The position numbers and the translations under genes were made by a program. 64,000 bases of DNA. Source: Frigoribacterium sp. Leaf8. Its GTDB lineage: Bacteria > Actinomycetota > Actinomycetes > Actinomycetales > Microbacteriaceae. The stretch covers positions 312,287 through 376,286 of the forward strand of contig NZ_LMKB01000005.1 in NCBI RefSeq assembly GCF_001421165.1. The letters run 5' to 3'. This document shows, in pieces, positions 1 to 64,000 of this stretch (its first letter is position 1; every line of letters begins with the position of its first letter). Under the pieces are notes generated by a model. That model was not told the DNA's origin and made no database searches. It saw only the letters and a list, made by a program, of their open reading frames with translations.

Positions 1-1918
1 CCTTGTACCGCTGGATGGGGTCCTGGAACTTCTTGTTCGTGCGCTTGAGCCCTGCGAGGACACCGTGCAGCTCTTTCTCGGAGTACGTGTAGATCGTCTC
101 GTTCGGCTTGCTGCCGGGGTGCATCACGACCACTCGGTGCAGAGGGGGGACGGCCGCGAAGACGCGACCGGCTTCGATCATCGGTCTCATGTACCGAAAG
201 AACAGCGTCAGCAGCAGCGTCCGGATGTGGGCACCGTCCACGTCGGCGTCGCTCATGATGATGACCTTGCCGTAGCGGGCCGCCTCGAGATCGAAGGACC
301 GTCCGGACCCGGCTCCCAGCACCTGGATGATGGAGGCGCACTCGAGGTTCGAGAGCATGTCGCTGACCGAGGCCTTCTGCACGTTCAGGATCTTGCCGCG
401 GATGGGCAGGAGTGCCTGGAACTCGCTGTTCCGGGCGACCTTGGCCGTGCCCAGCGCGGAGTCCCCTTCGACGATGAACAGCTCGCTGTTCGCCACGTCG
501 TTCGACCGGCAGTCGACCAGTTTGGCCGGCAGGGTCGAGTTCTCCAGGGCGTTCTTGCGACGCTGGGTCTCTTTGTGCGCCCGTGCGGCGATGCGGGTCT
601 TCATCTCGGCGACGACCTTGTCGAGCACGAGGGCGGTCTGCGCCTTGTCTTCTCGCCGGGTCGACGTGAACAACGCGCCCAACTCGTTCGCCACGACGTT
701 CGCGACGATCGCGCGGACGGCCGGTGTGCCCAGGATCTCTTTCGTCTGGCCCTCGAATTGCGGCTCGGGCAGGCGCACCGTCAGGACCGCCGTCAGACCG
801 GCCAGGACGTCGTCCTTCTCGATCTTGTCGGTGCCCACCTTGAGGCGACGGGCGTTGGCCTCGACCTGCTGCCGCACGAACTTGAGCAGCCCGGCCTCGA
901 AACCGGTCTGGTGCGATCCGCCCTTCGGCGTCGCGATGATGTTGACGTAGCTGCGGAAGACCGTCTCGTACCCCCCGCCCCAGCGCAGGGCGATGTCGAC
1001 GTCGCACTGGCGTTCGAGTTCGGTGGCGATCATGGCACCACCGTCGGTGAGCACGGGTACCGTCTCGGTGTAGGTGCCCGACCCGGTCAGACGCCACGTG
1101 TCGGTCACGGCGGTGTCGGGAGCGAGGAACTCGACGTATTCGCTGATGCCTCCGTCGAAGCGGAAGGTGCTCTCGAGGGGGAAGCCGCCGTCCGTGAGCG
1201 AACCCACGCGTTCGTCGCGCAGGGTCAACGTCAGCCCCGGGATGAGGAAGGCCGTCTGCCGGGCCCTGGCCGACAGCTCATCCGTCTGGAACGAGGCCCC
1301 TCGGGTGAAGATCTGGCGATCGGCCCAGTAACGCACCCGGGTGCCGGTGACGCCACGCTTGGTCTTGCCCACTTCTCGGAGCACGCTGCCGGACACGAAG
1401 GGGGTGAACGGTGAATCGGGGGTGGGTTCGTCGACGTCCTCGAAGGTGCCGGGTTCACCGCGTCGGAACGACATGGCGTACGTCTTGCCGCCCCGGTCGA
1501 CCTCGACGTCGAGCCTCTCGGACAGTGCGTTGACGACGGAGGCACCGACGCCGTGGAGGCCGCCGGACGACGTGTAGGACCCGCCGCCGAACTTCCCGCC
1601 GGCGTGGAGCTTCGTGAACACGACCTCGACACCGCTCAGACCCGTCTTGGGTTCGATGTCGACGGGCACCCCGCGTCCGCTGTCGCGGACCTCGACGCTG
1701 TCGTCGGGGTGCAGAACGACGTCGATGGTGTCGCCGTGCCCGCCCAGCGCCTCGTCGACCGAGTTGTCGATGATCTCCCACAGACAGTGCATCAGGCCCC
1801 GGGAGTCGGTCGACCCGATGTACATGCCGGGGCGTTTGCGCACGGCCTCGAGGCCTTCGAGCACCGAGAGGTGCCGGGCCGAGTAGTCGGAGGCGGGGGC
1901 GGACGAGGTGGGGGGCAT
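1..1918 (-). CDS. parE: DNA topoisomerase IV subunit B (ParE-type), 3' end outside window
   Basis: ATPase subunit of a type IIA topoisomerase that decatenates and relaxes chromosomal DNA with ParC. About 639 codons are visible; the C-terminus lies beyond the left edge. The N-terminal GHKL ATPase shows RKRPGMYIGS, DNSVDEA and the lid motif GGLHGVGASVVN. The Toprim domain near the visible end shows FIVEGDSA and MSDADVDG, the metal-binding acidic residues. The ATG at 1918 is preceded by AGGAG at good spacing. I prefer ParE over GyrB because gyrB normally sits beside recF and gyrA near dnaA, whereas a second B subunit beside DUF7455 and the principal sigma factor is the usual topoisomerase IV locus in actinobacteria. 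The GyrB/ParE distinction rests on context. Confidence 0.9.
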   Translation of the reverse strand, partial: MPPTSSAPASDYSARHLSVLEGLEAVRKRPGMYIGSTDSRGLMHCLWEIIDNSVDEALGGHGDTIDVVLHPDDSVEVRDSGRGVPVDIEPKTGLSGVEVVFTKLHAGGKFGGGSYTSSGGLHGVGASVVNALSERLDVEVDRGGKTYAMSFRRGEPGTFEDVDEPTPDSPFTPFVSGSVLREVGKTKRGVTGTRVRYWADRQIFTRGASFQTDELSARARQTAFLIPGLTLTLRDERVGSLTDGGFPLESTFRFDGGISEYVEFLAPDTAVTDTWRLTGSGTYTETVPVLTDGGAMIATELERQCDVDIALRWGGGYETVFRSYVNIIATPKGGSHQTGFEAGLLKFVRQQVEANARRLKVGTDKIEKDDVLAGLTAVLTVRLPEPQFEGQTKEILGTPAVRAIVANVVANELGALFTSTRREDKAQTALVLDKVVAEMKTRIAARAHKETQRRKNALENSTLPAKLVDCRSNDVANSELFIVEGDSALGTAKVARNSEFQALLPIRGKILNVQKASVSDMLSNLECASIIQVLGAGSGRSFDLEAARYGKVIIMSDADVDGAHIRTLLLTLFFRYMRPMIEAGRVFAAVPPLHRVVVMHPGSKPNETIYTYSEKELHGVLAGLKRTNKKFQDPIQRYK

Positions 1919-2142
1919 TGTTCTCCTGAGGGGCCCGCCGCCATCTCTCGACGACGGGAATGCGGGGAGGCGGTGACCGCGTTACAGCCTACCGAGGGCC
2001 GCCGACACGGCAGTCCCGACACTCGACCGGCCCCTCGCCGCTACGCGATGAGCGAAATCCGGTGCCGATGGCACGCGATACCGACGTCGGCGTGTTTTGA
2101 TGAGTGTCTCACCCACCGCACCACCGTCAGGAGGAGCATCAC

Positions 2143-2370
2143 ATGACTCAGATGGCCACCGACCAGACCGCCGTCGACGAGCTCGGCTCCCGTTACCAGT
2201 TGAGCGCCGCGGACCGCTGCGACAGCTGCGGAGCCCAGGCCTACATCCGCGCGACCATGGCCACCGGCGAACTGCTCTTCTGCGCCCACCACGGCGCGAA
2301 GTTCAAGGAGAAGCTGCAGCCCACCGCCATCGAGTGGCTCGACGAGAGTTCGAAGCTCCTCGCCCACTGA
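2143..2370 (+). CDS. DUF7455 family small zinc-type protein
   Basis: 75-residue protein of unknown function. The visible pattern CDSCG (residues 25-29) followed by CAHH about 20 residues later looks like a small zinc-binding site, which fits the DUF7455 family found next to sigA/parE in actinobacteria. An ATG 39 nt upstream is in frame, but the start at 2143 has a strong AGGAGGA ribosome site 6-7 nt before it and a cleaner N-terminus. It is divergent from parE and followed directly by a strong hairpin terminator, so it is probably monocistronic. Function is not known; the metal site is inferred from the residues only. Confidence 0.8.
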   Translation: MTQMATDQTAVDELGSRYQLSAADRCDSCGAQAYIRATMATGELLFCAHHGAKFKEKLQPTAIEWLDESSKLLAH

Positions 2371-2409
2371 GACGCCGCGCCTCCCCGGACCACAGCCCGG
2401 GCCGGCGGT

Positions 2410-2452
2410 ACGACGAAGGCCCCGCATCCGATCGATGCGGGGCCTTCGTCGT
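2410..2452. terminator. Bidirectional hairpin terminator between DUF7455 and gatD
   Basis: A perfect 19-bp inverted repeat (2410-2428 pairing with 2434-2452, 5-nt loop) lies between the two convergent genes. No clear T-tract follows, as is common in high-GC actinobacteria. Confidence 0.85.
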
Positions 2453-2470
2453 GTCTGCGGACCGACGTCG

Positions 2471-3223
2471 TCACATGGCCTTGAACGAACGCTCGAGGTT
2501 GTCGGCGATGACCTTCTGCGACGCGGCGGCGTACTCGTCGAGCTTCGCGTGCCCGGGGCCTGCCGAGTAGGAGATCATCCGGCGGCTCAGGGCGACGCGG
2601 AGCACCCGGTCGGTGAGGGCGGGGTTGAGCGGCAGGACCGGGCCCTTCAGCTGCGTGCCGAAGGAGACCCCGCGTCGGACGCCCTCGCGCCCGTCACCGT
2701 TCCCGCCTCCGTGGACGACGGTCCCGAAGGGCTCCGCGTCCACGCCGAGTTCGAGATGCGCGGCATGATCCTCGAAACCGAAGAGGGTGACCTCGTCGCC
2801 CTGGTAGTCGGTCGTCACCTGCAGGTAGTTCGTCCGTCGCGGAGCCCCGCGGCGGACCACGGCGTCGAAGAAACCGACTCCCTCGACCGTCGCCCCGTCG
2901 ACGTCCTCGACGCCCCGACTGAGGAGCTCGAGACCGCCCCCCACCGCCACGACCGGCACCCCGGACGCCGCGAACGACTTGAGCGTCGGCGCGAGGCGGC
3001 GAGCGTCGGCGGCGACGGCTCGCACGCCGGACAGGGGGCCGTGCCCCACGACGACCACGTCGGCGACGGTCGGCACGTCGTCGCCCACGCGGTACTCGAG
3101 CACGCGGCTGTCGATCCCGGCCCGGTTCGCGCGCACCGAGAGCGACGTCACGTTGCCCCGATCGCCGCTCACGCCGAGCTCTTCCGGGTAGAGGTGGACG
3201 ATTCGGAGGACGTCGTCGCTCAC
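2471..3223 (-). CDS. gatD: GatD-like glutamine amidotransferase subunit with catalytic residues lost
   Basis: Homologue of GatD, the glutaminase partner of MurT in the lipid II isoglutaminyl synthase that amidates the D-Glu alpha-carboxyl. The family N-terminus HLYPEEL...GDRGN (residues 10-24) and the class I amidotransferase fold are recognisable over 250 residues. The nucleophile position reads AVGGG instead of the usual ICGG, so Cys is Gly at residue 95, and the usual LHGP reads LKGP, so His is Lys at residue 193. The protein contains no cysteine at all. The GTG start overlaps the murT stop by 4 nt (GTGA), so the two are translationally coupled. It should still bind MurT but cannot release ammonia by the known mechanism. 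Symbol reflects family and locus, not activity. Confidence 0.85.
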   Translation of the reverse strand: MSDDVLRIVHLYPEELGVSGDRGNVTSLSVRANRAGIDSRVLEYRVGDDVPTVADVVVVGHGPLSGVRAVAADARRLAPTLKSFAASGVPVVAVGGGLELLSRGVEDVDGATVEGVGFFDAVVRRGAPRRTNYLQVTTDYQGDEVTLFGFEDHAAHLELGVDAEPFGTVVHGGGNGDGREGVRRGVSFGTQLKGPVLPLNPALTDRVLRVALSRRMISYSAGPGHAKLDEYAAASQKVIADNLERSFKAM

Positions 3224-4479
3224 GCGGTCTTCTCCAGGTCGGGGTGGCCGAGGATGCGACGGGCCAGCATCATCTGCTCGTAGTTCGTCACGAAGTGCTT
3301 CGTCTTGTCGCTCGGGGACGGAAGGGCTCGCATCAGACGGATGGCCTTCGAGATGTCTTCTTCGATCACGTGGACCGGGATGCCCTCGTGCTCGAGCCTC
3401 AAGGCCAACTGCCAGGCCTTCGCGCCGGCGAGGACGTCGACGTGGTCGAGGTGCGAGAAATCGATGTCGTAGATCCACGAGATGTCGGGCGTGCCCTCGT
3501 CGATGGCCAACATGACCTGCTCGACGCCCTGCGGGAGTGCGTCGAGGTTCATCTGGAGGCTCGCCGCGTTCTTGAACATGATGAACTCGGCTTCGTCGGC
3601 GCCGAGGGACATGCGCTCACCACGGCCGTAGGCCGGCTTCATGCTCTCGAACGCCCGCCGGACGGCGGCCGGGTCGACCGGGTGCCCCAGGACGACCGAG
3701 GCCGTCTGGAGCGCCGCTGCCGCGTCGACCGCGTAGTGGAGACCACGGGCCGGCAGCCGGACGTCGATCGGAGTGCCCGAGACCGTGATGGTGGCACCGG
3801 TGCCCGTGAGTGCGGTCACCTCGGTCTCCGCGGTCAACGAGGAGTCGGCCTCACGCCTGAAGTCGTGCGCGTTCTGCAGGCCGTTGGGTGACGCGGAGAC
3901 GACCTCGGAGGAAGCGCCGAACCGGGTCACCGTCTGGCGACCGACCGGCTGGTAGGGGCCGAGGTGCTGGTCGTCGCGGTTCGTGACGACCGCGACCGTC
4001 GCCTCGGCGGCGGTGTCGGTCATCATCGTGCCGACCCGCTCGGTCTCGAAGAACCGGTACAACTGGTCGACCTGCACGTTGAGCATGAGCACCGTGGAGG
4101 GGTGCAGGGACTTCGTCAACTCGACCGCGAAGGCCTCGTCGACCTCGATGACCCCGATGTCGTCACGGACGCGACCGAAGGGCGTCACCTCACGGAGGAA
4201 GGCCGACGCGATGCCCTGCGGGAGGTTGGCACCCGTGGGGTTCGTGAACACCTTCAACCCGTGGGCACGAAGCGTCTCGGTGAGCATCATCGTGGTCGTC
4301 GACTTGCCGTTCGACCCGAGCACGAACACGACGCCGCGATCGAACTGGGACGACACATGGGTGAGGAAGTCGGGCGCGAGCTTCAGGACCGTCTGCCCCG
4401 GGTACGCCGACCCGCCACCACGCAACCGGGCGACCGCCCGGACGAGACGGCCGGCCAGCACGGGGACCAGGTAACGCAC
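3220..4479 (-). CDS. murT: MurT-like Mur ligase lacking the zinc ribbon
   Basis: Mur-ligase-family ATPase that activates the alpha-carboxyl of D-Glu in the lipid II stem peptide. The P-loop reads GSNGKSTTT (about residues 55-63, usually GTNGKT), the Mur central domain follows, and the C-terminal DUF1727 domain carries PDISWIYDIDF. Characterised MurT proteins carry a four-cysteine zinc ribbon in the middle domain. Here the segment after RFGASS (about residues 188-225) is a polar stretch without cysteine, and the whole 419-residue protein has none. GTG start 4 nt after the sigA stop; overlaps gatD by 4 nt. Substrate identity is uncertain given the altered partner. Confidence 0.88.
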   Translation of the reverse strand: MRYLVPVLAGRLVRAVARLRGGGSAYPGQTVLKLAPDFLTHVSSQFDRGVVFVLGSNGKSTTTMMLTETLRAHGLKVFTNPTGANLPQGIASAFLREVTPFGRVRDDIGVIEVDEAFAVELTKSLHPSTVLMLNVQVDQLYRFFETERVGTMMTDTAAEATVAVVTNRDDQHLGPYQPVGRQTVTRFGASSEVVSASPNGLQNAHDFRREADSSLTAETEVTALTGTGATITVSGTPIDVRLPARGLHYAVDAAAALQTASVVLGHPVDPAAVRRAFESMKPAYGRGERMSLGADEAEFIMFKNAASLQMNLDALPQGVEQVMLAIDEGTPDISWIYDIDFSHLDHVDVLAGAKAWQLALRLEHEGIPVHVIEEDISKAIRLMRALPSPSDKTKHFVTNYEQMMLARRILGHPDLEKTA

Positions 4480-4483
4480 GGGC

Positions 4484-5743
4484 CTACTCGAGGTAGTCGC
4501 GGAGCGACTGTGAACGCGACGGGTGGCGAAGTTTCGCCATCGTCTTGGACTCGATCTGGCGGATGCGCTCGCGCGTCACGCCGAACGTGTCACCGATCTG
4601 GTCGAGGGTCTTCGGCATGCCGTCACCGAGCCCGAAGCGCATGCGGATGACACCGGCCTCGCGCTCGGACAGGCTGTCGAGCAGCGATTCGAGCTGTTTC
4701 TGCAGCATCGTGAACCCGACGGCGTCGGCCGGCACGACGGCCTCGGTGTCCTCGATGAGGTCGCCGAACTCGCTGTCGCCGTCCTCACCCAGGGGCGTGT
4801 GGAGCGAGATGGGCTCGCGGCCGTACTTCTGGACCTCGACGACCTTCTCGGGCGTCATGTCGAGTTCACGCGAGAGCTCTTCGGGCGTGGGCTCGCGTCC
4901 CAGGTCTTGCAGCATCTGACGCTGGACACGGGCGAGCTTGTTGATGACCTCGACCATGTGCACCGGGATGCGGATGGTGCGAGCCTGGTCCGCCATGGCC
5001 CGCGTGATGGCCTGACGGATCCACCAGGTGGCGTAGGTGGAGAACTTGAAGCCCTTGGTGTAGTCGAACTTCTCGACGGCGCGGATCAAGCCGAGGTTTC
5101 CCTCTTGGATCAGGTCGAGGAACTGCATGCCACGGCCCGTGTAACGCTTGGCGAGGCTGACCACGAGTCGGAGGTTGGCACCGAGCAGGTGGCTCTTGGC
5201 CCGCTGACCGTCGCGCGACACCCAGCGCAGCTCACGCTCGAGCTCGCGGCTCAGGCCGGTGCTGTTCGCGAGCTTGTCGTCGGCGAAGAGACCCGCCTCG
5301 ATCCGCATGGCGAGCTCGACCTCTTCGGCCGCGTTCAACAGGGCGACCTTGCCGATCTGCTTCAGGTAGTCCTTGACGGGGTCGGCCGTCGCACCCGTGA
5401 TCGTCGTCGAGTAGACGGGCATCTCGTCGTCGTCGTCCTGCGAGATGACGAGCGCGCCGGTGGGGAGGATCTCGGGGACGGGCTTGGCGCCCTCGCCGTC
5501 CGCGTCGTCGGCGGCAGCCGGGTCGACCGCGGCCTCGGCGTCGACCTCGTCGTCGGCGGGTTCGGCTGCGGCGGCCTTCTTGGCCGCGGCGGTCTTGGCC
5601 GGAGCCTTCGTCGCCGCCTTCTTGGCGGGAGCCCTCTTGGCCGGCGCCTTCTTGGCGGGAGGAGCCGTGGTCTCGGCCTCGACGGCCGTGTCGTCGGTCA
5701 CGGCCTCGTCGGGGGCCGTGGTCGCCTTGCTTCGTGTAGCCAT
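4484..5743 (-). CDS. sigA: Principal RNA polymerase sigma factor (RpoD/SigA/HrdB type)
   Basis: Housekeeping sigma-70 factor, 419 residues. The N-terminal third is rich in Lys, Ala and Pro (repeated PAKKAP-type units, residues about 30-65) and acidic residues, as in other actinobacterial principal sigmas. Region 1.2 begins at [11 protein letters not shown]; region 2 shows GNLRLVV-like [25 protein letters not shown] and the -10 reader [10 protein letters not shown]; region 4 ends with [11 protein letters not shown], the -35 recognition helix. The ATG at 5743 has GAAAGG upstream; a longer in-frame extension exists but is not sigma-like. It leads a tight operon with murT and gatD. Confidence 0.97.
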
Positions 5744-5983
5744 GCGAACACCTTTCAGTTCTCGGTACGTTCCGGACCGGACGCGATCGTCGCGTTCACG
5801 TGCGCCGGTGGGGACGTCGACCGGCACTGGGCGTCGGCCGAATTCGGGCAGTACTAGGACCCATGTCAAGTCCTCGATCGAATGCGCGTCGACGACGTCG
5901 ACGCGGTAACTCGATCGATGGACATGAACGGGTCCGTATCCCATTATTGCACGTCCGACCGGTGCCGAGCGACAAGGGCGACC

Positions 5984-7339
5984 TCAGGCGGTCGGTCCCC
6001 TCCGGGCCCGGGTGCGTGCGGCATGCCATCTCTTGTTGAGGGCAACCCAGAGCGGCGCCACCTCTATTCCTTCCTCCAGCCGCAGGCCCCGGCGGGTGCG
6101 CCGACGCTCGACGAGCAGAGCCACCACGCCACCGCCGATCACCACGTACTGCACGAGCAGCGCGATGCGGAACGACTCGAACGCGAAGAGGTCGCTCGGC
6201 TGGCCCGAGGCGATGCGGGCGGCATCGAGTCGATCGAGCACGACGCCGATGAGGAACATCATCACGAAGCTCGCCAGGAAGCCACCGACGTTGACCACCC
6301 CGTTGGCCACGCCGAGGCTGCGAAGCGGGTTGAAGGTCCGCGCGAAGTCGAAGCCGATCAGGGAACCGGGCCCGCCCACTCCGAGCACGACCACGAGCAC
6401 GTAGGCGAGCCAGTGCGGGGGTATCCCCGGCCACGCGAGCAGCGTCGTCCAGACCACGGCCAGCACCGTGACGATGCCGAGGACCAGGTTGGAGCGTCGC
6501 ATCGGGTACCGGGCGACCAGCACCCCGAGGACCGGCCCCGCCACGACACCGGACAGCACGAGGAGGGAGAGCATGCCCGAGGCCTCGGCGGTCGTGAAGC
6601 CCAGACCGCCCACCAACAGGGGGACGCCCCACAGCAGGCTGAAGACCGTGCCCGACGACTGCGTCACGAAGTGCGACCAGAACCCCAGCCGGGTCCCGGG
6701 ACGCCGGACGCTCTGTCCGAGCTGTCGCCCCGCGTCGGCCCAACTGACGACCGTCTCGGAGCGGACGCGACCGGTCGGCGACTCCTTGACGACCATGAGC
6801 ACCACCACGGCGGCCACGACCGACAACGCCGCCGCGCTGAGGAAGGCCGGGCCCCACCCCGCCCCGTGCAGGACGATCGACAGCGGCACGGCCGACAGCA
6901 CCTGACCCAGTTGTCCGACGTTGCCGGTCCACTGCGACACCTGCGGCAGGATCGGACCACGGAACCACGAGGGCAGCAGACGGATCACCGAGATGAAGGT
7001 CATCGCGTCGCCGGCGCCGACGAGCACGCGGCCCACGACGGCCACGCCGATCGTCGGGGGCGAGAGCGCCACGACCAGCTGGCCCGCCGCCAGCATGACG
7101 GCCCCTGCGACGATGAGCCTCTTGGGCCCCACCCGGTCGAGCAGGACGCCGACCGGGATCTGCAGCCCGGCGTAGACGACGAGTTGGACGACGGCCAGGG
7201 TCGACAGGCTGGAGGCGGAGACGCCGAAGAGCTGCTGGGCCTCGACGCCCGAGACGCCAAGTGACGACCGCTGCAGGACGGCGACGACGTAGGCGAAGAC
7301 GGCGGCGCCCCAGACGAGCCAGGCGCGTGCGGAGTTCAC
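5984..7339 (-). CDS. Major facilitator superfamily transporter
   Basis: 451-residue integral membrane protein with about twelve hydrophobic segments. The MFS signature between TM2 and TM3 is seen in GVLLDRVGPKRL (about residues 63-74). Two six-helix halves are separated by a charged loop near residue 205, and the C-terminal tail is rich in Arg. The substrate cannot be read from the sequence. The GTG start at 7339 is preceded by TAGGGT with 6 nt between box and codon and no ribosome site, so the transcript is probably leaderless. It is probably monocistronic, ending before the sigA leader. Confidence 0.85.
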   Translation of the reverse strand: MNSARAWLVWGAAVFAYVVAVLQRSSLGVSGVEAQQLFGVSASSLSTLAVVQLVVYAGLQIPVGVLLDRVGPKRLIVAGAVMLAAGQLVVALSPPTIGVAVVGRVLVGAGDAMTFISVIRLLPSWFRGPILPQVSQWTGNVGQLGQVLSAVPLSIVLHGAGWGPAFLSAAALSVVAAVVVLMVVKESPTGRVRSETVVSWADAGRQLGQSVRRPGTRLGFWSHFVTQSSGTVFSLLWGVPLLVGGLGFTTAEASGMLSLLVLSGVVAGPVLGVLVARYPMRRSNLVLGIVTVLAVVWTTLLAWPGIPPHWLAYVLVVVLGVGGPGSLIGFDFARTFNPLRSLGVANGVVNVGGFLASFVMMFLIGVVLDRLDAARIASGQPSDLFAFESFRIALLVQYVVIGGGVVALLVERRRTRRGLRLEEGIEVAPLWVALNKRWHAARTRARRGPTA

Positions 7340-7427
7340 CCCGTGACCCTAGCCGACCGGGCGCCGGACGCCGGCCCGCGCCTCCTGCGTCCGCGGATCG
7401 GAACGGACCCGGGAGGTGCGGTGCCGG

Positions 7428-8354
7428 TCAGGCGCGGTCGTCGCCCTCGCCGTCGACCCGCCGGGTGGCGAGGAACTTCTCGAGTTCGGCCGCCAGTGCG
7501 TCGGCAGTGGGCACCTGGCCGTCCTGGTCGGTCAACGGCGACGGCAGCGGGTTTCCCTGCATGTAGGTGTCGTGACGTTCCTCGAGCGTGGCGACCAGGC
7601 GGGAGAGCTCGTGGTTGCCGGCGACCTGCTCGTCGACCTTGACCATGAAGTCACGACCCTCTTCGCGGAGGCGGTCGGTCGGGAAGATCAGCCCCGTGGC
7701 GGCACTGATGCTCGACAGCGCCGCCACGGCGGCGTCGGGGAACTCGGTGTCGGCGAGGTAGTGCGGGACGAGCAGGACGAAGCCCGCCGTGGGGTGACCC
7801 GTCTCGCCGAGCCGGTGTTCGACGAGGTGCAGAGCGTTGGCTGGGGCCTGGGTCACGGGCTTCCAGACGGACATCGCCTCGACCAGGTCGGACCGGTTGC
7901 CGCTGACCGTCACGCCGATGGGACGGGTGTGGGGCACGGGCATCGGGATCGAGTGCACCCAGGTCGTGGTCGAGACGCGGTAGCGCTCGACGAGCTGCAC
8001 GACGGCCGCGGTGAAGCGCTGCCACTGGAAGTCGGGTTCGAAGCCCGCCAGGAGGAGGAACCGCTGACCGAGGTCGTCGTGGACGAGGTAGAGGGAGAGG
8101 GTCGACGGCTCGATCTCGGAGATGTGGTCCTGGTCGAACGTGAAGGTCGGGCGACGGGCCCGGTAGTCGAGGAGCTCGTCGGCGTCGAACGTCGCCACGA
8201 GGGTGTGGTCGAGGGTGTCGAGGACGTACTCCGCGAGCTGGCTCACCGCCGAGCCCGCGTCGGCGAACCCGGTGAGTCCGGCGACGAGCGGGAGGCCCTC
8301 GGGCACGCCGTCGGCGTCGGGGGTGAAGTCGTAGAGAGCTGCGGGGTCGTGCAT
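7428..8354 (-). CDS. PAC2 family protein (proteasome-assembly-chaperone-like)
   Basis: 308-residue soluble protein of the PAC2 superfamily. Family features seen are the N-terminal LVAGLTGFADAGSAVSQLAEYV (here split over residues 21-42), a central YRVSTTTWVHSIPMPVPHTRP segment with the family's HTRP motif, and a long C-terminal helix region. In actinobacteria these proteins are widespread and their biochemical role is not settled; a chaperone or ATP-grasp-associated role is inference. The start is set at the second ATG (8354) because TAGCAT lies exactly 7 nt before it, giving a leaderless promoter, and GGAG also precedes it; the ATG three codons upstream overlaps that box. Divergent from pepA. 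Confidence 0.85.
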   Translation of the reverse strand: MHDPAALYDFTPDADGVPEGLPLVAGLTGFADAGSAVSQLAEYVLDTLDHTLVATFDADELLDYRARRPTFTFDQDHISEIEPSTLSLYLVHDDLGQRFLLLAGFEPDFQWQRFTAAVVQLVERYRVSTTTWVHSIPMPVPHTRPIGVTVSGNRSDLVEAMSVWKPVTQAPANALHLVEHRLGETGHPTAGFVLLVPHYLADTEFPDAAVAALSSISAATGLIFPTDRLREEGRDFMVKVDEQVAGNHELSRLVATLEERHDTYMQGNPLPSPLTDQDGQVPTADALAAELEKFLATRRVDGEGDDRA

Positions 8355-8427
8355 GGTCTCCATGCTAGGCACCGGTCGTCGCCAGGAGGGCCCGCGACCA
8401 CGTGCCGAGAGCGAACACCACGGTGGA

Positions 8428-8433
8428 TACGAT
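8428..8433 (+). promoter_or_regulatory. -10 box TACGAT of pepA (leaderless start)
   Basis: TACGAT ends 6 nt before the pepA ATG at 8440, so the predicted transcript begins at the start codon itself. No ribosome site is present. The -35 region is weak. Confidence 0.5.
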
Positions 8434-8439
8434 GGATGG

Positions 8440-9918
8440 ATGACCGTCGCCACCCTCTCCGTCCTGTCGTCCGATCCGATCACCGCCGAGGCCGACGTCC
8501 TCGTCGTCGGAGTGGTGAAGGGGGCCGACGGTCCCGAGCCGACCCTCGAGGTCCCGGGGCTCGCCGAGTCCTTCGCCGCCCTCGGTGTGACGGGCGCCCG
8601 GGACGAACTCGTCAAGGTCCCCGCGTCCGGCGTCACGGCCACCATCGTGGCGCTGGTCGGCCTGGGCGACGCCGTCACGGCCGAGAGCCTGCGCTACGCC
8701 GCCGGCTCGGCCGTCCGTCAGCTCACGGCCGTCGACCGGGTCGTCCTGGCCCTGCCCGTGGGCGACGCCGCCGACGCACTGGCCGCCCTCGAGGGCGCCG
8801 CGATCGCCTCGTACGAGTTCGACGCGTTCCGGCACTCCTCGGCGTCCGACACCCGTCGACACGCTCGCGACATCGCCCTCGCGACGGCCACGGAGGTCCA
8901 AGAGTCCGTCCTCGACCGTGCCGCCGTGGTGGCCGAGGCGGTGCACACCGTCCGTGACCTCGCCACGACTCCCCCGCAGCAGATGTACCCCCAGGCACTC
9001 GCCGACTTCGCCGTCGCGCACGCGTCGGACGACGCCCTCTCGGTGACCGTGCTCGACGAGGACGGCCTCCGTGACGGCGGGTACGGGGGCATCCTCGGCG
9101 TCGGTCAGGGCTCGAGCCGCGGTCCCCGACTCGTCAAGGTCGAGTACTCCCCCGCCGGAGCCGCCAAGCACCTCGCCCTGGTCGGCAAGGGCATCACGTA
9201 CGACACGGGCGGGTTGTCCCTCAAGCCCGCCGGGAGCATGCTCGGCATGAAGGACGACATGACGGGGGCCGCCACGGTCCTCGCCGTGACGGTGGCCGTG
9301 GCCAAGCTGCGGCTCCCCGTGCGGCTGACCGCCTGGCTCTGCATCGCCGAGAACATGCCGAGCGGCACGGCGATCCGACCCGACGACGTCCTCACCATCA
9401 AGGGCGGCACGACCGTCGAGGTGACGAACACCGACGCCGAGGGCCGCCTGGTCATGGCGGACGGGTTGGTCGCGGCGAGCGACGAGCAGCCCGACGCCAT
9501 CGTCGACGTGGCCACCCTCACGGGTGCCCAGGTCGTCGCCCTGGGCATGCGATACGTCGGCGTCATGGGCAACGACGACCTCGCGTCCGAGATCGTGTCG
9601 CTCGCCGACGCGGCCGGAGAGACCTTCTGGCGCATGCCGCTGGCCTCCGAACTCCGCGCGCGCCTGAACTCCGACGTGGCCGACCTCGTGAACGCGACCC
9701 CGGGCAACACGGCCGCAGGCATGCTGCTCGCCGGCGTCTTCCTCAACGAGTTCGTCGGCTCGCGGGAGGGCACGACGACGCCGATCCCCTGGGCCCACCT
9801 CGACATCGCCGGTCCGTCCAACAACAAGGGCGGCGGATACGGCTACACGGCCAAGGGCTCGACGGGCGTGACCGTCCGTACCCTGATCGAGCTGGCCGAC
9901 AAGTTTTCTGCTGCGTAG
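8440..9918 (+). CDS. pepA: Leucyl aminopeptidase, M17 family
   Basis: Cytosolic metallo-exopeptidase that removes N-terminal amino acids from peptides. 492 residues, normal for the family. The C-terminal catalytic domain has the metal-binding and catalytic segments KGITYDTGGLSLKP (about residue 250) and the diagnostic NTDAEGRL, which supply Lys, Asp, Asp, Glu and Arg of the two-zinc centre. The N-terminal domain is variable, as usual. A longer reading frame starts at 8353, but the ATG at 8440 lies 6 nt after a TACGAT box. In Mycobacterium the equivalent gene (pepB) sits upstream of the E2 gene of the dehydrogenase complex, matching this locus. Confidence 0.95.
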   Translation: MTVATLSVLSSDPITAEADVLVVGVVKGADGPEPTLEVPGLAESFAALGVTGARDELVKVPASGVTATIVALVGLGDAVTAESLRYAAGSAVRQLTAVDRVVLALPVGDAADALAALEGAAIASYEFDAFRHSSASDTRRHARDIALATATEVQESVLDRAAVVAEAVHTVRDLATTPPQQMYPQALADFAVAHASDDALSVTVLDEDGLRDGGYGGILGVGQGSSRGPRLVKVEYSPAGAAKHLALVGKGITYDTGGLSLKPAGSMLGMKDDMTGAATVLAVTVAVAKLRLPVRLTAWLCIAENMPSGTAIRPDDVLTIKGGTTVEVTNTDAEGRLVMADGLVAASDEQPDAIVDVATLTGAQVVALGMRYVGVMGNDDLASEIVSLADAAGETFWRMPLASELRARLNSDVADLVNATPGNTAAGMLLAGVFLNEFVGSREGTTTPIPWAHLDIAGPSNNKGGGYGYTAKGSTGVTVRTLIELADKFSAA

Positions 9919-10092
9919 TAGGGTCGAGGGGGCGGGAGAAACCCGCTGAGATCGGTCCCCCGAGAGCATCCTCCGACGCGCGTCACGACGACGCCGCCGG
10001 ACGATGCGGTCGGTTCGGGGACGGGCGTCGTCGCCACCGCGACGGCCCCGCCTCGGCGTCGGGGCACCGCGGACGCACGAGGGAGTTGCTGG
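9919..10092 (+). other. Intergenic leader upstream of lpd
   Basis: A 174-nt gap. A 10-bp imperfectly placed stem (9986-9995 with 10024-10033, 28-nt loop) could fold but is not a convincing terminator. I looked for TPP, lipoate or other riboswitch cores and found no match. GGGAG before the lpd GTG is the ribosome site. Confidence 0.4.
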
Positions 10093-11466
10093 GTGTCGGA
10101 ACAGAATTTTGACCTGGTGGTGCTCGGTGGCGGGAGCGGCGGATACGCCGCAGCGCTGCGAGCGAGCGAGTTGGGCCTGAGCGTCGCACTCGTCGAGAAG
10201 GACAAGGTCGGGGGCACCTGCCTCCACCGAGGCTGCATCCCCACCAAGGCGCTGTTGCACTCGGCCGAGGTGGCCGACGTGTCGCGCGAATCCGCCAAGT
10301 ACGGCGTCAACACCGATTTCCACGGCATCGACATCGCCGCCGTGACCTCGTACCGCGAGGGCATCGTCGCCAGCAAGTACAAGGGTCTCCAGGGGCTCGT
10401 CAAGGCCCGTGGCATCACGACCGTCGAAGGCGAGGGCAAGCTCACGTCGCCCTCGACCGTCCAGGTCGGCGAGACCACGCTCAAGGCCAAGAACGTCGTG
10501 CTCGCGACGGGTTCGTACTCGCGGAGCCTCCCCGGTCTCGAGATCGGCGGCAAGGTCATCACCAGCGAGCACGCCCTCGCGCTCGACCACGTGCCGAACA
10601 AGGTCGTCATCCTCGGCGGCGGCGTCATCGGCGTCGAGTTCGCCAGCGTCTGGAAGAGCTTCGGCGTCGACGTGACCATCGTCGAGGCCCTGCCGCACCT
10701 CGTCCCCAACGAGGAGGAGTCGATCTCGAAGCAGTTCGAGCGCGCGTTCCGCAAGCGCGGCATCGCCTTCTCGCTGGGCGTCCGGTTCCAGGGCGTCGAG
10801 CAGAACGAGGACGGCGTCGTCGTCACCCTCGAGGACGGCAAGACGTTCGACGCCGACCTCATGCTCGTCGCCGTCGGCCGTGGCCCCTCGACCGCCGGTC
10901 TCGGCTACGAAGAGGTCGGCATCACGATGGACCGCGGTTTCGTCCTGACGAACGAACGTCTCGCGACGAACGTCCCCGGCGTCTACGCCCTGGGCGACAT
11001 CGTGCCCGGCCTGCAGCTCGCGCACCGCAGCTTCCAGCACGGCATCTTCGTCGCGGAAGAGATCGCCGGCCTCAAGCCGCAGGTGATCTCCGACGTGAAC
11101 ATCCCCAAGGTCACCTACTCCGACCCCGAGGTCGCATCGGTCGGCCTGACCGAGGTCAAGGCCGCCGACCAGTACGGCGCCGACAAGGTCACCAGCTACG
11201 ACTACAACCTCGCGGGCAACGGCAAGAGCCACATCATCGGGACCAGCGGCTCGGTCAAGGTGGTCCGCGTCGTCGACGGACCCGTCGTGGGCGTGCACAT
11301 GATCGGCGCCCGTGTCGGCGAACTGATCGGTGAGGCACAGCTCGCCGTCAACTGGGAGGCCTACCCGGAGGACGTCGCTCCCCTGATCCACGCGCACCCC
11401 ACGCAGAACGAAGCCCTCGGCGAAGCCATGCTGGCCCTCGCGGGCAAGCCGCTGCACGCGATGTAG
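10093..11466 (+). CDS. lpd: Dihydrolipoyl dehydrogenase (E3)
   Basis: Flavoprotein E3 of 2-oxo acid dehydrogenase complexes: reoxidises dihydrolipoamide on the E2 and passes electrons to NAD+. 457 residues. FAD-binding [10 protein letters not shown] near residue 12, redox-active disulfide CLHRGC (about residues 41-46), NAD-binding GGGVIGVEF near residue 175, and the C-terminal dimer-interface base HAHPTQNE (about residue 435). The GTG start has GGAG 7 nt upstream. Downstream, 90 nt away on the same strand, is the E2 gene; aceE (E1) is at 54107, so all pyruvate dehydrogenase parts except a separate lipoate ligase are in this window. Confidence 0.96.
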
Positions 11467-11555
11467 ATCCCTGGCACCATCGCTCCTGCTCAGCAGGGGC
11501 CCGCACCACCACCACAGCAACCACAGACACACATGTCGTCAAAGGAGCCCCACAG

Positions 11556-13055
11556 ATGAGCGAATCCGTCAACCTCCCGGCACTCGGAGAGAGTGTCACC
11601 GAGGGTACGGTCACCCGCTGGTTGAAGAACGTCGGTGACCGCGTCGAGGTCGACGAGCCGCTGCTCGAGGTCTCGACCGACAAGGTCGACACCGAGATCC
11701 CTTCGCCCGTCGCCGGCGTGATCGAGGAGATCCTCGTCGCCGAGGACGAGACCGTCGAGGTGGGCACGGCCCTCGTCCGCATCGGAGACGGCAGCGCCTC
11801 CGAGTCGCCGGCGGACGAGCCGGAAGCCGCCGAAGAGCCGGAGCAGGCACCCTCGGCACTCGCCGAGCCGGAGGCCGAGGAGCCCGAGCTCCCGTCGTCC
11901 GCGGCCCCTGCCCCGGGTGAGGACTCCGCCGCCAGCGCGCCCGAGCCCGCCCCCGCGGTGGACCCCGCGCCCGCCGCCCAGCAGGATGGCGCACAGCAGG
12001 ACGCCGCCGGCCAGCAGCCGGCCGCCGCACAGCCCCAGGCCGCCCGGCCCAGCAGCGAGCAGCCGGCCCCGTCGGCACCGACGCCGTCACCCGCCACGGG
12101 ATCGTCCGAGACGTCGGCACCCGCCACGCCGGCCCCGAGCAGCGGTGCGCCGGTGGGTTACGTCACCCCGCTCGTCCGCAAGCTGGCGAACGAGAAGGGT
12201 GTCGACATCTCGACCCTGTCCGGCAGTGGCGTCGGCGGTCGCATCCGCAAGGAGGACGTCCTCGCCGCCGCCGAAGCGGCCGCGACCTCGACGACCTCGG
12301 CGCCGGCCTCCTCCGGTCCCGCCCCGATCGAGGTGTCGCCGTTGCGCGGCACGACCGTTCCGATGTCGCGCCTCCGCAAGGTCGTCGCCGAGCGTGCGGT
12401 CCAGTCGATGCAGGCCATGGCCCAACTCACCAGCGTGGTCGAGGTCGACGTCACCAAGGTCGCGGCCTTCCGCGATGCCAACAAGGGTGCCTTCCTCGAG
12501 AAGACCGGCAACAAGCTGTCCTTCCTGCCGTTCTTCACCCTGGCGGCCGCCGAGGCGCTCAAGGCGCACCCGAAGCTGAACGCCACCGTCGACGGTGACT
12601 CGATCGTCTACCCCGACCACGAGCACGTGGCCATGGCGGTCGACACGGAGCGCGGCCTGCTGACGCCGGTCATCAAGAACGCCTCGGACCTCGACCTCGC
12701 GGGCATCGCCGGCCAGATCGCCGACCTCGCGCAGCGCACGCGTGACAACAAGCTGAAGCCCGACGAGCTGGCCGGTGGCACCTTCACCGTCACCAACACG
12801 GGATCGCGCGGCGCCCTGTTCGACACCCCCGTGGTCTTCCTTCCGCAGGTGGCCATCCTCGGCACCGGCATCGTCGTCAAGCGCCCCGTGGTCATCAAGG
12901 CCGACGGTTCGGAGTCCATCGCCATCCGGTCCATGGTCTACCTGGCCCTGTCGTACGACCACCGCATCGTCGACGGCGCCGACGCGGCGCGCTTCCTGGT
13001 CGCCGTCAAGGAGCGCCTCGAGGGCGGGGACTTCACGTCCAAGCTCGGCATCTGA
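11556..13055 (+). CDS. sucB: Dihydrolipoamide acyltransferase (E2) of pyruvate/2-oxoglutarate dehydrogenase
   Basis: Core acyltransferase carrying acetyl groups from E1 to CoA. One lipoyl domain with the modified lysine in [14 protein letters not shown] (Lys about 43); a Pro/Ala/Glu-rich flexible linker (about residues 90-205); the E1/E3-binding domain starting [15 protein letters not shown]; then the catalytic domain ending in [11 protein letters not shown] with the catalytic His and Asp. 499 residues, one lipoyl domain where the Mycobacterium DlaT has two. AGGAG lies before the ATG. In actinobacteria this E2 is usually shared by the AceE-based pyruvate dehydrogenase and the Kgd-type 2-oxoglutarate dehydrogenase, so sucB versus aceF naming is conventional. 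Confidence 0.93.
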
Positions 13056-13065
13056 CGCCCCTCGC

Positions 13066-13086
13066 GTGAGGCCCGACCGGCCTCAC
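13066..13086. terminator. Hairpin terminator at the sucB / kinase-like convergent junction
   Basis: GTGAGGCC (13066-13073) pairs with GGCCTCAC (13079-13086) across a 5-nt loop. It overlaps the stop codon of the minus-strand gene (13083-13085), so it probably serves both directions. Confidence 0.7.
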
Positions 13087-14468
13087 CGATCGACGATCAC
13101 GTCGCGAAGCCGCCAACCGGCCTCGGTCCTCATCACGAGGACCGAGGCCGTTTCGCCGTGCGGGCCCGTCGCCTCGAGCAACGCCGTCCCCCCGGTTCGT
13201 GACACTCGTCCCGTGAGCTCGAGAGGGACCGTCGCCGCCGAGGCGAGCGAGGGGTCGTCGAGCACGTCGGCGTCCCGGAGGGCGATCGGCGAACCGGGTT
13301 GATCGACGGCGTCGAGACAACTCGGCGTGACGTCACGTAGGCACGTCAGCCGTGCCTGCAGGAGCACCTCGGCGGCTGCACCGGCATCATCACCCCCCAC
13401 CAGGGCTTCGACCTCGCCGGGCGTCACCGCCCCGCCCGTCCGAGCGGGTGCAGGCGTGCGGGTGTCCGCGGAGTCGCCGGACGGGCTCACCGGCGCCGAC
13501 GACTCGGACCCGGGCGCGACCGGACCCACCGCGGCGGACGGTCCGTCCTGACGTGGACCGTCATCACGTCCCGAGGCGGCCGGTCCGAGGACGAGAGCCA
13601 CCCCGGCGACGACGACGCCTGCGGCCGCGAGCAGTCGGTATCGCCGACGGACGGCTCGCAGGGCGTCGACCAGCCGCCGTGGGCGGAGGTCGGCCACGCC
13701 CGCGATCACCCGGTCGATCGCCTCTGACTCGGGCAGGAGTGCGAGCCAGCCCGGCATGACCGGTTCGTCCTCGGCGACCGACTCGACGCGATCGCCCCGG
13801 GGGACCTCGTCGCCGTCGACCACGGCGTCGACACTCGAGAGCGGGACCGCTTCGCCGAGGTCGAAGACCGATTCGACGAGGGACTCGAAGCTCGTCGAGT
13901 CCAGGACCGGCGCCGAGGATCGCGAGGCCGGTCGCACCGCCCGCTCGACCAGGGCCCGGGCGAACTCCGCCGCCACGGGCAGCGACGTGCGCTCGGCGTC
14001 CGGCCCCGCATCCGACCCCGCGTCCACAGGATGGACGCCGACCAGGACGGGTGCCCCGCGGGCGTCGATCTCGACGTCGTCGACGTCCAGCGCACGCACG
14101 GCCGTGCCCCGACGGGCCAGATGCTGGACCGCGCCGAGCACGGGGACGACGAGGGTGATGACCTCCCCGGTCTCGGGTCGACCGCGGGCGGCCAGCCACG
14201 AGGCGAGTGGGTCGCCGCCGACGTCCGCGAAGACGAGCACGACCTCGCCGGACGGGTCCGTCACCACGTCGACGAGGGTGGCGACGTGGGCGTGGTCCGC
14301 CCGGGAGAAGGCGACCGCCTCGACGACGGGAGAGCGTCCGGTCGGACGCGACCCGCGCCTCCTGAGCACGACGCGTGAGCCGCCGGGCGCCTCGGCGAGG
14401 ATGCGCTCCGCCCCGCCGTCGAGGCGCCGGGAGAGCACGCGGTAGGGGCCGATCGACTCGTTCGTCAT
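13083..14468 (-). CDS. Pseudokinase-like single-pass membrane protein
   Basis: 461 residues. Residues about 8-150 resemble a degenerate Ser/Thr kinase lobe pair (GPYRVLSRRLDGGAERILAEAP, a VVLRRR strand at the usual Lys position, and ALDVDDVEIDARGAPVLVG where HRDLKPxN and DFG normally stand). The catalytic Asp residues and glycine loop are absent, so no phosphotransfer is expected. A hydrophobic segment at about 290-308 is followed by a Pro/Ser/Thr-rich linker and a C-terminal extracytoplasmic domain with two cysteines. It may be a receptor or scaffold; no function can be assigned. It sits where Mycobacterium carries lipB and lipA between dlaT and the DUF4191 gene. One copy of the dispersed 10-mer (14354) is in frame near its N-terminus. 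Confidence 0.75.
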   Translation of the reverse strand: MTNESIGPYRVLSRRLDGGAERILAEAPGGSRVVLRRRGSRPTGRSPVVEAVAFSRADHAHVATLVDVVTDPSGEVVLVFADVGGDPLASWLAARGRPETGEVITLVVPVLGAVQHLARRGTAVRALDVDDVEIDARGAPVLVGVHPVDAGSDAGPDAERTSLPVAAEFARALVERAVRPASRSSAPVLDSTSFESLVESVFDLGEAVPLSSVDAVVDGDEVPRGDRVESVAEDEPVMPGWLALLPESEAIDRVIAGVADLRPRRLVDALRAVRRRYRLLAAAGVVVAGVALVLGPAASGRDDGPRQDGPSAAVGPVAPGSESSAPVSPSGDSADTRTPAPARTGGAVTPGEVEALVGGDDAGAAAEVLLQARLTCLRDVTPSCLDAVDQPGSPIALRDADVLDDPSLASAATVPLELTGRVSRTGGTALLEATGPHGETASVLVMRTEAGWRLRDVIVDR

Positions 14469-14577
14469 GAGGCGATGGTGTCGTCCGGTGGTCGTCGGCG
14501 CCCTCCCGCCGGGGAGCCCTGTCGACCGGCGACGGACCGGAGTCCCTGGGGAGGATTCGTCGGGACCGCCGACCCCG

Positions 14578-14583
14578 TATCCT
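14578..14583 (+). promoter_or_regulatory. -10 box TATCCT of DUF4191 gene (leaderless start)
   Basis: TATCCT ends 7 nt before the ATG at 14591, with no ribosome site between; transcription is predicted to begin at or beside the start codon. Confidence 0.5.
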
Positions 14584-14590
14584 GGTGCAC

Positions 14591-15313
14591 ATGGCTCGAC
14601 GCACGTCTCCCGAGAACACGTCCCCGAAACCGCCGAAGGAACCCGGCCGTTTCAAGCAGATGTGGCAGGTCTTCCAGATGACCCGCCGCGTCGACAAGAC
14701 GGCGCTGCCGATGATGCTGCTGGCGTTCTTCGTGCCCGTGCTGCTCGGCGTGGCCGCGGCGCTGCTGCTCACGGGTGGCAACGTGCTCGCGCTGGTGCTC
14801 TACATCGTCGTCGGCGTCATGCTCGGGTTCCTGCTGCTGCTGATCGTGCTGGGTCGTAAGGCCGAGCGCGCGGCCTACTCGCAGATCGAGGGGCAGCCGG
14901 GTGCCGTCGGTGCCGTCATGAAGAGCGGCCTGCGTCGTGCGTGGCGTGCCGCCGAGATGCCCGTCGCCGTCCAGGGGCGCAGTCAGGCCGCGGTGTACCG
15001 CGCGGTCGGCCGGCCGGGCGTGGTGCTCATCGCCGAGGGCGGCGCCGGCCAGACCCGCCGACTCGTCGACGAAGAGCGTCGCAAGGTCACGCGCATCCTG
15101 CCGAACGTGCCGGTCCACGTGCTGAACGTCGGCCCCGATGCGGACTCCGTGCCCCTCCACAAGCTCGCCGGACGCATGAACAAGCTCAAGTCGTCCATCA
15201 ACCGCAACGAGGTGCTGGCCGTCAGCAACCGCCTCCAGTCCCTCGGCCAGAACGGCCTGCCCATCCCCAAGGGCGTCGACCCCTTCAAGGTGCGGTCGGG
15301 CCGTCCGCGCTGA
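14591..15313 (+). CDS. DUF4191 membrane protein
   Basis: 240-residue protein of the actinobacterial DUF4191 family, function unknown. Two adjacent transmembrane segments (about residues 40-60 and 65-85) form a hairpin; the N-terminus is basic with a Pro-rich stretch, and the C-terminal 150 residues are a soluble domain containing YRAVGRPGVVLIAEG. It lies directly upstream of the RDD and glnA1 genes, the same arrangement as Rv2219-Rv2219A-glnA1. The start at 14591 is preferred over a GTG two codons upstream because it sits 7 nt after a TATCCT box. A strong terminator follows. Confidence 0.88.
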   Translation: MARRTSPENTSPKPPKEPGRFKQMWQVFQMTRRVDKTALPMMLLAFFVPVLLGVAAALLLTGGNVLALVLYIVVGVMLGFLLLLIVLGRKAERAAYSQIEGQPGAVGAVMKSGLRRAWRAAEMPVAVQGRSQAAVYRAVGRPGVVLIAEGGAGQTRRLVDEERRKVTRILPNVPVHVLNVGPDADSVPLHKLAGRMNKLKSSINRNEVLAVSNRLQSLGQNGLPIPKGVDPFKVRSGRPR

Positions 15314-15342
15314 CCCGGCGACCCCCGCCTCGACGTGACGTG

Positions 15343-15379
15343 ACGACGGCGCCCCTCCGACCAGGAGGGGCGCCGTCGT
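15343..15379. terminator. Bidirectional terminator between DUF4191 and RDD genes
   Basis: Perfect 16-bp stem, 15343-15358 with 15364-15379, 5-nt loop, between two convergent genes. Confidence 0.85.
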
Positions 15380-15397
15380 GCGTGTGGGACGGGTGCC

Positions 15398-15841
15398 TCA
15401 GACGCGGACGAGCAGCGTCCCGGCGACTCGATCGTGCAGCCCGCGCTGGTCGAGGTCCCAGACGACGGCCGGGATGACGAGCACGAGCAGCACCGACCGC
15501 AGGACCGGCCGGCCGACGCCGATGCGACCGCCCGCCATCGGCACGAGGCGCATGCCCAGGGCGAGGTGCCCGAGGGTGCCGCCGAAGAGCACCAGGAACA
15601 GGATCTGCATCAGCAGGAACACCCCGGTGATGGCCAGGCCCTCGCCGCCGAAGAAGAGTGCGGCGACGGCGTAGGCGATCGCCCAGTCGACGGCCAGCCC
15701 CCCCACGCGCCGTCCGAGTCGGGCCACGGAGCGCGGCCCCTTCTCGGGCAGCCCGAGACGCTCGCCCGGCCAGCGTTGCGCGCCGTCGTCGGGGCCGCCC
15801 ACGGAGGCGGGACGGGAAGGAGGCGCGGTGCGATCGGGCAT
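15398..15841 (-). CDS. RDD family membrane protein
   Basis: 147 residues with three or four hydrophobic segments. Family residues seen: RRVGGLAVDW at the first helix (the Arg and Asp of RDD), GGTLGHLALGMRLV before the last helices, and a C-terminal HDRVAGT motif. The role is unknown in most bacteria; some RDD proteins act in ion or organic solute exchange. The N-terminus is Pro-rich and contains an in-frame copy of the dispersed 10-mer (15818). TAGGCT lies 6 nt before the ATG, so it is probably leaderless. It is divergent from glnA1, and the GlnR-type box lies in the shared intergenic region. Confidence 0.88.
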   Translation of the reverse strand: MPDRTAPPSRPASVGGPDDGAQRWPGERLGLPEKGPRSVARLGRRVGGLAVDWAIAYAVAALFFGGEGLAITGVFLLMQILFLVLFGGTLGHLALGMRLVPMAGGRIGVGRPVLRSVLLVLVIPAVVWDLDQRGLHDRVAGTLLVRV

Positions 15842-15868
15842 GCATCGAGCCTACCGAGGGGCCGAGCC

Positions 15869-15906
15869 GTAACATGCCCGAAACATCAGGGACACCGCAG
15901 CGAAAC
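15869..15906 (+). promoter_or_regulatory. GlnR-type operator upstream of glnA1
   Basis: Four half-sites with exact 6-nt spacers: GTAAC, GAAAC, GACAC, GAAAC. This matches the actinobacterial GlnR arrangement gTnAC-n6-GAAAC-n6-gTnAC-n6-GAAAC, with one mismatch in the third site. A TAGCCT -10 candidate follows at 15917-15922, placing the box over the -35 region as expected for an activator. Confidence 0.75.
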
Positions 15907-15979
15907 GGCCCCTCCGTAGCCTCGACGGAGGCTGCGTCCCGCATCCGATCCGTTCCAAGCCCATTGGAGAGACATCTAG

Positions 15980-17404
15980 ATGTTCACTGATTCTTCCGAG
16001 GTGCTGAAGTTCATCAAGGACACCGACGTCAAGTTCCTTGACATCCGCTTCACCGATCTTCCCGGTGTCCAGCAGCACTTCAACATCCCCGCCTCCACGG
16101 TCGACGAGGAGTTCTTCTCCGTCGGACAGCTCTTCGACGGGTCCTCCATCCGGGGCTTCGCCTCGATCCACGAGTCGGACATGCAGCTCATCCCCGACGT
16201 CACGACCGGGTACGTCGACCCGTTCCGCGCCGAGCGCACGCTCGTCCTCGTCTTCGACATCTTCAACCCGCGCAACGGCGAGCTGTACAGCCGTGACCCG
16301 CGTCAGGTCGCCAAGAAGGCCGAGAAGTACCTCGCGTCGACCGGCATCGCCGACACCGCCTTCTTCGCCCCCGAGGCGGAGTTCTACATCTTCGACGACG
16401 TCCGCTACGAGGTGAAGCAGAACGCCAGCTTCTACAGCGTCGACTCCGAAGAAGGCGCCTGGAACACCGGCCGCGTCGAAGAGGGCGGGAACCTCGCCAA
16501 CAAGACGGCGTACAAGGGCGGCTACTTCCCCGTCAGCCCCGTCGACAAGACGGCCGACCTGCGCGACGACATCAGCCTCAAGCTGATCGACTCGGGTCTC
16601 GAGCTCGAGCGTGCGCACCACGAGGTGGGCACCGGCGGCCAGCAGGAGATCAACTACAAGTTCGACACGATGGTCCACGCCGCGGACGACATCCTCAAGT
16701 TCAAGTACATCGTCAAGAACACCGCCGAGCAGTGGGGCAAGGTCGCGACCTTCATGCCGAAGCCCCTCTTCGGCGACAACGGCTCGGGCATGCACACCCA
16801 CCAATCGCTCTGGAACGACGGCAAGCCGCTGTTCTACGACGAGAACGGCTACGGCGGCCTGTCCGACCTCGCCCGCTGGTACATCGGTGGCCTGCTCAAG
16901 CACGCTCCCGCCGTCCTCGCCTTCACGAACCCGTCGATCAACTCGTACCACCGTCTGATCCCGGGCTTCGAGGCGCCCGTGAACCTGGTGTACTCGGCCG
17001 GCAACCGTTCGGCGGCCATCCGCATCCCGATCACCGGCACGAACCCGAAGGCCAAGCGCATCGAGTTCCGCGTCCCCGACGCCGCCTCGAACCCGTACCT
17101 GGCGTTCGCCGCGCAGCTGATGGCCGGCCTCGACGGCATCCAGAACCGCATCGAGCCGCACGAGCCGGTCGACAAGGACCTCTACGAGCTGCCGCCCGAG
17201 GAGGCGAAGAACATCCCGCAGGTGCCCGCGTCGCTCGAGGGTGCGCTCGACGCGCTCGAGGCCGACCACGAGTTCCTGACCAAGGGCAACGTGTTCACCG
17301 AGGACCTCATCGAGACCTGGATCGCCTACAAGCGCGAGAAGGAGATCCTGCCCATGGCGCAGCGTCCTCACCCCTTCGAGTTCGAGCTGTACTTCGGCGT
17401 CTGA
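15980..17404 (+). CDS. glnA1: Glutamine synthetase, type I (adenylylatable)
   Basis: Dodecameric enzyme that makes glutamine from glutamate, ammonia and ATP; main entry point for nitrogen. 474 residues, the normal length. Seen: the N-terminal beta-grasp with [11 protein letters not shown], latch loop FDGSSI, metal-ligand segment [10 protein letters not shown], ammonia/glutamate site [19 protein letters not shown], and the adenylylation site in LYELPPEE, whose Tyr is the target of GlnE encoded 5 kb downstream. GGAGA precedes the ATG. Regulated at transcription by the upstream GlnR-type box and after translation by adenylylation. Confidence 0.97.
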
Positions 17405-17417
17405 CGCCGTCGCACAA

Positions 17418-17455
17418 CGAGAGGCCCGCATCCCCCAGGGGGTGCGGGCCTCTCG
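17418..17455 (+). terminator. glnA1 terminator
   Basis: A 13-bp stem (17418-17430 with 17443-17455) extended by four C:G pairs after a bulged T, directly after the stop codon. Confidence 0.85.
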
Positions 17456-17489
17456 CGTCGCTGCCCCAGCGGTCCTCGGGGTGACGACC

Positions 17490-17526
17490 CGCGCCTCCTC
17501 TGGGTCACCCCGGACCAGGAGGCGCG
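17490..17526. repeat. Inverted pair of the dispersed 10-mer
   Basis: CGCGCCTCCT (17490-17499) and AGGAGGCGCG (17517-17526), with CCC/GGG extensions outside, separated by 17 nt. It lies between two terminators in the glnA1-ugd junction. Confidence 0.85.
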
Positions 17527-17540
17527 GGGGCGCACGCAGG

Positions 17541-17570
17541 ACGGGCCGCCTCCCGAGGGAGGCGGCCCGT
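17541..17570. terminator. Hairpin terminator of the ugd operon
   Basis: Perfect 13-bp stem (17541-17553 with 17558-17570), 4-nt loop, 23 nt beyond the ugd stop on the minus strand. Confidence 0.75.
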
Positions 17571-17592
17571 CAGCCCGTGCCCGACGATCCGG

Positions 17593-19023
17593 TCAGGCGG
17601 GTACGGCGGTCGGCGTCAGCACACGACGCTGGGCCGGCGTGCGACGGCCGCCCAACGGACGGACCTCCCAGCCGGCGGCCGACCAGACCTCGGCGTCGAG
17701 CACGTTGCGCGCATCGATCACCACGGGGTTCGCGGCGAGCTCGGCGAGCCCGGCCGCGTCCGCCCCGACGAACTCGGGCCACTCGGTGAGGAGCAGCACC
17801 GCGTCGGCGTCCGTCACGGCCTCGGCGGCCGAGTCCGCGAACGACAGCGTCGGGAAGCTCCGCTGGGCCGTCTGCGTGGCCTCGGGGTCGACGACGAGCA
17901 CCTGGGCGCCCCGGAGGTGCAGGGCCGCCGCCACGTTGAGGGCCGGCGAGTCGCGCACGTCGTCGGTGTGCGGCTTGAAGGCCGCCCCGAGCACCGCGAT
18001 GCGCCGGTTGAGCACGGAGCCGCCGCAGGCGTCGATCGCCTGGTCGATGACCCGCTGGCGCTGGGCCATGTTGATCTCGTCGACCTGTTGCATGAGCCCG
18101 ACGACGCGGTGGGCGGACAGCTCGTTGGCCCGGAACATCAGGGCACGGATGTCCTTCGGCAGGCACCCGCCGCCGAAGCCGAGCCCCGCGTTCAGGAACT
18201 TGCGTCCGATGCGGTCGTCGAAGCCCAGCGCGTCGGCGAGGGTCGAGACGTTGGCACCGGCCGCCTCGCACAACTCGCTGATGGCGTTGATGAACGAGAT
18301 CTTCGTCGCGAGGAACGCGTTGGCGCTGACCTTGACGAGTTCGGCGGTCGGCAGGTCGCACGAGATGACGGGCGTGCCCGTGGCGATCGGCAGGGCGTAG
18401 ACCTCACGCATCAGGGCCTCGGTGCGGACGTCGGTGCCGCCGAAGACGATGCGGTCGGGACGCAGCGTGTCCTCGACGGCATGGCCCTCGCGGAGGAACT
18501 CGGGGTTCCAGACGAGGTCGGCCGAGACACCGGCGGGGACGACGCCCGCCACGATCTCGCGCAGGTGCGCCGCCGTTCCGACCGGGACGGTCGACTTGCC
18601 GACGATGAGGCCGTCGTGGCTGAGGGCGGCGGCGACGTTGCGGGTCGCCTCCTCGACGTACGAGAGGTTCGCGGCGTGACTCCCCCGGCGCTGCGGCGTG
18701 CCGACGCAGATGAAGTGCACGTCCGACAGGGCCACGGCCTCGGCGAGGTCGGTGGTGAAGGAGAGTCGACCGGAACCCACGTGCTCGAGGATGAGTTCGG
18801 GCAGGCCGGGCTCGAAGAACGGCACGCGCCCCTCGGCCAGGGCGGCGACCTTGGCGGGGTCGGTGTCGACCCCGATGACGTCGAAGCCCATCTCGGCCAT
18901 GGCCGCCGCGTGCGTGGCGCCGAGGTAGCCGGTGCCGATGACGCTGATTCGGGGCTTCACCGAGGTGGCGTCGGCCCCCGTCGCGGCGACGGCGGACTCG
19001 GGGGTGGTGGCGTCTTTCTTCAT
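17593..19023 (-). CDS. ugd: UDP-glucose 6-dehydrogenase
   Basis: Oxidises UDP-glucose to UDP-glucuronate with two NAD+, giving the precursor for uronic-acid-containing polysaccharides. 476 residues. Rossmann motif GTGYLGATHA near residue 30, central KSTVPVGT, NPEFLREGHAVED, and the catalytic Cys in FGGGCLPKDI (family usually FGGSCFPKD). The C-terminal UDP-binding domain shows GAAFKPHTDDVRDSPAL. The ATG at 19023 is preceded by AGGAG at 7 nt. Third gene of the operon GT2-GH26-ugd. The UDP-glucose-versus-UDP-mannose preference is not certain from motifs alone, but UDP-glucose is the family default. Confidence 0.92.
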   Translation of the reverse strand: MKKDATTPESAVAATGADATSVKPRISVIGTGYLGATHAAAMAEMGFDVIGVDTDPAKVAALAEGRVPFFEPGLPELILEHVGSGRLSFTTDLAEAVALSDVHFICVGTPQRRGSHAANLSYVEEATRNVAAALSHDGLIVGKSTVPVGTAAHLREIVAGVVPAGVSADLVWNPEFLREGHAVEDTLRPDRIVFGGTDVRTEALMREVYALPIATGTPVISCDLPTAELVKVSANAFLATKISFINAISELCEAAGANVSTLADALGFDDRIGRKFLNAGLGFGGGCLPKDIRALMFRANELSAHRVVGLMQQVDEINMAQRQRVIDQAIDACGGSVLNRRIAVLGAAFKPHTDDVRDSPALNVAAALHLRGAQVLVVDPEATQTAQRSFPTLSFADSAAEAVTDADAVLLLTEWPEFVGADAAGLAELAANPVVIDARNVLDAEVWSAAGWEVRPLGGRRTPAQRRVLTPTAVPA

Positions 19024-19078
19024 GATGCGCTCCTGGGGATGGGGAAGAGGCGGGAGAAGGGGAAGGTGGTGGCTGTCG

Positions 19079-20662
19079 TCACGGCGACGGCTGCAGGTCG
19101 TAACCGACGTCGCGTCGGGTGATCCCCGCGGTGAAGGCGGCGAGGCTGTCGGACCGGGACGTGAGGCGCCAGTCGTTGGTCGACCGCACCCCGTCCACGA
19201 CCGTGGTGGCGACGAGGTCGAAGTACGAGAAGCCGATGATGTCCGCGTTCGCCGGATCGGCCAGCGCGGCGAACAGCGAGTTGAACCACTGCGCCTTCTC
19301 GCTCGTGGCCGTCGGATCCGACGAGCCACCCGTCTCGCTGGCGCCGATCTCGGCGAGCAGGATGTTCTTGCCCGGTGCGATCGCCCGGAGCTGCTTCAGG
19401 GTGGCCCCGAAGGTGCTGTCGAAGGTCGGCTTGGACTTGTCGTCGTACGGCGGGCGGTAGTAGCCCGACATGCCCACGATGTCGACGTACTCGGGGCCCG
19501 GGTAGAGGGTCGCCAGGAAGGCCTCCGTGGTGTGGTTGCTCCCGCCCGTCTTGCCCGTGGCCAGACGGTCGACCCGCGTGGGCGCCCAGATCCAGGCGAC
19601 CAGGTCGTTCGCACCCTGCCGCTCGAACAGGTCGTGGACGTGCTGCCAGGCCTTCACGTAGTCCGCGGGACCGTTGCCGTTGACGGCGCCCTTGCTGTTG
19701 CCGTAGTCGGTGCTCCAGGGGTACCAGGTGCCGTTCATCTCGTGGTCGAACCGCAGGGCCAGCGGCATGCCGTTGGCCACGATGTCGTCGGCGTAGGTGG
19801 TCAGATACGAGTCGAAGCTGCCGTCGATGATCTTCGTCAGGCTGTAGTCGGGCTGTTCGGGCTCGTTGTTGCCGGCCTTGATCGGCTGCGACTCCCACGT
19901 CAGGACGGGCAGCTTGCCCCGCGACCAGGACGAGCGGACGGCGTCGGCACGGAACTCCTGGTCGAAACCCTGGAAGTACCCGACCATGTTGGCCTCGGAA
20001 CCGACCGCCGCCTCCTGCGCGTCGTAGGTCGCCCAGTTGAACGGCGCCTGGTCCGTGAAGAGCCCGAAGTACCGCGAGTCGGGGTCGATGATCGAGGCGA
20101 GGGACGGCGTCTCGACCGTGACGGGGCCCGTGGCGCCGCCTCCGGTCGATCCGTTCGACCCCGTGCCGCCCGACCCGGAGCCGGTCGACGCGCCGGTCCC
20201 CCGACCGCCGGCGGTGCCTGCGGCGCCCGACCCGGTGCCCGCGCCCCCCGACTCCGCGGCGGTCTGTGCCTGGGCCAGCGCCGACTCGGCGGAGGCGAGC
20301 TTCGCCTGCGCCGCGGTCAGCTGTCCCTCGGACGTCCAGGCCTGCTGCTGCACGTCGGCCAGGGCGGCCTTGCTCTCGGCGAGCTGCTTCTTCGCGGAGA
20401 CCAGCTGGTCGAGCAAGGCGGACCGGTCCGCCTTGAGCGACGAGACGTTGATGGACGGGTCGACGCCCGTGACCTCGGTGACGGCACTGCGGACGATGTT
20501 GTCGGACGGCGAGACCCAGATGAGCCACGAGATCATCGCGAGCAACACCACCACGGCGGTGGCGCCGAGCGCCGTGCGTCGGGCGTTGCCGTGCGAGGTG
20601 GCCCACCAGGCGCCGGAATGCATGTGGACGGGAGTGACGAAGTCCTGCGTCGAGTCAGACAA
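19079..20662 (-). CDS. Membrane-anchored GH26 glycoside hydrolase
   Basis: 527 residues. Cytosolic basic N-terminus, one transmembrane segment (about 31-50), a coiled coil (about 65-135: SALLDQLVSAKKQLAESKAA pattern), a Gly/Ser/Thr-rich linker (about 138-178) and a C-terminal GH26 catalytic domain outside the cell. The acid/base Glu is in RFDHEMNGTWYPW and the nucleophile Glu in LLAEIGASE. GH26 enzymes cut beta-mannan or beta-1,3-1,4 glucans. Its place between a polymerising glycosyltransferase and ugd suggests trimming or release of the polymer made here. Its start overlaps the GT2 stop by 8 nt. Confidence 0.88.
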   Translation of the reverse strand: MSDSTQDFVTPVHMHSGAWWATSHGNARRTALGATAVVVLLAMISWLIWVSPSDNIVRSAVTEVTGVDPSINVSSLKADRSALLDQLVSAKKQLAESKAALADVQQQAWTSEGQLTAAQAKLASAESALAQAQTAAESGGAGTGSGAAGTAGGRGTGASTGSGSGGTGSNGSTGGGATGPVTVETPSLASIIDPDSRYFGLFTDQAPFNWATYDAQEAAVGSEANMVGYFQGFDQEFRADAVRSSWSRGKLPVLTWESQPIKAGNNEPEQPDYSLTKIIDGSFDSYLTTYADDIVANGMPLALRFDHEMNGTWYPWSTDYGNSKGAVNGNGPADYVKAWQHVHDLFERQGANDLVAWIWAPTRVDRLATGKTGGSNHTTEAFLATLYPGPEYVDIVGMSGYYRPPYDDKSKPTFDSTFGATLKQLRAIAPGKNILLAEIGASETGGSSDPTATSEKAQWFNSLFAALADPANADIIGFSYFDLVATTVVDGVRSTNDWRLTSRSDSLAAFTAGITRRDVGYDLQPSP

Positions 20663-22250
20663 TGAAGAAGACCTCCAGGGCGATGATGGCGGCGCCGATC
20701 AGGTACGGGAACCCGGCTTTGGGGTTGAGGCGACGACGAGGAGGCGCGGTGGCGGTGGCCACGGCGGCCACCGGTGCCGGCGTGGTCGCGCCGTCGGCCT
20801 CGGCGGCCAGGGCCGCCTTGCGGCTCCGGACGAGGACCGCACCCTGTTCGTCCGTCTCGTCGGCAGTCGAGCCGAAGTCGAAGAGCGTGTCGACCCCCGG
20901 GTCGACGCCGTCGCGGAACTGCCGTTCGAGGGCGTCGATGGGGGCCTCCTCGGCCACCTCGTCGAGCGCACCCTGCATCTCGTCGTTGGCCGCGCCTCCT
21001 GCGTAGGCCCCGGCCCGGGTGCCCCAACCGCTGGCGTGACCCATGCGGAAGAACCCGATGACCCGGATGGGCATGAGGAAGAACGTCGACACGATGATGA
21101 ACACCGGGAGGCGGAAGAAGTCCGAGGGCTTCTCGGCCAGGTGGCGCATCTGACGGATCGACATGCTGAGCACGGACGAGACCACCATGAGGACGACGAT
21201 GCTGATGAGACCGGTCTGCACGCCGTACTCCTCGAGGATGCCGCGGTACAGGTTCACGCCCTGGCCGGTGATCCCCCGGTAGATCCAGCCGCCGATGACG
21301 CCCATGAGCATGAAGGGCAGCACGATGTCCATGGCGAAGAAGAACGCGAGGAGCGGGGCGTGCCCGACCATCCACGGCATCATGCGGAGGGTGTTGTACT
21401 GGCTCCCGCGAGCCCAGCGCAGCTGCTGCTTGTAGAGCTTCTTGACCTGGAGCGGGGCGTCCGTGTAGACGAGGCTGGTGTGCTGGTAGACGGTGCGGTA
21501 GCCCTCCTTGAGCGTGAGGTTCGTCAGGGTGCGGTCGTCACTGACCTCGAGGAACACGCCCATGAACTTCTCCGTCATGAACTTGTCCATGACCCGGACG
21601 AGGATCTCGCGGCGGAAGGCGATGGTGCGGCCCGGCAGGCAGCCGATCTGCCCCAGCACGCTCTGCGCCGGCATCGAGTAGAGGGCACGGGAGTTCTCGA
21701 GCCAGTCGGCCCACCGCGTGATCCAGCTGCGCTCGGGCTCGAGGATGCGCTGGCGGGTGGTGACTCCCCCGACGTTCTCCTGGGCGAACGGACGGAGCAG
21801 CTCGGAGAGGGTGCCCGGCGTCCAGACCGTGTCGGAGTCGACCAGGACGGTGATGTCTCCCCGGCTGAGCTCGGTGCCGATCATGACGGCGTTGCGCTTG
21901 CCCGGGATCGGCGTGTGCACCCACCGGACGAGCGGCCCGAACTCCTCGCAGACGGCGGCGAGCTCGGGGTTGGGCTTGCCGTTGATGACGACGATGATCT
22001 CGCCGGGACCCTGTTCGACCATGCGGCCGATGACGTCCCGGAAGAGGTCGAGCGGTTCGTCCACGACGGGGACGACGACGCTGGTCGTGCCGCGGAACTC
22101 GCCCGTGAAGGGGCGGTAGCGGCGGGAGAGCAGGACCTTGATGATCCAGAGCACCCAGATGAGGGCGCTGTAGGCGGCGAAGAGGTAGATCTCGGGGTAT
22201 CCGCCCGCCATGGATCGGATCTGCAGGATGAAGGTCAACACGATGGCCAC
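20655..22250 (-). CDS. Processive family 2 glycosyltransferase (hyaluronan/cellulose synthase type)
   Basis: 531-residue membrane enzyme that polymerises sugars and exports the chain. N-terminal helix pair (about 15-42), GT-A domain with the metal-binding DSDT, the general base motif DDRTLTN, and QQLRWARGS, the QxxRW acceptor motif of processive enzymes. Four to five helices follow (about 300-420), then an acidic cytosolic tail and a final helix at the extreme C-terminus. The 100-residue tail between helices is unusual and contains two copies of the dispersed 10-mer (20739, 20991) read in different frames. With ugd in the operon, a UDP-glucuronate-using polymer such as a hyaluronan-like heteropolysaccharide is plausible. 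Confidence 0.88.
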   Translation of the reverse strand: MAIVLTFILQIRSMAGGYPEIYLFAAYSALIWVLWIIKVLLSRRYRPFTGEFRGTTSVVVPVVDEPLDLFRDVIGRMVEQGPGEIIVVINGKPNPELAAVCEEFGPLVRWVHTPIPGKRNAVMIGTELSRGDITVLVDSDTVWTPGTLSELLRPFAQENVGGVTTRQRILEPERSWITRWADWLENSRALYSMPAQSVLGQIGCLPGRTIAFRREILVRVMDKFMTEKFMGVFLEVSDDRTLTNLTLKEGYRTVYQHTSLVYTDAPLQVKKLYKQQLRWARGSQYNTLRMMPWMVGHAPLLAFFFAMDIVLPFMLMGVIGGWIYRGITGQGVNLYRGILEEYGVQTGLISIVVLMVVSSVLSMSIRQMRHLAEKPSDFFRLPVFIIVSTFFLMPIRVIGFFRMGHASGWGTRAGAYAGGAANDEMQGALDEVAEEAPIDALERQFRDGVDPGVDTLFDFGSTADETDEQGAVLVRSRKAALAAEADGATTPAPVAAVATATAPPRRRLNPKAGFPYLIGAAIIALEVFFIV

Positions 22251-22747
22251 CTGAGGTGTGAGAAGGGATCGGCTTCCGCAACGCTGGGGAATTGGTCTAT
22301 CGGGTTGAGGGAATTCTCAGTCACTCACGGGCGGCTCACAACCACCCCCCGACCGCGGGTGGCCGGGCGCGCCGGTCGGGGTACGTCGGGTCGGGCAAGG
22401 TGCTGTCGACAGAAGTGCTGACACGTCGGTGAGGGCTCGACGTCCGAACGGAACCGTTCGATCGGTCCGCAGGTGGGACGGGCAGCCGTGATCCGACGCC
22501 GAACGAAAAGCCTGGTCACGAGCCCGGAATCAGCGCCCGGCACGGGCGTTGCCCAATGGGCAGCGATGGGCCTCGACGCCGCCGTCGACGACCACCCCCC
22601 ACCCGTGGGTCATCTGCCCGAAATCCGATGGACACGTGCACAGGGGTACAACACCGCCAAACGGGGTACAGCGAAATGGCCCGACGTCGACCCGAGCGGA
22701 TCGACCGCCTCCGGCGCAGCCCGGGCGTGTCGCACATCCCGGACGGG
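22251..22747. other. 497-bp gene-free region upstream of the exopolysaccharide operon
   Basis: No convincing gene in six frames. It contains GGGGTACA twice in direct orientation (22643-22650, 22663-22670, 20 nt apart) and an inverted repeat TGCCC-AAT-GGGCA (22550-22562). It must carry the promoter of the glycosyltransferase operon (minus strand) and the 3' end region of glnE. No strong terminator was seen. Confidence 0.5.
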
Positions 22748-25693
22748 TCAGCCGAGCGGCTCGGGTGCCTCGTCGATGCCGTAGAACTCGCGCTCGAAGA
22801 CGGCGCGTGACCGACGGGTGGCCGCGAGGTAGTCCTCTTCGAGGGTCGTGGCGGAGCCCGGCGGGTACTCCATCAGGCGCGCCACGCCTTCCAGCTGCCG
22901 ACGGTCCCGTGGCAGGACGTCCTGTGTCCGGGAGGTCCAGAGGGTGACCGCCGAGCGCGCCCGGGAGGCCATGATCCAGGCGTCGTGCAGCCGCCGGGCG
23001 TCCTCGTCGGCCACCAGGCCGGCGTCCACCGCCGCGGCGAGGGCGTCGAGCGTCGACGGGGTCCGGAGGCCGGGCACGTCCACCCCGTGCTGCAGCTGGA
23101 GCAGTTGGACGAACCACTCGACGTCGCTCAGCGAGCCCCGACCGAGCTTGAGGTGACGCGAGGGCTCGGCGCCCTTGGGCAGACGCTCGGACTCGACCCT
23201 GGCCTTGATGCGCTTGACCTCGCGGATCTGCTGCTCGGTCAGCTCGGCGGGGTACCGCACCGCGTCGGCGACGGCCATGAAGTCGTCGAGAAGCGTCTCG
23301 TCACCGGCCACGGGCCGGGCGCGCAACAACGACTGGGCCTCCCATGTGAGCGACCAGCGAGCGTAGTAGGCCCGGTACGAGGACAGCGATCGGACCACCG
23401 GCCCGTTCTTCCCCTCGGGGCGCAGGCCGGTGTCGAGGTCGAACGGCACGAGGGCGTCGGACGTGAGTCGGCTCATCTCGGCGGCCACCGTGAGGGCACG
23501 CCGATGGGCCGTCTCGTCGCCCTCGGGAGCGCGGTAGACGTAGAGCAAGTCGGCGTCGGAACCGAACCCGAGTTCTTCTCCCCCGTACCGGCCCATGGCG
23601 ATCACGGCGAACTCGAGGTCGCCGGCGTCCCGGCGGGCGAGGGCCAACGCCCCGGTCACCGAGGCCGTCGTCACCGCGGTCAGGCCCCGGGCCAGGGTGC
23701 CGATGTCGAGGATGCCCAGGATGCCGCCCACGGCGAGCCGCAGGATCTCGCGGCGCCGCGCCTGCCGCAGGACCGTCGCCGCCGCGTCGGGCGAACGGTG
23801 CCGCGCCAGGGTGGCGGCCGTCTCGTCGAGGAGGCTCGAGAGGGAGCGGGCCTTGAGCTCCGCGTCGTTCTCGAGCCACGCCGCGGCCTCGGGGATGCGC
23901 TCCAGCAGGTCGGCGGCGAAGGTCGACGACGACAGGACGGTCGTCAGTCGGTGGGCGGCCCCCGACGAGTCCCGCAGCATGCGGAGGAACCAGTACGACT
24001 CGCCGAGGCCGTCGCTCAATCGCCGGAACGCGAGCAGACCGAGGTCGGGGTCGGTGCCGTCGGCGAACCACTGCAGCATGGCCGGCAGCAGGTGGCGCTG
24101 GATGCTCGCCCGGCGGGAGACGCCGGCCGTCAGGGCGGCGATGTGACCGAGCGCGCCCTTCGGGTCGGCGAATCCGATGGCCGCGAGCCGCGCCGACGCC
24201 TGGTCGGAGCTGAGCGCCAGGTCTTCTTCGGGTCGCGCCGCGACGGCCGACAGGAGCGGGCGGTAGAACAGCCGCACGTGCAACGTACGGACCCGACGCT
24301 TCACCCCTTGCCACAGGTCGACGAGTTGGGCGGCACCCGGCGCGAGACCGGTGCCGCGGGCGAGGACCCGGAGGGCGTTCTCGTCCGTCGGCATGAGGTG
24401 CGTGCGCCGCAGTCGCGTCAGCTGGATGCGGTGCTCCAGCAGGCGCAGCACGCGGTAGTCGCGGTCGAACTCCGCGGCCTCGGCTCGTCCGACGTAGCCC
24501 CGCGCGGCCAGGGCGCCCAACGCGTCGAGCGTCGAGCGCTGGTGCACGCGTTCGTCGGCCTGCCCGTGGACGAGCTGCAGCAGCTGGATGGTGAACTCGA
24601 TGTCGCGCAGTCCGCCGGGACCGAGTTTGAGCTGCTGGTCGACCTCGCCCGCCGGGATCAGGGCCGTGACCCGTTCGCGCATGGCCTGGACCGACTCGAC
24701 GAAGTTCTCGCGTGAGGCGGCCGACCAGACGAACGGCGCGACGGCCGCGACGTAGCGCTCGCCGAGGTCGACGTCGCCCGCGAGGGGCCGCGCCTTCAAC
24801 AGGGCCTGGAACTCCCACCCCTTGGCCCAGCGCTCGTAGTACGCGACGTGCGACTCGAGCGTGCGGACGAGGGCGCCGTCCTTGCCCTCCGGCCGCAGGT
24901 TCGCGTCGACCTCCCAGAGGTCGGGTTCGACGGCGAGGTCCGAGATCGCCCGAGCCGCGTGCATCGCCAGACGGCTGCCGATCTCGACGGCCCGACCGTT
25001 CTCGAGCCCGTCGACGCCCTCGGCGACGTAGACCACGTCGACGTCGCTGAGGTAGTTCAGCTCGCGGGCCCCGGCCTTGCCCATGCCGATGACGGCGAGC
25101 CGGGTGCGCTCGACGTCGGCGGCGGGGAACGGGACCTCGCGTCGGGCCACGTCGACGGCGGCGTCGAGGGCGGCGCCCGCGAGGTCGGCGAGAGCGGCGG
25201 CCACGCGGGGCAGGACCTCGACGGGGTCGTCGGCCTCGAGGTCGAAGGACGCCAGCTGGAGCAGGTGACGCCGGTACCGGACCCGGAGCGCGACGCGCGC
25301 CTCGTCGCCGGTCAGCCCGGTCGCCGCCCGACGGACGTCGTCACGGTACGTCGCGGCCGGCGGTGGTTCGTCCAGCGGTTCGAGCAGGACGCCCGCCTCG
25401 GCCGGGCGACGCGCGACGAACTCGGCAAGGCCCTCGGAGGCACCGAGGACCCTCAGGAGGCGCGGGCCGGCCTCGCCGTGGAGCAACTCGACCACGCCGG
25501 CACGATCCCGCTCGACCGATCGCTCGAGGTGCGCCAGGGCCGCGTCCGGGTCGGCCACCGTGGCGAACCACGGGACCAGGTCGCGCACCTGGGGCACCTC
25601 GGCGACGAGGCGGTCGAGCCGGTCACGCCCGGCACCGAGGTCGGAGAACCCGAGCCGCGCCAGCTCGGAGAGACCGGTCGCGGATCGGGGCAT
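22748..25693 (-). CDS. glnE: Bifunctional glutamine synthetase adenylyltransferase/deadenylylase
   Basis: Controls glutamine synthetase activity by adding or removing AMP on the Tyr of its LYELP loop. 981 residues with the expected duplicated architecture: N-terminal nucleotidyltransferase-type domain (deadenylylase) with GMGKAGARELNYLSDVD near residue 215, central helical regions, and C-terminal adenylyltransferase domain with AMGRYGGEELGFGSDAD near residue 700. Each half has a GlnD-UR-type HEPN-like tail containing KLGPGGLRDIEF or KLGRGSLSDVEW. It ends a two-gene unit downstream of glnA2 (21-nt gap). One dispersed 10-mer (25455) falls in frame in a non-conserved stretch. Confidence 0.97.
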   Translation of the reverse strand: MPRSATGLSELARLGFSDLGAGRDRLDRLVAEVPQVRDLVPWFATVADPDAALAHLERSVERDRAGVVELLHGEAGPRLLRVLGASEGLAEFVARRPAEAGVLLEPLDEPPPAATYRDDVRRAATGLTGDEARVALRVRYRRHLLQLASFDLEADDPVEVLPRVAAALADLAGAALDAAVDVARREVPFPAADVERTRLAVIGMGKAGARELNYLSDVDVVYVAEGVDGLENGRAVEIGSRLAMHAARAISDLAVEPDLWEVDANLRPEGKDGALVRTLESHVAYYERWAKGWEFQALLKARPLAGDVDLGERYVAAVAPFVWSAASRENFVESVQAMRERVTALIPAGEVDQQLKLGPGGLRDIEFTIQLLQLVHGQADERVHQRSTLDALGALAARGYVGRAEAAEFDRDYRVLRLLEHRIQLTRLRRTHLMPTDENALRVLARGTGLAPGAAQLVDLWQGVKRRVRTLHVRLFYRPLLSAVAARPEEDLALSSDQASARLAAIGFADPKGALGHIAALTAGVSRRASIQRHLLPAMLQWFADGTDPDLGLLAFRRLSDGLGESYWFLRMLRDSSGAAHRLTTVLSSSTFAADLLERIPEAAAWLENDAELKARSLSSLLDETAATLARHRSPDAAATVLRQARRREILRLAVGGILGILDIGTLARGLTAVTTASVTGALALARRDAGDLEFAVIAMGRYGGEELGFGSDADLLYVYRAPEGDETAHRRALTVAAEMSRLTSDALVPFDLDTGLRPEGKNGPVVRSLSSYRAYYARWSLTWEAQSLLRARPVAGDETLLDDFMAVADAVRYPAELTEQQIREVKRIKARVESERLPKGAEPSRHLKLGRGSLSDVEWFVQLLQLQHGVDVPGLRTPSTLDALAAAVDAGLVADEDARRLHDAWIMASRARSAVTLWTSRTQDVLPRDRRQLEGVARLMEYPPGSATTLEEDYLAATRRSRAVFEREFYGIDEAPEPLG

Positions 25694-25714
25694 GAGGGCG
25701 GGGTGGCCGGTCGA

Positions 25715-27052
25715 CTAGAGGATCTCGAGGTTCGAGCGCAGCTCGAACGGCGTGACCTGTGCCCGGTACTCTTTCCACTCTTGTCGCTTGTTGAGGAGCA
25801 CGTAGTTGAAGACCTGCTCGCCCAACGTCTCGGCGACGAGTTCGCTGGTCTCCATGATCGACAGGGCGTGGTCGAGGCTGGCGGGCAGCTGACGGTAACC
25901 CAGGGCACGACGCTCGGCGTCGCTCAGGCCCCAGACGTTGTCCTCGGCCTCGGCGGGCAGCTCGTAGCCCTCTTCGATGCCCTTGAGCCCCGCCGCCAGC
26001 ATCAGCGAGAAGGCCAGGTACGGGTTCGCCGCGGAGTCGATGGCACGGTACTCGACCCGGCTCGAGTTGCCCTTGTTCGGCTTGTAGAGCGGGACGCGCA
26101 CGAGCGCCGAGCGGTTGTTGTGGCCCCAGGTCACGAAGCTCGGCGCCTCGTCGCCGCCCCAGAGGCGCTTGTAGCTGTTGACGAACTGGTTCGTCACGGC
26201 CGTGATCTCGGGGGCGTGCTTGAGCAGGCCCGCGATGAACTGACGACCGATGGTCGACAGCTGGTACTCGGCGCCCGCCTCGTAGAAGGCGTTGGAGTCG
26301 CCCTCGAAGAGCGACATGTGCGTGTGCATGCCCGAACCGGGGTGCTGGCTGAACGGCTTCGGCATGAACGAGGCGAAGACGCCCTGCTCGATGGCGACCT
26401 CTTTGATGACCGTCCGGAAGGTCATGATGTTGTCGGCCGTCGTCAGCGCGTCGGCGTAGCGCAGGTCGATCTCGTTCTGACCGGGCCCCGCCTCGTGGTG
26501 GCTGAACTCGACCGAGATGCCGAGGTCTTCGAGCATGCGGACGGAGCGGCGACGGAAGTCGTGGGCGGTCCCGCCGGGGACGTTGTCGAAGTAGCCGGCC
26601 GAGTCGACCGGCTGGGGGCCGTCGGCGCCGAGCTGGGCGCTCTTGAGGAGGTAGAACTCGACCTCGGGGTGCGTGTAGAAGGTGAAGCCGCGCTCGCCCG
26701 CCCGGGCCAGGGTGCGCTTCAGGACGTTGCGCGGATCCGCCACGGCGGGCTGGCCGTCGGGCGTCGTGATGTCGCAGAACATGCGGGCGGTCGGATCGAT
26801 CTCGCCCCGCCAGGGCAGGATCTGGAAGGTCGTCGGATCGGGCTGCGCGAGGACGTCGGCCTCGTACGAGCGCGTCAGGCCCTCGATGGCCGAACCGTCG
26901 AAGCCGATGCCCTCGGCGAACGCCCCCTCGACCTCGGCCGGGGCGATGGCGACGGACTTGAGGGTGCCGATCACGTCGGTGAACCAGAGGCGGATGAACT
27001 TGATGCCGCGCTCTTCGATCGTGCGGAGGACGAAGTCCCTCTGTTTGTCCAT
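25715..27052 (-). CDS. glnA2: Glutamine synthetase homologue, GlnA2 type
   Basis: 445-residue member of the glutamine synthetase family, shorter than GlnA1 and of the GlnA2 subgroup found upstream of glnE in actinobacteria (as in Rv2222c-Rv2221c). Seen: FTDVIGTLKSVAI at the N-terminus, GFDGSAIEG latch, HPEVEFYLLK, GSGMHTHMSL, and GYELPAEAED near the C-terminus. Some GlnA2-type enzymes act on polyamines or D-isoglutamine rather than making glutamine, so the reaction is not certain. The ATG at 27052 is used; AAAGG is present upstream. Divergent from nadE with only 37 nt between start codons. Confidence 0.93.
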   Translation of the reverse strand: MDKQRDFVLRTIEERGIKFIRLWFTDVIGTLKSVAIAPAEVEGAFAEGIGFDGSAIEGLTRSYEADVLAQPDPTTFQILPWRGEIDPTARMFCDITTPDGQPAVADPRNVLKRTLARAGERGFTFYTHPEVEFYLLKSAQLGADGPQPVDSAGYFDNVPGGTAHDFRRRSVRMLEDLGISVEFSHHEAGPGQNEIDLRYADALTTADNIMTFRTVIKEVAIEQGVFASFMPKPFSQHPGSGMHTHMSLFEGDSNAFYEAGAEYQLSTIGRQFIAGLLKHAPEITAVTNQFVNSYKRLWGGDEAPSFVTWGHNNRSALVRVPLYKPNKGNSSRVEYRAIDSAANPYLAFSLMLAAGLKGIEEGYELPAEAEDNVWGLSDAERRALGYRQLPASLDHALSIMETSELVAETLGEQVFNYVLLNKRQEWKEYRAQVTPFELRSNLEIL

Positions 27053-27076
27053 GCCACGGCCTTTCTGCTCCGCCAC

Positions 27077-27082
27077 TACGGT
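27077..27082 (+). promoter_or_regulatory. -10 box TACGGT of nadE (leaderless start)
   Basis: TACGGT ends 7 nt before the nadE ATG at 27090, with no ribosome site. Because glnA2 starts at 27052 on the other strand, the two promoters overlap in a 37-nt gap. Confidence 0.5.
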
Positions 27083-27089
27083 AGTGGAC

Positions 27090-28868
27090 ATGCCCCGACT
27101 CCGCTTGGCGCTCGCGCAGACCAACCCCGTCGTCGGCGACCTCGCCGGCAACTCCGCCCAGATCGTCGAGGCGGCCCGCCGGGCCCACGCCGCCGGCGCC
27201 GACCTCCTCGCCGCGGGCGAGATGAGCGTCACGGGGTACCCGATCGAGGACCTGGCCAGCCGGCCGAGCTTCCTCCAGGCCAGTCGGCACGCCGTCGAGG
27301 TGCTGGCCGAGACCCTCGAGGCCGAGGGCCTGGGCGACCTCCCCGTGGTGGTCGGCCACGCCGACGGACCGTTCGAGCCGCGCCTCCTGGGCACGAGCAA
27401 CGCCCCGACCGCCATCGCGAAGAACTGCGCCAGCGTCCTGCAGGGCGGTCGCGTCGTGACGACCACCGCCAAGTACCACCTGCCCAACTACTCGGTCTTC
27501 GACGAGTACCGCGTGTTCATCCCCGGCGACGAGTTGCTCGTCGTCCGCGTGGCGGGCGTCGACGTCGCCCTCGTGATCTGCGAGGACCTCTGGCGCGACG
27601 GCGGCCCCGTCGAGCGCGTGCTGCACGCCGACGCGGGCCTGCTCGTCGTGATCAACGCGAGCCCGTTCGTCCGCGACAAGGACGAGGTGCGCCTCCCCCT
27701 CGTCACCCGCCGGGCCGTCGAGAACGACACCCTGGTGGCCTACGTCAACATCGTCGGCGGTCAGGACGACCTCGTCTTCGACGGCGACAGCGTGGTCGTC
27801 GACGGCAGCGGCACGATCCTGGCCCGGGCCCCGCAGTTCGACGAGCACCTGCTCGTCGTCGACCTCGACCCCGAGCCGGCCACGGACACCGAGCTGCCCG
27901 AGGGCATCCGCCGCGTCGAGCTCGACCCGGCGTCCGACGCGACCGTCGGTTCCGGTGGCTCCGGGCCGCACGCCGGGCGCGCCTCCTCGTCCCCGGTCGA
28001 GCGCGACGTCGCCGACCTGCCCGACGACCGCCAGCAGCTCTGGAACGCCCTGGTGCTGGGCACTCGCGACTACGTGCGGAAGAACGGGTTCCGCAGCGTC
28101 ATCCTCGGACTCTCGGGCGGCATCGACTCGGCCGTGTGCGCGGCGATCGCCGCCGACGCCATCGGGGCCGACGCCGTGTACGGCGTCTCGATGCCCAGCC
28201 AGTGGTCGAGCGAGCACAGCCGCAGCGACGCCGACGACGTCGCCGAGCGGATCGGCGTGCGGTACTCGACCGAACCGATCGCCGGCCTCGTCGCACCGTT
28301 CGAGGACCAGTTGCACCTCACCGGCCTCGCCGCCGAGAACGTCCAGGCCCGCGCCCGGGCGCTCGTGCTGATGGGGTTGTCGAACCTGCACGGCCACCTC
28401 GTGCTGACCACGGGCAACAAGACCGAGCTCGCCGTCGGCTACTCGACGATCTACGGCGACTCGGTCGGTGGGTTCGCCCCGATCAAGGACGTCCCCAAGA
28501 CGATGGTCTGGGAGCTCGCCCGGTGGCGCAACGCCCACGCCGAGTCGATCGGCGAGACCGCGCCCATCCCCGAGAACTCGATCACGAAGCCGCCGTCGGC
28601 CGAGCTGCGGCCGGACCAGAAGGACGAGGACTCGTTGCCGCCCTACGAGGTGCTCGACGGCATCCTCGAGGGGTACATCACGAACGCGCTCGGGGCGGCC
28701 GACGTCGTGGCGCTCGGCTACGACGCGGACACGGTGGCCGAGATCACGAAGCTGGTCGACCGCTCCGAGTGGAAGCGCCGCCAGGGGGCGATCGGCCCGA
28801 AGATCTCGGGCATGGCCTTCGGCCGGGACCGCCGTCTGCCGATCACCTACCGGCCGACGACGGTCTGA
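27090..28868 (+). CDS. nadE: Glutamine-dependent NAD+ synthetase
   Basis: Last step of NAD synthesis: amidates nicotinic acid adenine dinucleotide using ammonia from glutamine. 592 residues, two domains. The N-terminal nitrilase-type glutaminase has Glu in AAGEMSVTGYP, Lys in TTAKYHLPNY and the nucleophile Cys in LVICEDLWRDG. The C-terminal ATP pyrophosphatase domain has LGLSGGIDSAV and TTGNKTELAVGYST. The linker between them (about residues 290-310) is Gly/Ser-rich and contains the dispersed 10-mer at 27978. The ATG at 27090 is chosen over a long upstream extension because of the TACGGT box 7 nt before it. Confidence 0.96.
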   Translation: MPRLRLALAQTNPVVGDLAGNSAQIVEAARRAHAAGADLLAAGEMSVTGYPIEDLASRPSFLQASRHAVEVLAETLEAEGLGDLPVVVGHADGPFEPRLLGTSNAPTAIAKNCASVLQGGRVVTTTAKYHLPNYSVFDEYRVFIPGDELLVVRVAGVDVALVICEDLWRDGGPVERVLHADAGLLVVINASPFVRDKDEVRLPLVTRRAVENDTLVAYVNIVGGQDDLVFDGDSVVVDGSGTILARAPQFDEHLLVVDLDPEPATDTELPEGIRRVELDPASDATVGSGGSGPHAGRASSSPVERDVADLPDDRQQLWNALVLGTRDYVRKNGFRSVILGLSGGIDSAVCAAIAADAIGADAVYGVSMPSQWSSEHSRSDADDVAERIGVRYSTEPIAGLVAPFEDQLHLTGLAAENVQARARALVLMGLSNLHGHLVLTTGNKTELAVGYSTIYGDSVGGFAPIKDVPKTMVWELARWRNAHAESIGETAPIPENSITKPPSAELRPDQKDEDSLPPYEVLDGILEGYITNALGAADVVALGYDADTVAEITKLVDRSEWKRRQGAIGPKISGMAFGRDRRLPITYRPTTV

Positions 28869-28890
28869 CGCCCGATCGGCCCGTCGGCGA

Positions 28891-28929
28891 CCGGTCGTCC
28901 CGACGGCGACGCGCCGACCGGACGACCGG
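28891..28929. terminator. Bidirectional terminator between nadE and the small SPOR-like gene
   Basis: 10-bp perfect stem (28891-28900 with 28920-28929) closing a 19-nt loop, between two convergent genes. Confidence 0.6.
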
Positions 28930-28934
28930 ACCGG

Positions 28935-29105
28935 TCAGTCGTTCGCGGCCTCTTCGGCGTCGAGGGCGGCGTTGCGGGCCTTGATCGTCTCGATCGCCCG
29001 GGCCGCCTCGTCGCGGGTGGCGTAGGGCCCGGCGCGGTCGACGGCCGGAGAGACCTTGCCCTCCTCGACCTCGTGCGTCTTCGTGTTGAACCAGAACTCG
29101 GCCAT
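28935..29105 (-). CDS. Small SPOR-like protein
   Basis: 56-residue soluble protein beginning MAEFWFNTKTHEVEEGK and containing GPYATRDEAARAIETIKARN, the pattern of a short SPOR-type repeat seen in small actinobacterial proteins next to map. SPOR domains bind denuded peptidoglycan, but this one has no membrane segment or signal peptide, so a cell-wall role is doubtful. GAGAGGA upstream of the ATG. Divergent from map with 66 nt between start codons. Confidence 0.75.
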   Translation of the reverse strand: MAEFWFNTKTHEVEEGKVSPAVDRAGPYATRDEAARAIETIKARNAALDAEEAAND

Positions 29106-29158
29106 GGTGTCGTCCTCTCGGTGCGGCTGTCGAGAACGCGAGCCCGTCGCGCTCCCCC

Positions 29159-29164
29159 TAAGCT
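29159..29164 (+). promoter_or_regulatory. -10 box TAAGCT of map (leaderless start)
   Basis: TAAGCT ends 7 nt before the map ATG at 29172; there is no ribosome site. Confidence 0.5.
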
Positions 29165-29171
29165 TGATCGT

Positions 29172-30035
29172 ATGCCCCGGGACTCCCACGGATTCTTGAC
29201 CCCGGGCCGGATCTCAGCGCAGCGTCCGGTCCCCCCGTCGATCGCCCGACCCGAGTACGTCGGCAAGGCCGCTCCGGCCGAGTACACCGACGGCGACGTC
29301 TACGACGCCGAGACCGTCGAGCTGATCCGCGAGAGCGGCCGCATCGCCTCGCAGGCCATCGACGCCGTCGAGGCCGCCCTCCGCCCCGGCGTGACGACCG
29401 AAGAACTCGACCGCATCGCCCACGAGTTCGTCGTCGCCCACGACGCCTACCCGTCGACCCTGGGGTACCGCGGGTACCCCAAGTCGGTCTGCACCTCGGT
29501 GAACGAGGTCATCTGCCACGGCATCCCCGACGACACCGTCCTGGTCGACGGCGACCTGATCAACGTCGACATCACGGCGTTCAAGAACGGCGTCCACGGC
29601 GACCTGAACCGCACCTTCGTCGTCGGCGAGGCCGCCCCCGAGACCGTCGACCTGGTCGACCGCACCCGTGAGGCGCTGAGGCGCGGCATCAAGGCCGTCG
29701 CTCCGGGGCGTCAGGTGAACGTGATCGGTCGGGCGATCGAGTCGTACGCCAAGCGCTTCGGCCTGGGCGTCGTGCGCGACTACACCGGCCACGGCGTCGG
29801 ACGCGCCTTCCACTCCGGCCTGATCATCCCCCACTACGACGCGCCGCAGTACGACGACGTCATCGAGGTCGGGATGGTGTTCACCATCGAGCCCATGTTG
29901 ACCCTCGGTGGCATCGAGGCCGACGTCTGGGACGACGACTGGACCGTCACCACCCGCGACAAGAGCCTCACGGCCCAGTTCGAGCACACCCTGGTCGTCA
30001 CCGAACGCGGTGCCGACATCCTCACGCTCTCCTGA
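29172..30035 (+). CDS. map: Methionine aminopeptidase, type I
   Basis: Removes the initiator Met from nascent proteins. 287 residues. Metal ligands and catalytic residues are seen in order: His in EVICHGIPDD, Asp in LINVDITAF, Asp in GVHGDLNRTF, His in YTGHGVGRAFH, Glu in TIEPML and Glu in QFEHTLVVT. An N-terminal extension of about 40 residues contains a Pro-rich region (PVPPSI), as in other actinobacterial MetAP1c enzymes that dock to the ribosome. Start chosen by the TAAGCT box 7 nt upstream rather than the longer frame. ppgK follows after 13 nt. Confidence 0.96.
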   Translation: MPRDSHGFLTPGRISAQRPVPPSIARPEYVGKAAPAEYTDGDVYDAETVELIRESGRIASQAIDAVEAALRPGVTTEELDRIAHEFVVAHDAYPSTLGYRGYPKSVCTSVNEVICHGIPDDTVLVDGDLINVDITAFKNGVHGDLNRTFVVGEAAPETVDLVDRTREALRRGIKAVAPGRQVNVIGRAIESYAKRFGLGVVRDYTGHGVGRAFHSGLIIPHYDAPQYDDVIEVGMVFTIEPMLTLGGIEADVWDDDWTVTTRDKSLTAQFEHTLVVTERGADILTLS

Positions 30036-30048
30036 GAAAGGACCACCC

Positions 30049-30810
30049 ATGGCACGCACCGCAGTGGGAATCGACATCGGCGGCACAGGCATCAAGGGGG
30101 CGATCGTCGACCTCGACAGCGGCGAGCTCCTCTCGGACCGCATCAAGAAGAGCACTCCCGAGGGCGGTGAACCCGACGCCATCGTCGCGGTCGTCCGGCA
30201 GATCGTCGACGAACTCGGCCTCGACGACGCCTCGGTGCCGGTCGGCGTCTGTTTCCCGGCCGCCATCATGGACGGCAAGACCCTCTCGGCCGCCAACGTG
30301 TCGAAGAAGTGGATCGGCTTCGAGGCCGAGAAGCTCTTCGAGACCACGCTCGGCCGCGACATCCACTTCGTCAACGACGCCGACGCCGCGGGCTACGCCG
30401 AGACCCGTTTCGGGGCCGCGAAGGACGTGAAGGGCCTCGTCGTCATGACGACGCTCGGCACGGGCATCGGCACCGCCCTGATCAACGACGGCGTGCTCAT
30501 CGTCAACGCCGAGCTCGGGCACCTCGAGATCGGTGGCAAGGACTACGAGACCAAGGCCTCGTTCGCGGCGAAGGAGCGCGACGACCTCAGCTGGAAGCAC
30601 TGGGCGAAGCGCCTGCAGAAGTACTACTCGCACCTCGAGGCCCTGCTCTACCCGCGCCTGATCATCGTCGGCGGCGGCGTCTCGAAGCACCACGACGAGT
30701 TCTTGCCGCTGCTCGACCTGCGGGCCGAGATCGTCCCGGCGAAACTCCGCAACAACGCCGGCATCATGGGTGCCGCCGCCCTGGCCGCCGACTCGAACCC
30801 GGCGTTCTGA
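30049..30810 (+). CDS. ppgK: Polyphosphate/ATP glucokinase
   Basis: Phosphorylates glucose using polyphosphate or ATP. 253 residues, ROK family. Seen: phosphate loop GIDIGGTGIKGA at residue 8, catalytic Asp in VNDADAAGYAE, phosphate-2 loop TTLGTGIGTAL, and GHLEIGGKDYETKAS, the segment where typical ROK proteins have the zinc-binding cysteines but polyphosphate glucokinases do not. AAAGGA precedes the ATG. Cotranscribed with map and ended by a large terminator. Confidence 0.93.
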   Translation: MARTAVGIDIGGTGIKGAIVDLDSGELLSDRIKKSTPEGGEPDAIVAVVRQIVDELGLDDASVPVGVCFPAAIMDGKTLSAANVSKKWIGFEAEKLFETTLGRDIHFVNDADAAGYAETRFGAAKDVKGLVVMTTLGTGIGTALINDGVLIVNAELGHLEIGGKDYETKASFAAKERDDLSWKHWAKRLQKYYSHLEALLYPRLIIVGGGVSKHHDEFLPLLDLRAEIVPAKLRNNAGIMGAAALAADSNPAF

Positions 30811-30826
30811 GGCGAGACGCGACCGA

Positions 30827-30880
30827 CGCGAGACGACCCCGGCCGAGGAGGCGCGCCTCCTGGGCCGGGGTCGTCTCGCG
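30827..30880. terminator. Strong terminator with palindromic 10-mer pair at its tip
   Basis: An 18-bp perfect stem (30827-30844 with 30863-30880) whose 18-nt loop is itself the 16-nt palindrome AGGAGGCGCGCCTCCT (30846-30861), two overlapping copies of the dispersed 10-mer. It separates ppgK from the convergent RNase P RNA gene. Confidence 0.9.
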
Positions 30881-30885
30881 TGAGG

Positions 30886-31272
30886 CGAATGGGCCGACTG
30901 CTACGCCGGGTTCTGTCCCGGTGCCGAGGCACCATGGACGGCCATCTCTCTCGGAACTACGTTGCCGCAGCTCTCTAGCGGTCTACCCGGGGACTCGGCG
31001 AGCAGCCTCGTCGTCCCCTCTTTGACCTTGCTCCGGGCGAGGTTTACATAGCCGGCCGGTCACCCGAGCCGCTGGTGGTCTCTTACACCGCCGTTTCACC
31101 CTTACCCCGTGTCGCACCCGGAGGTGCGACGCGTGGCGGTCTGCTCTCTGTTGCACTTTCTCGCGGGTTGCCCCGGGTGGGTGTTACCCACCGCCCTGCT
31201 CTGTGGAGCCCGGACGTTCCTCGGCGACGGGCTCTCGCCCGCCGACGCGACCGTCTTGTCGACCCATTCGCG
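30886..31272 (-). ncRNA. rnpB: RNase P RNA, bacterial type A
   Basis: Catalytic RNA of RNase P, which cuts the 5' leader from tRNA precursors. Read on the minus strand: the 5' and 3' ends pair over 12 bp (P1: GAATGGGTCGAC with GTCGGCCCATTC). Near the 5' end is GAGGAACGTCCGGGCTCC; near the 3' end is CCCGGCGTAGCAGTCGG, the universal CRV core plus tRNA 3'-end-binding loop region. Length about 387 nt. A TAGGCT box at 31285-31280 ends 7 nt before the predicted 5' end. Ends are accurate to a few nucleotides. Lies beside the COG1579 and Nif3-like genes. Confidence 0.95.
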
Positions 31273-31337
31273 ACCCCGAGCCTAGCGGTGCGACGCCCCT
31301 CCGTGTGCCACGGCTCGTGCGGGGGCCCCGCCCCTGG

Positions 31338-32081
31338 TCAGAGGCCTGATTCGTAGGTGCGGACGAGGACCGCGTTGCTGTCGGGGCAGAGCACGACGTC
31401 GTCCTCGGCGGCGGCACGCACGGCCGCGAGGTCGCTGCCCGTCAGGGCCACGCCACTCGCGCTCGACACGCCACCACGCAACAACGAGGCACCCACGCCG
31501 TAGCGGTCCCGCTGACGCTCGTAGAGGGCCAGCAGATCGGCGGGCACCGTGGCGGCGATGGTCTCGCGGTTGGCGACGACCTCGGCCCGGTCGGCCTCGA
31601 GCTCGGCGAGCTTCGCGTCGCGCCCGGTCTCGGCGTCGACGCGGCGGGTGTCGAGCTGGTCGAGCTCGCCCCGCGTCACCGCCGCGACGGCACCCAGGCT
31701 CTCGACGCGTTCCATCACCTCGAGCTGGAGGTCCTCCAGGTCGGAGCGACGCTTGGCGAGGGCGGCGAGCTCGCCCTCGAGCGCGGCCACGTCCTTCGAG
31801 GACGACGACGACGCGATGCGCTGTTCGTCACGGACGACGCGCGCCTCGACGACGGCGACGTCGGACTCGATGCGCTTGAGCTCGCTCTGCGCGTCCTCCC
31901 AGGCGCCCTGCTCGGTCGCGAGGCGGCTGCGGAGGCGAGAGCCGTCGCCCTCGAGCGACGCGAGGACGGCGATCTCGGGGAGGTTCGCCCCCTTGTGCGC
32001 GATCTGGCGGAGTGCGGTGTCGAGTTGCTGCAGGTCGAGCAGCAGGGCCTGGTGCTCGTAGCTGGCTTTCATCAGGGGCAT
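31338..32081 (-). CDS. COG1579-type coiled-coil protein with degenerate zinc ribbon
   Basis: 247 residues. Residues about 10-175 are a long antiparallel coiled coil rich in Leu, Glu and Arg. The C-terminus aligns with the family's C4 zinc ribbon but most cysteines are gone: the usual CxxC followed by L and later CxxC positions read RGGVSSASGVALT and VVLCPDSNAVLVR, leaving one Cys. The typical protein (like Rv2229c) is an RNA-associated zinc-ribbon factor next to a Nif3-like gene, as here. The protein is therefore a family member that has probably lost zinc binding. An ATG three codons inside is possible; the first ATG is used. Confidence 0.85.
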   Translation of the reverse strand: MPLMKASYEHQALLLDLQQLDTALRQIAHKGANLPEIAVLASLEGDGSRLRSRLATEQGAWEDAQSELKRIESDVAVVEARVVRDEQRIASSSSSKDVAALEGELAALAKRRSDLEDLQLEVMERVESLGAVAAVTRGELDQLDTRRVDAETGRDAKLAELEADRAEVVANRETIAATVPADLLALYERQRDRYGVGASLLRGGVSSASGVALTGSDLAAVRAAAEDDVVLCPDSNAVLVRTYESGL

Positions 32082-32125
32082 GGGGACTCTTCTCGGGGTC
32101 GGGGGGAGGCAGGGACGGGGCGACG

Positions 32126-32135
32126 AGGAGGCGCG
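32126..32135. repeat. Dispersed 10-mer copy in the COG1579/Nif3 gap
   Basis: AGGAGGCGCG in the 112-nt gap between two same-strand genes. No second arm is close by. Confidence 0.7.
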
Positions 32136-32193
32136 TGCCGCGAGGTCTTGCGGGTCGCGACCCGGCGACGTCGCGACGGGCGGCTCGGCGTGC

Positions 32194-33009
32194 TCACTGC
32201 ACGACGGCGAAGTCCCACGGGTCGGTGCGCAGGTCGCTGAGGGTGACCTCGACGTCGTGCAGCTCGCGGCGGAGCTGCGCGGCCGCCGTGTCGAGCCAGA
32301 GCCACTCGGCCGCCCAGTGCGACACGTCGACCAGGGCGGGGCCGCGGCCGAGCCTCATGAGTTCGCGCGCGTCGGAGGCGGGGTGGTGGCGCAGGTCGCT
32401 GGTGACGTACACGTCGGCGGCGAGCACCGCCGGGTCGGCCAGCAGCGAGTCGCCGGCACCGGCGCAGAGGGCGACGGTCTCGACGACGCGGTCGGCGTCA
32501 CCTGCCACACGGATGCCGGACGCGGTCGGGGGCAGCACGTCGCCGAGCTGGCGGGCGAGGGCCACGAGCGTCATGGCGTGCGGCAGGCGCCCGACGATGC
32601 CGAGTCCCGTGTCGTCGGTGGCGCCCGGGGTGATCGGGCGCTGGTCGACGAGGCCGAGCTGGTGCGCGAGCACGCGGGACGTGCCGGTCTCGACGACGTC
32701 GGCGTTGGTGTGGGCGGCGACGAGGCCGCACCCGGCACGGACGAGACGCGCGACGACGGCACCCTTGGTGGTGTCCTCCGACACCGTCGAGACGCCGTGG
32801 AACAGCAGCGGATGGTGGACCAGCAACAGGTCGGCCCCCATGCCGACGGCCTCGTCGACGGTGTCGAGCACGGCGTCGACGGCCAGGTGCACGTGGGTCA
32901 CGGGCCGGTCGGGGTCACCGACGACGAGACCGGGAGAATCCCACGACGACGCGCCCGCGAGAGGCCAGAGACGTTCGATGACGGAGTTGACCGAGGCGAG
33001 GGTGGACAC
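32194..33009 (-). CDS. Nif3-like dinuclear metal centre protein
   Basis: 271-residue member of the Nif3/DUF34 family, which form hexameric rings with a two-metal site; suggested roles include GTP cyclohydrolase-like hydrolysis and metal handling, not settled. Seen: NSVIERLWPLAGASSWDSPGL, the metal ligands HH in LLLVHHPLLFHG, HTNAD in LVAAHTNADV, and a C-terminal HWAAEW with SHWAAEWLW. Lacks the PII-like insert of longer homologues. Same arrangement as Rv2229c-Rv2230c. The dispersed 10-mer sits just downstream. Confidence 0.9.
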   Translation of the reverse strand: MSTLASVNSVIERLWPLAGASSWDSPGLVVGDPDRPVTHVHLAVDAVLDTVDEAVGMGADLLLVHHPLLFHGVSTVSEDTTKGAVVARLVRAGCGLVAAHTNADVVETGTSRVLAHQLGLVDQRPITPGATDDTGLGIVGRLPHAMTLVALARQLGDVLPPTASGIRVAGDADRVVETVALCAGAGDSLLADPAVLAADVYVTSDLRHHPASDARELMRLGRGPALVDVSHWAAEWLWLDTAAAQLRRELHDVEVTLSDLRTDPWDFAVVQ

Positions 33010-33018
33010 CTCGACAGC

Positions 33019-34458
33019 CTAGTCGCGAGCCGTCGAGCGGAACCCCGTGATCATGACCGCGACGATGAACGCGACGACCGAGGCGCCGAGCAGGGCGACG
33101 ACCACCGAGACGGACGTCGACAGGCCGGTGAGGCCCACGGCCCGGACGACGAAACCCTGCCAGGCGAACGAACCGAGGTCGCTCAGGAGCAGACCGAAGC
33201 CGACGACGGTGCCGACCACGACGCCGGCGACGACGCCCACCGGACCGCGGCGGGCGACGCGGGTGGCGTCGTCGGGGCGGGTCGAGACCGAGGCGAGCGC
33301 GGTCAGGCCGACGAGGCCGGTCGCGACGGGGACGGCGACGGTGGCGAGGACGGCCGAGGCCACGGCGAGGGCGGGGACGAAGGCCAGCACGACGGCCGCG
33401 ACGACGATCAGCGCGGCCGTGGCGGCGACCACGAGCGCGAGGGGACGACGCAGCAGGGGCGGGACGGGGGCGGAGACGACCGTCTGCATGTCGGAGGCCG
33501 ACCGGGTCGGCGCGACCAGCGCCTCCTGGTCGGCTGCCGCCCGGGGGTCCGGGGCGTCGGCGGAGTCGGCGGAGTTGCCGGCGTCGAGCCCGACGGGACG
33601 GGGGCCGGTCGACGGGACGACGACGGGAGCAGAGGTCAGCGTGGCGTCCGCCAGCTGCGCGTCACGGTCGGCGTCCGGCGCGTGGCCCGCCTCGACGACG
33701 GGCCTGGCCTGACGGATCGCCCCGGGCGTCACGACGGGCAGGACCCCGGTGAACCGGAGGCGCGTGGCCTCGAGGGCGCGCGCCGCCTCGTCCGTGCCGA
33801 CGCGGGTGATCTCGTCCTCCCAGGAGGCGAAGCGCGCGGCCTCGACCTCGCGCAGGGCCAGCTGGGCCTGGACGACGGCCATCAGGTCGATGGTCGCGGT
33901 GTCCTCGAGGCGCTTCTCGACCAGGCGGGCGAGCACCTCGTCGTCGAGCGTCATGCGCTCCGGTGGCTGGGGCAGATCGTCGGGCACCGACACGGCGAGC
34001 ACCGGCAGGGTGATCGCCGAGGTGTCGACCGAGTGGCGGGCCACGCTCGCCGGGCGGGCCTCGAAGGCGTCCGTGGGCACGACGTCGTCGAGGACGACGT
34101 CGGCGCGGTGCGAGGGGATCGAGACGGGACGGGGCACCACTGGAGTGGCGGAGTCGACGGGGCGGGCCTCGGTGTGGCGCGTCTCGGCCTGACGCGTCTC
34201 GGCCTGACGGTCCTCGGTCGTGTCGTCGAGCCGATCGACGGGGGCCTGGACGGCCTCGGAGGTCTCGGAGGTCTCGGAGGTCTCGGGGGCGAGGGTCTGG
34301 TTCACGGGGTGGTGCTCCTGCTGGTCCGGGCGAGCGGAGGGCTCGGGGACGGTGTCGTCGAGGGGTGCGACGAACGTCACACGGCGCCGGTGGAACGTGA
34401 CGTCGTCGTCGAGGGGTGCGATGCCCCCGACGCTCGCGGTCTGCACGTTGTCGGCCAT
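33019..34458 (-). CDS. Large low-complexity membrane protein, unrecognised
   Basis: 479 residues, no family recognised. The N-terminal 350 residues are polar and repetitive: SETSETSE (9-bp DNA repeats near 34254-34290) and RQAETRQAETRHTEAR (15-bp repeats near 34170-34215). The C-terminal 130 residues contain about four hydrophobic helices with Ala/Val/Gly composition. It could be a cell-envelope or septum-associated anchor protein, but nothing proves it. Start set at 34458 (MADNVQ) because TACCAT lies 6 nt upstream, typical of the leaderless genes here; a 20-residue upstream extension is possible. Ends 10 nt before the Nif3-like gene start. Confidence 0.7.
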   Translation of the reverse strand: MADNVQTASVGGIAPLDDDVTFHRRRVTFVAPLDDTVPEPSARPDQQEHHPVNQTLAPETSETSETSEAVQAPVDRLDDTTEDRQAETRQAETRHTEARPVDSATPVVPRPVSIPSHRADVVLDDVVPTDAFEARPASVARHSVDTSAITLPVLAVSVPDDLPQPPERMTLDDEVLARLVEKRLEDTATIDLMAVVQAQLALREVEAARFASWEDEITRVGTDEAARALEATRLRFTGVLPVVTPGAIRQARPVVEAGHAPDADRDAQLADATLTSAPVVVPSTGPRPVGLDAGNSADSADAPDPRAAADQEALVAPTRSASDMQTVVSAPVPPLLRRPLALVVAATAALIVVAAVVLAFVPALAVASAVLATVAVPVATGLVGLTALASVSTRPDDATRVARRGPVGVVAGVVVGTVVGFGLLLSDLGSFAWQGFVVRAVGLTGLSTSVSVVVALLGASVVAFIVAVMITGFRSTARD

Positions 34459-34584
34459 GCTCGGATGGTAGGTGACGAACGGCCCCGCGACGGGCGGACT
34501 CGCCGGTCCGACCGGCACATTCGTCGTCCGGGGTGCCCCGGCCGACCCCCGGCCGACCCCCGGGCGTCCTCGAGGCCCCGAGCG

Positions 34585-35391
34585 TCAGGAGGCGCGGGTC
34601 AGGTGGGCGAGCACCTCGCGGGACACTCCTCGCGAGCCCAGGCCGAGGTGGCCCGACCGGGGGTGCACGGCGAGCGTCGCGTCCGGCAGGCCGGCGACGG
34701 TCCGCGCCACCAGGTCGAGGGGGTAGAAACCGTCGGCGCCACCGGCCACGACGAGCGTCGGGGCCGTGACCTCGCCCAGGCGGTCGCCCACGTCGAACGA
34801 GTCCTCGGCGTCCAGCGTCACGACCAGGTCGTCGTGTCGGTCGCCGACGACGAAGTGGTGTGCCACCCGTCCGAGGCGCCGCAGGGCGTTCGAGGACGGG
34901 ACGCCGGTGGTCGTCTGACCGAGCATCGCGGCCGAGGCACCTCTCGCGTCACCGGCCCGGAGGCGCTCGGCCGTGCGCTGCTGGGCCTCGCGCCCGGCCT
35001 CGCCCAGCCGGTGGGCGGAGGACACGAGGACCAGTCGACGGACGAGCTCGGGGTGGTCGACGGCCAGTCGGAGCGCGATGCTGCCGCCCGTCGAGGTGCC
35101 GACCACGTCGATCGGGCCGTCCGCGATCTCGGCCGCGGCCCGGGCCACGTCGTCGGCGAGGTCCTCCATCGTCGTGCCCTCGGGCAACCCGCGGCGACGA
35201 CCGAGCGTCCACAGGTCGAGCCGCCGGACGAGCGGCGCCGTCTCGAGCCGCAGCAGGGTCCGGTCCCAGGTCGAGGGGTGGTGGCGACCGGGGCCGACCC
35301 CGGGCAGCAGGATCGTCGGGACGCCGCTCCCCCGGCGCACGAAGGGCAGGCCCGCCACGGTGCCCCTGGTCGTCGCGCTCCGGGGGCTCAC
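34585..35391 (-). CDS. Alpha/beta hydrolase
   Basis: 268-residue alpha/beta-fold hydrolase. Nucleophile elbow GTSTGG (Ser about residue 96), acidic residue in VVAGGADGFYP, and His in HPRSGHLGL near the C-terminus form the triad. An N-terminal RRGSGVPTILLPGVGPGRHH carries the oxyanion region. Substrate not known. GTG start overlaps the preceding oxidase gene stop by 4 nt (GTGA), so they are coupled. The stop codon is the edge of a dispersed 10-mer (34587), which supplies the last residues RAS; a longer upstream frame is rejected because it is a shadow of the oxidase gene. Confidence 0.82.
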   Translation of the reverse strand: MSPRSATTRGTVAGLPFVRRGSGVPTILLPGVGPGRHHPSTWDRTLLRLETAPLVRRLDLWTLGRRRGLPEGTTMEDLADDVARAAAEIADGPIDVVGTSTGGSIALRLAVDHPELVRRLVLVSSAHRLGEAGREAQQRTAERLRAGDARGASAAMLGQTTTGVPSSNALRRLGRVAHHFVVGDRHDDLVVTLDAEDSFDVGDRLGEVTAPTLVVAGGADGFYPLDLVARTVAGLPDATLAVHPRSGHLGLGSRGVSREVLAHLTRAS

Positions 35392-36527
35392 GGCCGGCCC
35401 AGCCGCCGGAACCGCGCGGGGGCGTCGCCGCCCTCGACGAGGTCGACGAGGATCGACCCCACGAGAGGCGTGAACTTGAAGCCGTGCCCGGAGAACCCCG
35501 CCCCCACCACGACGGGGCCGACCCGGTCGAGCACGAAGTCCTCGTCGTCGGTGGTCGTGTACGTGCAGCTGATCGGGTCGGCGGTCTCGGCGTCGACGCC
35601 GGGCAACCACTCGCGGGCGTACCGCCGCAGCTGCTCGAGCTGCCCGGGGTCGGGTTCGAACGACCGGCGGTCGGGGTGCACGACGGGTCCGGCTCCGTGC
35701 CAGCCCGCCTTGACGCCCTCGCCCGGCGTGAGCATGCCGTAGACGACGCCCGGCCACCACGACTCGCCGGGTCGGTCGGGGTCGGGACGGTGGTTGACGC
35801 TCGGCCACACGGCCTCGGCGTCGGTCACGGTGAAGTGCGCCGGTTGCTCCTGGGTCACGGTGAGGCGGGGGAGGCGGACGAGGCCCCCGACGACGTCCTC
35901 GGTCCAGGCGCCCGCCGTCACCACGACCCGCCGGGCGACGATCTCGTCGTCCGCCGTGACGACCCGGACGCGCTCCGGCCCCTCGACGTGCAGGCCCGTG
36001 ACCGGCGTCGACCAGCGCAGTCGCGCCCCGTGGGCCTCGGCCGCCCGGGCGAGGACCGTCAGTGCCTCGGCGGCCCGGATGCGTCCGCTGCCCGGCACGT
36101 GCAGCACCTCGGTCTCGAAGCGGATGCCCCGCCACCGCTCCCCCGCCTCGGCGGCGTCGACCAGTTCGCTGGGGACGCCCGCGTCGACGTGCAGGGCCCG
36201 CATCCGACGGAGCATCGCCGGGCGACCGTGGTTGACCACCCCGACGAGGTCGAGCAGCGGGGTGCCGGTCTCGTCGGCCAGCGCGTCCCACCGCCGCCGC
36301 GCCTCCTGCACGAGGGCGACGTAGTCGGCGTCGTCGTAGGCGACGTTGAGGTTCCGGGTCGCGCCGTGCGAGGCACCCCGGTGGTGCCCCTGTTCGAAGC
36401 GCTCGACGAGCACGACCTCGTGTCCGCGCGACGCGGCCTGCCAGGCCGTCGCGAGGCCCATGGCGCCGCCGCCGACCACGACCAGGTCGACGTCGACGCG
36501 GGACGGACTCGGCTGACCGGACGACAT
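35388..36527 (-). CDS. FAD-dependent amine oxidase (monomeric sarcosine / N-methyltryptophan oxidase type)
   Basis: 379 residues. N-terminal FAD-binding VVVGGGAMGLATAWQAA, then RNLNVAYDDADYV, and the C-terminal FAD-binding GAGFSGHGFKFTP. The cysteine that binds FAD covalently in monomeric sarcosine oxidase aligns with Cys in DPISCTYTTTDDEDFVLD, and the oxygen-activating Lys with GVKAGWHG. It oxidises a secondary or primary amine, releasing aldehyde and hydrogen peroxide; the exact amine is unknown. TATGCT ends 6 nt before the ATG and directly abuts a dispersed 10-mer (36539), so the repeat may overlap this promoter. An in-frame copy (36298) lies inside. Confidence 0.85.
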   Translation of the reverse strand: MSSGQPSPSRVDVDLVVVGGGAMGLATAWQAASRGHEVVLVERFEQGHHRGASHGATRNLNVAYDDADYVALVQEARRRWDALADETGTPLLDLVGVVNHGRPAMLRRMRALHVDAGVPSELVDAAEAGERWRGIRFETEVLHVPGSGRIRAAEALTVLARAAEAHGARLRWSTPVTGLHVEGPERVRVVTADDEIVARRVVVTAGAWTEDVVGGLVRLPRLTVTQEQPAHFTVTDAEAVWPSVNHRPDPDRPGESWWPGVVYGMLTPGEGVKAGWHGAGPVVHPDRRSFEPDPGQLEQLRRYAREWLPGVDAETADPISCTYTTTDDEDFVLDRVGPVVVGAGFSGHGFKFTPLVGSILVDLVEGGDAPARFRRLGRP

Positions 36528-36528
36528 C

Positions 36529-36549
36529 CCCCGAGCATAGGAGGCGCGG
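36529..36549 (-). promoter_or_regulatory. Promoter of the amine oxidase gene overlapped by the dispersed 10-mer
   Basis: On the minus strand CGCGCCTCC-TATGCT is continuous: the 10-mer (36539-36548) ends inside the -10 box TATGCT, which ends 6 nt before the ATG. Confidence 0.5.
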
Positions 36550-36691
36550 TGCGGCGGCGCCCCCGGCTCACGCCCCGTGGCACGCCCGTCCCCTGGCCCG
36601 CCGACGGGGGCTGCTGTGGCCGGGCCGCGTGCCGGTAACATCCCTCGACGGCCGCCACGGGACGCGGCTCGCGCAGCAGCAGGGGGAACTC

Positions 36692-37636
36692 GTGGACCGA
36701 CCAGACGACCGGACGACGACCGAGGGGGCCTCGGACGCGACCCCCGTGTCCGTCGTGGCCGAAGGACTCGTGCAGCGGTTCGGTCCGCTCGAGATGCGCG
36801 TCCTGCCGAGCGACTACCCCGCCGGCGCCGTCGGGGTCCCGGGAGCCGGCCACCCCGAGATGCTGCGCGTCCGGCTCGGCGCCACCGAGTTCGTCGACCT
36901 GGGGCACGACGGATCGCACTGGTTCGCGGTGCCCCTGCGCATCGACGCCTCGGGGCCCACGCCCCTCGAGCAGCGGCGCCGGGACCCCCTCGGCGTCGGG
37001 GTGGGCGAGGAGACGTCCGTGGTGCTCGACGCGGCCTCGGCCATGGTGCGACGGTGGGCCGCCCTGGTCCCGCCCGCGTCCCGTCTGGGCACGGCCTGGC
37101 CCACACCGCAGGCGTTCGCGTCCGGTGCCGTCGCGGGTGCCCCGGCACCGAGGCGACGGCGGGGCGTGCTCCTCGGCGTGCTGGGTGCGGTGGGCGTCCT
37201 CGCCTTCGGCGGGATCTGCTTCGCCCTCTACCAGGCGAACGGGGGCGAGGGAGGCGTGATCGAGACCGGTTCCGAGCTCGTGAGCGAGCTCACCACCGGG
37301 GACTGCTTCGACATGACGGAGGGGATCGACGACGAGTACCAGACGTTCGTCGACGTGACCGCCTGCGGCGAGGTGCACCACTTCGAGGTGTTCGCCGAAC
37401 CGGTCCTGGACGACGAGGCGTTCCCCGGCGACGACGAGGTCGGGCAGCTCGGCGACGACGCGTGCTTCGAGGTCTTCGACGACTACGTCGGGTCCGCCTG
37501 GGAGGACTCGGCCCTCGACTACGGCTGGTTCACGCCGACCGAGGACACCTGGGCCACCGGCGACCGCGAGGTCACCTGCTACCTCGCGACCGCACCCGAG
37601 GGCGAGTCGGCCAGCCTGGCGGGCAGCGGGCGCTGA
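36692..37636 (+). CDS. Septum formation family membrane protein
   Basis: 314 residues. A polar N-terminal half, one transmembrane segment (about 175-195, GVLLGVLGAVGVLAFGGICFALY), and a C-terminal extracytoplasmic domain with the septum-formation family pattern: TTGDCFD, VDVTACGEVHHFEVFA, DDACFEVF and REVTCYLA, four cysteines suited to disulfides. Members act in septation or secretion of envelope proteins, details unknown. Start set at GTG 36692 with AGGGGGA 5 nt upstream, after a TAACAT -10 candidate at 36636-36641. Its last codons and stop are duplicated downstream in a 26-bp tandem repeat. Confidence 0.75.
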   Translation: MDRPDDRTTTEGASDATPVSVVAEGLVQRFGPLEMRVLPSDYPAGAVGVPGAGHPEMLRVRLGATEFVDLGHDGSHWFAVPLRIDASGPTPLEQRRRDPLGVGVGEETSVVLDAASAMVRRWAALVPPASRLGTAWPTPQAFASGAVAGAPAPRRRRGVLLGVLGAVGVLAFGGICFALYQANGGEGGVIETGSELVSELTTGDCFDMTEGIDDEYQTFVDVTACGEVHHFEVFAEPVLDDEAFPGDDEVGQLGDDACFEVFDDYVGSAWEDSALDYGWFTPTEDTWATGDREVTCYLATAPEGESASLAGSGR

Positions 37637-37672
37637 CCTGCGGGGCGGGCAGCGGGCGCTGACCTGCGGGGC
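37621..37672. repeat. Perfect 26-bp tandem duplication across a stop codon
   Basis: Unit 37621-37646 is repeated exactly at 37647-37672. The first unit contains the last codons and the stop of the septum-formation gene; the second is non-coding. Confidence 0.95.
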
Positions 37673-37735
37673 GGGGTCGAACCGGCGAAACGAACGGGGC
37701 GGCCCCGTCCCCCGTCGACCTGCGATGATCGGCGG

Positions 37736-39205
37736 ATGACCTGGCGCAAGCTCCTCAAGGCGTTCCCCACCGTGATCCTGGTGGTCGACATCCTCATCAG
37801 GATCGTGTCGGTGGCGGTCGTGCCGCGCAACCGGCGACCGAGTTCGGCCATGGCGTGGCTGCTGGCGATCTTCGTCGCCCCCATCCCGGGCAGCGTCCTC
37901 TACGGTCTCCTGGGCAGCACCAAGCTGCCGAAGGACCGGCGGGACAAACAGCGCGAGATCAACTCGCTCATCCTCGAGAACACGCAGGGTCTCGACAACC
38001 GCGTGCCGACCGACACCCAGCCGCCGTGGTTCGGGACGGTGGTCCAGCTGAACCGCACGCTCGGTGCCATGCCCCTCATCCCGGGCAACACGACGCGGCT
38101 GCTGCCGGACTACGCCGGATCGATCGCGGCCATGACCGAGGCCGTCGACGCGGCCGAACGATACGTGCACGTCGAGTTCTACATCTTCACGCGCGACGAG
38201 TCGACCTTCCTCTTCTTCGACGCGCTGAAGCGTGCCCACGACCGTGGCGTCAAGGTGCGGGTGCTCTACGACCACTGGGCCACGATCCGCAACCCCCAGG
38301 GCCGGGTGACGCGCACCTGGCTCCGCGATTCCGGCATCCGTTTCGAAGAGATGCTGCCGTTCCACCCCACGAAGGGCATGTGGCGCCGACCCGACCTGCG
38401 CAACCACCGCAAGATCGTCGTCGTCGACGGCGACGTGGCGTTCACCGGCTCGCAGAACATGACCGACCCCAGCTACAACAAGCGCGGCAACATCCGACGC
38501 GGCCTGCAGTGGAAGGACCTCATGGTGCGGCTCGACGGTCCCGCCGCCATCGGCCTCAACGCACTCTTCATCACCGACTGGTACAGCGAGACGGACGAGT
38601 TGCCGACGGACGCCGGGGCCGAGCCGCCCGTCGAACGACGCGGGGGCGACGACGCCTACGAGTGCCAGGTCGTGCCGAGCGGACCCGGGTTCGACGGGGA
38701 GAACAACCTCCGGTTGTTCAACGCCCTGGTCTACGGCGCGCAGGAACGCCTCATCATCGCGAGCCCCTACTTCGTGCCCGACGAGTCGATGCTCTACGCC
38801 ATCACCACCGCGGCGGAGCGCGGGGTGGACGTGCAACTCTTCGCCTGCGAGGTCGCCGACCAGTTCCTCGTCTACCACGCGCAACGCTCGTACTACGAGA
38901 CGCTGCTGCGGGCGGGGGTGCGGATCTTCCTCTACGAGAAGCCGATCGTCCTGCACTCGAAGCACTTCACGGTGGACGACGACGTGGCGGTGATCGGCTC
39001 GAGCAACATGGACATGCGGTCGTTCAGCCTCAACTTCGAGGTGTCGCTCATGGTGCGCGGAGCGGGCTTCGTCGACCAGGTCCGCGAGGTCGAGGCGGAC
39101 TACCGCGCGAAGTCGCACGAGATCACCCTGGCGAGCTGGCTGACGAGGCCCGCTCCCCTGCAGGTGCTCGACAACGTCGCGCGCCTCACGGCGGCGGTGC
39201 AGTAG
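37736..39205 (+). CDS. cls: Cardiolipin synthase
   Basis: Makes cardiolipin at the membrane from two phosphatidylglycerols (or PG plus another phospholipid). 489 residues: two N-terminal helices (about 9-30, 38-60), then two phospholipase-D-type HKD motifs, NHRKIVVVDGDVAFTGS (about 220) and HSKHFTVDDDVAVIGSSNMD (about 405), each with the catalytic His-Lys-Asp. Length fits the bacterial family. The ATG follows GGCGG closely; a GATGAT box 6 nt upstream hints at a leaderless start. Downstream is the DinB gene on the same strand. Confidence 0.95.
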   Translation: MTWRKLLKAFPTVILVVDILIRIVSVAVVPRNRRPSSAMAWLLAIFVAPIPGSVLYGLLGSTKLPKDRRDKQREINSLILENTQGLDNRVPTDTQPPWFGTVVQLNRTLGAMPLIPGNTTRLLPDYAGSIAAMTEAVDAAERYVHVEFYIFTRDESTFLFFDALKRAHDRGVKVRVLYDHWATIRNPQGRVTRTWLRDSGIRFEEMLPFHPTKGMWRRPDLRNHRKIVVVDGDVAFTGSQNMTDPSYNKRGNIRRGLQWKDLMVRLDGPAAIGLNALFITDWYSETDELPTDAGAEPPVERRGGDDAYECQVVPSGPGFDGENNLRLFNALVYGAQERLIIASPYFVPDESMLYAITTAAERGVDVQLFACEVADQFLVYHAQRSYYETLLRAGVRIFLYEKPIVLHSKHFTVDDDVAVIGSSNMDMRSFSLNFEVSLMVRGAGFVDQVREVEADYRAKSHEITLASWLTRPAPLQVLDNVARLTAAVQ

Positions 39206-39282
39206 GTCCGCCGTCTCCGGGCGGCCCGGCCAGGGGTGGTCGGCCGGTGGACGGTCGACGCCCTGAGGGGCAGAGTGTCGGC

Positions 39283-39861
39283 ATGGACCAGAAGGAACAC
39301 CTCAGCCGGTACCTGACCCGTTCGCGCGACGACCTGGTGCGCAAGCTCGACGGACTGTCGGAGTACGACGTCCGTCGCCCGCTGGTGCCGAGCGGCACCA
39401 ACCTGCTCGGGCTGGTCAAGCACGTCGCCACCGTGCAGCTCGGCTACCTCGGCGACGTCTTCGGGCGACCGAGCGGCATCGAGACGCCGTGGTTGACCGA
39501 CGAGAGCGAACCCGAGGCCGACCTGTGGGCGACACCGGACGAGAGCCGCGGCTTCGTCGTCGACCTCCTGCAGCGGTCGAACGCCCACGCCGACGAGACC
39601 GTCCGGGCGTTGCTGCTCGACGCGCCCGGTGACGTCTCTTGGTGGGGACCCGACCGCCGTGCCGTCACGCTGCACCAGATCCTCGTGCACCTGACCGTCG
39701 AGACCGCCCGGCACGCCGGCCACGCCGACGTCGTCCGCGAGTTGATCGACGGCGGCCTCGGCAACGGCCCCGCCGACCCGAACGTGCCGGACCGCGATGC
39801 CGACGGATGGCGACGACACCACGACCGCGTCGAGGCCGCCGCCCGCGCCGCAGGTCACTGA
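39283..39861 (+). CDS. DinB/DUF664 family protein
   Basis: 192-residue four-helix-bundle protein of the DinB-like superfamily. The three-His metal site is suggested by His in VKHVATVQLGYLG, HLTVETARHAGHAD and the early helix SRYLTRSRDDLVRKLDG. Members include mycothiol- or bacillithiol-dependent S-transferases, but no conserved thiol-specific feature can be shown here; the function stays open. ATG at 39283 chosen because the longer frame overlaps cls in a shadow frame. A GAGGGG element lies 12 nt upstream. Confidence 0.8.
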   Translation: MDQKEHLSRYLTRSRDDLVRKLDGLSEYDVRRPLVPSGTNLLGLVKHVATVQLGYLGDVFGRPSGIETPWLTDESEPEADLWATPDESRGFVVDLLQRSNAHADETVRALLLDAPGDVSWWGPDRRAVTLHQILVHLTVETARHAGHADVVRELIDGGLGNGPADPNVPDRDADGWRRHHDRVEAAARAAGH

Positions 39862-39900
39862 GCGCCCCGCGCCACCGTCCGCCACGGGCCCGCGTGCGCC

Positions 39901-40007
39901 TGACCCGTGACGTCGGCAATTCCTGCCTCCCGGCGCGAGACCGGCCTGACCGCCCCGCGGGCGGCCCGTACCGCCGCAGGGACCAGGAGTTGCCGACGCG
40001 CGGGTCA
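39901..40007. repeat. Imperfect 24-25 bp inverted repeat flanking 58 bp
   Basis: Left arm 39901-39925 and right arm 39984-40007 match as inverted repeats with one indel and about two mismatches. Together with the GC-rich middle it could form one long hairpin. The stop codon of the Nramp-like gene (40005-40007) is in the right arm, so it may be its terminator or a mobile-element remnant. Confidence 0.7.
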
Positions 40008-41291
40008 GGCGAACAGCTTGCCGACCTCGGTCACGAGCTGCTGCGCACCCAGCACGACGAAGAGCACGGCGCAGATCCCCATGAGCGAGTTGCTCACCCA
40101 CCGGCTGCGCCACTCGGCCGGCGTGCGTGACGAGTTCAGCAGCCAGAGCAGGGTGATCGCCAGGAACGGCATGAAGAGCGCCCCGAGCACGCCGTAGAGC
40201 ACGATCAAGCCGATCGGCCGGTCCAGGAAGAGGATCGCCATCGGAGGAACCGTGAGCCAGACGACGAAGACCCGGTAGTAGAGGCCGCCGATGCGGCGTC
40301 GGGGGTCGTCCGCGTCGAGACCGCGAAGGGTCCCCACGAAGTCGGCGAACATGAGCGACACGCCGTTCCACACGCCGAGGATCGACGAGAACGAGGTCGC
40401 GAAGAACCCGATCAGGAAGAACCAGGTCATGAAGGTGCCGTAGCGCTCGCCGAGGACGGCCGCGAGCTGGACCAGCCCCCCTTCTCCGTCGGCCAACGCG
40501 ATGCCGCCGGAGTACAGGAGCTCGGCCCCGACCACGAGCATCGCGAGGACGAAGACGCCGCTCACGACGTAGGCGACGCCGTTGTCGAGTCGCATGACCT
40601 TCATCCAGCCCGGACTGTGCCAGCCCTTCTCGCGCAACCAGTAGCCGTAGGCGGCGAGCGTGATGGTGCCGCCGACCCCGCCGGTGACGCTGAGCGCGAC
40701 GACCAGCCCGTTCTCGGGGATGGTCGGCACGAGACCGGCCGCGAGTTCGCCGAGGTTCGGCAAGGTGACGATCGCCGAGCCGACCACCGTGACGAACATG
40801 AGGCCGACGAAGAAGGCGATGACCTTCTCGAAGAACGAGTACTTGCCGAACCACACCATGACGCCGCCGAGCACGCCGGCGCCGATCGCGAACACCTTGA
40901 GGTCGACCCCCGGGAAGAGCGCCTGCAACGGCAGCGCGGTCGAGCTCATCGCGGCGGCCCCGTAGACGAAGCCCCAGACGACGACGTAGACGCCGAAGTA
41001 CACGCTCGTCCAGCGCCCGAGCGATCGCCACCCCTCGAAGATCGACCGCCCCGTGGCCAGCGACCATCGCCCGGCGCCCTCGACGAGGGCGATCTTGACG
41101 ACGACGCCCACGACCACGGTCCAGGCGAGGGCGTAGCCGAAGCGGGAGCCCGCGACGAGGGTGGCGACGAGGTCTCCCGCCCCGATGCCGGTGGCCGCGA
41201 CCACCAGCCCGGGGCCGATGACGCGCCATCTCTTCGTCGAGACGGGGGTCGTGAGGTCGGGTGTCCGGAGGGCGTCGTCGTCGGCAGCCAT
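40005..41291 (-). CDS. Nramp-superfamily membrane transporter with altered metal site
   Basis: 428 residues, about eleven transmembrane segments. Nramp scaffold is clear from GPGLVVAATGIGAGDLVATLVAGSRFGYALAW (TM1 region) and the pseudo-symmetric TM6 region. The metal-binding DPGN of TM1 reads GAGD, and the MPH motif of TM6 is absent (TGGVGGTITLAAYGYW). Such Nramp-related proteins probably do not carry Mn2+ or Fe2+ by the known route; they may move Mg2+ or another substrate. The ATG at 41291 starts the protein; no neighbour suggests a substrate. Confidence 0.82.
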   Translation of the reverse strand: MAADDDALRTPDLTTPVSTKRWRVIGPGLVVAATGIGAGDLVATLVAGSRFGYALAWTVVVGVVVKIALVEGAGRWSLATGRSIFEGWRSLGRWTSVYFGVYVVVWGFVYGAAAMSSTALPLQALFPGVDLKVFAIGAGVLGGVMVWFGKYSFFEKVIAFFVGLMFVTVVGSAIVTLPNLGELAAGLVPTIPENGLVVALSVTGGVGGTITLAAYGYWLREKGWHSPGWMKVMRLDNGVAYVVSGVFVLAMLVVGAELLYSGGIALADGEGGLVQLAAVLGERYGTFMTWFFLIGFFATSFSSILGVWNGVSLMFADFVGTLRGLDADDPRRRIGGLYYRVFVVWLTVPPMAILFLDRPIGLIVLYGVLGALFMPFLAITLLWLLNSSRTPAEWRSRWVSNSLMGICAVLFVVLGAQQLVTEVGKLFA

Positions 41292-41410
41292 GTCGGCCAG
41301 TCAACCGGCTCCGACGAGAGGCGACCACCGACGCGCGACGGATGTCGTCGAATCGTGACGTCTCGGCAAGCTCGCAGGAGGCGCCCCTCGCCAGGTCCGG
41401 GTCGGGAGCG

Positions 41411-41416
41411 TAGCGT
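41411..41416 (+). promoter_or_regulatory. -10 box TAGCGT of the AAA+ ATPase gene
   Basis: TAGCGT ends 7 nt before GTG 41424 and 10 nt before ATG 41427; the transcript could be leaderless from either. One mismatch copy of the dispersed repeat (AGGAGGCGCC) lies just upstream at 41377-41386. Confidence 0.4.
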
Positions 41417-41426
41417 CACCGGGGTG

Positions 41427-42812
41427 ATGCCTCCCTCCGCGAGAACCGTCGGCGAACTCAGGCGCTCGGGGCACGTCCCCAAGCCCCTCCGCACCGAGAT
41501 CCGAGACAACCTGCTCGACGCCCTGCGCGAGGGACGTGATCCCTGGCCAGGACTCCACGGCTTCCGGTCCACGGTCATCCCGCAGCTGGAACGGGCCTTG
41601 ATCGCGGGCCACGACATCGTCCTGCTGGGAGAGCGCGGTCAGGGCAAGACCCGCCTGCTCAGGACGCTCGCCGGTCTGCTCGACGAGTGGTCCCCCGTGA
41701 TCGAGGGGTCCGAGCTGGGCGAGCACCCGTTCGAGCCGATCACGAGCGAGAGCCGCCGTCGCGCCGCCGAGCTCGGCGACGACCTGCCCGTCGCCTGGCG
41801 GGGACGCGACGAGCGCTACGTCGAGAAGCTGGCGACGCCCGACACGAGCGTCGCCGACCTGATCGGCGACGTCGATCCGATGCGGGTGGCCGAGGGACGC
41901 AGCCTCGGCGATCCCGAGACGATTCACTTCGGGCTCATCCCCCGGGGCCACCGCGGCATCGTCGCGGTCAACGAGTTGCCCGACCTCGCCGAGCGCATCC
42001 AGGTGGCGATGCTCAACGTGATGGAGGAGCGCGACATCCAGATCCGCGGTTACGTCCTCCGCCTCCCGCTCGACGTGCTCGTCGTGGCCAGCGCCAACCC
42101 CGAGGACTACACCAACCGCGGGAGGATCATCACGCCCCTCAAGGACCGCTTCGGTGCCGAGATCCGGACGCACTACCCGGCCGAGCTCGCCGACGAGGTC
42201 GCGGTCGTCCGTCAGGAGGCCGACCTCGTCGCCGAGGTGCCGGACCACCTCGTCGAGATCCTGGCGCGCTTCACGCGCGCGCTCCGCGAGTCCCCCTCGG
42301 TGGACCAGCGCAGCGGCGTCAGCGCCCGCTTCGCGATCGCCGGAGCCGAGACCATCGCGGCCGCCGCCCTGCACCGCGCGACCCGACAGGGCGAGGACGA
42401 GGCCGTGGCACGACCGATCGACCTCGAGACGGCCGTCGACGTGCTCGGCGGCAAGATCGAGTTCGAGTCCGGAGAAGAGGACCGTGCCGAGGAGGTCCTC
42501 GAGCACCTGCTGCGGACGTCCACCGCCGAGACCGTCCGTGCCCACTTCCGCGGGCTCGACTTCGACGGGCTCGTCGACGCCCTCGAGTCGGGTGTCATGG
42601 TGACCACCGGTGAGCAGGTCACCGCCCGGGAGTTCCTGGCCGGTCTGCCCTCGCTCGGCGAGGACGACCTCTACGACCGCGTCGCCGAACGGCTCGGCGC
42701 GACGACCGACGGCGGTCGGGCCGGCGCCGTCGAGTTGGCGCTCGAGGGCCTCTTCCTGGCCCGACGCGTGAGCAAGGAGAGCGGCGACGGTGAAGCGGCC
42801 TACGGGTTCTGA
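41427..42812 (+). CDS. AAA+ ATPase of the Mg-chelatase/MoxR type
   Basis: 461-residue AAA+ protein. Walker A GERGQGKTRLL (about residue 70), Walker B-like VAVNELPDLAERIQ, sensor-1 VVASANPEDYTN and arginine-finger region PLKDRFGAEI. The fold matches Mg-chelatase subunit I and MoxR-type chaperones that work with a von Willebrand factor A protein; that partner begins 8 nt downstream. Role inferred: ATP-driven remodelling or metal insertion on an unknown target. Start could also be GTG 41424; both fit the leaderless TAGCGT box. Confidence 0.88.
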   Translation: MPPSARTVGELRRSGHVPKPLRTEIRDNLLDALREGRDPWPGLHGFRSTVIPQLERALIAGHDIVLLGERGQGKTRLLRTLAGLLDEWSPVIEGSELGEHPFEPITSESRRRAAELGDDLPVAWRGRDERYVEKLATPDTSVADLIGDVDPMRVAEGRSLGDPETIHFGLIPRGHRGIVAVNELPDLAERIQVAMLNVMEERDIQIRGYVLRLPLDVLVVASANPEDYTNRGRIITPLKDRFGAEIRTHYPAELADEVAVVRQEADLVAEVPDHLVEILARFTRALRESPSVDQRSGVSARFAIAGAETIAAAALHRATRQGEDEAVARPIDLETAVDVLGGKIEFESGEEDRAEEVLEHLLRTSTAETVRAHFRGLDFDGLVDALESGVMVTTGEQVTAREFLAGLPSLGEDDLYDRVAERLGATTDGGRAGAVELALEGLFLARRVSKESGDGEAAYGF

Positions 42813-42820
42813 GGTGCGAC

Positions 42821-44818
42821 GTGGCTAGGGCGAACCGTCGCCTGCACCGGGCCGCGCGCTACCAGAGGTACGCCGACGGGCCCGACCCGCTCGCGCCTCC
42901 TGCCGATCTCTCCGAAGCACTCGACGCCGTCGGACGGGACGTCATGGCGGGCACGAGCGCCGAGGCGGCGCTCCGTGAGTTCCTCCGGCGCGGTGGTCGC
43001 GACCAGACCGGTCTCGACGACCTCGCCCGCCGGGTCGCGGAACGTCGGCGGGCCCTGACCCGCGACCACCACCTCGACGGCACGCTCCACGAGGTCCGTG
43101 AGCTCCTCGACCGGGCCCTACGGGCCGAGCGCGCCCAGCTCGCCCGGGACGTCGACCTCGACGACGGCGACCGCGCGCTCGCCGAGCTCCAGCTCGACAG
43201 CCTTCCGCCGTCCCCCGCCGGCGCCGTCGCCGAGCTGTCGGAGTACCGGTGGCAGAGCCGGGAGGCCCGGGACGCCTACGACGAGATCAAGGACCTGCTC
43301 GGTCGCGAGATGCTCGACCAGCGCTTCGCGGGGATGAAGACCGCCCTCGAGAACGCCTCGGACGCCGACCGCGAGGGCGTGGCCGAGATGCTGCGCGACC
43401 TCGACGACCTGCTCGACGCCCACGCCCGTGGTGACGACACTCCCGAGCAATTCGACGACTTCATGGCGAAGCACGGGGCGTCGTTCCCCGAGCAGCCGGG
43501 CGACGTCGACGCGTTGATCGACGCCCTGGCCGCTCGTGCGGCCGCCGCCCAGCGCCTCCGCAACTCGATGACGGCCGAGCAACGGGCCGAGCTGGACGCC
43601 CTGGCCCAGCAGGCCTTCGGCTCCCCCGACCTGATGCAGTCCCTCGAACGGCTCGACGGCACCCTGCGTGCGCTCCGACCAGGGCAGGACTGGAGCGGCT
43701 CCGAGGGCATGGACGGCGAACAGGGCCTCGGGCTCGGCGACGGCACGGGGGTCTTCCAGGACCTCGCCGACCTCGACGCGCTCGCCGAGCAGCTGGCCCA
43801 GCAGTCGAGCGGCTCGTCGCTCGACGACGTCGACCTCGACGCCCTGCGCCGCCAACTGGGCGAGCAGGCCGCCGTCGACGCCGCGGCCCTGCGGCGGCTC
43901 GAGAAGGCCCTCCGCGACTCGGGTGCCCTCCGCCGCCGGGCCGACGGCACGCTGGCCCTGACGCCCCGGGCCATGAGGCAGCTCGGCAAGGACCTGCTGC
44001 GCGACGTCGCGGCGAAGATGTCGGGACGAGCGGGGAGGCGCGAGTTGCGGTCCGCGGGAGGCCTCGGCGACCGCTCCGGCGCGAGTCGTGAATGGGCCTT
44101 CGGCGACACCGAGCCGTGGGACGTCACCCGGACGATCACGAACGCGGTCACGCGGACCGCCGCCGGGGGCGGCCGGACCGGCGGCGGGGTGCGGATCGAG
44201 ATCGGCGACGTCGAGGTGCACGAGACCGACGCCCGGACGCAGGCCTGCGTCGCCCTGCTCGTCGACACGTCGTTCTCGATGGCGATGGAGGACCGCTGGG
44301 TGCCGATGAAGCGCACGGCCCTCGCCCTGCACACCCTGATCACGTCGCGCTTCCGCGGCGACGACCTGCAGCTCATCGGGTTCGGCCGGCACGCCGAGGT
44401 CATGCCGATCGAGCAGCTCGTCGCCCTCGACGCGAAGTGGGACAAGGGTACGAACCTCCACCACGCCCTTCTGCTGGCGAATCGGCACTTCCGCAAGCAC
44501 CCGACCGCGCAACCCGTCCTGTTGATCGTCACCGACGGCGAGCCGACCTCCCACCTCGAGCCTGGCGGTGAGGTCTTCTTCGACTACCCGCCGCACCCCG
44601 TGACGATCCTGCGGGCCGTGGAGCAACTGGACGTGGCCCGCCGCCTCGGCGCGCACACGACGTTCTTCCGGCTCGGCGACGACCCGGGGCTCGCCCGCTT
44701 CGTCGACGGGATGGCGCGGCGGGTCGACGGCACGGTGACCGCCCCCGACCTGGACGACCTCGGGGCGGCCGTCGTCGGGTCGTACGTCAGAACACGGGCC
44801 ACGGAACCGCCGGCATAG
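42821..44818 (+). CDS. VWA-domain protein, partner of the AAA+ ATPase
   Basis: 665 residues. Residues 1-430 are a helical, Asp/Glu/Arg-rich region with long coiled-coil stretches; the C-terminal 200 residues form a von Willebrand A domain with the MIDAS motif DTSFSMAM, GTN in KGTNLHHALL and TDGEPT. AAA+/VWA pairs of this kind act like the Mg-chelatase I/D subunits. GTG start 8 nt after the ATPase stop, so cotranscribed. Its 3' end overlaps the convergent SCO1664-type gene by 32 nt. An in-frame dispersed 10-mer (42892) lies near the start. Confidence 0.85.
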   Translation: MARANRRLHRAARYQRYADGPDPLAPPADLSEALDAVGRDVMAGTSAEAALREFLRRGGRDQTGLDDLARRVAERRRALTRDHHLDGTLHEVRELLDRALRAERAQLARDVDLDDGDRALAELQLDSLPPSPAGAVAELSEYRWQSREARDAYDEIKDLLGREMLDQRFAGMKTALENASDADREGVAEMLRDLDDLLDAHARGDDTPEQFDDFMAKHGASFPEQPGDVDALIDALAARAAAAQRLRNSMTAEQRAELDALAQQAFGSPDLMQSLERLDGTLRALRPGQDWSGSEGMDGEQGLGLGDGTGVFQDLADLDALAEQLAQQSSGSSLDDVDLDALRRQLGEQAAVDAAALRRLEKALRDSGALRRRADGTLALTPRAMRQLGKDLLRDVAAKMSGRAGRRELRSAGGLGDRSGASREWAFGDTEPWDVTRTITNAVTRTAAGGGRTGGGVRIEIGDVEVHETDARTQACVALLVDTSFSMAMEDRWVPMKRTALALHTLITSRFRGDDLQLIGFGRHAEVMPIEQLVALDAKWDKGTNLHHALLLANRHFRKHPTAQPVLLIVTDGEPTSHLEPGGEVFFDYPPHPVTILRAVEQLDVARRLGAHTTFFRLGDDPGLARFVDGMARRVDGTVTAPDLDDLGAAVVGSYVRTRATEPPA

Positions 44819-45590
44819 GACCGTGCGGCTCGGGGAAGACGGGCGACGCGAGGAGGCGCGCACAGCGGTCGTCGAGCGCCTCGAGTTCGTCCGACGTCAC
44901 GAGCGGCGCGAGGGCCGTCCCCAGGCCACCGGACAGACCGGCCCGGACGCGCTCGACCCCGGCGAGTTCGTCGATGGTGAGCGGATCGCCGATCCAGCCC
45001 CAGAGCACCGTGCGCAGCTTGTGCTCGGCGTGGAACGTGAGGCCGTGGTCGACGCCGTGCCGCCGACCGTCGGGCAGCGCGAGCACGTGGGCGCCCTTGC
45101 GGTCGGCGTTGTTGACCACGACGTCGAACACGGCCATGCGTCGGAGGGCATCGGTGTCCTCGTGGATCAGGGCGACCGGCCCGTCGTCGCCCTCGCCCTC
45201 CAGCACGAGGCGCCACCCGTCGTCGGGCAGGTCGTCGACCGGGACGAGGTCGACGGCGTCCTGCTCCGGGTCGACGTCCTGCCAGAGCTGGACCATGCCC
45301 TCGCCGAGCGGGCCGTCGCGCAGCCAGGTGCGCGGGACGACGTCCCAACCCAGGGCCTCGGAGACGAGGTAGGCCGCGACCTCACGATCGGCGAGGCGAC
45401 CGTCGGGAAAGTCCCAGAGCGGCCGTTCGCCGACGACGGGCTTGTAGATGACCGACACGTCGCCGAGGCGGGCCAGGAACGACGCGTTCGACGCCGTGCG
45501 GATGCGACCGGTGAGCTCGAGGTCGACGTCGTCCGGCGGAACGGTGGCGGACGCCTCGGGGGGAGCGTCCTCGGCCGACGCCGAGGACAT
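44787..45590 (-). CDS. SCO1664 family protein (PI3/4-kinase-like)
   Basis: 267 residues of an actinobacterial family with a divergent PI3/4-kinase-like fold. Seen: VIYKPVVGERPLWDFPDG (nucleotide-binding Lys region), VFDVVVNNADRKGAHVL (the catalytic-loop-like N-N-AD), and GVDHGLTFH (DFG-equivalent DHG). ATP binding is likely; target unknown. Third of the conserved trio with DUF3090 and the phosphomutase, overlapping DUF3090 by one codon (ATGA). A dispersed 10-mer (44851) is in frame. Confidence 0.88.
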   Translation of the reverse strand: MSSASAEDAPPEASATVPPDDVDLELTGRIRTASNASFLARLGDVSVIYKPVVGERPLWDFPDGRLADREVAAYLVSEALGWDVVPRTWLRDGPLGEGMVQLWQDVDPEQDAVDLVPVDDLPDDGWRLVLEGEGDDGPVALIHEDTDALRRMAVFDVVVNNADRKGAHVLALPDGRRHGVDHGLTFHAEHKLRTVLWGWIGDPLTIDELAGVERVRAGLSGGLGTALAPLVTSDELEALDDRCARLLASPVFPEPHGPMPAVPWPVF

Positions 45591-46141
45591 CAGAGGTCGC
45601 CGGACAGGACGCAGACGTGGCCCTCGGGGTCGATCGGCTGCCCACAGAAGGGGCAGAGCGGTCGACCGGCCCCGACGATCTCGAGGGTCCGAGCCGCGAA
45701 CGCCCTCGCCGTGCCGACGGGGATGCGGACGACCAGGACCTCGTCCGGCTCGAGCTCGGCCTCGTCGACGTCGGCGTCGTCCGCCACCTCGACCAGCGGG
45801 AACGCCTCGATGACGACCTGGGCGGTGGACGGGTCCCAGCCGAGGCTGAGCGCCCCGGCCCGGAACTCGGGCTCGACGGGCTGGTCGAGGGGCTCGTTGT
45901 CGACGAGCTCGACCGGGATGCCGGTGGGCACGCTGACCGGGTTGCCGTCGGCGGCCATCACCTGGTCGAGGATCTCGTCGATCTTCTCGGCGAGGGCGGC
46001 CGACTGCATCTTCTCGAGGCCGACGCTCGTGACCCGCGACCCGTCACGGGCCTGGAGGTAGAACGCGCGGGAGCCGGGACGGCCGATGGTCCCGACGACG
46101 ACCCGATCCGGCCAGTCGAAGGTGTGGACGATGGAGGGCAT
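45590..46141 (-). CDS. DUF3090 family protein
   Basis: 183-residue actinobacterial protein of unknown function. The N-terminus SIVHTFDWPDRVVVGTIG and the zinc-type C-terminus CPFCGQPIDPEGHVC (CxxC plus a third Cys, His near) are the family signature. It always occurs between a histidine phosphatase-like phosphomutase and an SCO1664 homologue, suggesting a shared pathway. TAGACT lies 6 nt before the ATG, so it probably has its own leaderless promoter besides any readthrough from the upstream gene. Confidence 0.9.
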   Translation of the reverse strand: MPSIVHTFDWPDRVVVGTIGRPGSRAFYLQARDGSRVTSVGLEKMQSAALAEKIDEILDQVMAADGNPVSVPTGIPVELVDNEPLDQPVEPEFRAGALSLGWDPSTAQVVIEAFPLVEVADDADVDEAELEPDEVLVVRIPVGTARAFAARTLEIVGAGRPLCPFCGQPIDPEGHVCVLSGDL

Positions 46142-46174
46142 GCCGCGAGTCTACGAGCGCCCCGCCGCCGACGC

Positions 46175-46897
46175 TCAGGTCGCGGGAGGCTCGTCGCCGA
46201 CGGCGTCGCCGCCGGCCGGACCCGCGCCTCCCCCGACGGCGGCGTCGGCGGCGGGAGCCGCCTGCCGCAGCCACGAGAGGTCGCCCGAGTCCGTGTTCGT
46301 CGCGACGACGTCGGGGCGGTTCGGCCCGTAGCGCACGATCGACACCGAGGCCGGACCCACGGTGATGCGCTGGAACAGGTCGAGGTGCATGCCGTAGGCG
46401 TCGGCGAGGATGGACTTGATGATGTCACCGTGGCTGACGGCGACCCACACGGCGCCCGGACCGTGTTCGGCCTCGAACGCGGCGTCGTGCCGGCGGACCG
46501 CGGCGACCGCCCGGGACTGCATGGTCTGCAGCGACTCGCCGCCCGGGAAGACCGCGGCGGACGGCTGGTTCTGCACGACGGACCAGAGGGCCTCGCCCGC
46601 CAGGTCCTTGAGCGGCCGACCCTGCCAGTCGCCGTAGTCGCATTCCGTGATGCCCCGCTCGACGGGCGTCGCCGGCGTCCCGGTCTGACGGTCGAGGATC
46701 GCCCGGGACGTCTGACGGCAGCGTTCGAGAGGACTCGACACGACGCCGACGAGCGGCACGACGGCGAGCCGGTCGGCGGTCCGCCGCGCCTGCTCGCGTC
46801 CGACGTCGTCGAGCCGGACGCCGGCCGTCCGTCCGGCGAGCACGCCGCTCGCGTTGGCGGTGGTGCGTCCGTGTCGGACGAGGACGAGGGTGGCCAT
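46175..46897 (-). CDS. Histidine phosphatase family protein (MSMEG_4193 type)
   Basis: 240 residues. The RHG motif LVRHGRTTAN at residue 6 and the second His in VSHGDIIKS, plus Glu in ITECDYGDW, form the phosphohistidine active site. Annotated phosphomutase by name only; the substrate is unknown. The C-terminus is a Gly/Ala tail. First gene of the trio; TAGGCT ends 6 nt before the ATG, so it is leaderless by the local pattern. Confidence 0.88.
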   Translation of the reverse strand: MATLVLVRHGRTTANASGVLAGRTAGVRLDDVGREQARRTADRLAVVPLVGVVSSPLERCRQTSRAILDRQTGTPATPVERGITECDYGDWQGRPLKDLAGEALWSVVQNQPSAAVFPGGESLQTMQSRAVAAVRRHDAAFEAEHGPGAVWVAVSHGDIIKSILADAYGMHLDLFQRITVGPASVSIVRYGPNRPDVVATNTDSGDLSWLRQAAPAADAAVGGGAGPAGGDAVGDEPPAT

Positions 46898-46970
46898 GCG
46901 TCGAGCCTAGACACCGGGACCCGCCGTCGACGCCGGACGCCGGCCGCTCGGCGCCGGGGAGGGGCCGACG

Positions 46971-47009
46971 AGGAGGCGCGGTGCCCGGACGACCGGAACC
47001 GCGCCTCCT
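46971..47009. repeat. Inverted pair of the dispersed 10-mer in an intergenic region
   Basis: AGGAGGCGCGGT (46971-46982) and its complement ACCGCGCCTCCT (46998-47009) separated by 15 nt. It lies downstream of the NmrA-like gene's stop and upstream of the phosphomutase promoter. Confidence 0.85.
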
Positions 47010-47039
47010 GCGGGCTGCCGCCCCGGCGTCTCGGCGGGA

Positions 47040-47897
47040 CTACGCGGTGGCGGCGGTGAGGGCCTCGACGAGCGGGGTCGTCGGACGGCCGATCAGGCGG
47101 GCGAGGTCGCCGCTCGTGTCGGCGAGCAGCCCGTCGCGGATGTTCCCGTCGAGCGCGACGACGAAGCCGACCGTGCCCTCGTCCAGGCCGAAGCCGCGCA
47201 GGCGCTCGGCGTGCTGCTCGGGCGTGAGCGACTCGTAGCGGACGGGTCGGCCCGTGACGGTCGTGAGCGCCTCGGCGAACTCGTCGAAGTCCCAGGCGTG
47301 GTCGCCGGACAGCTCGAAGGTGCGACCGGCGGTCGACTCGTCGAGGGCCGCGACCGCGGCGGCCTCGGCGTAGTCCCGACGGCTGGCGCTGGCGAGACGG
47401 CCCGCCCCCACGCTCGCGGCGACCACGCCGGAGTCGCGGGCGGTGGCGATCTCGCCGACGTAGTTCTCGGTGTACCAGCCGTTCCGCAGCAGCGTGACGG
47501 GCACGCCGGAGGCGGCGAGGTGCTCCTCGGTCGCCTTGTGCTCGGGCGCGAGGATCAGGGGCGAGGTCGAGGCCGCGAGGACGCTCGTGTAGACGATGCG
47601 GGCGGCACCGGCGGCCTTCGCGGCGTCGATCACGGCGGCGTGCTGCGGGACGCGCTGGCCCACGGCGTCGCTCGAGATCAGGACGACGACGTCGCCTGCG
47701 TCGATGACGGCCGCGATCGTGTCGGGTCGGGTGTAGTCGAGCTCGGCGGTGCGGACGCCGCGCTCGGCGAGGTCGGCCAGCTTCGAGACGTCGCGCGACG
47801 TGGCGATGACACTGTCGGGGGCTGCGCCGCGGGCGAGGAGGGACTCGACGACGAGGCGGCCGAGCTGACCGGAGGCGGCGGTGACGATCGTGGACAT
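47040..47897 (-). CDS. NmrA-like NAD(P)H:quinone oxidoreductase (QorB type)
   Basis: 285-residue short-chain-dehydrogenase-like protein. The N-terminal dinucleotide motif TAASGQLGRLV and NADPH-preferring TSRDVSKL follow the NmrA/QorB pattern, and YTSVLAASTS plus NGWYTENY are the family middle motifs. Predicted to reduce quinones or to act as a redox-sensing NAD(P)-binding regulator. GAAAGGAA precedes the ATG. Divergent from an HxlR regulator, the standard arrangement for QorR-type control, so it is probably induced by quinone or disulfide stress. Confidence 0.85.
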   Translation of the reverse strand: MSTIVTAASGQLGRLVVESLLARGAAPDSVIATSRDVSKLADLAERGVRTAELDYTRPDTIAAVIDAGDVVVLISSDAVGQRVPQHAAVIDAAKAAGAARIVYTSVLAASTSPLILAPEHKATEEHLAASGVPVTLLRNGWYTENYVGEIATARDSGVVAASVGAGRLASASRRDYAEAAAVAALDESTAGRTFELSGDHAWDFDEFAEALTTVTGRPVRYESLTPEQHAERLRGFGLDEGTVGFVVALDGNIRDGLLADTSGDLARLIGRPTTPLVEALTAATA

Positions 47898-47959
47898 GGT
47901 GTTCCTTTCGGTTGCGTGCCTGGGACAACGACGACGATCCACCGGGACTTCCCATCTGC

Positions 47960-47971
47960 AGGTACGCACCT
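47960..47971. promoter_or_regulatory. Operator-like AGGT-ACGC-ACCT
   Basis: Inverted half-sites in the divergent hxlR / quinone-reductase region, 6 nt before the hxlR -10 box TAAGCT (47977-47982). Placement suits an HxlR-type repressor. Confidence 0.45.
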
Positions 47972-47988
47972 TTTCGTAAGCTACTGAC

Positions 47989-48357
47989 GTGGACGTCGGA
48001 ATCGTGAACCCTGCCCGCCCTGCACCCTCGAGTCGTTTCCCGGCGGAGTGCCCGAGCCGCGTGGTGCTGACCCACGTGACGAGTCGGTGGGGAGTGCTGA
48101 TCCTGCTGGCGCTCGAACGCGGGCCGATGCGGTGGGGCGAGTTGCGACGCGAGATCGAGGGCGTCAGCGAGAAGATGCTCGCCTCGACCCTGAAGACCCT
48201 CGAGGCCGACGGCATCGTCCATCGCGCCGCCCAGCCGACGATCCCGCCGCGGGTCGACTACTCGCTGACCGAGCGCGGCACCGACCTGGCCGCCCGCCTC
48301 GTGCCGCTCATGGACTGGATTCTCGACAACGCCGACGAGATCGTCGCGGGCCGGTGA
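47989..48357 (+). CDS. HxlR-type transcriptional regulator
   Basis: 122 residues with the winged-helix HxlR domain. Seen: SRWGVLILLALERGPMRWGELRREI, GVSEKMLASTLKTLEADG (recognition helix) and the wing PPRVDYSLTERG. A cysteine in ECPSR at residue 21 aligns with the redox-sensing Cys of QorR/YodB-type regulators, so thiol-based sensing is likely. GTG start sits 6 nt after TAAGCT (leaderless). Divergent from the NmrA-like gene, its probable target, with the operator-like repeat between them. Confidence 0.88.
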   Translation: MDVGIVNPARPAPSSRFPAECPSRVVLTHVTSRWGVLILLALERGPMRWGELRREIEGVSEKMLASTLKTLEADGIVHRAAQPTIPPRVDYSLTERGTDLAARLVPLMDWILDNADEIVAGR

Positions 48358-48373
48358 GCGATCGATCGACCGA

Positions 48374-48787
48374 TCAGGACGACGCCCCCGCTGCCAGGTA
48401 CGTGGACGCGAGGTAGGCCGTCGCACCCACGATGAAGACGACGAAGATCGGCATCGCGACCAGCAGGAACGTCCTCTCGCGGGGCGGGACGTAGGCACTC
48501 GACTTCCGCAGGGTCGACGCGAGCATCCCGACCCCGAGGCCGGGGAAGAGCAACAGCGCGAAGGTCGGCAAGGAGTGTTCGACGCCGTGTCGCCGGTACG
48601 GGGTGGTCGTCCACACCGGGACCTGGGTCCAGACGAACACGACCAGGCCGAGCGAGAGGACGATGCCGACGACGAGGGCCACGCGCATCCACCGGACGAG
48701 CACCCGACCCCGAGCGATGTCGTCGTCCGTGAGCGGCACCGTGCGGGGCGTGCCGTCGGGCCGGGTCGTCTTCAGGTCGATGGTCAC
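48374..48787 (-). CDS. Small membrane protein, unrecognised
   Basis: 137 residues with three hydrophobic segments (about 34-56, 72-92, 106-130) and a basic loop. No family recognised. GTG start; TAGCAT ends 6 nt upstream, again leaderless. Convergent with hxlR, only 16 nt between stops. It may be envelope-stress related, given the neighbours, but that is guesswork. Confidence 0.65.
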   Translation of the reverse strand: MTIDLKTTRPDGTPRTVPLTDDDIARGRVLVRWMRVALVVGIVLSLGLVVFVWTQVPVWTTTPYRRHGVEHSLPTFALLLFPGLGVGMLASTLRKSSAYVPPRERTFLLVAMPIFVVFIVGATAYLASTYLAAGASS

Positions 48788-48916
48788 GTGGTGATGCTAG
48801 CGAGTCGGGACGGACCTGTCTGCTCGTCCGCCTCGACTCGCCTGCACGGGCGTCCGCCCATCCGCAGCTGGTTGAGTTCGACCTGACGACCGACTCGACG
48901 AAGGGGCAGGCAGCAC

Positions 48917-50317
48917 ATGGGCATCTCGGAGAAGGACTACGACGTCGCCGTCATCGGCGCCGGTCCGGCGGGCACCGCGGCGGCCCTGCGCGCAGCCGAA
49001 CTCGGGGCCCGCGTCGTCGTCCTCGAGGCAGGGCGCGAGGGAGGCACCTGCGTGAACACCGGATGCGTGCCCACCAGGGTGCTGGCGAAGACGGCCCGGC
49101 TGATCCGCGAGACCCGGCACGCGGACGTCTACGGCGTCGGCGTCGCTCCCCCGACGATCGACTGGGCGACGACCGTCGCGCGCGTCCGGGAGCGCGTCGA
49201 CGCGGTGCGGTCGATCAAGCGGGAGGCCGAGCGGTTCGAGGCCGCGGGCGTCGAGCTGGTCCACGAGGGCAGGGCCCGGTTCGTCGACGACTCGACCCTC
49301 GTCCTCGACAGTGGGCGGACGATCTCGGCGGCGTCGATCCTGATCTGCGTCGGCGGTCACTCGCGCCGACTGCCGATCCCGGGCAACGAGTTGGCGACGG
49401 TCCCCGAGCACGTCCTCGACCTGCCGTCCCTCCCCCACCGGGTGGCCGTGATCGGCGCGGGCAACACGGGCGCACAACTCGTGACGGTGTTCGACGCGTT
49501 CGGCAGCGACGTGACGCTCCTCGACGTCGCCCCGCGGGTGCTGACGACGTCGGACGCGTCGATCTCGGAGGCGGTCTCCGTCGCGTTCACCGAGCAGGGC
49601 ATCGACGTGCGCACCGGGATCGACGGCGTCGAGAGCCTCGCCCGAGCCGACGACGGCTCGATCACCCTGACCTGGCGGCAGGACGACGCGCACGCCCGGG
49701 CCGACTTCGACGTGGTCGTCATGGCCACGGGGTGGCCGGCGGACGTCGAGGACCTCGGCCTGGAGAACGCCGGGATCGAGGTGGAGCGCTCGTCCGTCCC
49801 CGTCGACCGGTACTTCCGGACCGTCGTCCCGCACGTCTTCGCCGTGGGCGACGCCAACGGCCGCGACATGCTCGTCCAGGCCGCCCAGTTCGAGGGGGAG
49901 GCCGCCGCCGAGAACGCCGTCCTCGGCGCCAACCGCCGCACGCCGCACCACCTCCTGCCCGCCGGTGGGTTCACCGACCCGGACTACGCCGGCGTCGGCC
50001 TCACCGAGGACGAGGCTCGCGAAGCGGACGAGTCGTGCGTGGTCGTCACGATCCCGTATTCGACCGTGGACCGGGCCGTGATCGACGACCGCGAGACGGG
50101 GTTCCTCAAGCTGATCGCCGACCGCCGTCGCGAGCTCGTGCTCGGTGCCCATGCCGTCGGTGAGAACGCCGTCGAGGTGGTCCAGGCGGTCACCACCGCC
50201 ATGGCCGGCGGCGTCGACGTCGCCACGCTGGCGGAGGTGCGCTTCGCCTACCCCACCTACAGCGCGGTGATCGGGATGGCGGCCCGGGCCGTGCTGGCGG
50301 ATCGCACCGCGCGCTAG
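48917..50317 (+). CDS. FAD-dependent pyridine nucleotide-disulfide oxidoreductase
   Basis: 466 residues of the flavin disulfide reductase family. FAD motif VIGAGPAGTAAALRA, redox pair CVNTGC (about residues 47-52), NAD(P) motif VIGAGNTGAQLVTVF, and the second FAD motif FAVGDANGRDM. The C-terminal base motif differs from Lpd: FAYPTYSAV replaces the usual HxHPTxSE, so it is not a lipoamide dehydrogenase. It resembles mercuric-reductase or mycothione-reductase relatives; the substrate is open. AGG precedes the ATG. The phosphatase gene follows on the same strand. Confidence 0.85.
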   Translation: MGISEKDYDVAVIGAGPAGTAAALRAAELGARVVVLEAGREGGTCVNTGCVPTRVLAKTARLIRETRHADVYGVGVAPPTIDWATTVARVRERVDAVRSIKREAERFEAAGVELVHEGRARFVDDSTLVLDSGRTISAASILICVGGHSRRLPIPGNELATVPEHVLDLPSLPHRVAVIGAGNTGAQLVTVFDAFGSDVTLLDVAPRVLTTSDASISEAVSVAFTEQGIDVRTGIDGVESLARADDGSITLTWRQDDAHARADFDVVVMATGWPADVEDLGLENAGIEVERSSVPVDRYFRTVVPHVFAVGDANGRDMLVQAAQFEGEAAAENAVLGANRRTPHHLLPAGGFTDPDYAGVGLTEDEAREADESCVVVTIPYSTVDRAVIDDRETGFLKLIADRRRELVLGAHAVGENAVEVVQAVTTAMAGGVDVATLAEVRFAYPTYSAVIGMAARAVLADRTAR

Positions 50318-50370
50318 GAGCCCGCGGGCGCCGTGGCACGATGGACGCTCCGCCCCGACCGAAAGCCACG

Positions 50371-50982
50371 ATGCGCCTCCTCCTGATCCGCCACGGCGAG
50401 ACCTCCGACAACGTCGCCCGCACCATCGGCTCGCGCCCCCCAGGCCCGCCGCTGTCCCCGCTCGGCCGCGAACAGGCCGCCGACCTCGGGACGGCTCTGG
50501 CGGGCGAAGCGATCGTCGCCGTGCACTCCTCGCGCCTGCGCCGGGCCGGTGAGACCGCCGCGATCGTCGCCGAGGGTCTCGGCCTCCCCCACCACGAGGT
50601 CGAGGGTGCCCACGAGATCGACGCCGGCGACCTGGAGGGTCTGCCCTACGCCGAGGCCCTGCCCCGGTACGCCGGCACCATGCAGCAGTGGTGGACCGAC
50701 CCGGAGGCGCGCATCCCCGGTGGCGAGAGCGGCACCGAGTTCACGGCCCGGTTCCGCGGAGCGGTCGATCGGGTCGTGGCGTCGACACCGGCCGACTCGA
50801 CCGCGGTGCTCGTCTCGCACGAAGCCGCCATCTGCGTCTGGGCGGCCGACACCGCCCGCAACCTCGACGCCGCGTTCAGTCGCACCCACGGACTCCGCAA
50901 CACGGGGTCGGTCGTCCTCGAGGGCTCGACCGAGGCCGGCTGGGTCGCCCTCTCGTGGGACGGCGAACCCCTGGCGCACTGA
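50371..50982 (+). CDS. Histidine phosphatase family protein (phosphoglycerate mutase-like)
   Basis: 203 residues. LLLIRHGETSDN near the start carries the phosphohistidine, and LVSHEAAICVW the second His; Glu in HEIDAGDLEG completes the pocket. Probably a broad phosphatase. The ATG at 50371 is chosen because MRLLLIRHGE is the conserved N-terminus; an in-frame ATG 30 nt upstream is possible. It follows the oxidoreductase after 53 nt. Confidence 0.85.
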   Translation: MRLLLIRHGETSDNVARTIGSRPPGPPLSPLGREQAADLGTALAGEAIVAVHSSRLRRAGETAAIVAEGLGLPHHEVEGAHEIDAGDLEGLPYAEALPRYAGTMQQWWTDPEARIPGGESGTEFTARFRGAVDRVVASTPADSTAVLVSHEAAICVWAADTARNLDAAFSRTHGLRNTGSVVLEGSTEAGWVALSWDGEPLAH

Positions 50983-51017
50983 GCCGCGCGTCCGACGGCC
51001 AGACCGCAGCGCGCCTC

Positions 51018-51686
51018 CTACGGGCCGCCGAGCCAGTGGTCGATGCGGTGGTGGTCCGGGCGGAAACCGTTCTGGACGCCCCACAGCACGGCTTGCGTCC
51101 GGCTCGTCGCGCCGATGCGTCGGTAGACCGACCGGATGTAGGACTTGACCGTGTTCGGGCTGAGGTAGGTGAGCGCCGCGACCTCGGCGTTGCTCTTCCC
51201 CTGGGTGATGAGGGCCAGGATCTCGGACTCGCGGTCGGTGATGCCCTCGCGGCGGCCGGGCCAGTCGAGGCCCGGTGCACTCGGCGCTCGCCCCCGCACC
51301 TCGCTGACGACCCGCTCGCCCCGGTGGACCGCCTCGAGCGCCTCGACCAGCTCGCGGGCACCGAGGGTCTTCGACAGGTACCCGTGCACGCCCTGCGCCA
51401 GAGCCGACTCGACGAGCTCGGGGTGGAAGTTCCAGGTGTAGACGACGACCTTGCCGGCCGCCGGGTTGGCGACCAGCTCGGCGAGCTCGTGATGGTCGGA
51501 CTCCGGCTGGGCGAACGAGTCGTAGAGAACGACGTCGACCCGGTCGGACAGGGACGTCGTGGCGTCGATCTCGGCGACGACGACCCGGTCGCGGTAGCGG
51601 TCGAACATGTGGGCGAGACCGGCGAGCACGACGTCGTAGTCGTCGACGAGTGCGACGGTGATCGACCGGGTCGGAGCGAGGGGCAT
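51018..51686 (-). CDS. LuxR/NarL-type response regulator
   Basis: 222 residues. Receiver domain with DD acidic pair (LVDDYDVV), phosphoacceptor Asp in LYDSFAQP, Thr in VVYTWNF and Lys in YLSKTLG all present; DNA-binding domain with ITDRESEILALITQGKSNAEVAA and SPNTVKSYIRSVYRRIGA. No histidine kinase gene is next to it, so it is an orphan in this window. The stop (51018-51020) abuts a dispersed 10-mer (51010-51019). Two operator-like palindromes lie directly upstream, between it and the divergent GlsB-type gene. Confidence 0.85.
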   Translation of the reverse strand: MPLAPTRSITVALVDDYDVVLAGLAHMFDRYRDRVVVAEIDATTSLSDRVDVVLYDSFAQPESDHHELAELVANPAAGKVVVYTWNFHPELVESALAQGVHGYLSKTLGARELVEALEAVHRGERVVSEVRGRAPSAPGLDWPGRREGITDRESEILALITQGKSNAEVAALTYLSPNTVKSYIRSVYRRIGATSRTQAVLWGVQNGFRPDHHRIDHWLGGP

Positions 51687-51699
51687 GAGGACACCATCC

Positions 51700-51735
51700 C
51701 ACCCCGAGGGGTGTGCCGCCACACCTCCAGGGGTG
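51700..51735. promoter_or_regulatory. Two tandem operator-like palindromes
   Basis: CACCCCGAGGGGTG (51700-51713) and CACCTCCAGGGGTG (51722-51735) share 12 of 14 bases and lie 22 bp apart, two helical turns. A further inverted repeat GGTGTG-CCGC-CACACC bridges them (51710-51725). They sit between the response regulator and GlsB-type starts, likely a dimer-binding regulatory region. Confidence 0.55.
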
Positions 51736-51805
51736 GTCTGCTGGGTCCTGCGACACCACGGCACCGACGGTGCCGGTCGCCCATCTCTCCCGGAAGGAGA
51801 ACACC

Positions 51806-52087
51806 ATGATCGGTCTCATCATCAGCTTGCTCGTCGTCGGCCTCATCGCAGGGTTCATCGCCCGCGCGGTCGTCCCGGGTCGCCAGGGCCTCTCGATCGC
51901 CATGACGATCCTGCTGGGCGTCATCGGTTCGTTCGTCGGAGGGTTCCTAGGCTTCCTGCTGTTCCAGCACGACCCCACGGACGGGTTCTTCCAGCCCGCC
52001 GGCATCATCGGCTCGATCATCGGCGCGATCGTCGTCCTGGTCGTCTGGGTCGCCGTCTCGGGCCGCCGCGGCGCCGCTCGCCGCTGA
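51806..52087 (+). CDS. GlsB/YeaQ/YmgE family membrane protein
   Basis: 93-residue small membrane protein with three hydrophobic helices and the family pattern [35 protein letters not shown] and [15 protein letters not shown]. Transglycosylase-associated protein is the old name; the members are general stress-induced membrane proteins. AAGGAGA precedes the ATG at good spacing. Divergent from the response regulator; it is a likely target. Confidence 0.88.
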
Positions 52088-52100
52088 CCCCGGTCCCGGT

Positions 52101-52126
52101 CGGGGCGGCCGCGGACGGCCGCCCCG
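52101..52126 (+). terminator. Terminator after the GlsB-type gene
   Basis: 11-bp stem, 52101-52111 with 52116-52126, 4-nt loop. A second weaker stem (52134-52141 with 52160-52167) follows, serving the convergent DUF6766 gene. Confidence 0.75.
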
Positions 52127-52184
52127 AGGGCATCGTCCTGCCGGCGGCAACCACTGCCCGCAGGACGGAACGACGACCTCGTGC

Positions 52185-52871
52185 TCAGGCGGACTCCTCC
52201 GCGCTCGTGGTGTGCGGTGCCCCGACGGGCTTGGACTCACTCGAGCCACGCTGGCGGAGGAAGATCGAGAACACGATCATCGCTCCGACCGCCAGGAACT
52301 CCGACTGCCAGTTCTGCAGGGTCCTGTTCCAGAAATCCGGGGACGTGACGTACTGGAGCCAGGTCTCGGGTGGTGCGCCGTGTTCCGCGTTCTCCTCGTT
52401 CGCGACCACGGTCCCGCCGAGGGACTGTGCGAGCCAGGACGACACGAAGAGGGCGCCCATCACCAACAGGAGCGAGTTCGAGTACACGAAGGATGCCCAT
52501 CCGCCCCGGCGCGCCCACGCGGGCGACCCCGGCCGCGTGTGGTCTCCGACCGATTGTGCCTCGTCGCTGCCGACGCCCTCGTCCCCCGGTCGCTTCGACT
52601 CGGGCGACCCGCGTTGCACCAGCCAGATCGTCGCGGCGATGAACAGGAAGAACTGCAAGAACTCGGACTGCCAGTTCTCGGCCACGTCCACCAGGAAACT
52701 CGACGACGACACGAAGTCCCAGTAGGCGAGGGGCGGAAGACCGTGCACCGCGAGTTCCTCGTTGGTGGCGGCGAGGCCGGCGAACGACTGGCCCACGAGG
52801 GCGGCGACGAAGATCACGAGGAAGGCCGTGCTGAGCCCCTGGTCTCGGATGGCTCGACGCATCCTCGTCAC
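52185..52871 (-). CDS. DUF6766-type membrane protein with internal duplication
   Basis: 228 residues, four hydrophobic segments. Two halves repeat each other: NEELAVHGLPPLAYWDF...NWQSEFLQFF...LVQRGSPESK and NEENAEHGAPPETWLQY...NWQSEFLAVG...FLRQRGSSESK. Each half has a NEE/HG pair, NWQSEF and a terminal QRGSxESK. Function unknown. GTG start overlaps the stop of a small gene by 4 nt (GTGA), so coupled; the longer frame upstream is not used. Confidence 0.75.
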   Translation of the reverse strand: MTRMRRAIRDQGLSTAFLVIFVAALVGQSFAGLAATNEELAVHGLPPLAYWDFVSSSSFLVDVAENWQSEFLQFFLFIAATIWLVQRGSPESKRPGDEGVGSDEAQSVGDHTRPGSPAWARRGGWASFVYSNSLLLVMGALFVSSWLAQSLGGTVVANEENAEHGAPPETWLQYVTSPDFWNRTLQNWQSEFLAVGAMIVFSIFLRQRGSSESKPVGAPHTTSAEESA

Positions 52872-52993
52872 CGAGCCGTCAACGGGACGGCGATCATCAC
52901 GACGAGTCCTGCGACGATCACGCTCATCCACAGCCAGAAGACGGCGCGCATACCCCGCGTCGATCCGGCGTCGTCGTCCTGCTGATCGCTCAC
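52868..52993 (-). CDS. 41-residue single-pass membrane protein
   Basis: Short gene not easily found by length filters. GTG start with AGGAGG 8-9 nt upstream; encodes a short acidic N-terminus (SDQQDDDAGSTRG) then one hydrophobic helix (FWLWMSVIVAGLVVMIAV) ending TAR. The stop overlaps the DUF6766 start as GTGA, so the pair is translated together. Probably a small partner subunit of the DUF6766 protein; no family recognised. Confidence 0.65.
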   Translation of the reverse strand: MSDQQDDDAGSTRGMRAVFWLWMSVIVAGLVVMIAVPLTAR

Positions 52994-53210
52994 CTGGTCA
53001 CCCTCCTCGACGGGAATCGCCACGAGGCAGTCCTACGTCACCGACTTCGCGGCGACAAGGGGCTTGCTTTCTCCTCCGGGTGCTGCCGTCGGACCGTCGC
53101 CAGCCACGCGCCGACGACGACGCCCGCAGGCGCGGCCCGACAGGGCGTCCGTGCCCCGACGGGCCGTGCGACCGAGGAGAACCGCGGTCGTCTGACCACC
53201 GTTCGTGAGG

Positions 53211-53283
53211 TGGGCCCTACCGGGCTCGAACCGATGACATCCACGGTGTAAACGTGGCGCTCTACCAACTGAGCTAAAGGCCC
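53211..53283 (-). tRNA. tRNA-Val (UAC)
   Basis: 73-nt cloverleaf read on the minus strand: acceptor GGGCCTT/AGGGCCC, D-arm TAGCTCAGTTGGTAGAGC, anticodon stem CCACG/CGTGG with loop TTTACAC (anticodon TAC, reads GUA), T-arm with GGTTCGAGCCC. Discriminator A, no CCA encoded. It lies near ahpE as in Mycobacterium. Confidence 0.96.
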
Positions 53284-53339
53284 TCGCACCGGGACGAGCC
53301 GGGCGAGCGACTACAGGTTAGCGGGTGGATGAACGGACC

Positions 53340-53349
53340 CGCGCCTCCT
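53340..53349. repeat. Dispersed 10-mer copy between tRNA-Val and ahpE
   Basis: CGCGCCTCCT with the extended consensus flanks ACC and GCG, intergenic. Confidence 0.75.
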
Positions 53350-53368
53350 GCGGTCGTGATCGCGGTCG

Positions 53369-53842
53369 TCAGGCCGAGACGGGGACGAGGAGGTCGAGCG
53401 CGGCGCGATAGTCGGCGAGCGAGCGCTCCTGGCCGGGCTCCGTGCCGAAGTGTTCGCGGATCACCCCGTCGACGTCGATCAGGAAGGTGGTGCGGGTCGC
53501 GAAACCCTTGTTCTCGAGGAAGACGCCGTACTCCTTCGAGACCTCGCCGTGCGGCCAGAAGTCCGCCAGCAGGGTGAAGTCGTAGCCCTTCTCCTCGGCG
53601 AAGGCGCGCAGCGTGGCCTTGGAGTCGACGGAGACGACGAGCAACTCGACGCGGTGGTCCTGGAACATCGCGAGGTTGTCGCGGAGGGTGCAGAGCTCTT
53701 TCGTGCAGGTGCTGCTGAACGCCAGGGGGAAGAACACCAGCGCGACGGGCTTGACGCCCCGGAAGTCGCTCAACCGGACTCGCTCGCCGAACTGGTTCGG
53801 CAGGTCGAAGTCGGGAGCCTGGATGGCGTTCTCCAAAGCCAT
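53369..53842 (-). CDS. ahpE: Peroxiredoxin, AhpE type
   Basis: Thiol peroxidase that reduces hydrogen peroxide, peroxynitrite or lipid peroxides. 157 residues. The peroxidatic Cys is in FSSTCTKELC with the preceding Thr/Ser site, Arg in the RxF-like TRTTFLIDVDG. A second Cys four residues later could resolve, but the AhpE family often uses mycothiol/mycoredoxin. AAAGGAA precedes the ATG. Near aceE as in Rv2238c-Rv2241, without the DUF3052 gene that lies between them there. Confidence 0.93.
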   Translation of the reverse strand: MALENAIQAPDFDLPNQFGERVRLSDFRGVKPVALVFFPLAFSSTCTKELCTLRDNLAMFQDHRVELLVVSVDSKATLRAFAEEKGYDFTLLADFWPHGEVSKEYGVFLENKGFATRTTFLIDVDGVIREHFGTEPGQERSLADYRAALDLLVPVSA

Positions 53843-53980
53843 GGGTGCGTTCCTTTCGCGTCGACCCGGGCGGTCGGCGACTGACACGATCGCCGATCCT
53901 ACGCCTCACTCGTCGGTTTCCACACGGTGGCGTGGCCGGACGTTCCCAGCGCGTGCCGAGCCTGTCCCGGTCCGGGCAAC

Positions 53981-53986
53981 TAGAGT
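53981..53986 (+). promoter_or_regulatory. Candidate -10 TAGAGT of aceE
   Basis: TAGAGT in the ahpE-aceE intergenic region, 120 nt before the aceE start; the -35 is weak. Confidence 0.35.
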
Positions 53987-54106
53987 GGGCTGGTCAGGCG
54001 GAGTGCGTCTCGGAACCCGGGCACGACGGGCCTGACATCTGTTTGTCCACTCCACGCGGTGGCCCTCCAAGAGACGGCTGCTCCACACAGATGATTGAGG
54101 TCAAGG

Positions 54107-56851
54107 GTGACGGTTAACGATCAGGACCCGTACACGGTCGACAAGGCCGATCGCGATCCCGAAGAGACCGCCGAGTGGCGTGAGTCGCTCGACGCTCTCG
54201 TGAAGGCGCAGGGTCACGAACGTGCCCGCGAGATCATGAAGAGCCTGCTCACCCGGTCGAGCGAGCTGCACCTGGGCGTGCCGATGGTGCCGAAGACGGA
54301 CTACGTCAACACCATCGCCCCCGAGGACGAGCCCGAGTTCCCCGGCGACGAAGACCTCGAGCGCCGCTACCGCAAGTGGGTCCGCTGGAACGCCGCCATC
54401 ACGGTGCACCGCGCCCAGCGCCCCGGCGTCTCGGTGGGTGGCCACATCTCGACGTACGCCTCGTCGGCCGCCCTGTACGAGGTCGGCAACAACCACTTCT
54501 TCCGCGGTCAGGACCACTCCGGTGGCGGCGACCAGGTGTTCTTCCAGGGCCACGCCTCCCCCGGCATGTACGCCCGCGCCTACCTCGAGGGCCGGCTCGG
54601 CACGGACCAGCTCGACGGCTTCCGCCAAGAGAAGTCGCACGCCTCGGGCGGGCTCAGCTCGTATCCGCACCCGCGCCTCATGCCCGACTTCTGGCAGTTC
54701 CCGACCGTGTCGATGGGCCTCGGTCCGATCAACGCGATCTACCAGGCGCAGGTCGCCAAGTACCTCACCAACCGTGGCATCAAAGACGCCAGCGACCAGC
54801 AGGTCTGGGCGTTCCTCGGCGACGGCGAGATGGACGAGGTCGAGAGCCGCGGTCAGCTGCAGGTGGCGGCCAACGAGGGCCTCGACAACCTGAACTTCAT
54901 CATCAACTGCAACCTGCAGCGCCTCGACGGCCCGGTCCGCGGCAACGGAAAGATCATCCAAGAACTCGAGTCGTTCTTCCGCGGCGCCGGCTGGAACGTC
55001 ATCAAGGTCGTCTGGGGTCGCGAGTGGGACACCCTGCTCGCGAACGACTCGAGCGGCGCACTGCTCAACCTCATGAACACCACGCCCGACGGCGACTTCC
55101 AGACCTACAAGGCCGAGAGCGGCGGCTACGTCCGCGACAACTTCTTCGGTCGCGACCCGCGCGCCCTCGAACTCGTCGCGGACTACTCGGACGACGACAT
55201 CTGGAACCTCAAGCGCGGTGGCCACGACTACCGCAAGGTCTACGCCGCCTTCAAGGCCGCGACCGAGCACAAGGGACAGCCCACGGTCATCCTCGCCAAG
55301 ACGGTCAAGGGCTACGGCCTGGGGCCGTCCTTCGAGGGGCGCAACGCCACCCACCAGATGAAGAAGCTCACGCTCGACAACCTCAAGCAGTTCCGCGACG
55401 AGCTCCGCATCCCGATCAGCGACGCCCAGCTCGACGAGAACCCGTACCTGCCGCCGTACTACCACCCCGGTCAGGACGACGACGCGATCCAGTACATGCA
55501 GGAGCGTCGTCGTGCGCTGGGCGGCTACGTGCCCGAGCGCCGGACCAAGTACACCCAGATCGCGGTCCCCGAGGCGAAGACCTACGACGTCGTCAAGAAG
55601 GGGTCGGGCAAGCAGGAGGTCGCCACGACGATGGCCTTCGCGCGGCTCCTGAAGGACCTGCTGCGCTCGCCCGACTTCGGCCACCGCATCGTGCCGATCA
55701 TCCCCGACGAGGCCCGCACCTTCGGCATGGACGCGTACTTCCCGACGTCCAAGATCTACAACCCGAACGGTCAGCACTACACGTCGGTCGACCGCGAACT
55801 GCTGCTCGCCTACAAGGAGAGCCCGCAGGGACAGATCATCCACGTCGGCATCAACGAGGCCGGCGCGTTCGCGGCCTTCACGGCCGTCGGCACCTCGTAC
55901 TCGACGCAGGGCGAACCGCTCATCCCGGTCTACGTCTTCTACTCGATGTTCGGGTTCCAGCGCACCGGTGACGCCATGTGGGCCGCCGGCGACCAGATGG
56001 CGCGCGGCTTCATCATCGGTGCCACCGCGGGTCGCACGACGCTGACCGGCGAGGGCCTCCAGCACGCCGACGGCCACTCCCCGCTGCTGGCGTCGACGAA
56101 CCCCGCGGTCGTCTCGTACGACCCGGCGTTCGGCTACGAGCTCGGGCACATCGTCAAGTCGGGCATGGACCGCATGTACGGCACCGACGAGCACGGCAAC
56201 GCGTCGCACTCGGACCCGAACGTCATGTACTACATCACCGTCTACAACGAGCCGATGGCCCAGCCCGTCGAGCCCGAGGGCCTCGACGTCGACGGTGTGG
56301 TGCGCGGCATCTACAAGCTCAAGGACGCCGAGAACCTGGGCCCCCGCGCCCAGCTCCTGGCGTCCGGCGTCGGTGTGCCGTGGGCTCTCGAAGCGCAGCA
56401 GCTGCTCGCCGACGACTGGAACGTCGCGGCCGACGTCTGGAGCGTCACGAGCTGGAACGAACTGCGCCGCGACGGCCTGGCCGCCGAGGAGCACAACTTC
56501 CTGCACCCGAACGAGGAGCCGAAGACGCCCTACGTCACCGAGAAGCTGAAGGACTCCGAGGGCCCCGTCATCGCCACGAGCGACTTCATGGCCGCCGTGC
56601 CCGACCAGATCCGCGAGTACGTGCCCGGCGACTACCTGACCCTCGGGGCCGACGGCTTCGGTTTCAGCGACACCCGGGCCGCCGCCCGCCGGTTCTTCAA
56701 GATCGACGGACCGTCGGTCGTCGTCCGCACCCTGCAGGCCCTGGCCCGTCGCGGCGAGGTCGACCCCGGTGTCGTCCAGCAGGCGATCGATCGGTACCAG
56801 CTGCACGACGTCACGGCCGGCACCAGCGGCACCGCCGGCGGGGAGGCCTGA
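54107..56851 (+). CDS. aceE: Pyruvate dehydrogenase E1, homodimeric AceE type
   Basis: Thiamine-diphosphate enzyme that decarboxylates pyruvate and acetylates the E2 lipoyl group. 914 residues. Seen: [27 protein letters not shown]-like [13 protein letters not shown], the ThDP/Mg motif GDGEMDE...N about residues 240-275, and the transketolase central and C-terminal domains. GTG 54107 with GAGG 6 nt upstream is preferred over TTG four codons earlier. Its E2 and E3 are the sucB and lpd genes at the other end of the window. The FasR-fab operon starts 7 nt downstream. Confidence 0.96.
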
Positions 56852-56858
56852 CGACCCC

Positions 56859-58085
56859 GTGAGCGCCGAGCGGGTGCCCGCATCGCCCCTGCAGCCGTCC
56901 GCGGCCACGAAAGAGCGCACGCTCGCGTGGCTGCGGACGGTCTCGGGTGAGTTGTCCACCGCGACCATCAAGCGCCTCGAAGAGACGCTGCCCTGGTACG
57001 GGGACATGCCTCCCGGGCGCCGCTCGGCGGTCGGGCTCGTCGCCCAGGCCGGCATCACCTCGTTCATCAGCTGGTTCGCCGACCCGCGATCCACCCCGTG
57101 GATCGCGGCCGACGTCTTCGGTTCGGCCCCGCGCGAACTGCTGCGCTCGGTCAGCCTCACGCAGACCCTGCAGCTCATCCGCATCACCGTCGAGGTCGTC
57201 GAAGAACGCGTCAAGGACGGCGACGACTCGCTGCGCGAAGCGATCCTCCTCTACTCCCGCGAGATCGCGTTCGCCTCGGCGGACGTCTACGCCCGGGCCG
57301 CCGAGGCCCGCGGCCTCTGGGACGCCCGACTCGAGGCCCTGGTCGTCGACTCGATCCTGAGCGGCGAGTACGACGACGAGTTGCCCAGCCGCATCGCTGC
57401 GCTCGGATGGCACGGGCACGGTGAGGTCGCCGTCCTGGTCGGCACGGCTCCGCGGATGCTCGACGTCGACATGCTGCGACGCACGGCCCGGCACCGGGAG
57501 GCCGACGTGCTCATCGGCGTGCAGGGCAGCCGACTGGTGCTCGTCATCGGGCGGGCCGATCCGCTCGACGAGGGCAGCGCCTCCTCGACCCACCCCAGCT
57601 TCACCGAGATCGCGCGTGCCCTCGAACCCGGCTTCGGTGACGGCCACCTCGTGCTCGGCCACGAGGTGCCGAGCCTCGTCGACGCCTCGAAGAGCGCCAA
57701 GGCCGCCCTCGCCGGTTTCGCGGTTGCACGGGCCTGGCGCAACGCGCCCCGCCCCGTCCTCGCCGACGACCTCCTGCCCGAGCGCGCCCTCGCCGGGGAC
57801 CCGGTCGCACGGTCGACCCTCGTCAACCGCATCTACAAGCCCCTCAAGACGCACTCGACCGAGTTGCTGACGACCTTGTGGTGCTACCTCGACAACGGGC
57901 GCTCGCTCGAGGCCACGGCACGCGAACTCTTCGTGCACCCGAACACCGTGCGGTATCGCCTGAAGCGCGTCACGGACGTGATCGGCTGGGATGCGACCGG
58001 CGCCCGTGAGGCGCTGATCCTCCAGTCGGCGCTCGTGCTCGGATCGATCGCCGACCCCGAGGGCTCAGGGGTCCGACGCAAGTGA
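56859..58085 (+). CDS. fasR: PucR-family activator of fatty acid synthesis (FasR type)
   Basis: 408 residues. The C-terminal PucR helix-turn-helix domain shows LDNGRSLEATARELFVHPNTVRYRLKRV; the N-terminal and middle regions are alpha/beta with VLVGTAPRMLDVDMLRRTARH and a GGDEF-like fold relic. It precedes fabD as in Streptomyces and Mycobacterium, where the orthologue activates the fab operon. GTG start 7 nt after the aceE stop; GGAGG overlaps the end of aceE. Confidence 0.88.
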   Translation: MSAERVPASPLQPSAATKERTLAWLRTVSGELSTATIKRLEETLPWYGDMPPGRRSAVGLVAQAGITSFISWFADPRSTPWIAADVFGSAPRELLRSVSLTQTLQLIRITVEVVEERVKDGDDSLREAILLYSREIAFASADVYARAAEARGLWDARLEALVVDSILSGEYDDELPSRIAALGWHGHGEVAVLVGTAPRMLDVDMLRRTARHREADVLIGVQGSRLVLVIGRADPLDEGSASSTHPSFTEIARALEPGFGDGHLVLGHEVPSLVDASKSAKAALAGFAVARAWRNAPRPVLADDLLPERALAGDPVARSTLVNRIYKPLKTHSTELLTTLWCYLDNGRSLEATARELFVHPNTVRYRLKRVTDVIGWDATGAREALILQSALVLGSIADPEGSGVRRK

Positions 58086-58179
58086 CCGTCGGGCTGACCG
58101 CGAGGACGGCTGTGCGCTTCGACAACGTTCTCGCTCATCTTTGGTCGAGTTGCTACACCGCAGACCCTCGACTCATTGG

Positions 58180-58185
58180 CATGAT
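58180..58185 (+). promoter_or_regulatory. -10-like CATGAT of fabD, probable FasR-controlled promoter
   Basis: CATGAT lies 6 nt before the fabD GTG in the 106-nt gap between fasR and fabD; no ribosome site is visible, so the gene is probably leaderless. Confidence 0.4.
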
Positions 58186-58191
58186 GGTCCA

Positions 58192-59112
58192 GTGATCGTT
58201 GTCGTAGCGCCCGGTCAGGGCTCCCAAACTCCCGGTTTCCTCGACCCCTGGCTGGCCGACCCCGACCAGCGTGAGCTGCTGACGTCGCTCTCCGACGCGG
58301 CCGGCCTCGATCTCGTCGCCCACGGCACCACGTCCGACGCCGACACGATCCGCGACACCGCCGTGGCCCAGCCCCTCATCGTCGCGGCCGGCATCCTGAC
58401 CGCCCGTGCCCTCTTCGGCCGTGTCGAGCGCTCCGCCGTCGCCGGCGTCGCGGGCCACTCGGTCGGCGAGTTCACCGCCGCGGCCGTCAGCGGCGTGCTG
58501 AGCGACCTCGACGCCGTCACGCTCGTCGCCGAACGGGGCCGGGCCATGGCCGACGCCGCCGCACTCGTCGAGACCGGCATGAGCGCCGTGCTCGGCGGTG
58601 ACGAAGACGAACTGCTCGCCCGTCTCGACGCCCTCGGGCTCTTCCCCGCCAACTACAACGGTGGCGGCCAGATCGTCGTCGCCGGCGAGACCGCCGCCCT
58701 CGCCGAGCTGGCGGCCGACCCGCCGGCCAAGAGCCGCGTCGTGCCCCTCCAGGTCGCCGGCGCCTTCCACACGCGGTACATGGAGCCCGCCGTCGAGCGC
58801 CTCCGCTCCGCCGCCGTCTCGGTCACGGCCGCCGACCCCTCGACGACGCTCTGGACCAACCACGACGGCAGCACCGTCGACTCGGGCGCGCGCTTCCTCG
58901 AGCTGCTCGTCGGGCAGGTCTCGTCTCCCGTCCGATGGGATGCGACCATGCGATCGTTCGCCGACGCCGGTGTGACGGGCATCGTCGAACTCGCCCCGGC
59001 CGGAGCCCTGACCGGCCTGGCCAAGCGCGCGCTGAGGGGTGTCCCCTCGGTCGCCGTCAAGACACCCGACGACCTGCAGGCCGCCGTCGACCTCATCGAG
59101 GGAGCAGCATGA
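58192..59112 (+). CDS. fabD: Malonyl-CoA:ACP transacylase
   Basis: Loads malonate onto acyl carrier protein for fatty acid synthesis. 306 residues. Catalytic Ser in AGHSVGEF (GHSxG) and the second-half His in AFHTRYM; N-terminal VVAPGQGSQ. A Gln of the oxyanion hole is in the GQGSQTPG loop. Overlaps fabH by 4 nt (ATGA), so the operon is fabD-fabH-acpP-fabF. Confidence 0.95.
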   Translation: MIVVVAPGQGSQTPGFLDPWLADPDQRELLTSLSDAAGLDLVAHGTTSDADTIRDTAVAQPLIVAAGILTARALFGRVERSAVAGVAGHSVGEFTAAAVSGVLSDLDAVTLVAERGRAMADAAALVETGMSAVLGGDEDELLARLDALGLFPANYNGGGQIVVAGETAALAELAADPPAKSRVVPLQVAGAFHTRYMEPAVERLRSAAVSVTAADPSTTLWTNHDGSTVDSGARFLELLVGQVSSPVRWDATMRSFADAGVTGIVELAPAGALTGLAKRALRGVPSVAVKTPDDLQAAVDLIEGAA

Positions 59113-60119
59113 CCACCCCCCAGCTCAACCAGACCACCGGTGCGCAGTTCACCCGGATCTACGCACTCGGCGCCGCCCGCGGTGAGAACGTGGTGCCGAA
59201 CGCCGACATCATCGAGCCGATCAACTCCAGCGACGAGTGGATCCAGCAGCGCACCGGTGTGATCACCCGCCGCCGGGCAGGCAAGGACGTCAAGGTCGTC
59301 GACCTCGCCGAGACCGCCGCCAACGAGGCCATCGCCAAGTCGGGCATCCGCCCCGACCAGATCGGCGCCGTCCTCGTGTCGACCATCGGTGCCGGCGTCG
59401 TGACCCCGTCGGTCGCCTCACTGCTCGCCGAGCGCGTCGGTGCGAACCCGGCCGCCGCCTACGACATCTCGGCCGCCTGCGCCGGCTTCACGTACGGCAT
59501 CGCGCAGGCCGACTCGTTCGTCAAGTCGGGCCTCGCCGAGTACGTCCTCGTCGTGGGTGCCGAGAAGCTCAGCGACGTCATCGACCCGACCGACCGCACG
59601 ATCTCGTTCCTGCTCGCCGACGGAGCGGGTGCGGCCATCGTCGGCCCGTCCGACACCGCGGGCATCGGCCCGACGGTCTGGGGCTCGGACGGCTCGAAGT
59701 GGGACGCCATCGGCATGACCAACACCATGACCGAGTACCGCGAGGGTGCCGGCGAGATCCCCTGGCCGACCCTCCGCCAAGAAGGTCAGACGGTCTTCCG
59801 CTGGGCCGTCTGGGAGATGGCCAAGGTCGCGAAGGAGGCCCTCGAACGCGCCGGCGTGACCGCCGACCAGCTGTCGGCCTTCGTGCCCCACCAGGCCAAC
59901 ATGCGCATCATCGACGAGTTCGCGAAGCAGCTCGGCCTGCCCGAGTCCGTCGTGATCGGTCGCGACATCGCGACCACCGGCAACACCTCGGCCGCCAGCA
60001 TCCCGCTCGCGACCCACCGACTGCTCGACGAACACCCCGAACTCAGTGGCGGTCTCGCGCTGCAGATCGGTTTCGGTGCCGGACTCGTGTTCGGCGCCCA
60101 GGTGGTCGTGCTGCCCTAG
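59109..60119 (+). CDS. fabH: Beta-ketoacyl-ACP synthase III
   Basis: Starts chains by condensing acetyl- or branched acyl-CoA with malonyl-ACP. 336 residues. Catalytic Cys in SAACAGF, His in PHQANMRI, Asn in TTGNTSAAS; dimer loop RTGVITRR. ATG overlaps the fabD stop. Confidence 0.95.
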   Translation: MTTPQLNQTTGAQFTRIYALGAARGENVVPNADIIEPINSSDEWIQQRTGVITRRRAGKDVKVVDLAETAANEAIAKSGIRPDQIGAVLVSTIGAGVVTPSVASLLAERVGANPAAAYDISAACAGFTYGIAQADSFVKSGLAEYVLVVGAEKLSDVIDPTDRTISFLLADGAGAAIVGPSDTAGIGPTVWGSDGSKWDAIGMTNTMTEYREGAGEIPWPTLRQEGQTVFRWAVWEMAKVAKEALERAGVTADQLSAFVPHQANMRIIDEFAKQLGLPESVVIGRDIATTGNTSAASIPLATHRLLDEHPELSGGLALQIGFGAGLVFGAQVVVLP

Positions 60120-60152
60120 CGCGCCGCTGCCCACCCGACCGCGGGGCGCTGT

Positions 60153-60158
60153 ATAGGC
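60153..60158 (+). promoter_or_regulatory. Internal promoter before acpP (TAGGCT)
   Basis: GTATAGGCTTT contains overlapping -10 candidates TATAGG and TAGGCT, 43 nt before the acpP ATG, in the 81-nt fabH-acpP gap; AAGGAGA gives acpP a normal ribosome site. Suggests extra transcription of acpP. Confidence 0.5.
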
Positions 60159-60200
60159 TTTACCCCGGTCACAACGACACCCCCTCAAGGAGACAACACC

Positions 60201-60449
60201 ATGGCACTGTCCACCGAAGAAGTCCTCGCCGGCCTCGCCGAGCTCGTCAACGACGAGACCGGGATCGCCACCGACACCGTCGAGATGGACAAGTCGTTCA
60301 CCGACGACCTCGACATCGACTCGATCTCCATGATGACCATCGTCGTCAACGCCGAAGAGAAGTTCGACGTCAAGATCCCCGACGAAGAGGTCAAGAACCT
60401 CAAGACCGTCGGCGACGCCGTCACGTACATCCACAAGGCGCAGAACTAA
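60201..60449 (+). CDS. acpP: Acyl carrier protein
   Basis: 82-residue carrier of growing acyl chains. The phosphopantetheine Ser is in DLDIDSISMM; acidic helices as expected. AAGGAGA before the ATG. Confidence 0.97.
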   Translation: MALSTEEVLAGLAELVNDETGIATDTVEMDKSFTDDLDIDSISMMTIVVNAEEKFDVKIPDEEVKNLKTVGDAVTYIHKAQN

Positions 60450-60460
60450 GACGTCGGCTG

Positions 60461-60485
60461 CCCGGTCGCCGTCACGGCGACCGGG
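60461..60485 (+). terminator. Hairpin between acpP and fabF (attenuator or partial terminator)
   Basis: 11-bp stem (60461-60471 with 60475-60485), 3-nt loop, 11 nt after the acpP stop. It may lower fabF relative to acpP. Confidence 0.65.
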
Positions 60486-60605
60486 CCCCGCCGGTGTGCC
60501 CTCGACGCCGTCGACCCCACGCCACCAGCCTCGGCTGCAGCCCGGGTCACGGCGTCGTCGTACATCGGCACAGCCCACCGACCGGCCCTCCCAGAAGGAA
60601 CGTCA

Positions 60606-61844
60606 ATGACCAAGAAGATCGTCGTCACCGGCCTCGGCGCCACGAGCCCGCTCGGTGGCACCGCCACCGAGAGCTGGCAGAACCTGCTCGCCGGCCAGTC
60701 GGGCATCACCACGCTCGAACAGGACTGGGTCGCCAAGTACGAGCTGCCCGTCACCTTCGCCGGCCAGGCACGCACCCCCTCGGCCGACGTGCTCGACCGC
60801 CGCGAGATCAAGCGCCTCGACCCGTCGAGCCAGTTCGCGCTCACCGCGGCCCGCGAGGCCTGGGCCGACGCCGGCTCGCCCGAGGTCGTCCCCGAACGCT
60901 TCATCGTCGACTGGGCCACCGGCATCGGCGGTGTCTGGACGCTGCTCGACGGGTGGGACACCCTGCGCGAGAAGGGCCCGCGACGCGTCCTGCCGATGAC
61001 CGTCCCCATGCTCATGCCCAACGGCCCCGCCGCCGCCATCTCGATGAGCCTGGGTGCGCGCGCCGGAGCCCGCACGGTCGTGTCGGCCTGCGCCTCCAGC
61101 ACCGAGTCGATCGCCATGGCCTACGAGCACCTGCAGTCCGGCCTCGCCGACATCGCCGTCGCCGGCGGTTCCGAGGCGGCCATCCACCCGATGCCCCTGG
61201 CCTCCTTTGCGGCCATGCAGGCCCTCTCGAAGCGCAACGACGACCCCGCCACCGCCTCGCGTCCCTACGACGTCACGCGCGACGGCTTCGTCCTCGCCGA
61301 AGGAGGCGCGGCGCTCGTCCTCGAGACCGAGGAGCACGCCCTGGCCCGCGGGGCCCGCATCTACGCCGAGCTCATCGGTGGTGCGGTCACCAGCGACTCG
61401 TACCACATCACCGCTCCCGACCCCGAGGGCACCGGCGCCGCCCGGGCCGTCATCGCGACGCTCGAGAACGCGGGGGTCGACCGCGACCAGGTCGTCCACG
61501 TCAACGCCCACGCGACGAGCACCCCGGTCGGCGACATCGCCGAGTACCACGCCATCAAGCGCGTCTTCGGCGACCACACCTCGAAGCTGATCGTCTCGGC
61601 GACCAAGGCGGCCACGGGCCACCTGCTCGGCGGCGCGGGCGGCATCGAGGCGCTGTTCACGGTCAAGGCGCTGCACGAGCGCGTGGCACCGCAGACGATC
61701 AACGTCACGCAGATGGACGACGAGATCGACATGGACGTCGTCGTCGGAGAACCGCGCCCCCTGCCCGAGGGCGAGATCGTGGCCATCAGCAACTCGTTCG
61801 GCTTCGGCGGCCACAACGCCGTCGTCGGGTTCCGCTCGGTCTGA
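60606..61844 (+). CDS. fabF: Beta-ketoacyl-ACP synthase II
   Basis: Elongating condensing enzyme. 412 residues. Catalytic Cys in VSACASST, His in VNAHATSTP, His in ATGHLLGG with Lys TKAATGH; AEGGAALVLE (61301 copy of the 10-mer). AGAAGGAA upstream. Last gene of the fab operon; only one KAS II here (Mycobacterium has KasA and KasB). Confidence 0.96.
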   Translation: MTKKIVVTGLGATSPLGGTATESWQNLLAGQSGITTLEQDWVAKYELPVTFAGQARTPSADVLDRREIKRLDPSSQFALTAAREAWADAGSPEVVPERFIVDWATGIGGVWTLLDGWDTLREKGPRRVLPMTVPMLMPNGPAAAISMSLGARAGARTVVSACASSTESIAMAYEHLQSGLADIAVAGGSEAAIHPMPLASFAAMQALSKRNDDPATASRPYDVTRDGFVLAEGGAALVLETEEHALARGARIYAELIGGAVTSDSYHITAPDPEGTGAARAVIATLENAGVDRDQVVHVNAHATSTPVGDIAEYHAIKRVFGDHTSKLIVSATKAATGHLLGGAGGIEALFTVKALHERVAPQTINVTQMDDEIDMDVVVGEPRPLPEGEIVAISNSFGFGGHNAVVGFRSV

Positions 61845-61856
61845 ACGAGGCGACCG

Positions 61857-61904
61857 ACGCAGGAGGCGCGGGTGGCATGATCACGCCACCCGCGCCTCCT
61901 GCGT
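61857..61904. terminator. fab operon terminator built from an inverted 10-mer pair
   Basis: Perfect 20-bp stem (61857-61876 with 61885-61904), 8-nt loop ATGATCAC. Both arms contain the dispersed 10-mer with its extended flanks. It lies between the convergent fabF and DUF3145 genes. Confidence 0.9.
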
Positions 61905-61949
61905 CGTCACCCGGTGCGCCCGGGACGCCCCTCCCCGGGCAGGGGCGGG

Positions 61950-62453
61950 TCAGCTGACCTTGTGCAGCCAGACGACGGGGTTGCCTTCGCCGCTGTAGCG
62001 GAACGGTTCGAGTTCGTCGTCCCAGGCCTGGCCGAGGGCGAGACGCAGCTCGCGGTGCAACTCGAGGGTGTTCGACCCGGCGATCTCCATCGCGTAGCGG
62101 ATGCGGTCCTCGGGGATGACCGTGTTGCCGGCGGTGTCGGTCTGGGCGAAGAACACGCCCAGGTCGGGAGAGTGCATCCAGCGCCCCCCGTCGTGGGTCT
62201 CGCCGGGGTCTTCGGTCACCTCGTAGCGGAGGTGCTCCCAGCCCCGCAGAGCAGAGGCGATGCGCGCGCCGGAACCCTCGTCACCCTGCCACGAGAACTC
62301 GGTGCGCTGGGCGCCGGGCAGCACGGGTTGGTCGACCCAGGCGAAGTTCACGCCGTGCCCGAGGGCACGACCGACGGCCCACTCGACGTGTGGGCACAGT
62401 GCACGAGGGGACGAGTGCACGTAGAGCACTCCCCGAGCGGTTGCAGCAGCCAC
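61950..62453 (-). CDS. DUF3145 family protein
   Basis: 167-residue actinobacterial protein, function unknown, found next to fabF. Starts AAATARGVLYVHSSPRALCPHVEWA and contains GEGNPVVWLHKVS at the end; many Trp and His. GTG start with GGAGGAATC. An extended 5' leader of about 110 nt precedes it. Confidence 0.88.
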   Translation of the reverse strand: MAAATARGVLYVHSSPRALCPHVEWAVGRALGHGVNFAWVDQPVLPGAQRTEFSWQGDEGSGARIASALRGWEHLRYEVTEDPGETHDGGRWMHSPDLGVFFAQTDTAGNTVIPEDRIRYAMEIAGSNTLELHRELRLALGQAWDDELEPFRYSGEGNPVVWLHKVS

Positions 62454-62572
62454 GATTCCTCCATCTGGTTCAGGTGCGACTTCCCCATCGACCTGTCAGA
62501 CGTGATTCGTGTGCGTTCTTCGATTGTGCGGGCCGGGACCCGGTGATGCGCGGGACGGTGCCCGTTCTGTGA

Positions 62573-62602
62573 ATTATGACCGACCCGCCTGAGAAATCAC
62601 AA
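62573..62602 (-). promoter_or_regulatory. Promoter of the DUF3145 gene
   Basis: On the minus strand TTGTGA (62602-62597) and CATAAT (62578-62573) are 18 nt apart; the best sigma-70-type match in the window. Confidence 0.6.
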
Positions 62603-62649
62603 CTGTGTAACACCTGCGAATGGTGCGGCGTCTCGCACGGCCTGTCGGC

Positions 62650-64000
62650 TCACTTGGCCTGCGAGTAGTCGTCCACGACCGCGACCGTGACCGGGAAGGC
62701 CACCGGGGCGTCGCCGAAGAGCAGCCGGCCGGCCTCGACCGCGCTGTCGGCGACCAGCGCGGCGACCTCGTCGGCGGCGGCCGCGGGGGCGTGCACCACC
62801 ACCTCGTCGTGCAGGAAGAACACGAAGTGGGGTGCCGGGACGCCGGTCCCCCAGCGCGCGTGCAGACGACGGCGCAGGGCGCCCATCCAGCAGAGGGCCC
62901 ACTCCGCGGCGGTGCCCTGCACGACGAAGTTGCGCGTGAACCGACCCCACGAGCGTGCGTCGCGATCGGCCGGCCGCACGCCCATCTCGGGAGGCAGCGC
63001 GCCCACCCCGGCGCCCCCGGAGGCGTCCGGGTCGTCGGACGGCCGCGGTGAACTGCGGCCGAGCAGGGTGTCGACGACTCCCCCGGCCTCGCCCGTGCGT
63101 GCCGCAGTCTCGACGAGCGCCATGGCGTCGGGGAACCGCCGCGCCAGGCGGGGCACGAGTCGGCCGCTCTCGCCCTGGGTCGCGCCGTACATCGCGCCGA
63201 GCATCGCGACCTTGGCCTCGGCCCGCGTGGCGACGGCTCCGCTGGCGACGATGCCCTCGTACAGGTCGCCCGACCCGGCCCGGGCCATCGAGCGGTCGCC
63301 GGACAGGCCGGTCAGGATGCGCGGCTCGAGTTGCGAGGCGTCGGCGACCACGAGCTTCCAGCCCGGGTCGGCCACGACGGCCCCGCGGACCGCCCGGGGA
63401 AGCTGCAGCGCGCCTCCTCCGCTCGTGGCCCACCGGCCGGTCACGACGCCGCCCGGCACGTAGTCGGGACGGAAGCGCCCGCCGTGCACCCAGGCGTCGA
63501 GCCAGGCCCAGCCATTGGCGACGAGCAGGCGCTGCATCTTCTTGTAGCGGAGCAGCGGCTCGATGGCGGGGTGCTCGTGCCGTTGCAGTTCCCACTGCCG
63601 CGTCGACTGCACGAGCACGCCCGCCCGGTTCAGGGCCCTGATCAGTTCGGCGGGCGAGTCGGGGTTGAGATCGGGCGCGTCGAGCGCCTGCCGCACCTCG
63701 TCGAGGGCGTCGCGCATGCGGGCCGGTCGCTCTCCCGGGGCGGGCCTCGGCCCGAGGGCGGCGGTCAGCAGTTCGTCGTGCACCCGGGGCGACCACGGGA
63801 TGCCCCGGTGGCGCATCTCGGCCGCGATCAACGCACCGGTGGACTCGGCGGCGACGAGCAGCTCGAGTCGACCCCGGGCAGGCGACGCCTCGACCGCCTC
63901 GCGCTGGGCGAGGAACTCGGCCGCCGGGTCGGGCAGCGACTCGGGGAGGACCTCGAAGAGGCCGTCGGACTCCCCCGGCGACGCCTGGGCGACGTCCCAC
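62650..64000 (-). CDS. Bifunctional 3'-5' exonuclease / DNA polymerase (PolA-like), 5' end outside window
   Basis: 450 visible residues of a short family A polymerase. Motif A VVADASQLEPRI, motif B KVAMLGAMYGATQGE, motif C FFLHDEVVV; the fingers helix has Lys and Tyr-Gly. No 5' nuclease in the visible part. The frame is open across the right edge. These actinobacterial enzymes are distinct from PolA proper. The dispersed 10-mer (63409) is in frame. Confidence 0.88.
   Translation of the reverse strand, partial: WDVAQASPGESDGLFEVLPESLPDPAAEFLAQREAVEASPARGRLELLVAAESTGALIAAEMRHRGIPWSPRVHDELLTAALGPRPAPGERPARMRDALDEVRQALDAPDLNPDSPAELIRALNRAGVLVQSTRQWELQRHEHPAIEPLLRYKKMQRLLVANGWAWLDAWVHGGRFRPDYVPGGVVTGRWATSGGGALQLPRAVRGAVVADPGWKLVVADASQLEPRILTGLSGDRSMARAGSGDLYEGIVASGAVATRAEAKVAMLGAMYGATQGESGRLVPRLARRFPDAMALVETAARTGEAGGVVDTLLGRSSPRPSDDPDASGGAGVGALPPEMGVRPADRDARSWGRFTRNFVVQGTAAEWALCWMGALRRRLHARWGTGVPAPHFVFFLHDEVVVHAPAAAADEVAALVADSAVEAGRLLFGDAPVAFPVTVAVVDDYSQAK

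Follow-up and report, generated by a model that had tools for sequence, protein, structure and literature searches.

Type B peptidoglycan, in which the cross-link runs via the alpha-carboxyl of D-Glu, has long been used to classify the Microbacteriaceae. In the portion of the open-access literature covered, no paper was found that names the enzyme starting this link, and none that deals with a Cys-less GatD or with MurT-GatD in Microbacteriaceae.

The closest described system is the MurT-GatD complex, for which published reports provide several points of reference. The literature describes murT-gatD as universal in Actinobacteria, and two papers state the zinc ribbon for only a subset of MurT proteins. 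In S. aureus GatD, residue R128 is essential for the use of glutamine (PMC5871853), and the exchanges C94S and C94G abolish glutamine-dependent amidation (C94G: PMC3266927). Residue N267 of S. aureus MurT belongs to the adenine pocket, and the N267Y protein is inactive (PMC6113224).

The murT-gatD locus of Frigoribacterium sp. Leaf8

In the window, i.e. the whole stretch of 64,000 nucleotides analysed, a murT and a gatD gene are adjacent to each other and encode proteins with Mur ligase, MurT_C and GATase_3 domains. The features of the locus are the following:

4484-5944, minus strand: primary sigma factor gene (sigA), directly upstream of murT
3220-4479, minus strand: murT, ligase subunit, 419 aa, GTG start, no Cys, no zinc ribbon
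4300-4317, minus strand: MurT P-loop GSNGKS, residues 55-60
3724-3726, minus strand: codon of MurT Asp252, equivalent to S. aureus N267 (adenine pocket), counted by hand on the alignment
3484-3486, minus strand: codon of MurT Asp332, equivalent to S. aureus D349, counted by hand on the alignment
2471-3223, minus strand: gatD, glutaminase-like subunit, 250 aa, GTG start, no Cys
2939-2941, minus strand: codon of GatD Gly95, at the nucleophile Cys position in the alignment to S. aureus GatD
2837-2839, minus strand: codon of GatD Arg129, equivalent in the alignment to S. aureus R128, which holds glutamine
2645-2647, minus strand: codon of GatD Lys193, at the catalytic His position in the alignment to S. 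aureus GatD

The two frames are open and overlap by four bases, as a coupled pair. At the Pfam level, GatD reaches 60.8 bits for GATase_3 (cut-off 27) and MurT 39.6 bits for MurT_C (cut-off 25), with Mur_ligase_M, at 23.9 bits, falling just below its cut-off of 24. Against the NCBIfam equivalogs (NF045635 and NF045636 tested), both proteins stayed far under the curated cut-offs, with 81/450 and 77/400 for GatD and 109/800 for MurT. A second intact murT-gatD pair was looked for in the Frigoribacterium genome and none was found: the profile searches gave a single match each for MurT_C and GatD, the remaining five Mur-ligase matches being other loci. The SigA of the window is 98% identical to a SigA end encoded on a contig that is listed as Stenotrophomonas maltophilia P13, and this contig is therefore probably a contamination from Microbacteriaceae.

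Alignment to S. aureus GatD (5n9m, 6gs2) places Gly95 opposite the nucleophile Cys94 and Lys193 opposite the catalytic His189, and no Cys occurs anywhere in the GatD or MurT translation; on these points, alignment and translations bear out the sequence-only reading. The GatD Cys is also absent from both same-genus genomes, and the GatD dN/dS of the window vs. these two genomes is 0.23 and 0.24, which argues against chance or decay as the origin of the Cys loss. Since the catalytic Cys and His are both absent, we do not assign the window pair to the isoglutaminyl synthase family and, by analogy with the S. aureus exchanges, glutamine-dependent amidation of lipid II is expected to be absent. Concerning MurT, the nucleotide and Mg residues are present, as is the D349 equivalent, the adenine-pocket Asn residues are changed, and the four-Cys segment of 6fqb MurT (about 204-260) is missing from the alignment.

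Distribution and origins of Cys-less pairs

A sample of 150 genomes, whose family is taken as Microbacteriaceae (it includes Clavibacter, Gryllotalpicola, Glaciihabitans, Herbiconiux, Mycetocola and Microbacterium), was searched with the MurT_C and GatD profiles, the MurT profile being added for 63 of them, and the GatD sites were read. A Cys-less GatD only was found in 99 of the 150 genomes, a Cys-less and an intact pair together in three (G054, G066 and G124) and an intact pair only in 14; MurT was not found in 29 at the E 1e-20 used to score absence, and the GatD of five genomes was left unread. One PdxT/HisH-like match, first scored as an intact GatD, was excluded before counting. Among the 105 Cys-less family entries, in which a few genomes are possibly counted twice, the nucleophile site is occupied by Gly (68), Ala (18), His (9), Asn (4), Ser (4) or Thr (2), and never by Cys. 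As for the catalytic His, it is kept in 61 of these 105 entries, so that His loss was rejected as a general feature.

Cys-less GatD proteins occur in Clavibacter californiensis, Gryllotalpicola protaetiae (class III), Glaciihabitans, Herbiconiux and Mycetocola zhujimingii (named by identical plasmids >15 kb). Amnibacterium setariae carries two Cys-less murT-gatD pairs, the second of which lies away from sigA, and a family genome of 0.93 Mb retains a Cys-less pair with Ser at the Cys site and racemase-like genes nearby. Upstream of class III murT, a conserved frame is found in both genomes seen (e.g. L033:2796-3323); its assignment as an F420 glutamyl ligase was dropped, as it has no Pfam match.

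In the genus of Microbacterium oxydans, MurT was not found in 49 of 59 genomes, and the ten pairs found there are all without Cys and without His. Microbacterium is, we assume, a genus with type B walls. The pair can therefore not start type B cross-bridges in general, the role suggested for it as a possibility in the sequence-only reading, and a universal type B ligase was rejected on the 29 family genomes and the 49 Microbacterium genomes without MurT. No MurT-level match was seen in one Salinibacterium, three Microbacterium, one Arthrobacter, Brachybacterium, Pengzhenrongella and Promicromonospora. In Arthrobacter sp. Hiyo8, murT is found as three fragments interrupted by a stop, reflecting either a broken gene or a sequencing error.

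Outside the family, an order sample gave matches in 73 of 198 genomes, 64 of them from other families, of which 48 were read; a class sample gave matches in 161 of 296 genomes, 152 of them outside the family, of which 61 were read, seven repeating genomes of the order sample. Nine named control genomes were added (Pseudarthrobacter, Arthrobacter, Actinomyces, Schaalia, Streptomyces, Micromonospora, Mycolicibacterium, Gordonia and Latilactobacillus). The nucleophile Cys is kept in all 111 GatD proteins read outside the family, and the catalytic His in all 110 where it was readable. In this comparison, the Cys loss was thus not seen outside the family (0/111); 14 family genomes carry intact pairs only.

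A MurT tree with 92 rows, built by a quick search, splits the Cys-less pairs into two separate clades. One is class II, to which the window belongs, with 33 rows and an SH-aLRT of 99; the other unites classes III to V, with 12 rows and an SH-aLRT of 97. Some Cys-less rows sit on long branches and are unsure in their exact placement. A sigma factor gene adjoins the pair in 84 of the 90 loci of class II and in 8 of the 9 of class IV; it was found next door in none of the 17 intact family loci, where flanks are shorter. Class II and class IV pairs alternate among species of one genus in four genera (g37, g42, g48 and g67); in g7, g9, g57 and g76, species with a class II pair stand beside species without any pair.

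The zinc ribbon had been counted among the losses. Its absence from the window MurT holds, but a tie to the loss of the GatD Cys does not, since ribbon-less intact pairs are ordinary (no CxxC in the detected MurT frame of 35 of the 48 intact pairs of the order sample) and class IV Cys-less pairs keep the ribbon; its loss was accordingly discarded from the account. Intact pairs within the family are themselves of two kinds, with and without the ribbon, which lie apart on the MurT tree.

The Cys-less pairs are under purifying selection. Among nine species pairs, dN/dS ranges from 0.12 to 0.24 for GatD and from 0.06 to 0.32 for MurT. That the pair could be a decaying remnant of an amidating complex, no longer needed by type B walls, would agree with its absence from the 29 family genomes, some of which belong to genera also holding it. 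Such decay is nevertheless very improbable: dN/dS is well below 1 in all nine species pairs for both genes, the frames are open and overlapping, and the pair is kept even in the 0.93 Mb genome. The earlier view of intact, coupled and maintained genes is in line with these data.

Wall-type correlates and racemase-like neighbours

FemAB was detected in 24 of the 150 family genomes (E 1e-5), namely in 10 of the 14 intact-only genomes, 8 of the 99 Cys-less-only genomes, none of the three with both pairs, 6 of the 29 without MurT and none of the five unread; the intact-only vs. Cys-less-only comparison gives p = 5e-7, uncorrected for kinship. At the same threshold, no FemAB was found in the Frigoribacterium genome. 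At least two racemase C-domains are present in 1 of the 14 intact-only, 56 of the 99 Cys-less-only, all three double, 16 of the 29 MurT-less and 1 of the five unread genomes, and 13 of the 14 intact-only genomes have a single alanine racemase. With their usual Fem ligases and single racemase, the intact-only genomes resemble those of organisms with type A walls; the other family genomes, with or without the pair, tend toward extra racemases. The DAB transaminase TIGR00709, found in 28 genomes (17 Cys-less-only, 2 intact-only, 8 without MurT and 1 unread), showed no association with Cys-less pairs and was rejected as a marker.

A racemase-like frame lies on the same strand directly after gatD at 23 of 119 Cys-less sites vs. 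none of 73 intact sites (p = 1e-5). The Cys-less sites considered had a flank of 350 bases or more, and their raw count, 25 of 121, was lowered by two genomes counted twice. Among 20 stretches of 2 kb beyond gatD, 12 contain two racemase-like frames (on the opposite strand in G015 and G055), and no racemase was found within about 2 kb past gatD in the other eight (the window, Clavibacter, Herbiconiux, Mycetocola and four others). Ala_racemase_C was found in all nine first frames submitted to Pfam. The PLP-lysine and SYGY motifs are taken here as functional motifs of alanine racemase. The twelve first frames have another residue in the PLP-lysine motif and keep SY(G/C), whereas in the second frames the lysine motif is intact in 11 of 12, one being unreadable, and none of the 12 showed SYGY. 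Judging by these motifs, the adjacent genes look like one racemase split over two complementary subunits. At least 23 of the 102 genomes with a Cys-less pair carry the first-frame gene within about 2 kb of gatD, and these neighbours fit an amino-acid, particularly a D-amino-acid, substrate.

Possible function and relation to known systems

Of 115 distinct Cys-less GatD sequences, 112 were read at the position of S. aureus R128, and 107 of these have the Arg; the Asp at window GatD position 21 is kept in 104 of the 115. In MurT, Lys59 (P-loop), Glu112, Asp114, Glu115 and Asp332 are common to 107 class II and 61 intact ribbon-less proteins, which fits an active ligase. Uniform changes between the two groups are T56S, R88Q, N249Y, N252D, G307S and R354K (class II relative to intact ribbon-less MurT), and the Asn pair of the adenine pocket reads Tyr249 (87%) and Asp252 (94%) in class II. 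With Asp at the adenine-recognising Asn, class II MurT may prefer another nucleotide such as GTP.

We lean modestly towards the reading that the glutaminase-dead MurT-GatD couples the alpha-carboxyl of D-Glu to an amino acid, probably a D-configured one from the bridge. MurT-GatD would have given up glutamine hydrolysis and kept the ligase; MurT with its nucleotide would activate the D-Glu alpha-carboxyl in the lipid-linked wall precursor, as it does in S. aureus, and the amine of the amino acid, not ammonia derived from GatD, would attack the activated carboxyl. The likeliest amino acid would be the first bridge residue where a D-diamino acid, e.g. D-DAB, sits directly on D-Glu, a choice suggested by the chemistry of Clavibacter and by the racemase genes beside some pairs; Clavibacter, the candidate organism for such a wall, has a Cys-less pair. 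GatD would still be a required partner, in which the retained Arg129 could hold the amino-acid donor. Under this mechanism, the pair would serve D-diamino-acid walls and glycine-first walls would use another enzyme, as would lineages without the pair, e.g. most Microbacterium.

In vitro, the place of MurE can be taken by S. aureus MurT (PMC3266927), so MurT is able to join an amino acid. S. aureus GatD C94G, which carries the exchange also found in the window, can no longer use glutamine and keeps NH3-dependent amidation at pH 8.5, for which GatD is still needed (PMC3266927). Together, these three properties leave room for an amino-acid ligase and for an ammonia-dependent isoglutaminyl synthase amidating D-Glu from free ammonia or from the ammonia of another enzyme. 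The latter would also agree with the amidated D-Glu reported among C. michiganensis muropeptides (PMC9603630), with the only GatD of C. californiensis being Cys-less. We consider it unlikely: at pH 7.5, ammonia is used by neither the S. aureus wild type nor C94G (PMC3266927), and the two family-confined losses, the kept glutamine-binding Arg and the racemase neighbours would go unexplained. Amino-acid ligation is favoured because of this repeated, family-confined loss, the kept Arg, the link with the absence of Fem ligases and the racemase neighbours.

The changed nucleotide pocket bears on another alternative, a different or regulatory role, whereby the pair would act on another acceptor, or GatD would steady a MurT that senses or binds the precursor without making a bond. 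The uniform N249Y and N252D changes of class II, in the light of the inactive S. aureus N267Y, and the free variation of the Cys site among Cys-less GatD proteins would both be accommodated, but the five MurT residues conserved in class II and intact proteins fit an active ligase, and we hold such a role to be rather improbable.

Several observations nevertheless weigh against amino-acid ligation: MurT is missing from 29 of the 150 family genomes and 49 of the 59 Microbacterium genomes, 16 of those 29 also have at least two racemases, the DAB transaminase shows no association, no racemase lies within about 2 kb of gatD in eight of the 20 stretches, the window and Clavibacter included, C. michiganensis has amidated D-Glu, the class II adenine pocket is altered, and 14 family genomes have intact pairs only. 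The idea of a repurposed complex that came from the sequence-only reading is thus retained in part: the loss of the nucleophile with the ligase kept is frequent in the family, was not seen outside it and is spread over two clades, but it is not universal. Of the findings named in advance as counting against that idea, a second intact pair was not found in this genome, and no other bridge enzyme was identified. A joint reading, possible rather than probable, would be that a wall-amidating complex turned into an amino-acid ligase in Microbacteriaceae, the glutaminase being switched off at least twice, and that it fixes a D-amino acid on D-Glu with GatD as the donor-binding subunit. The adjacent two-subunit racemase would make the donor in several lineages and, since the site beside sigA is occupied by a class II pair in some species and by a class IV pair in others, the locus would help to set the bridge chemotype.

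The conserved glutaminase-dead MurT-GatD is a concrete candidate for starting the type B D-Glu link, and a complex called universal in Actinobacteria is rewired or absent within one family. Like the MurT-GatD complexes of S. aureus (6gs2/7q8e) and S. pneumoniae (6fqb), the window has the gene pair, the domains, the P-loop, the Asp of D349 and the Arg of R128; unlike them, it is without the GatD Cys and His and without the zinc ribbon, and it scores under the NCBIfam cut-offs. With MurC-MurF, it shares the middle domain and, as proposed, a chemistry in which a nucleotide drives the joining of a carboxyl to an amino acid, whereas these enzymes act on UDP precursors and carry an N-terminal domain missing in MurT, and the window MurT scores under the Mur ligase cut-offs. 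With FemX/FemAB, finally, the proposed task is the same, i.e. the addition of bridge amino acids onto a lipid-linked precursor, but those enzymes form an unrelated family and, in Microbacteriaceae, FemAB accompanies intact MurT-GatD.
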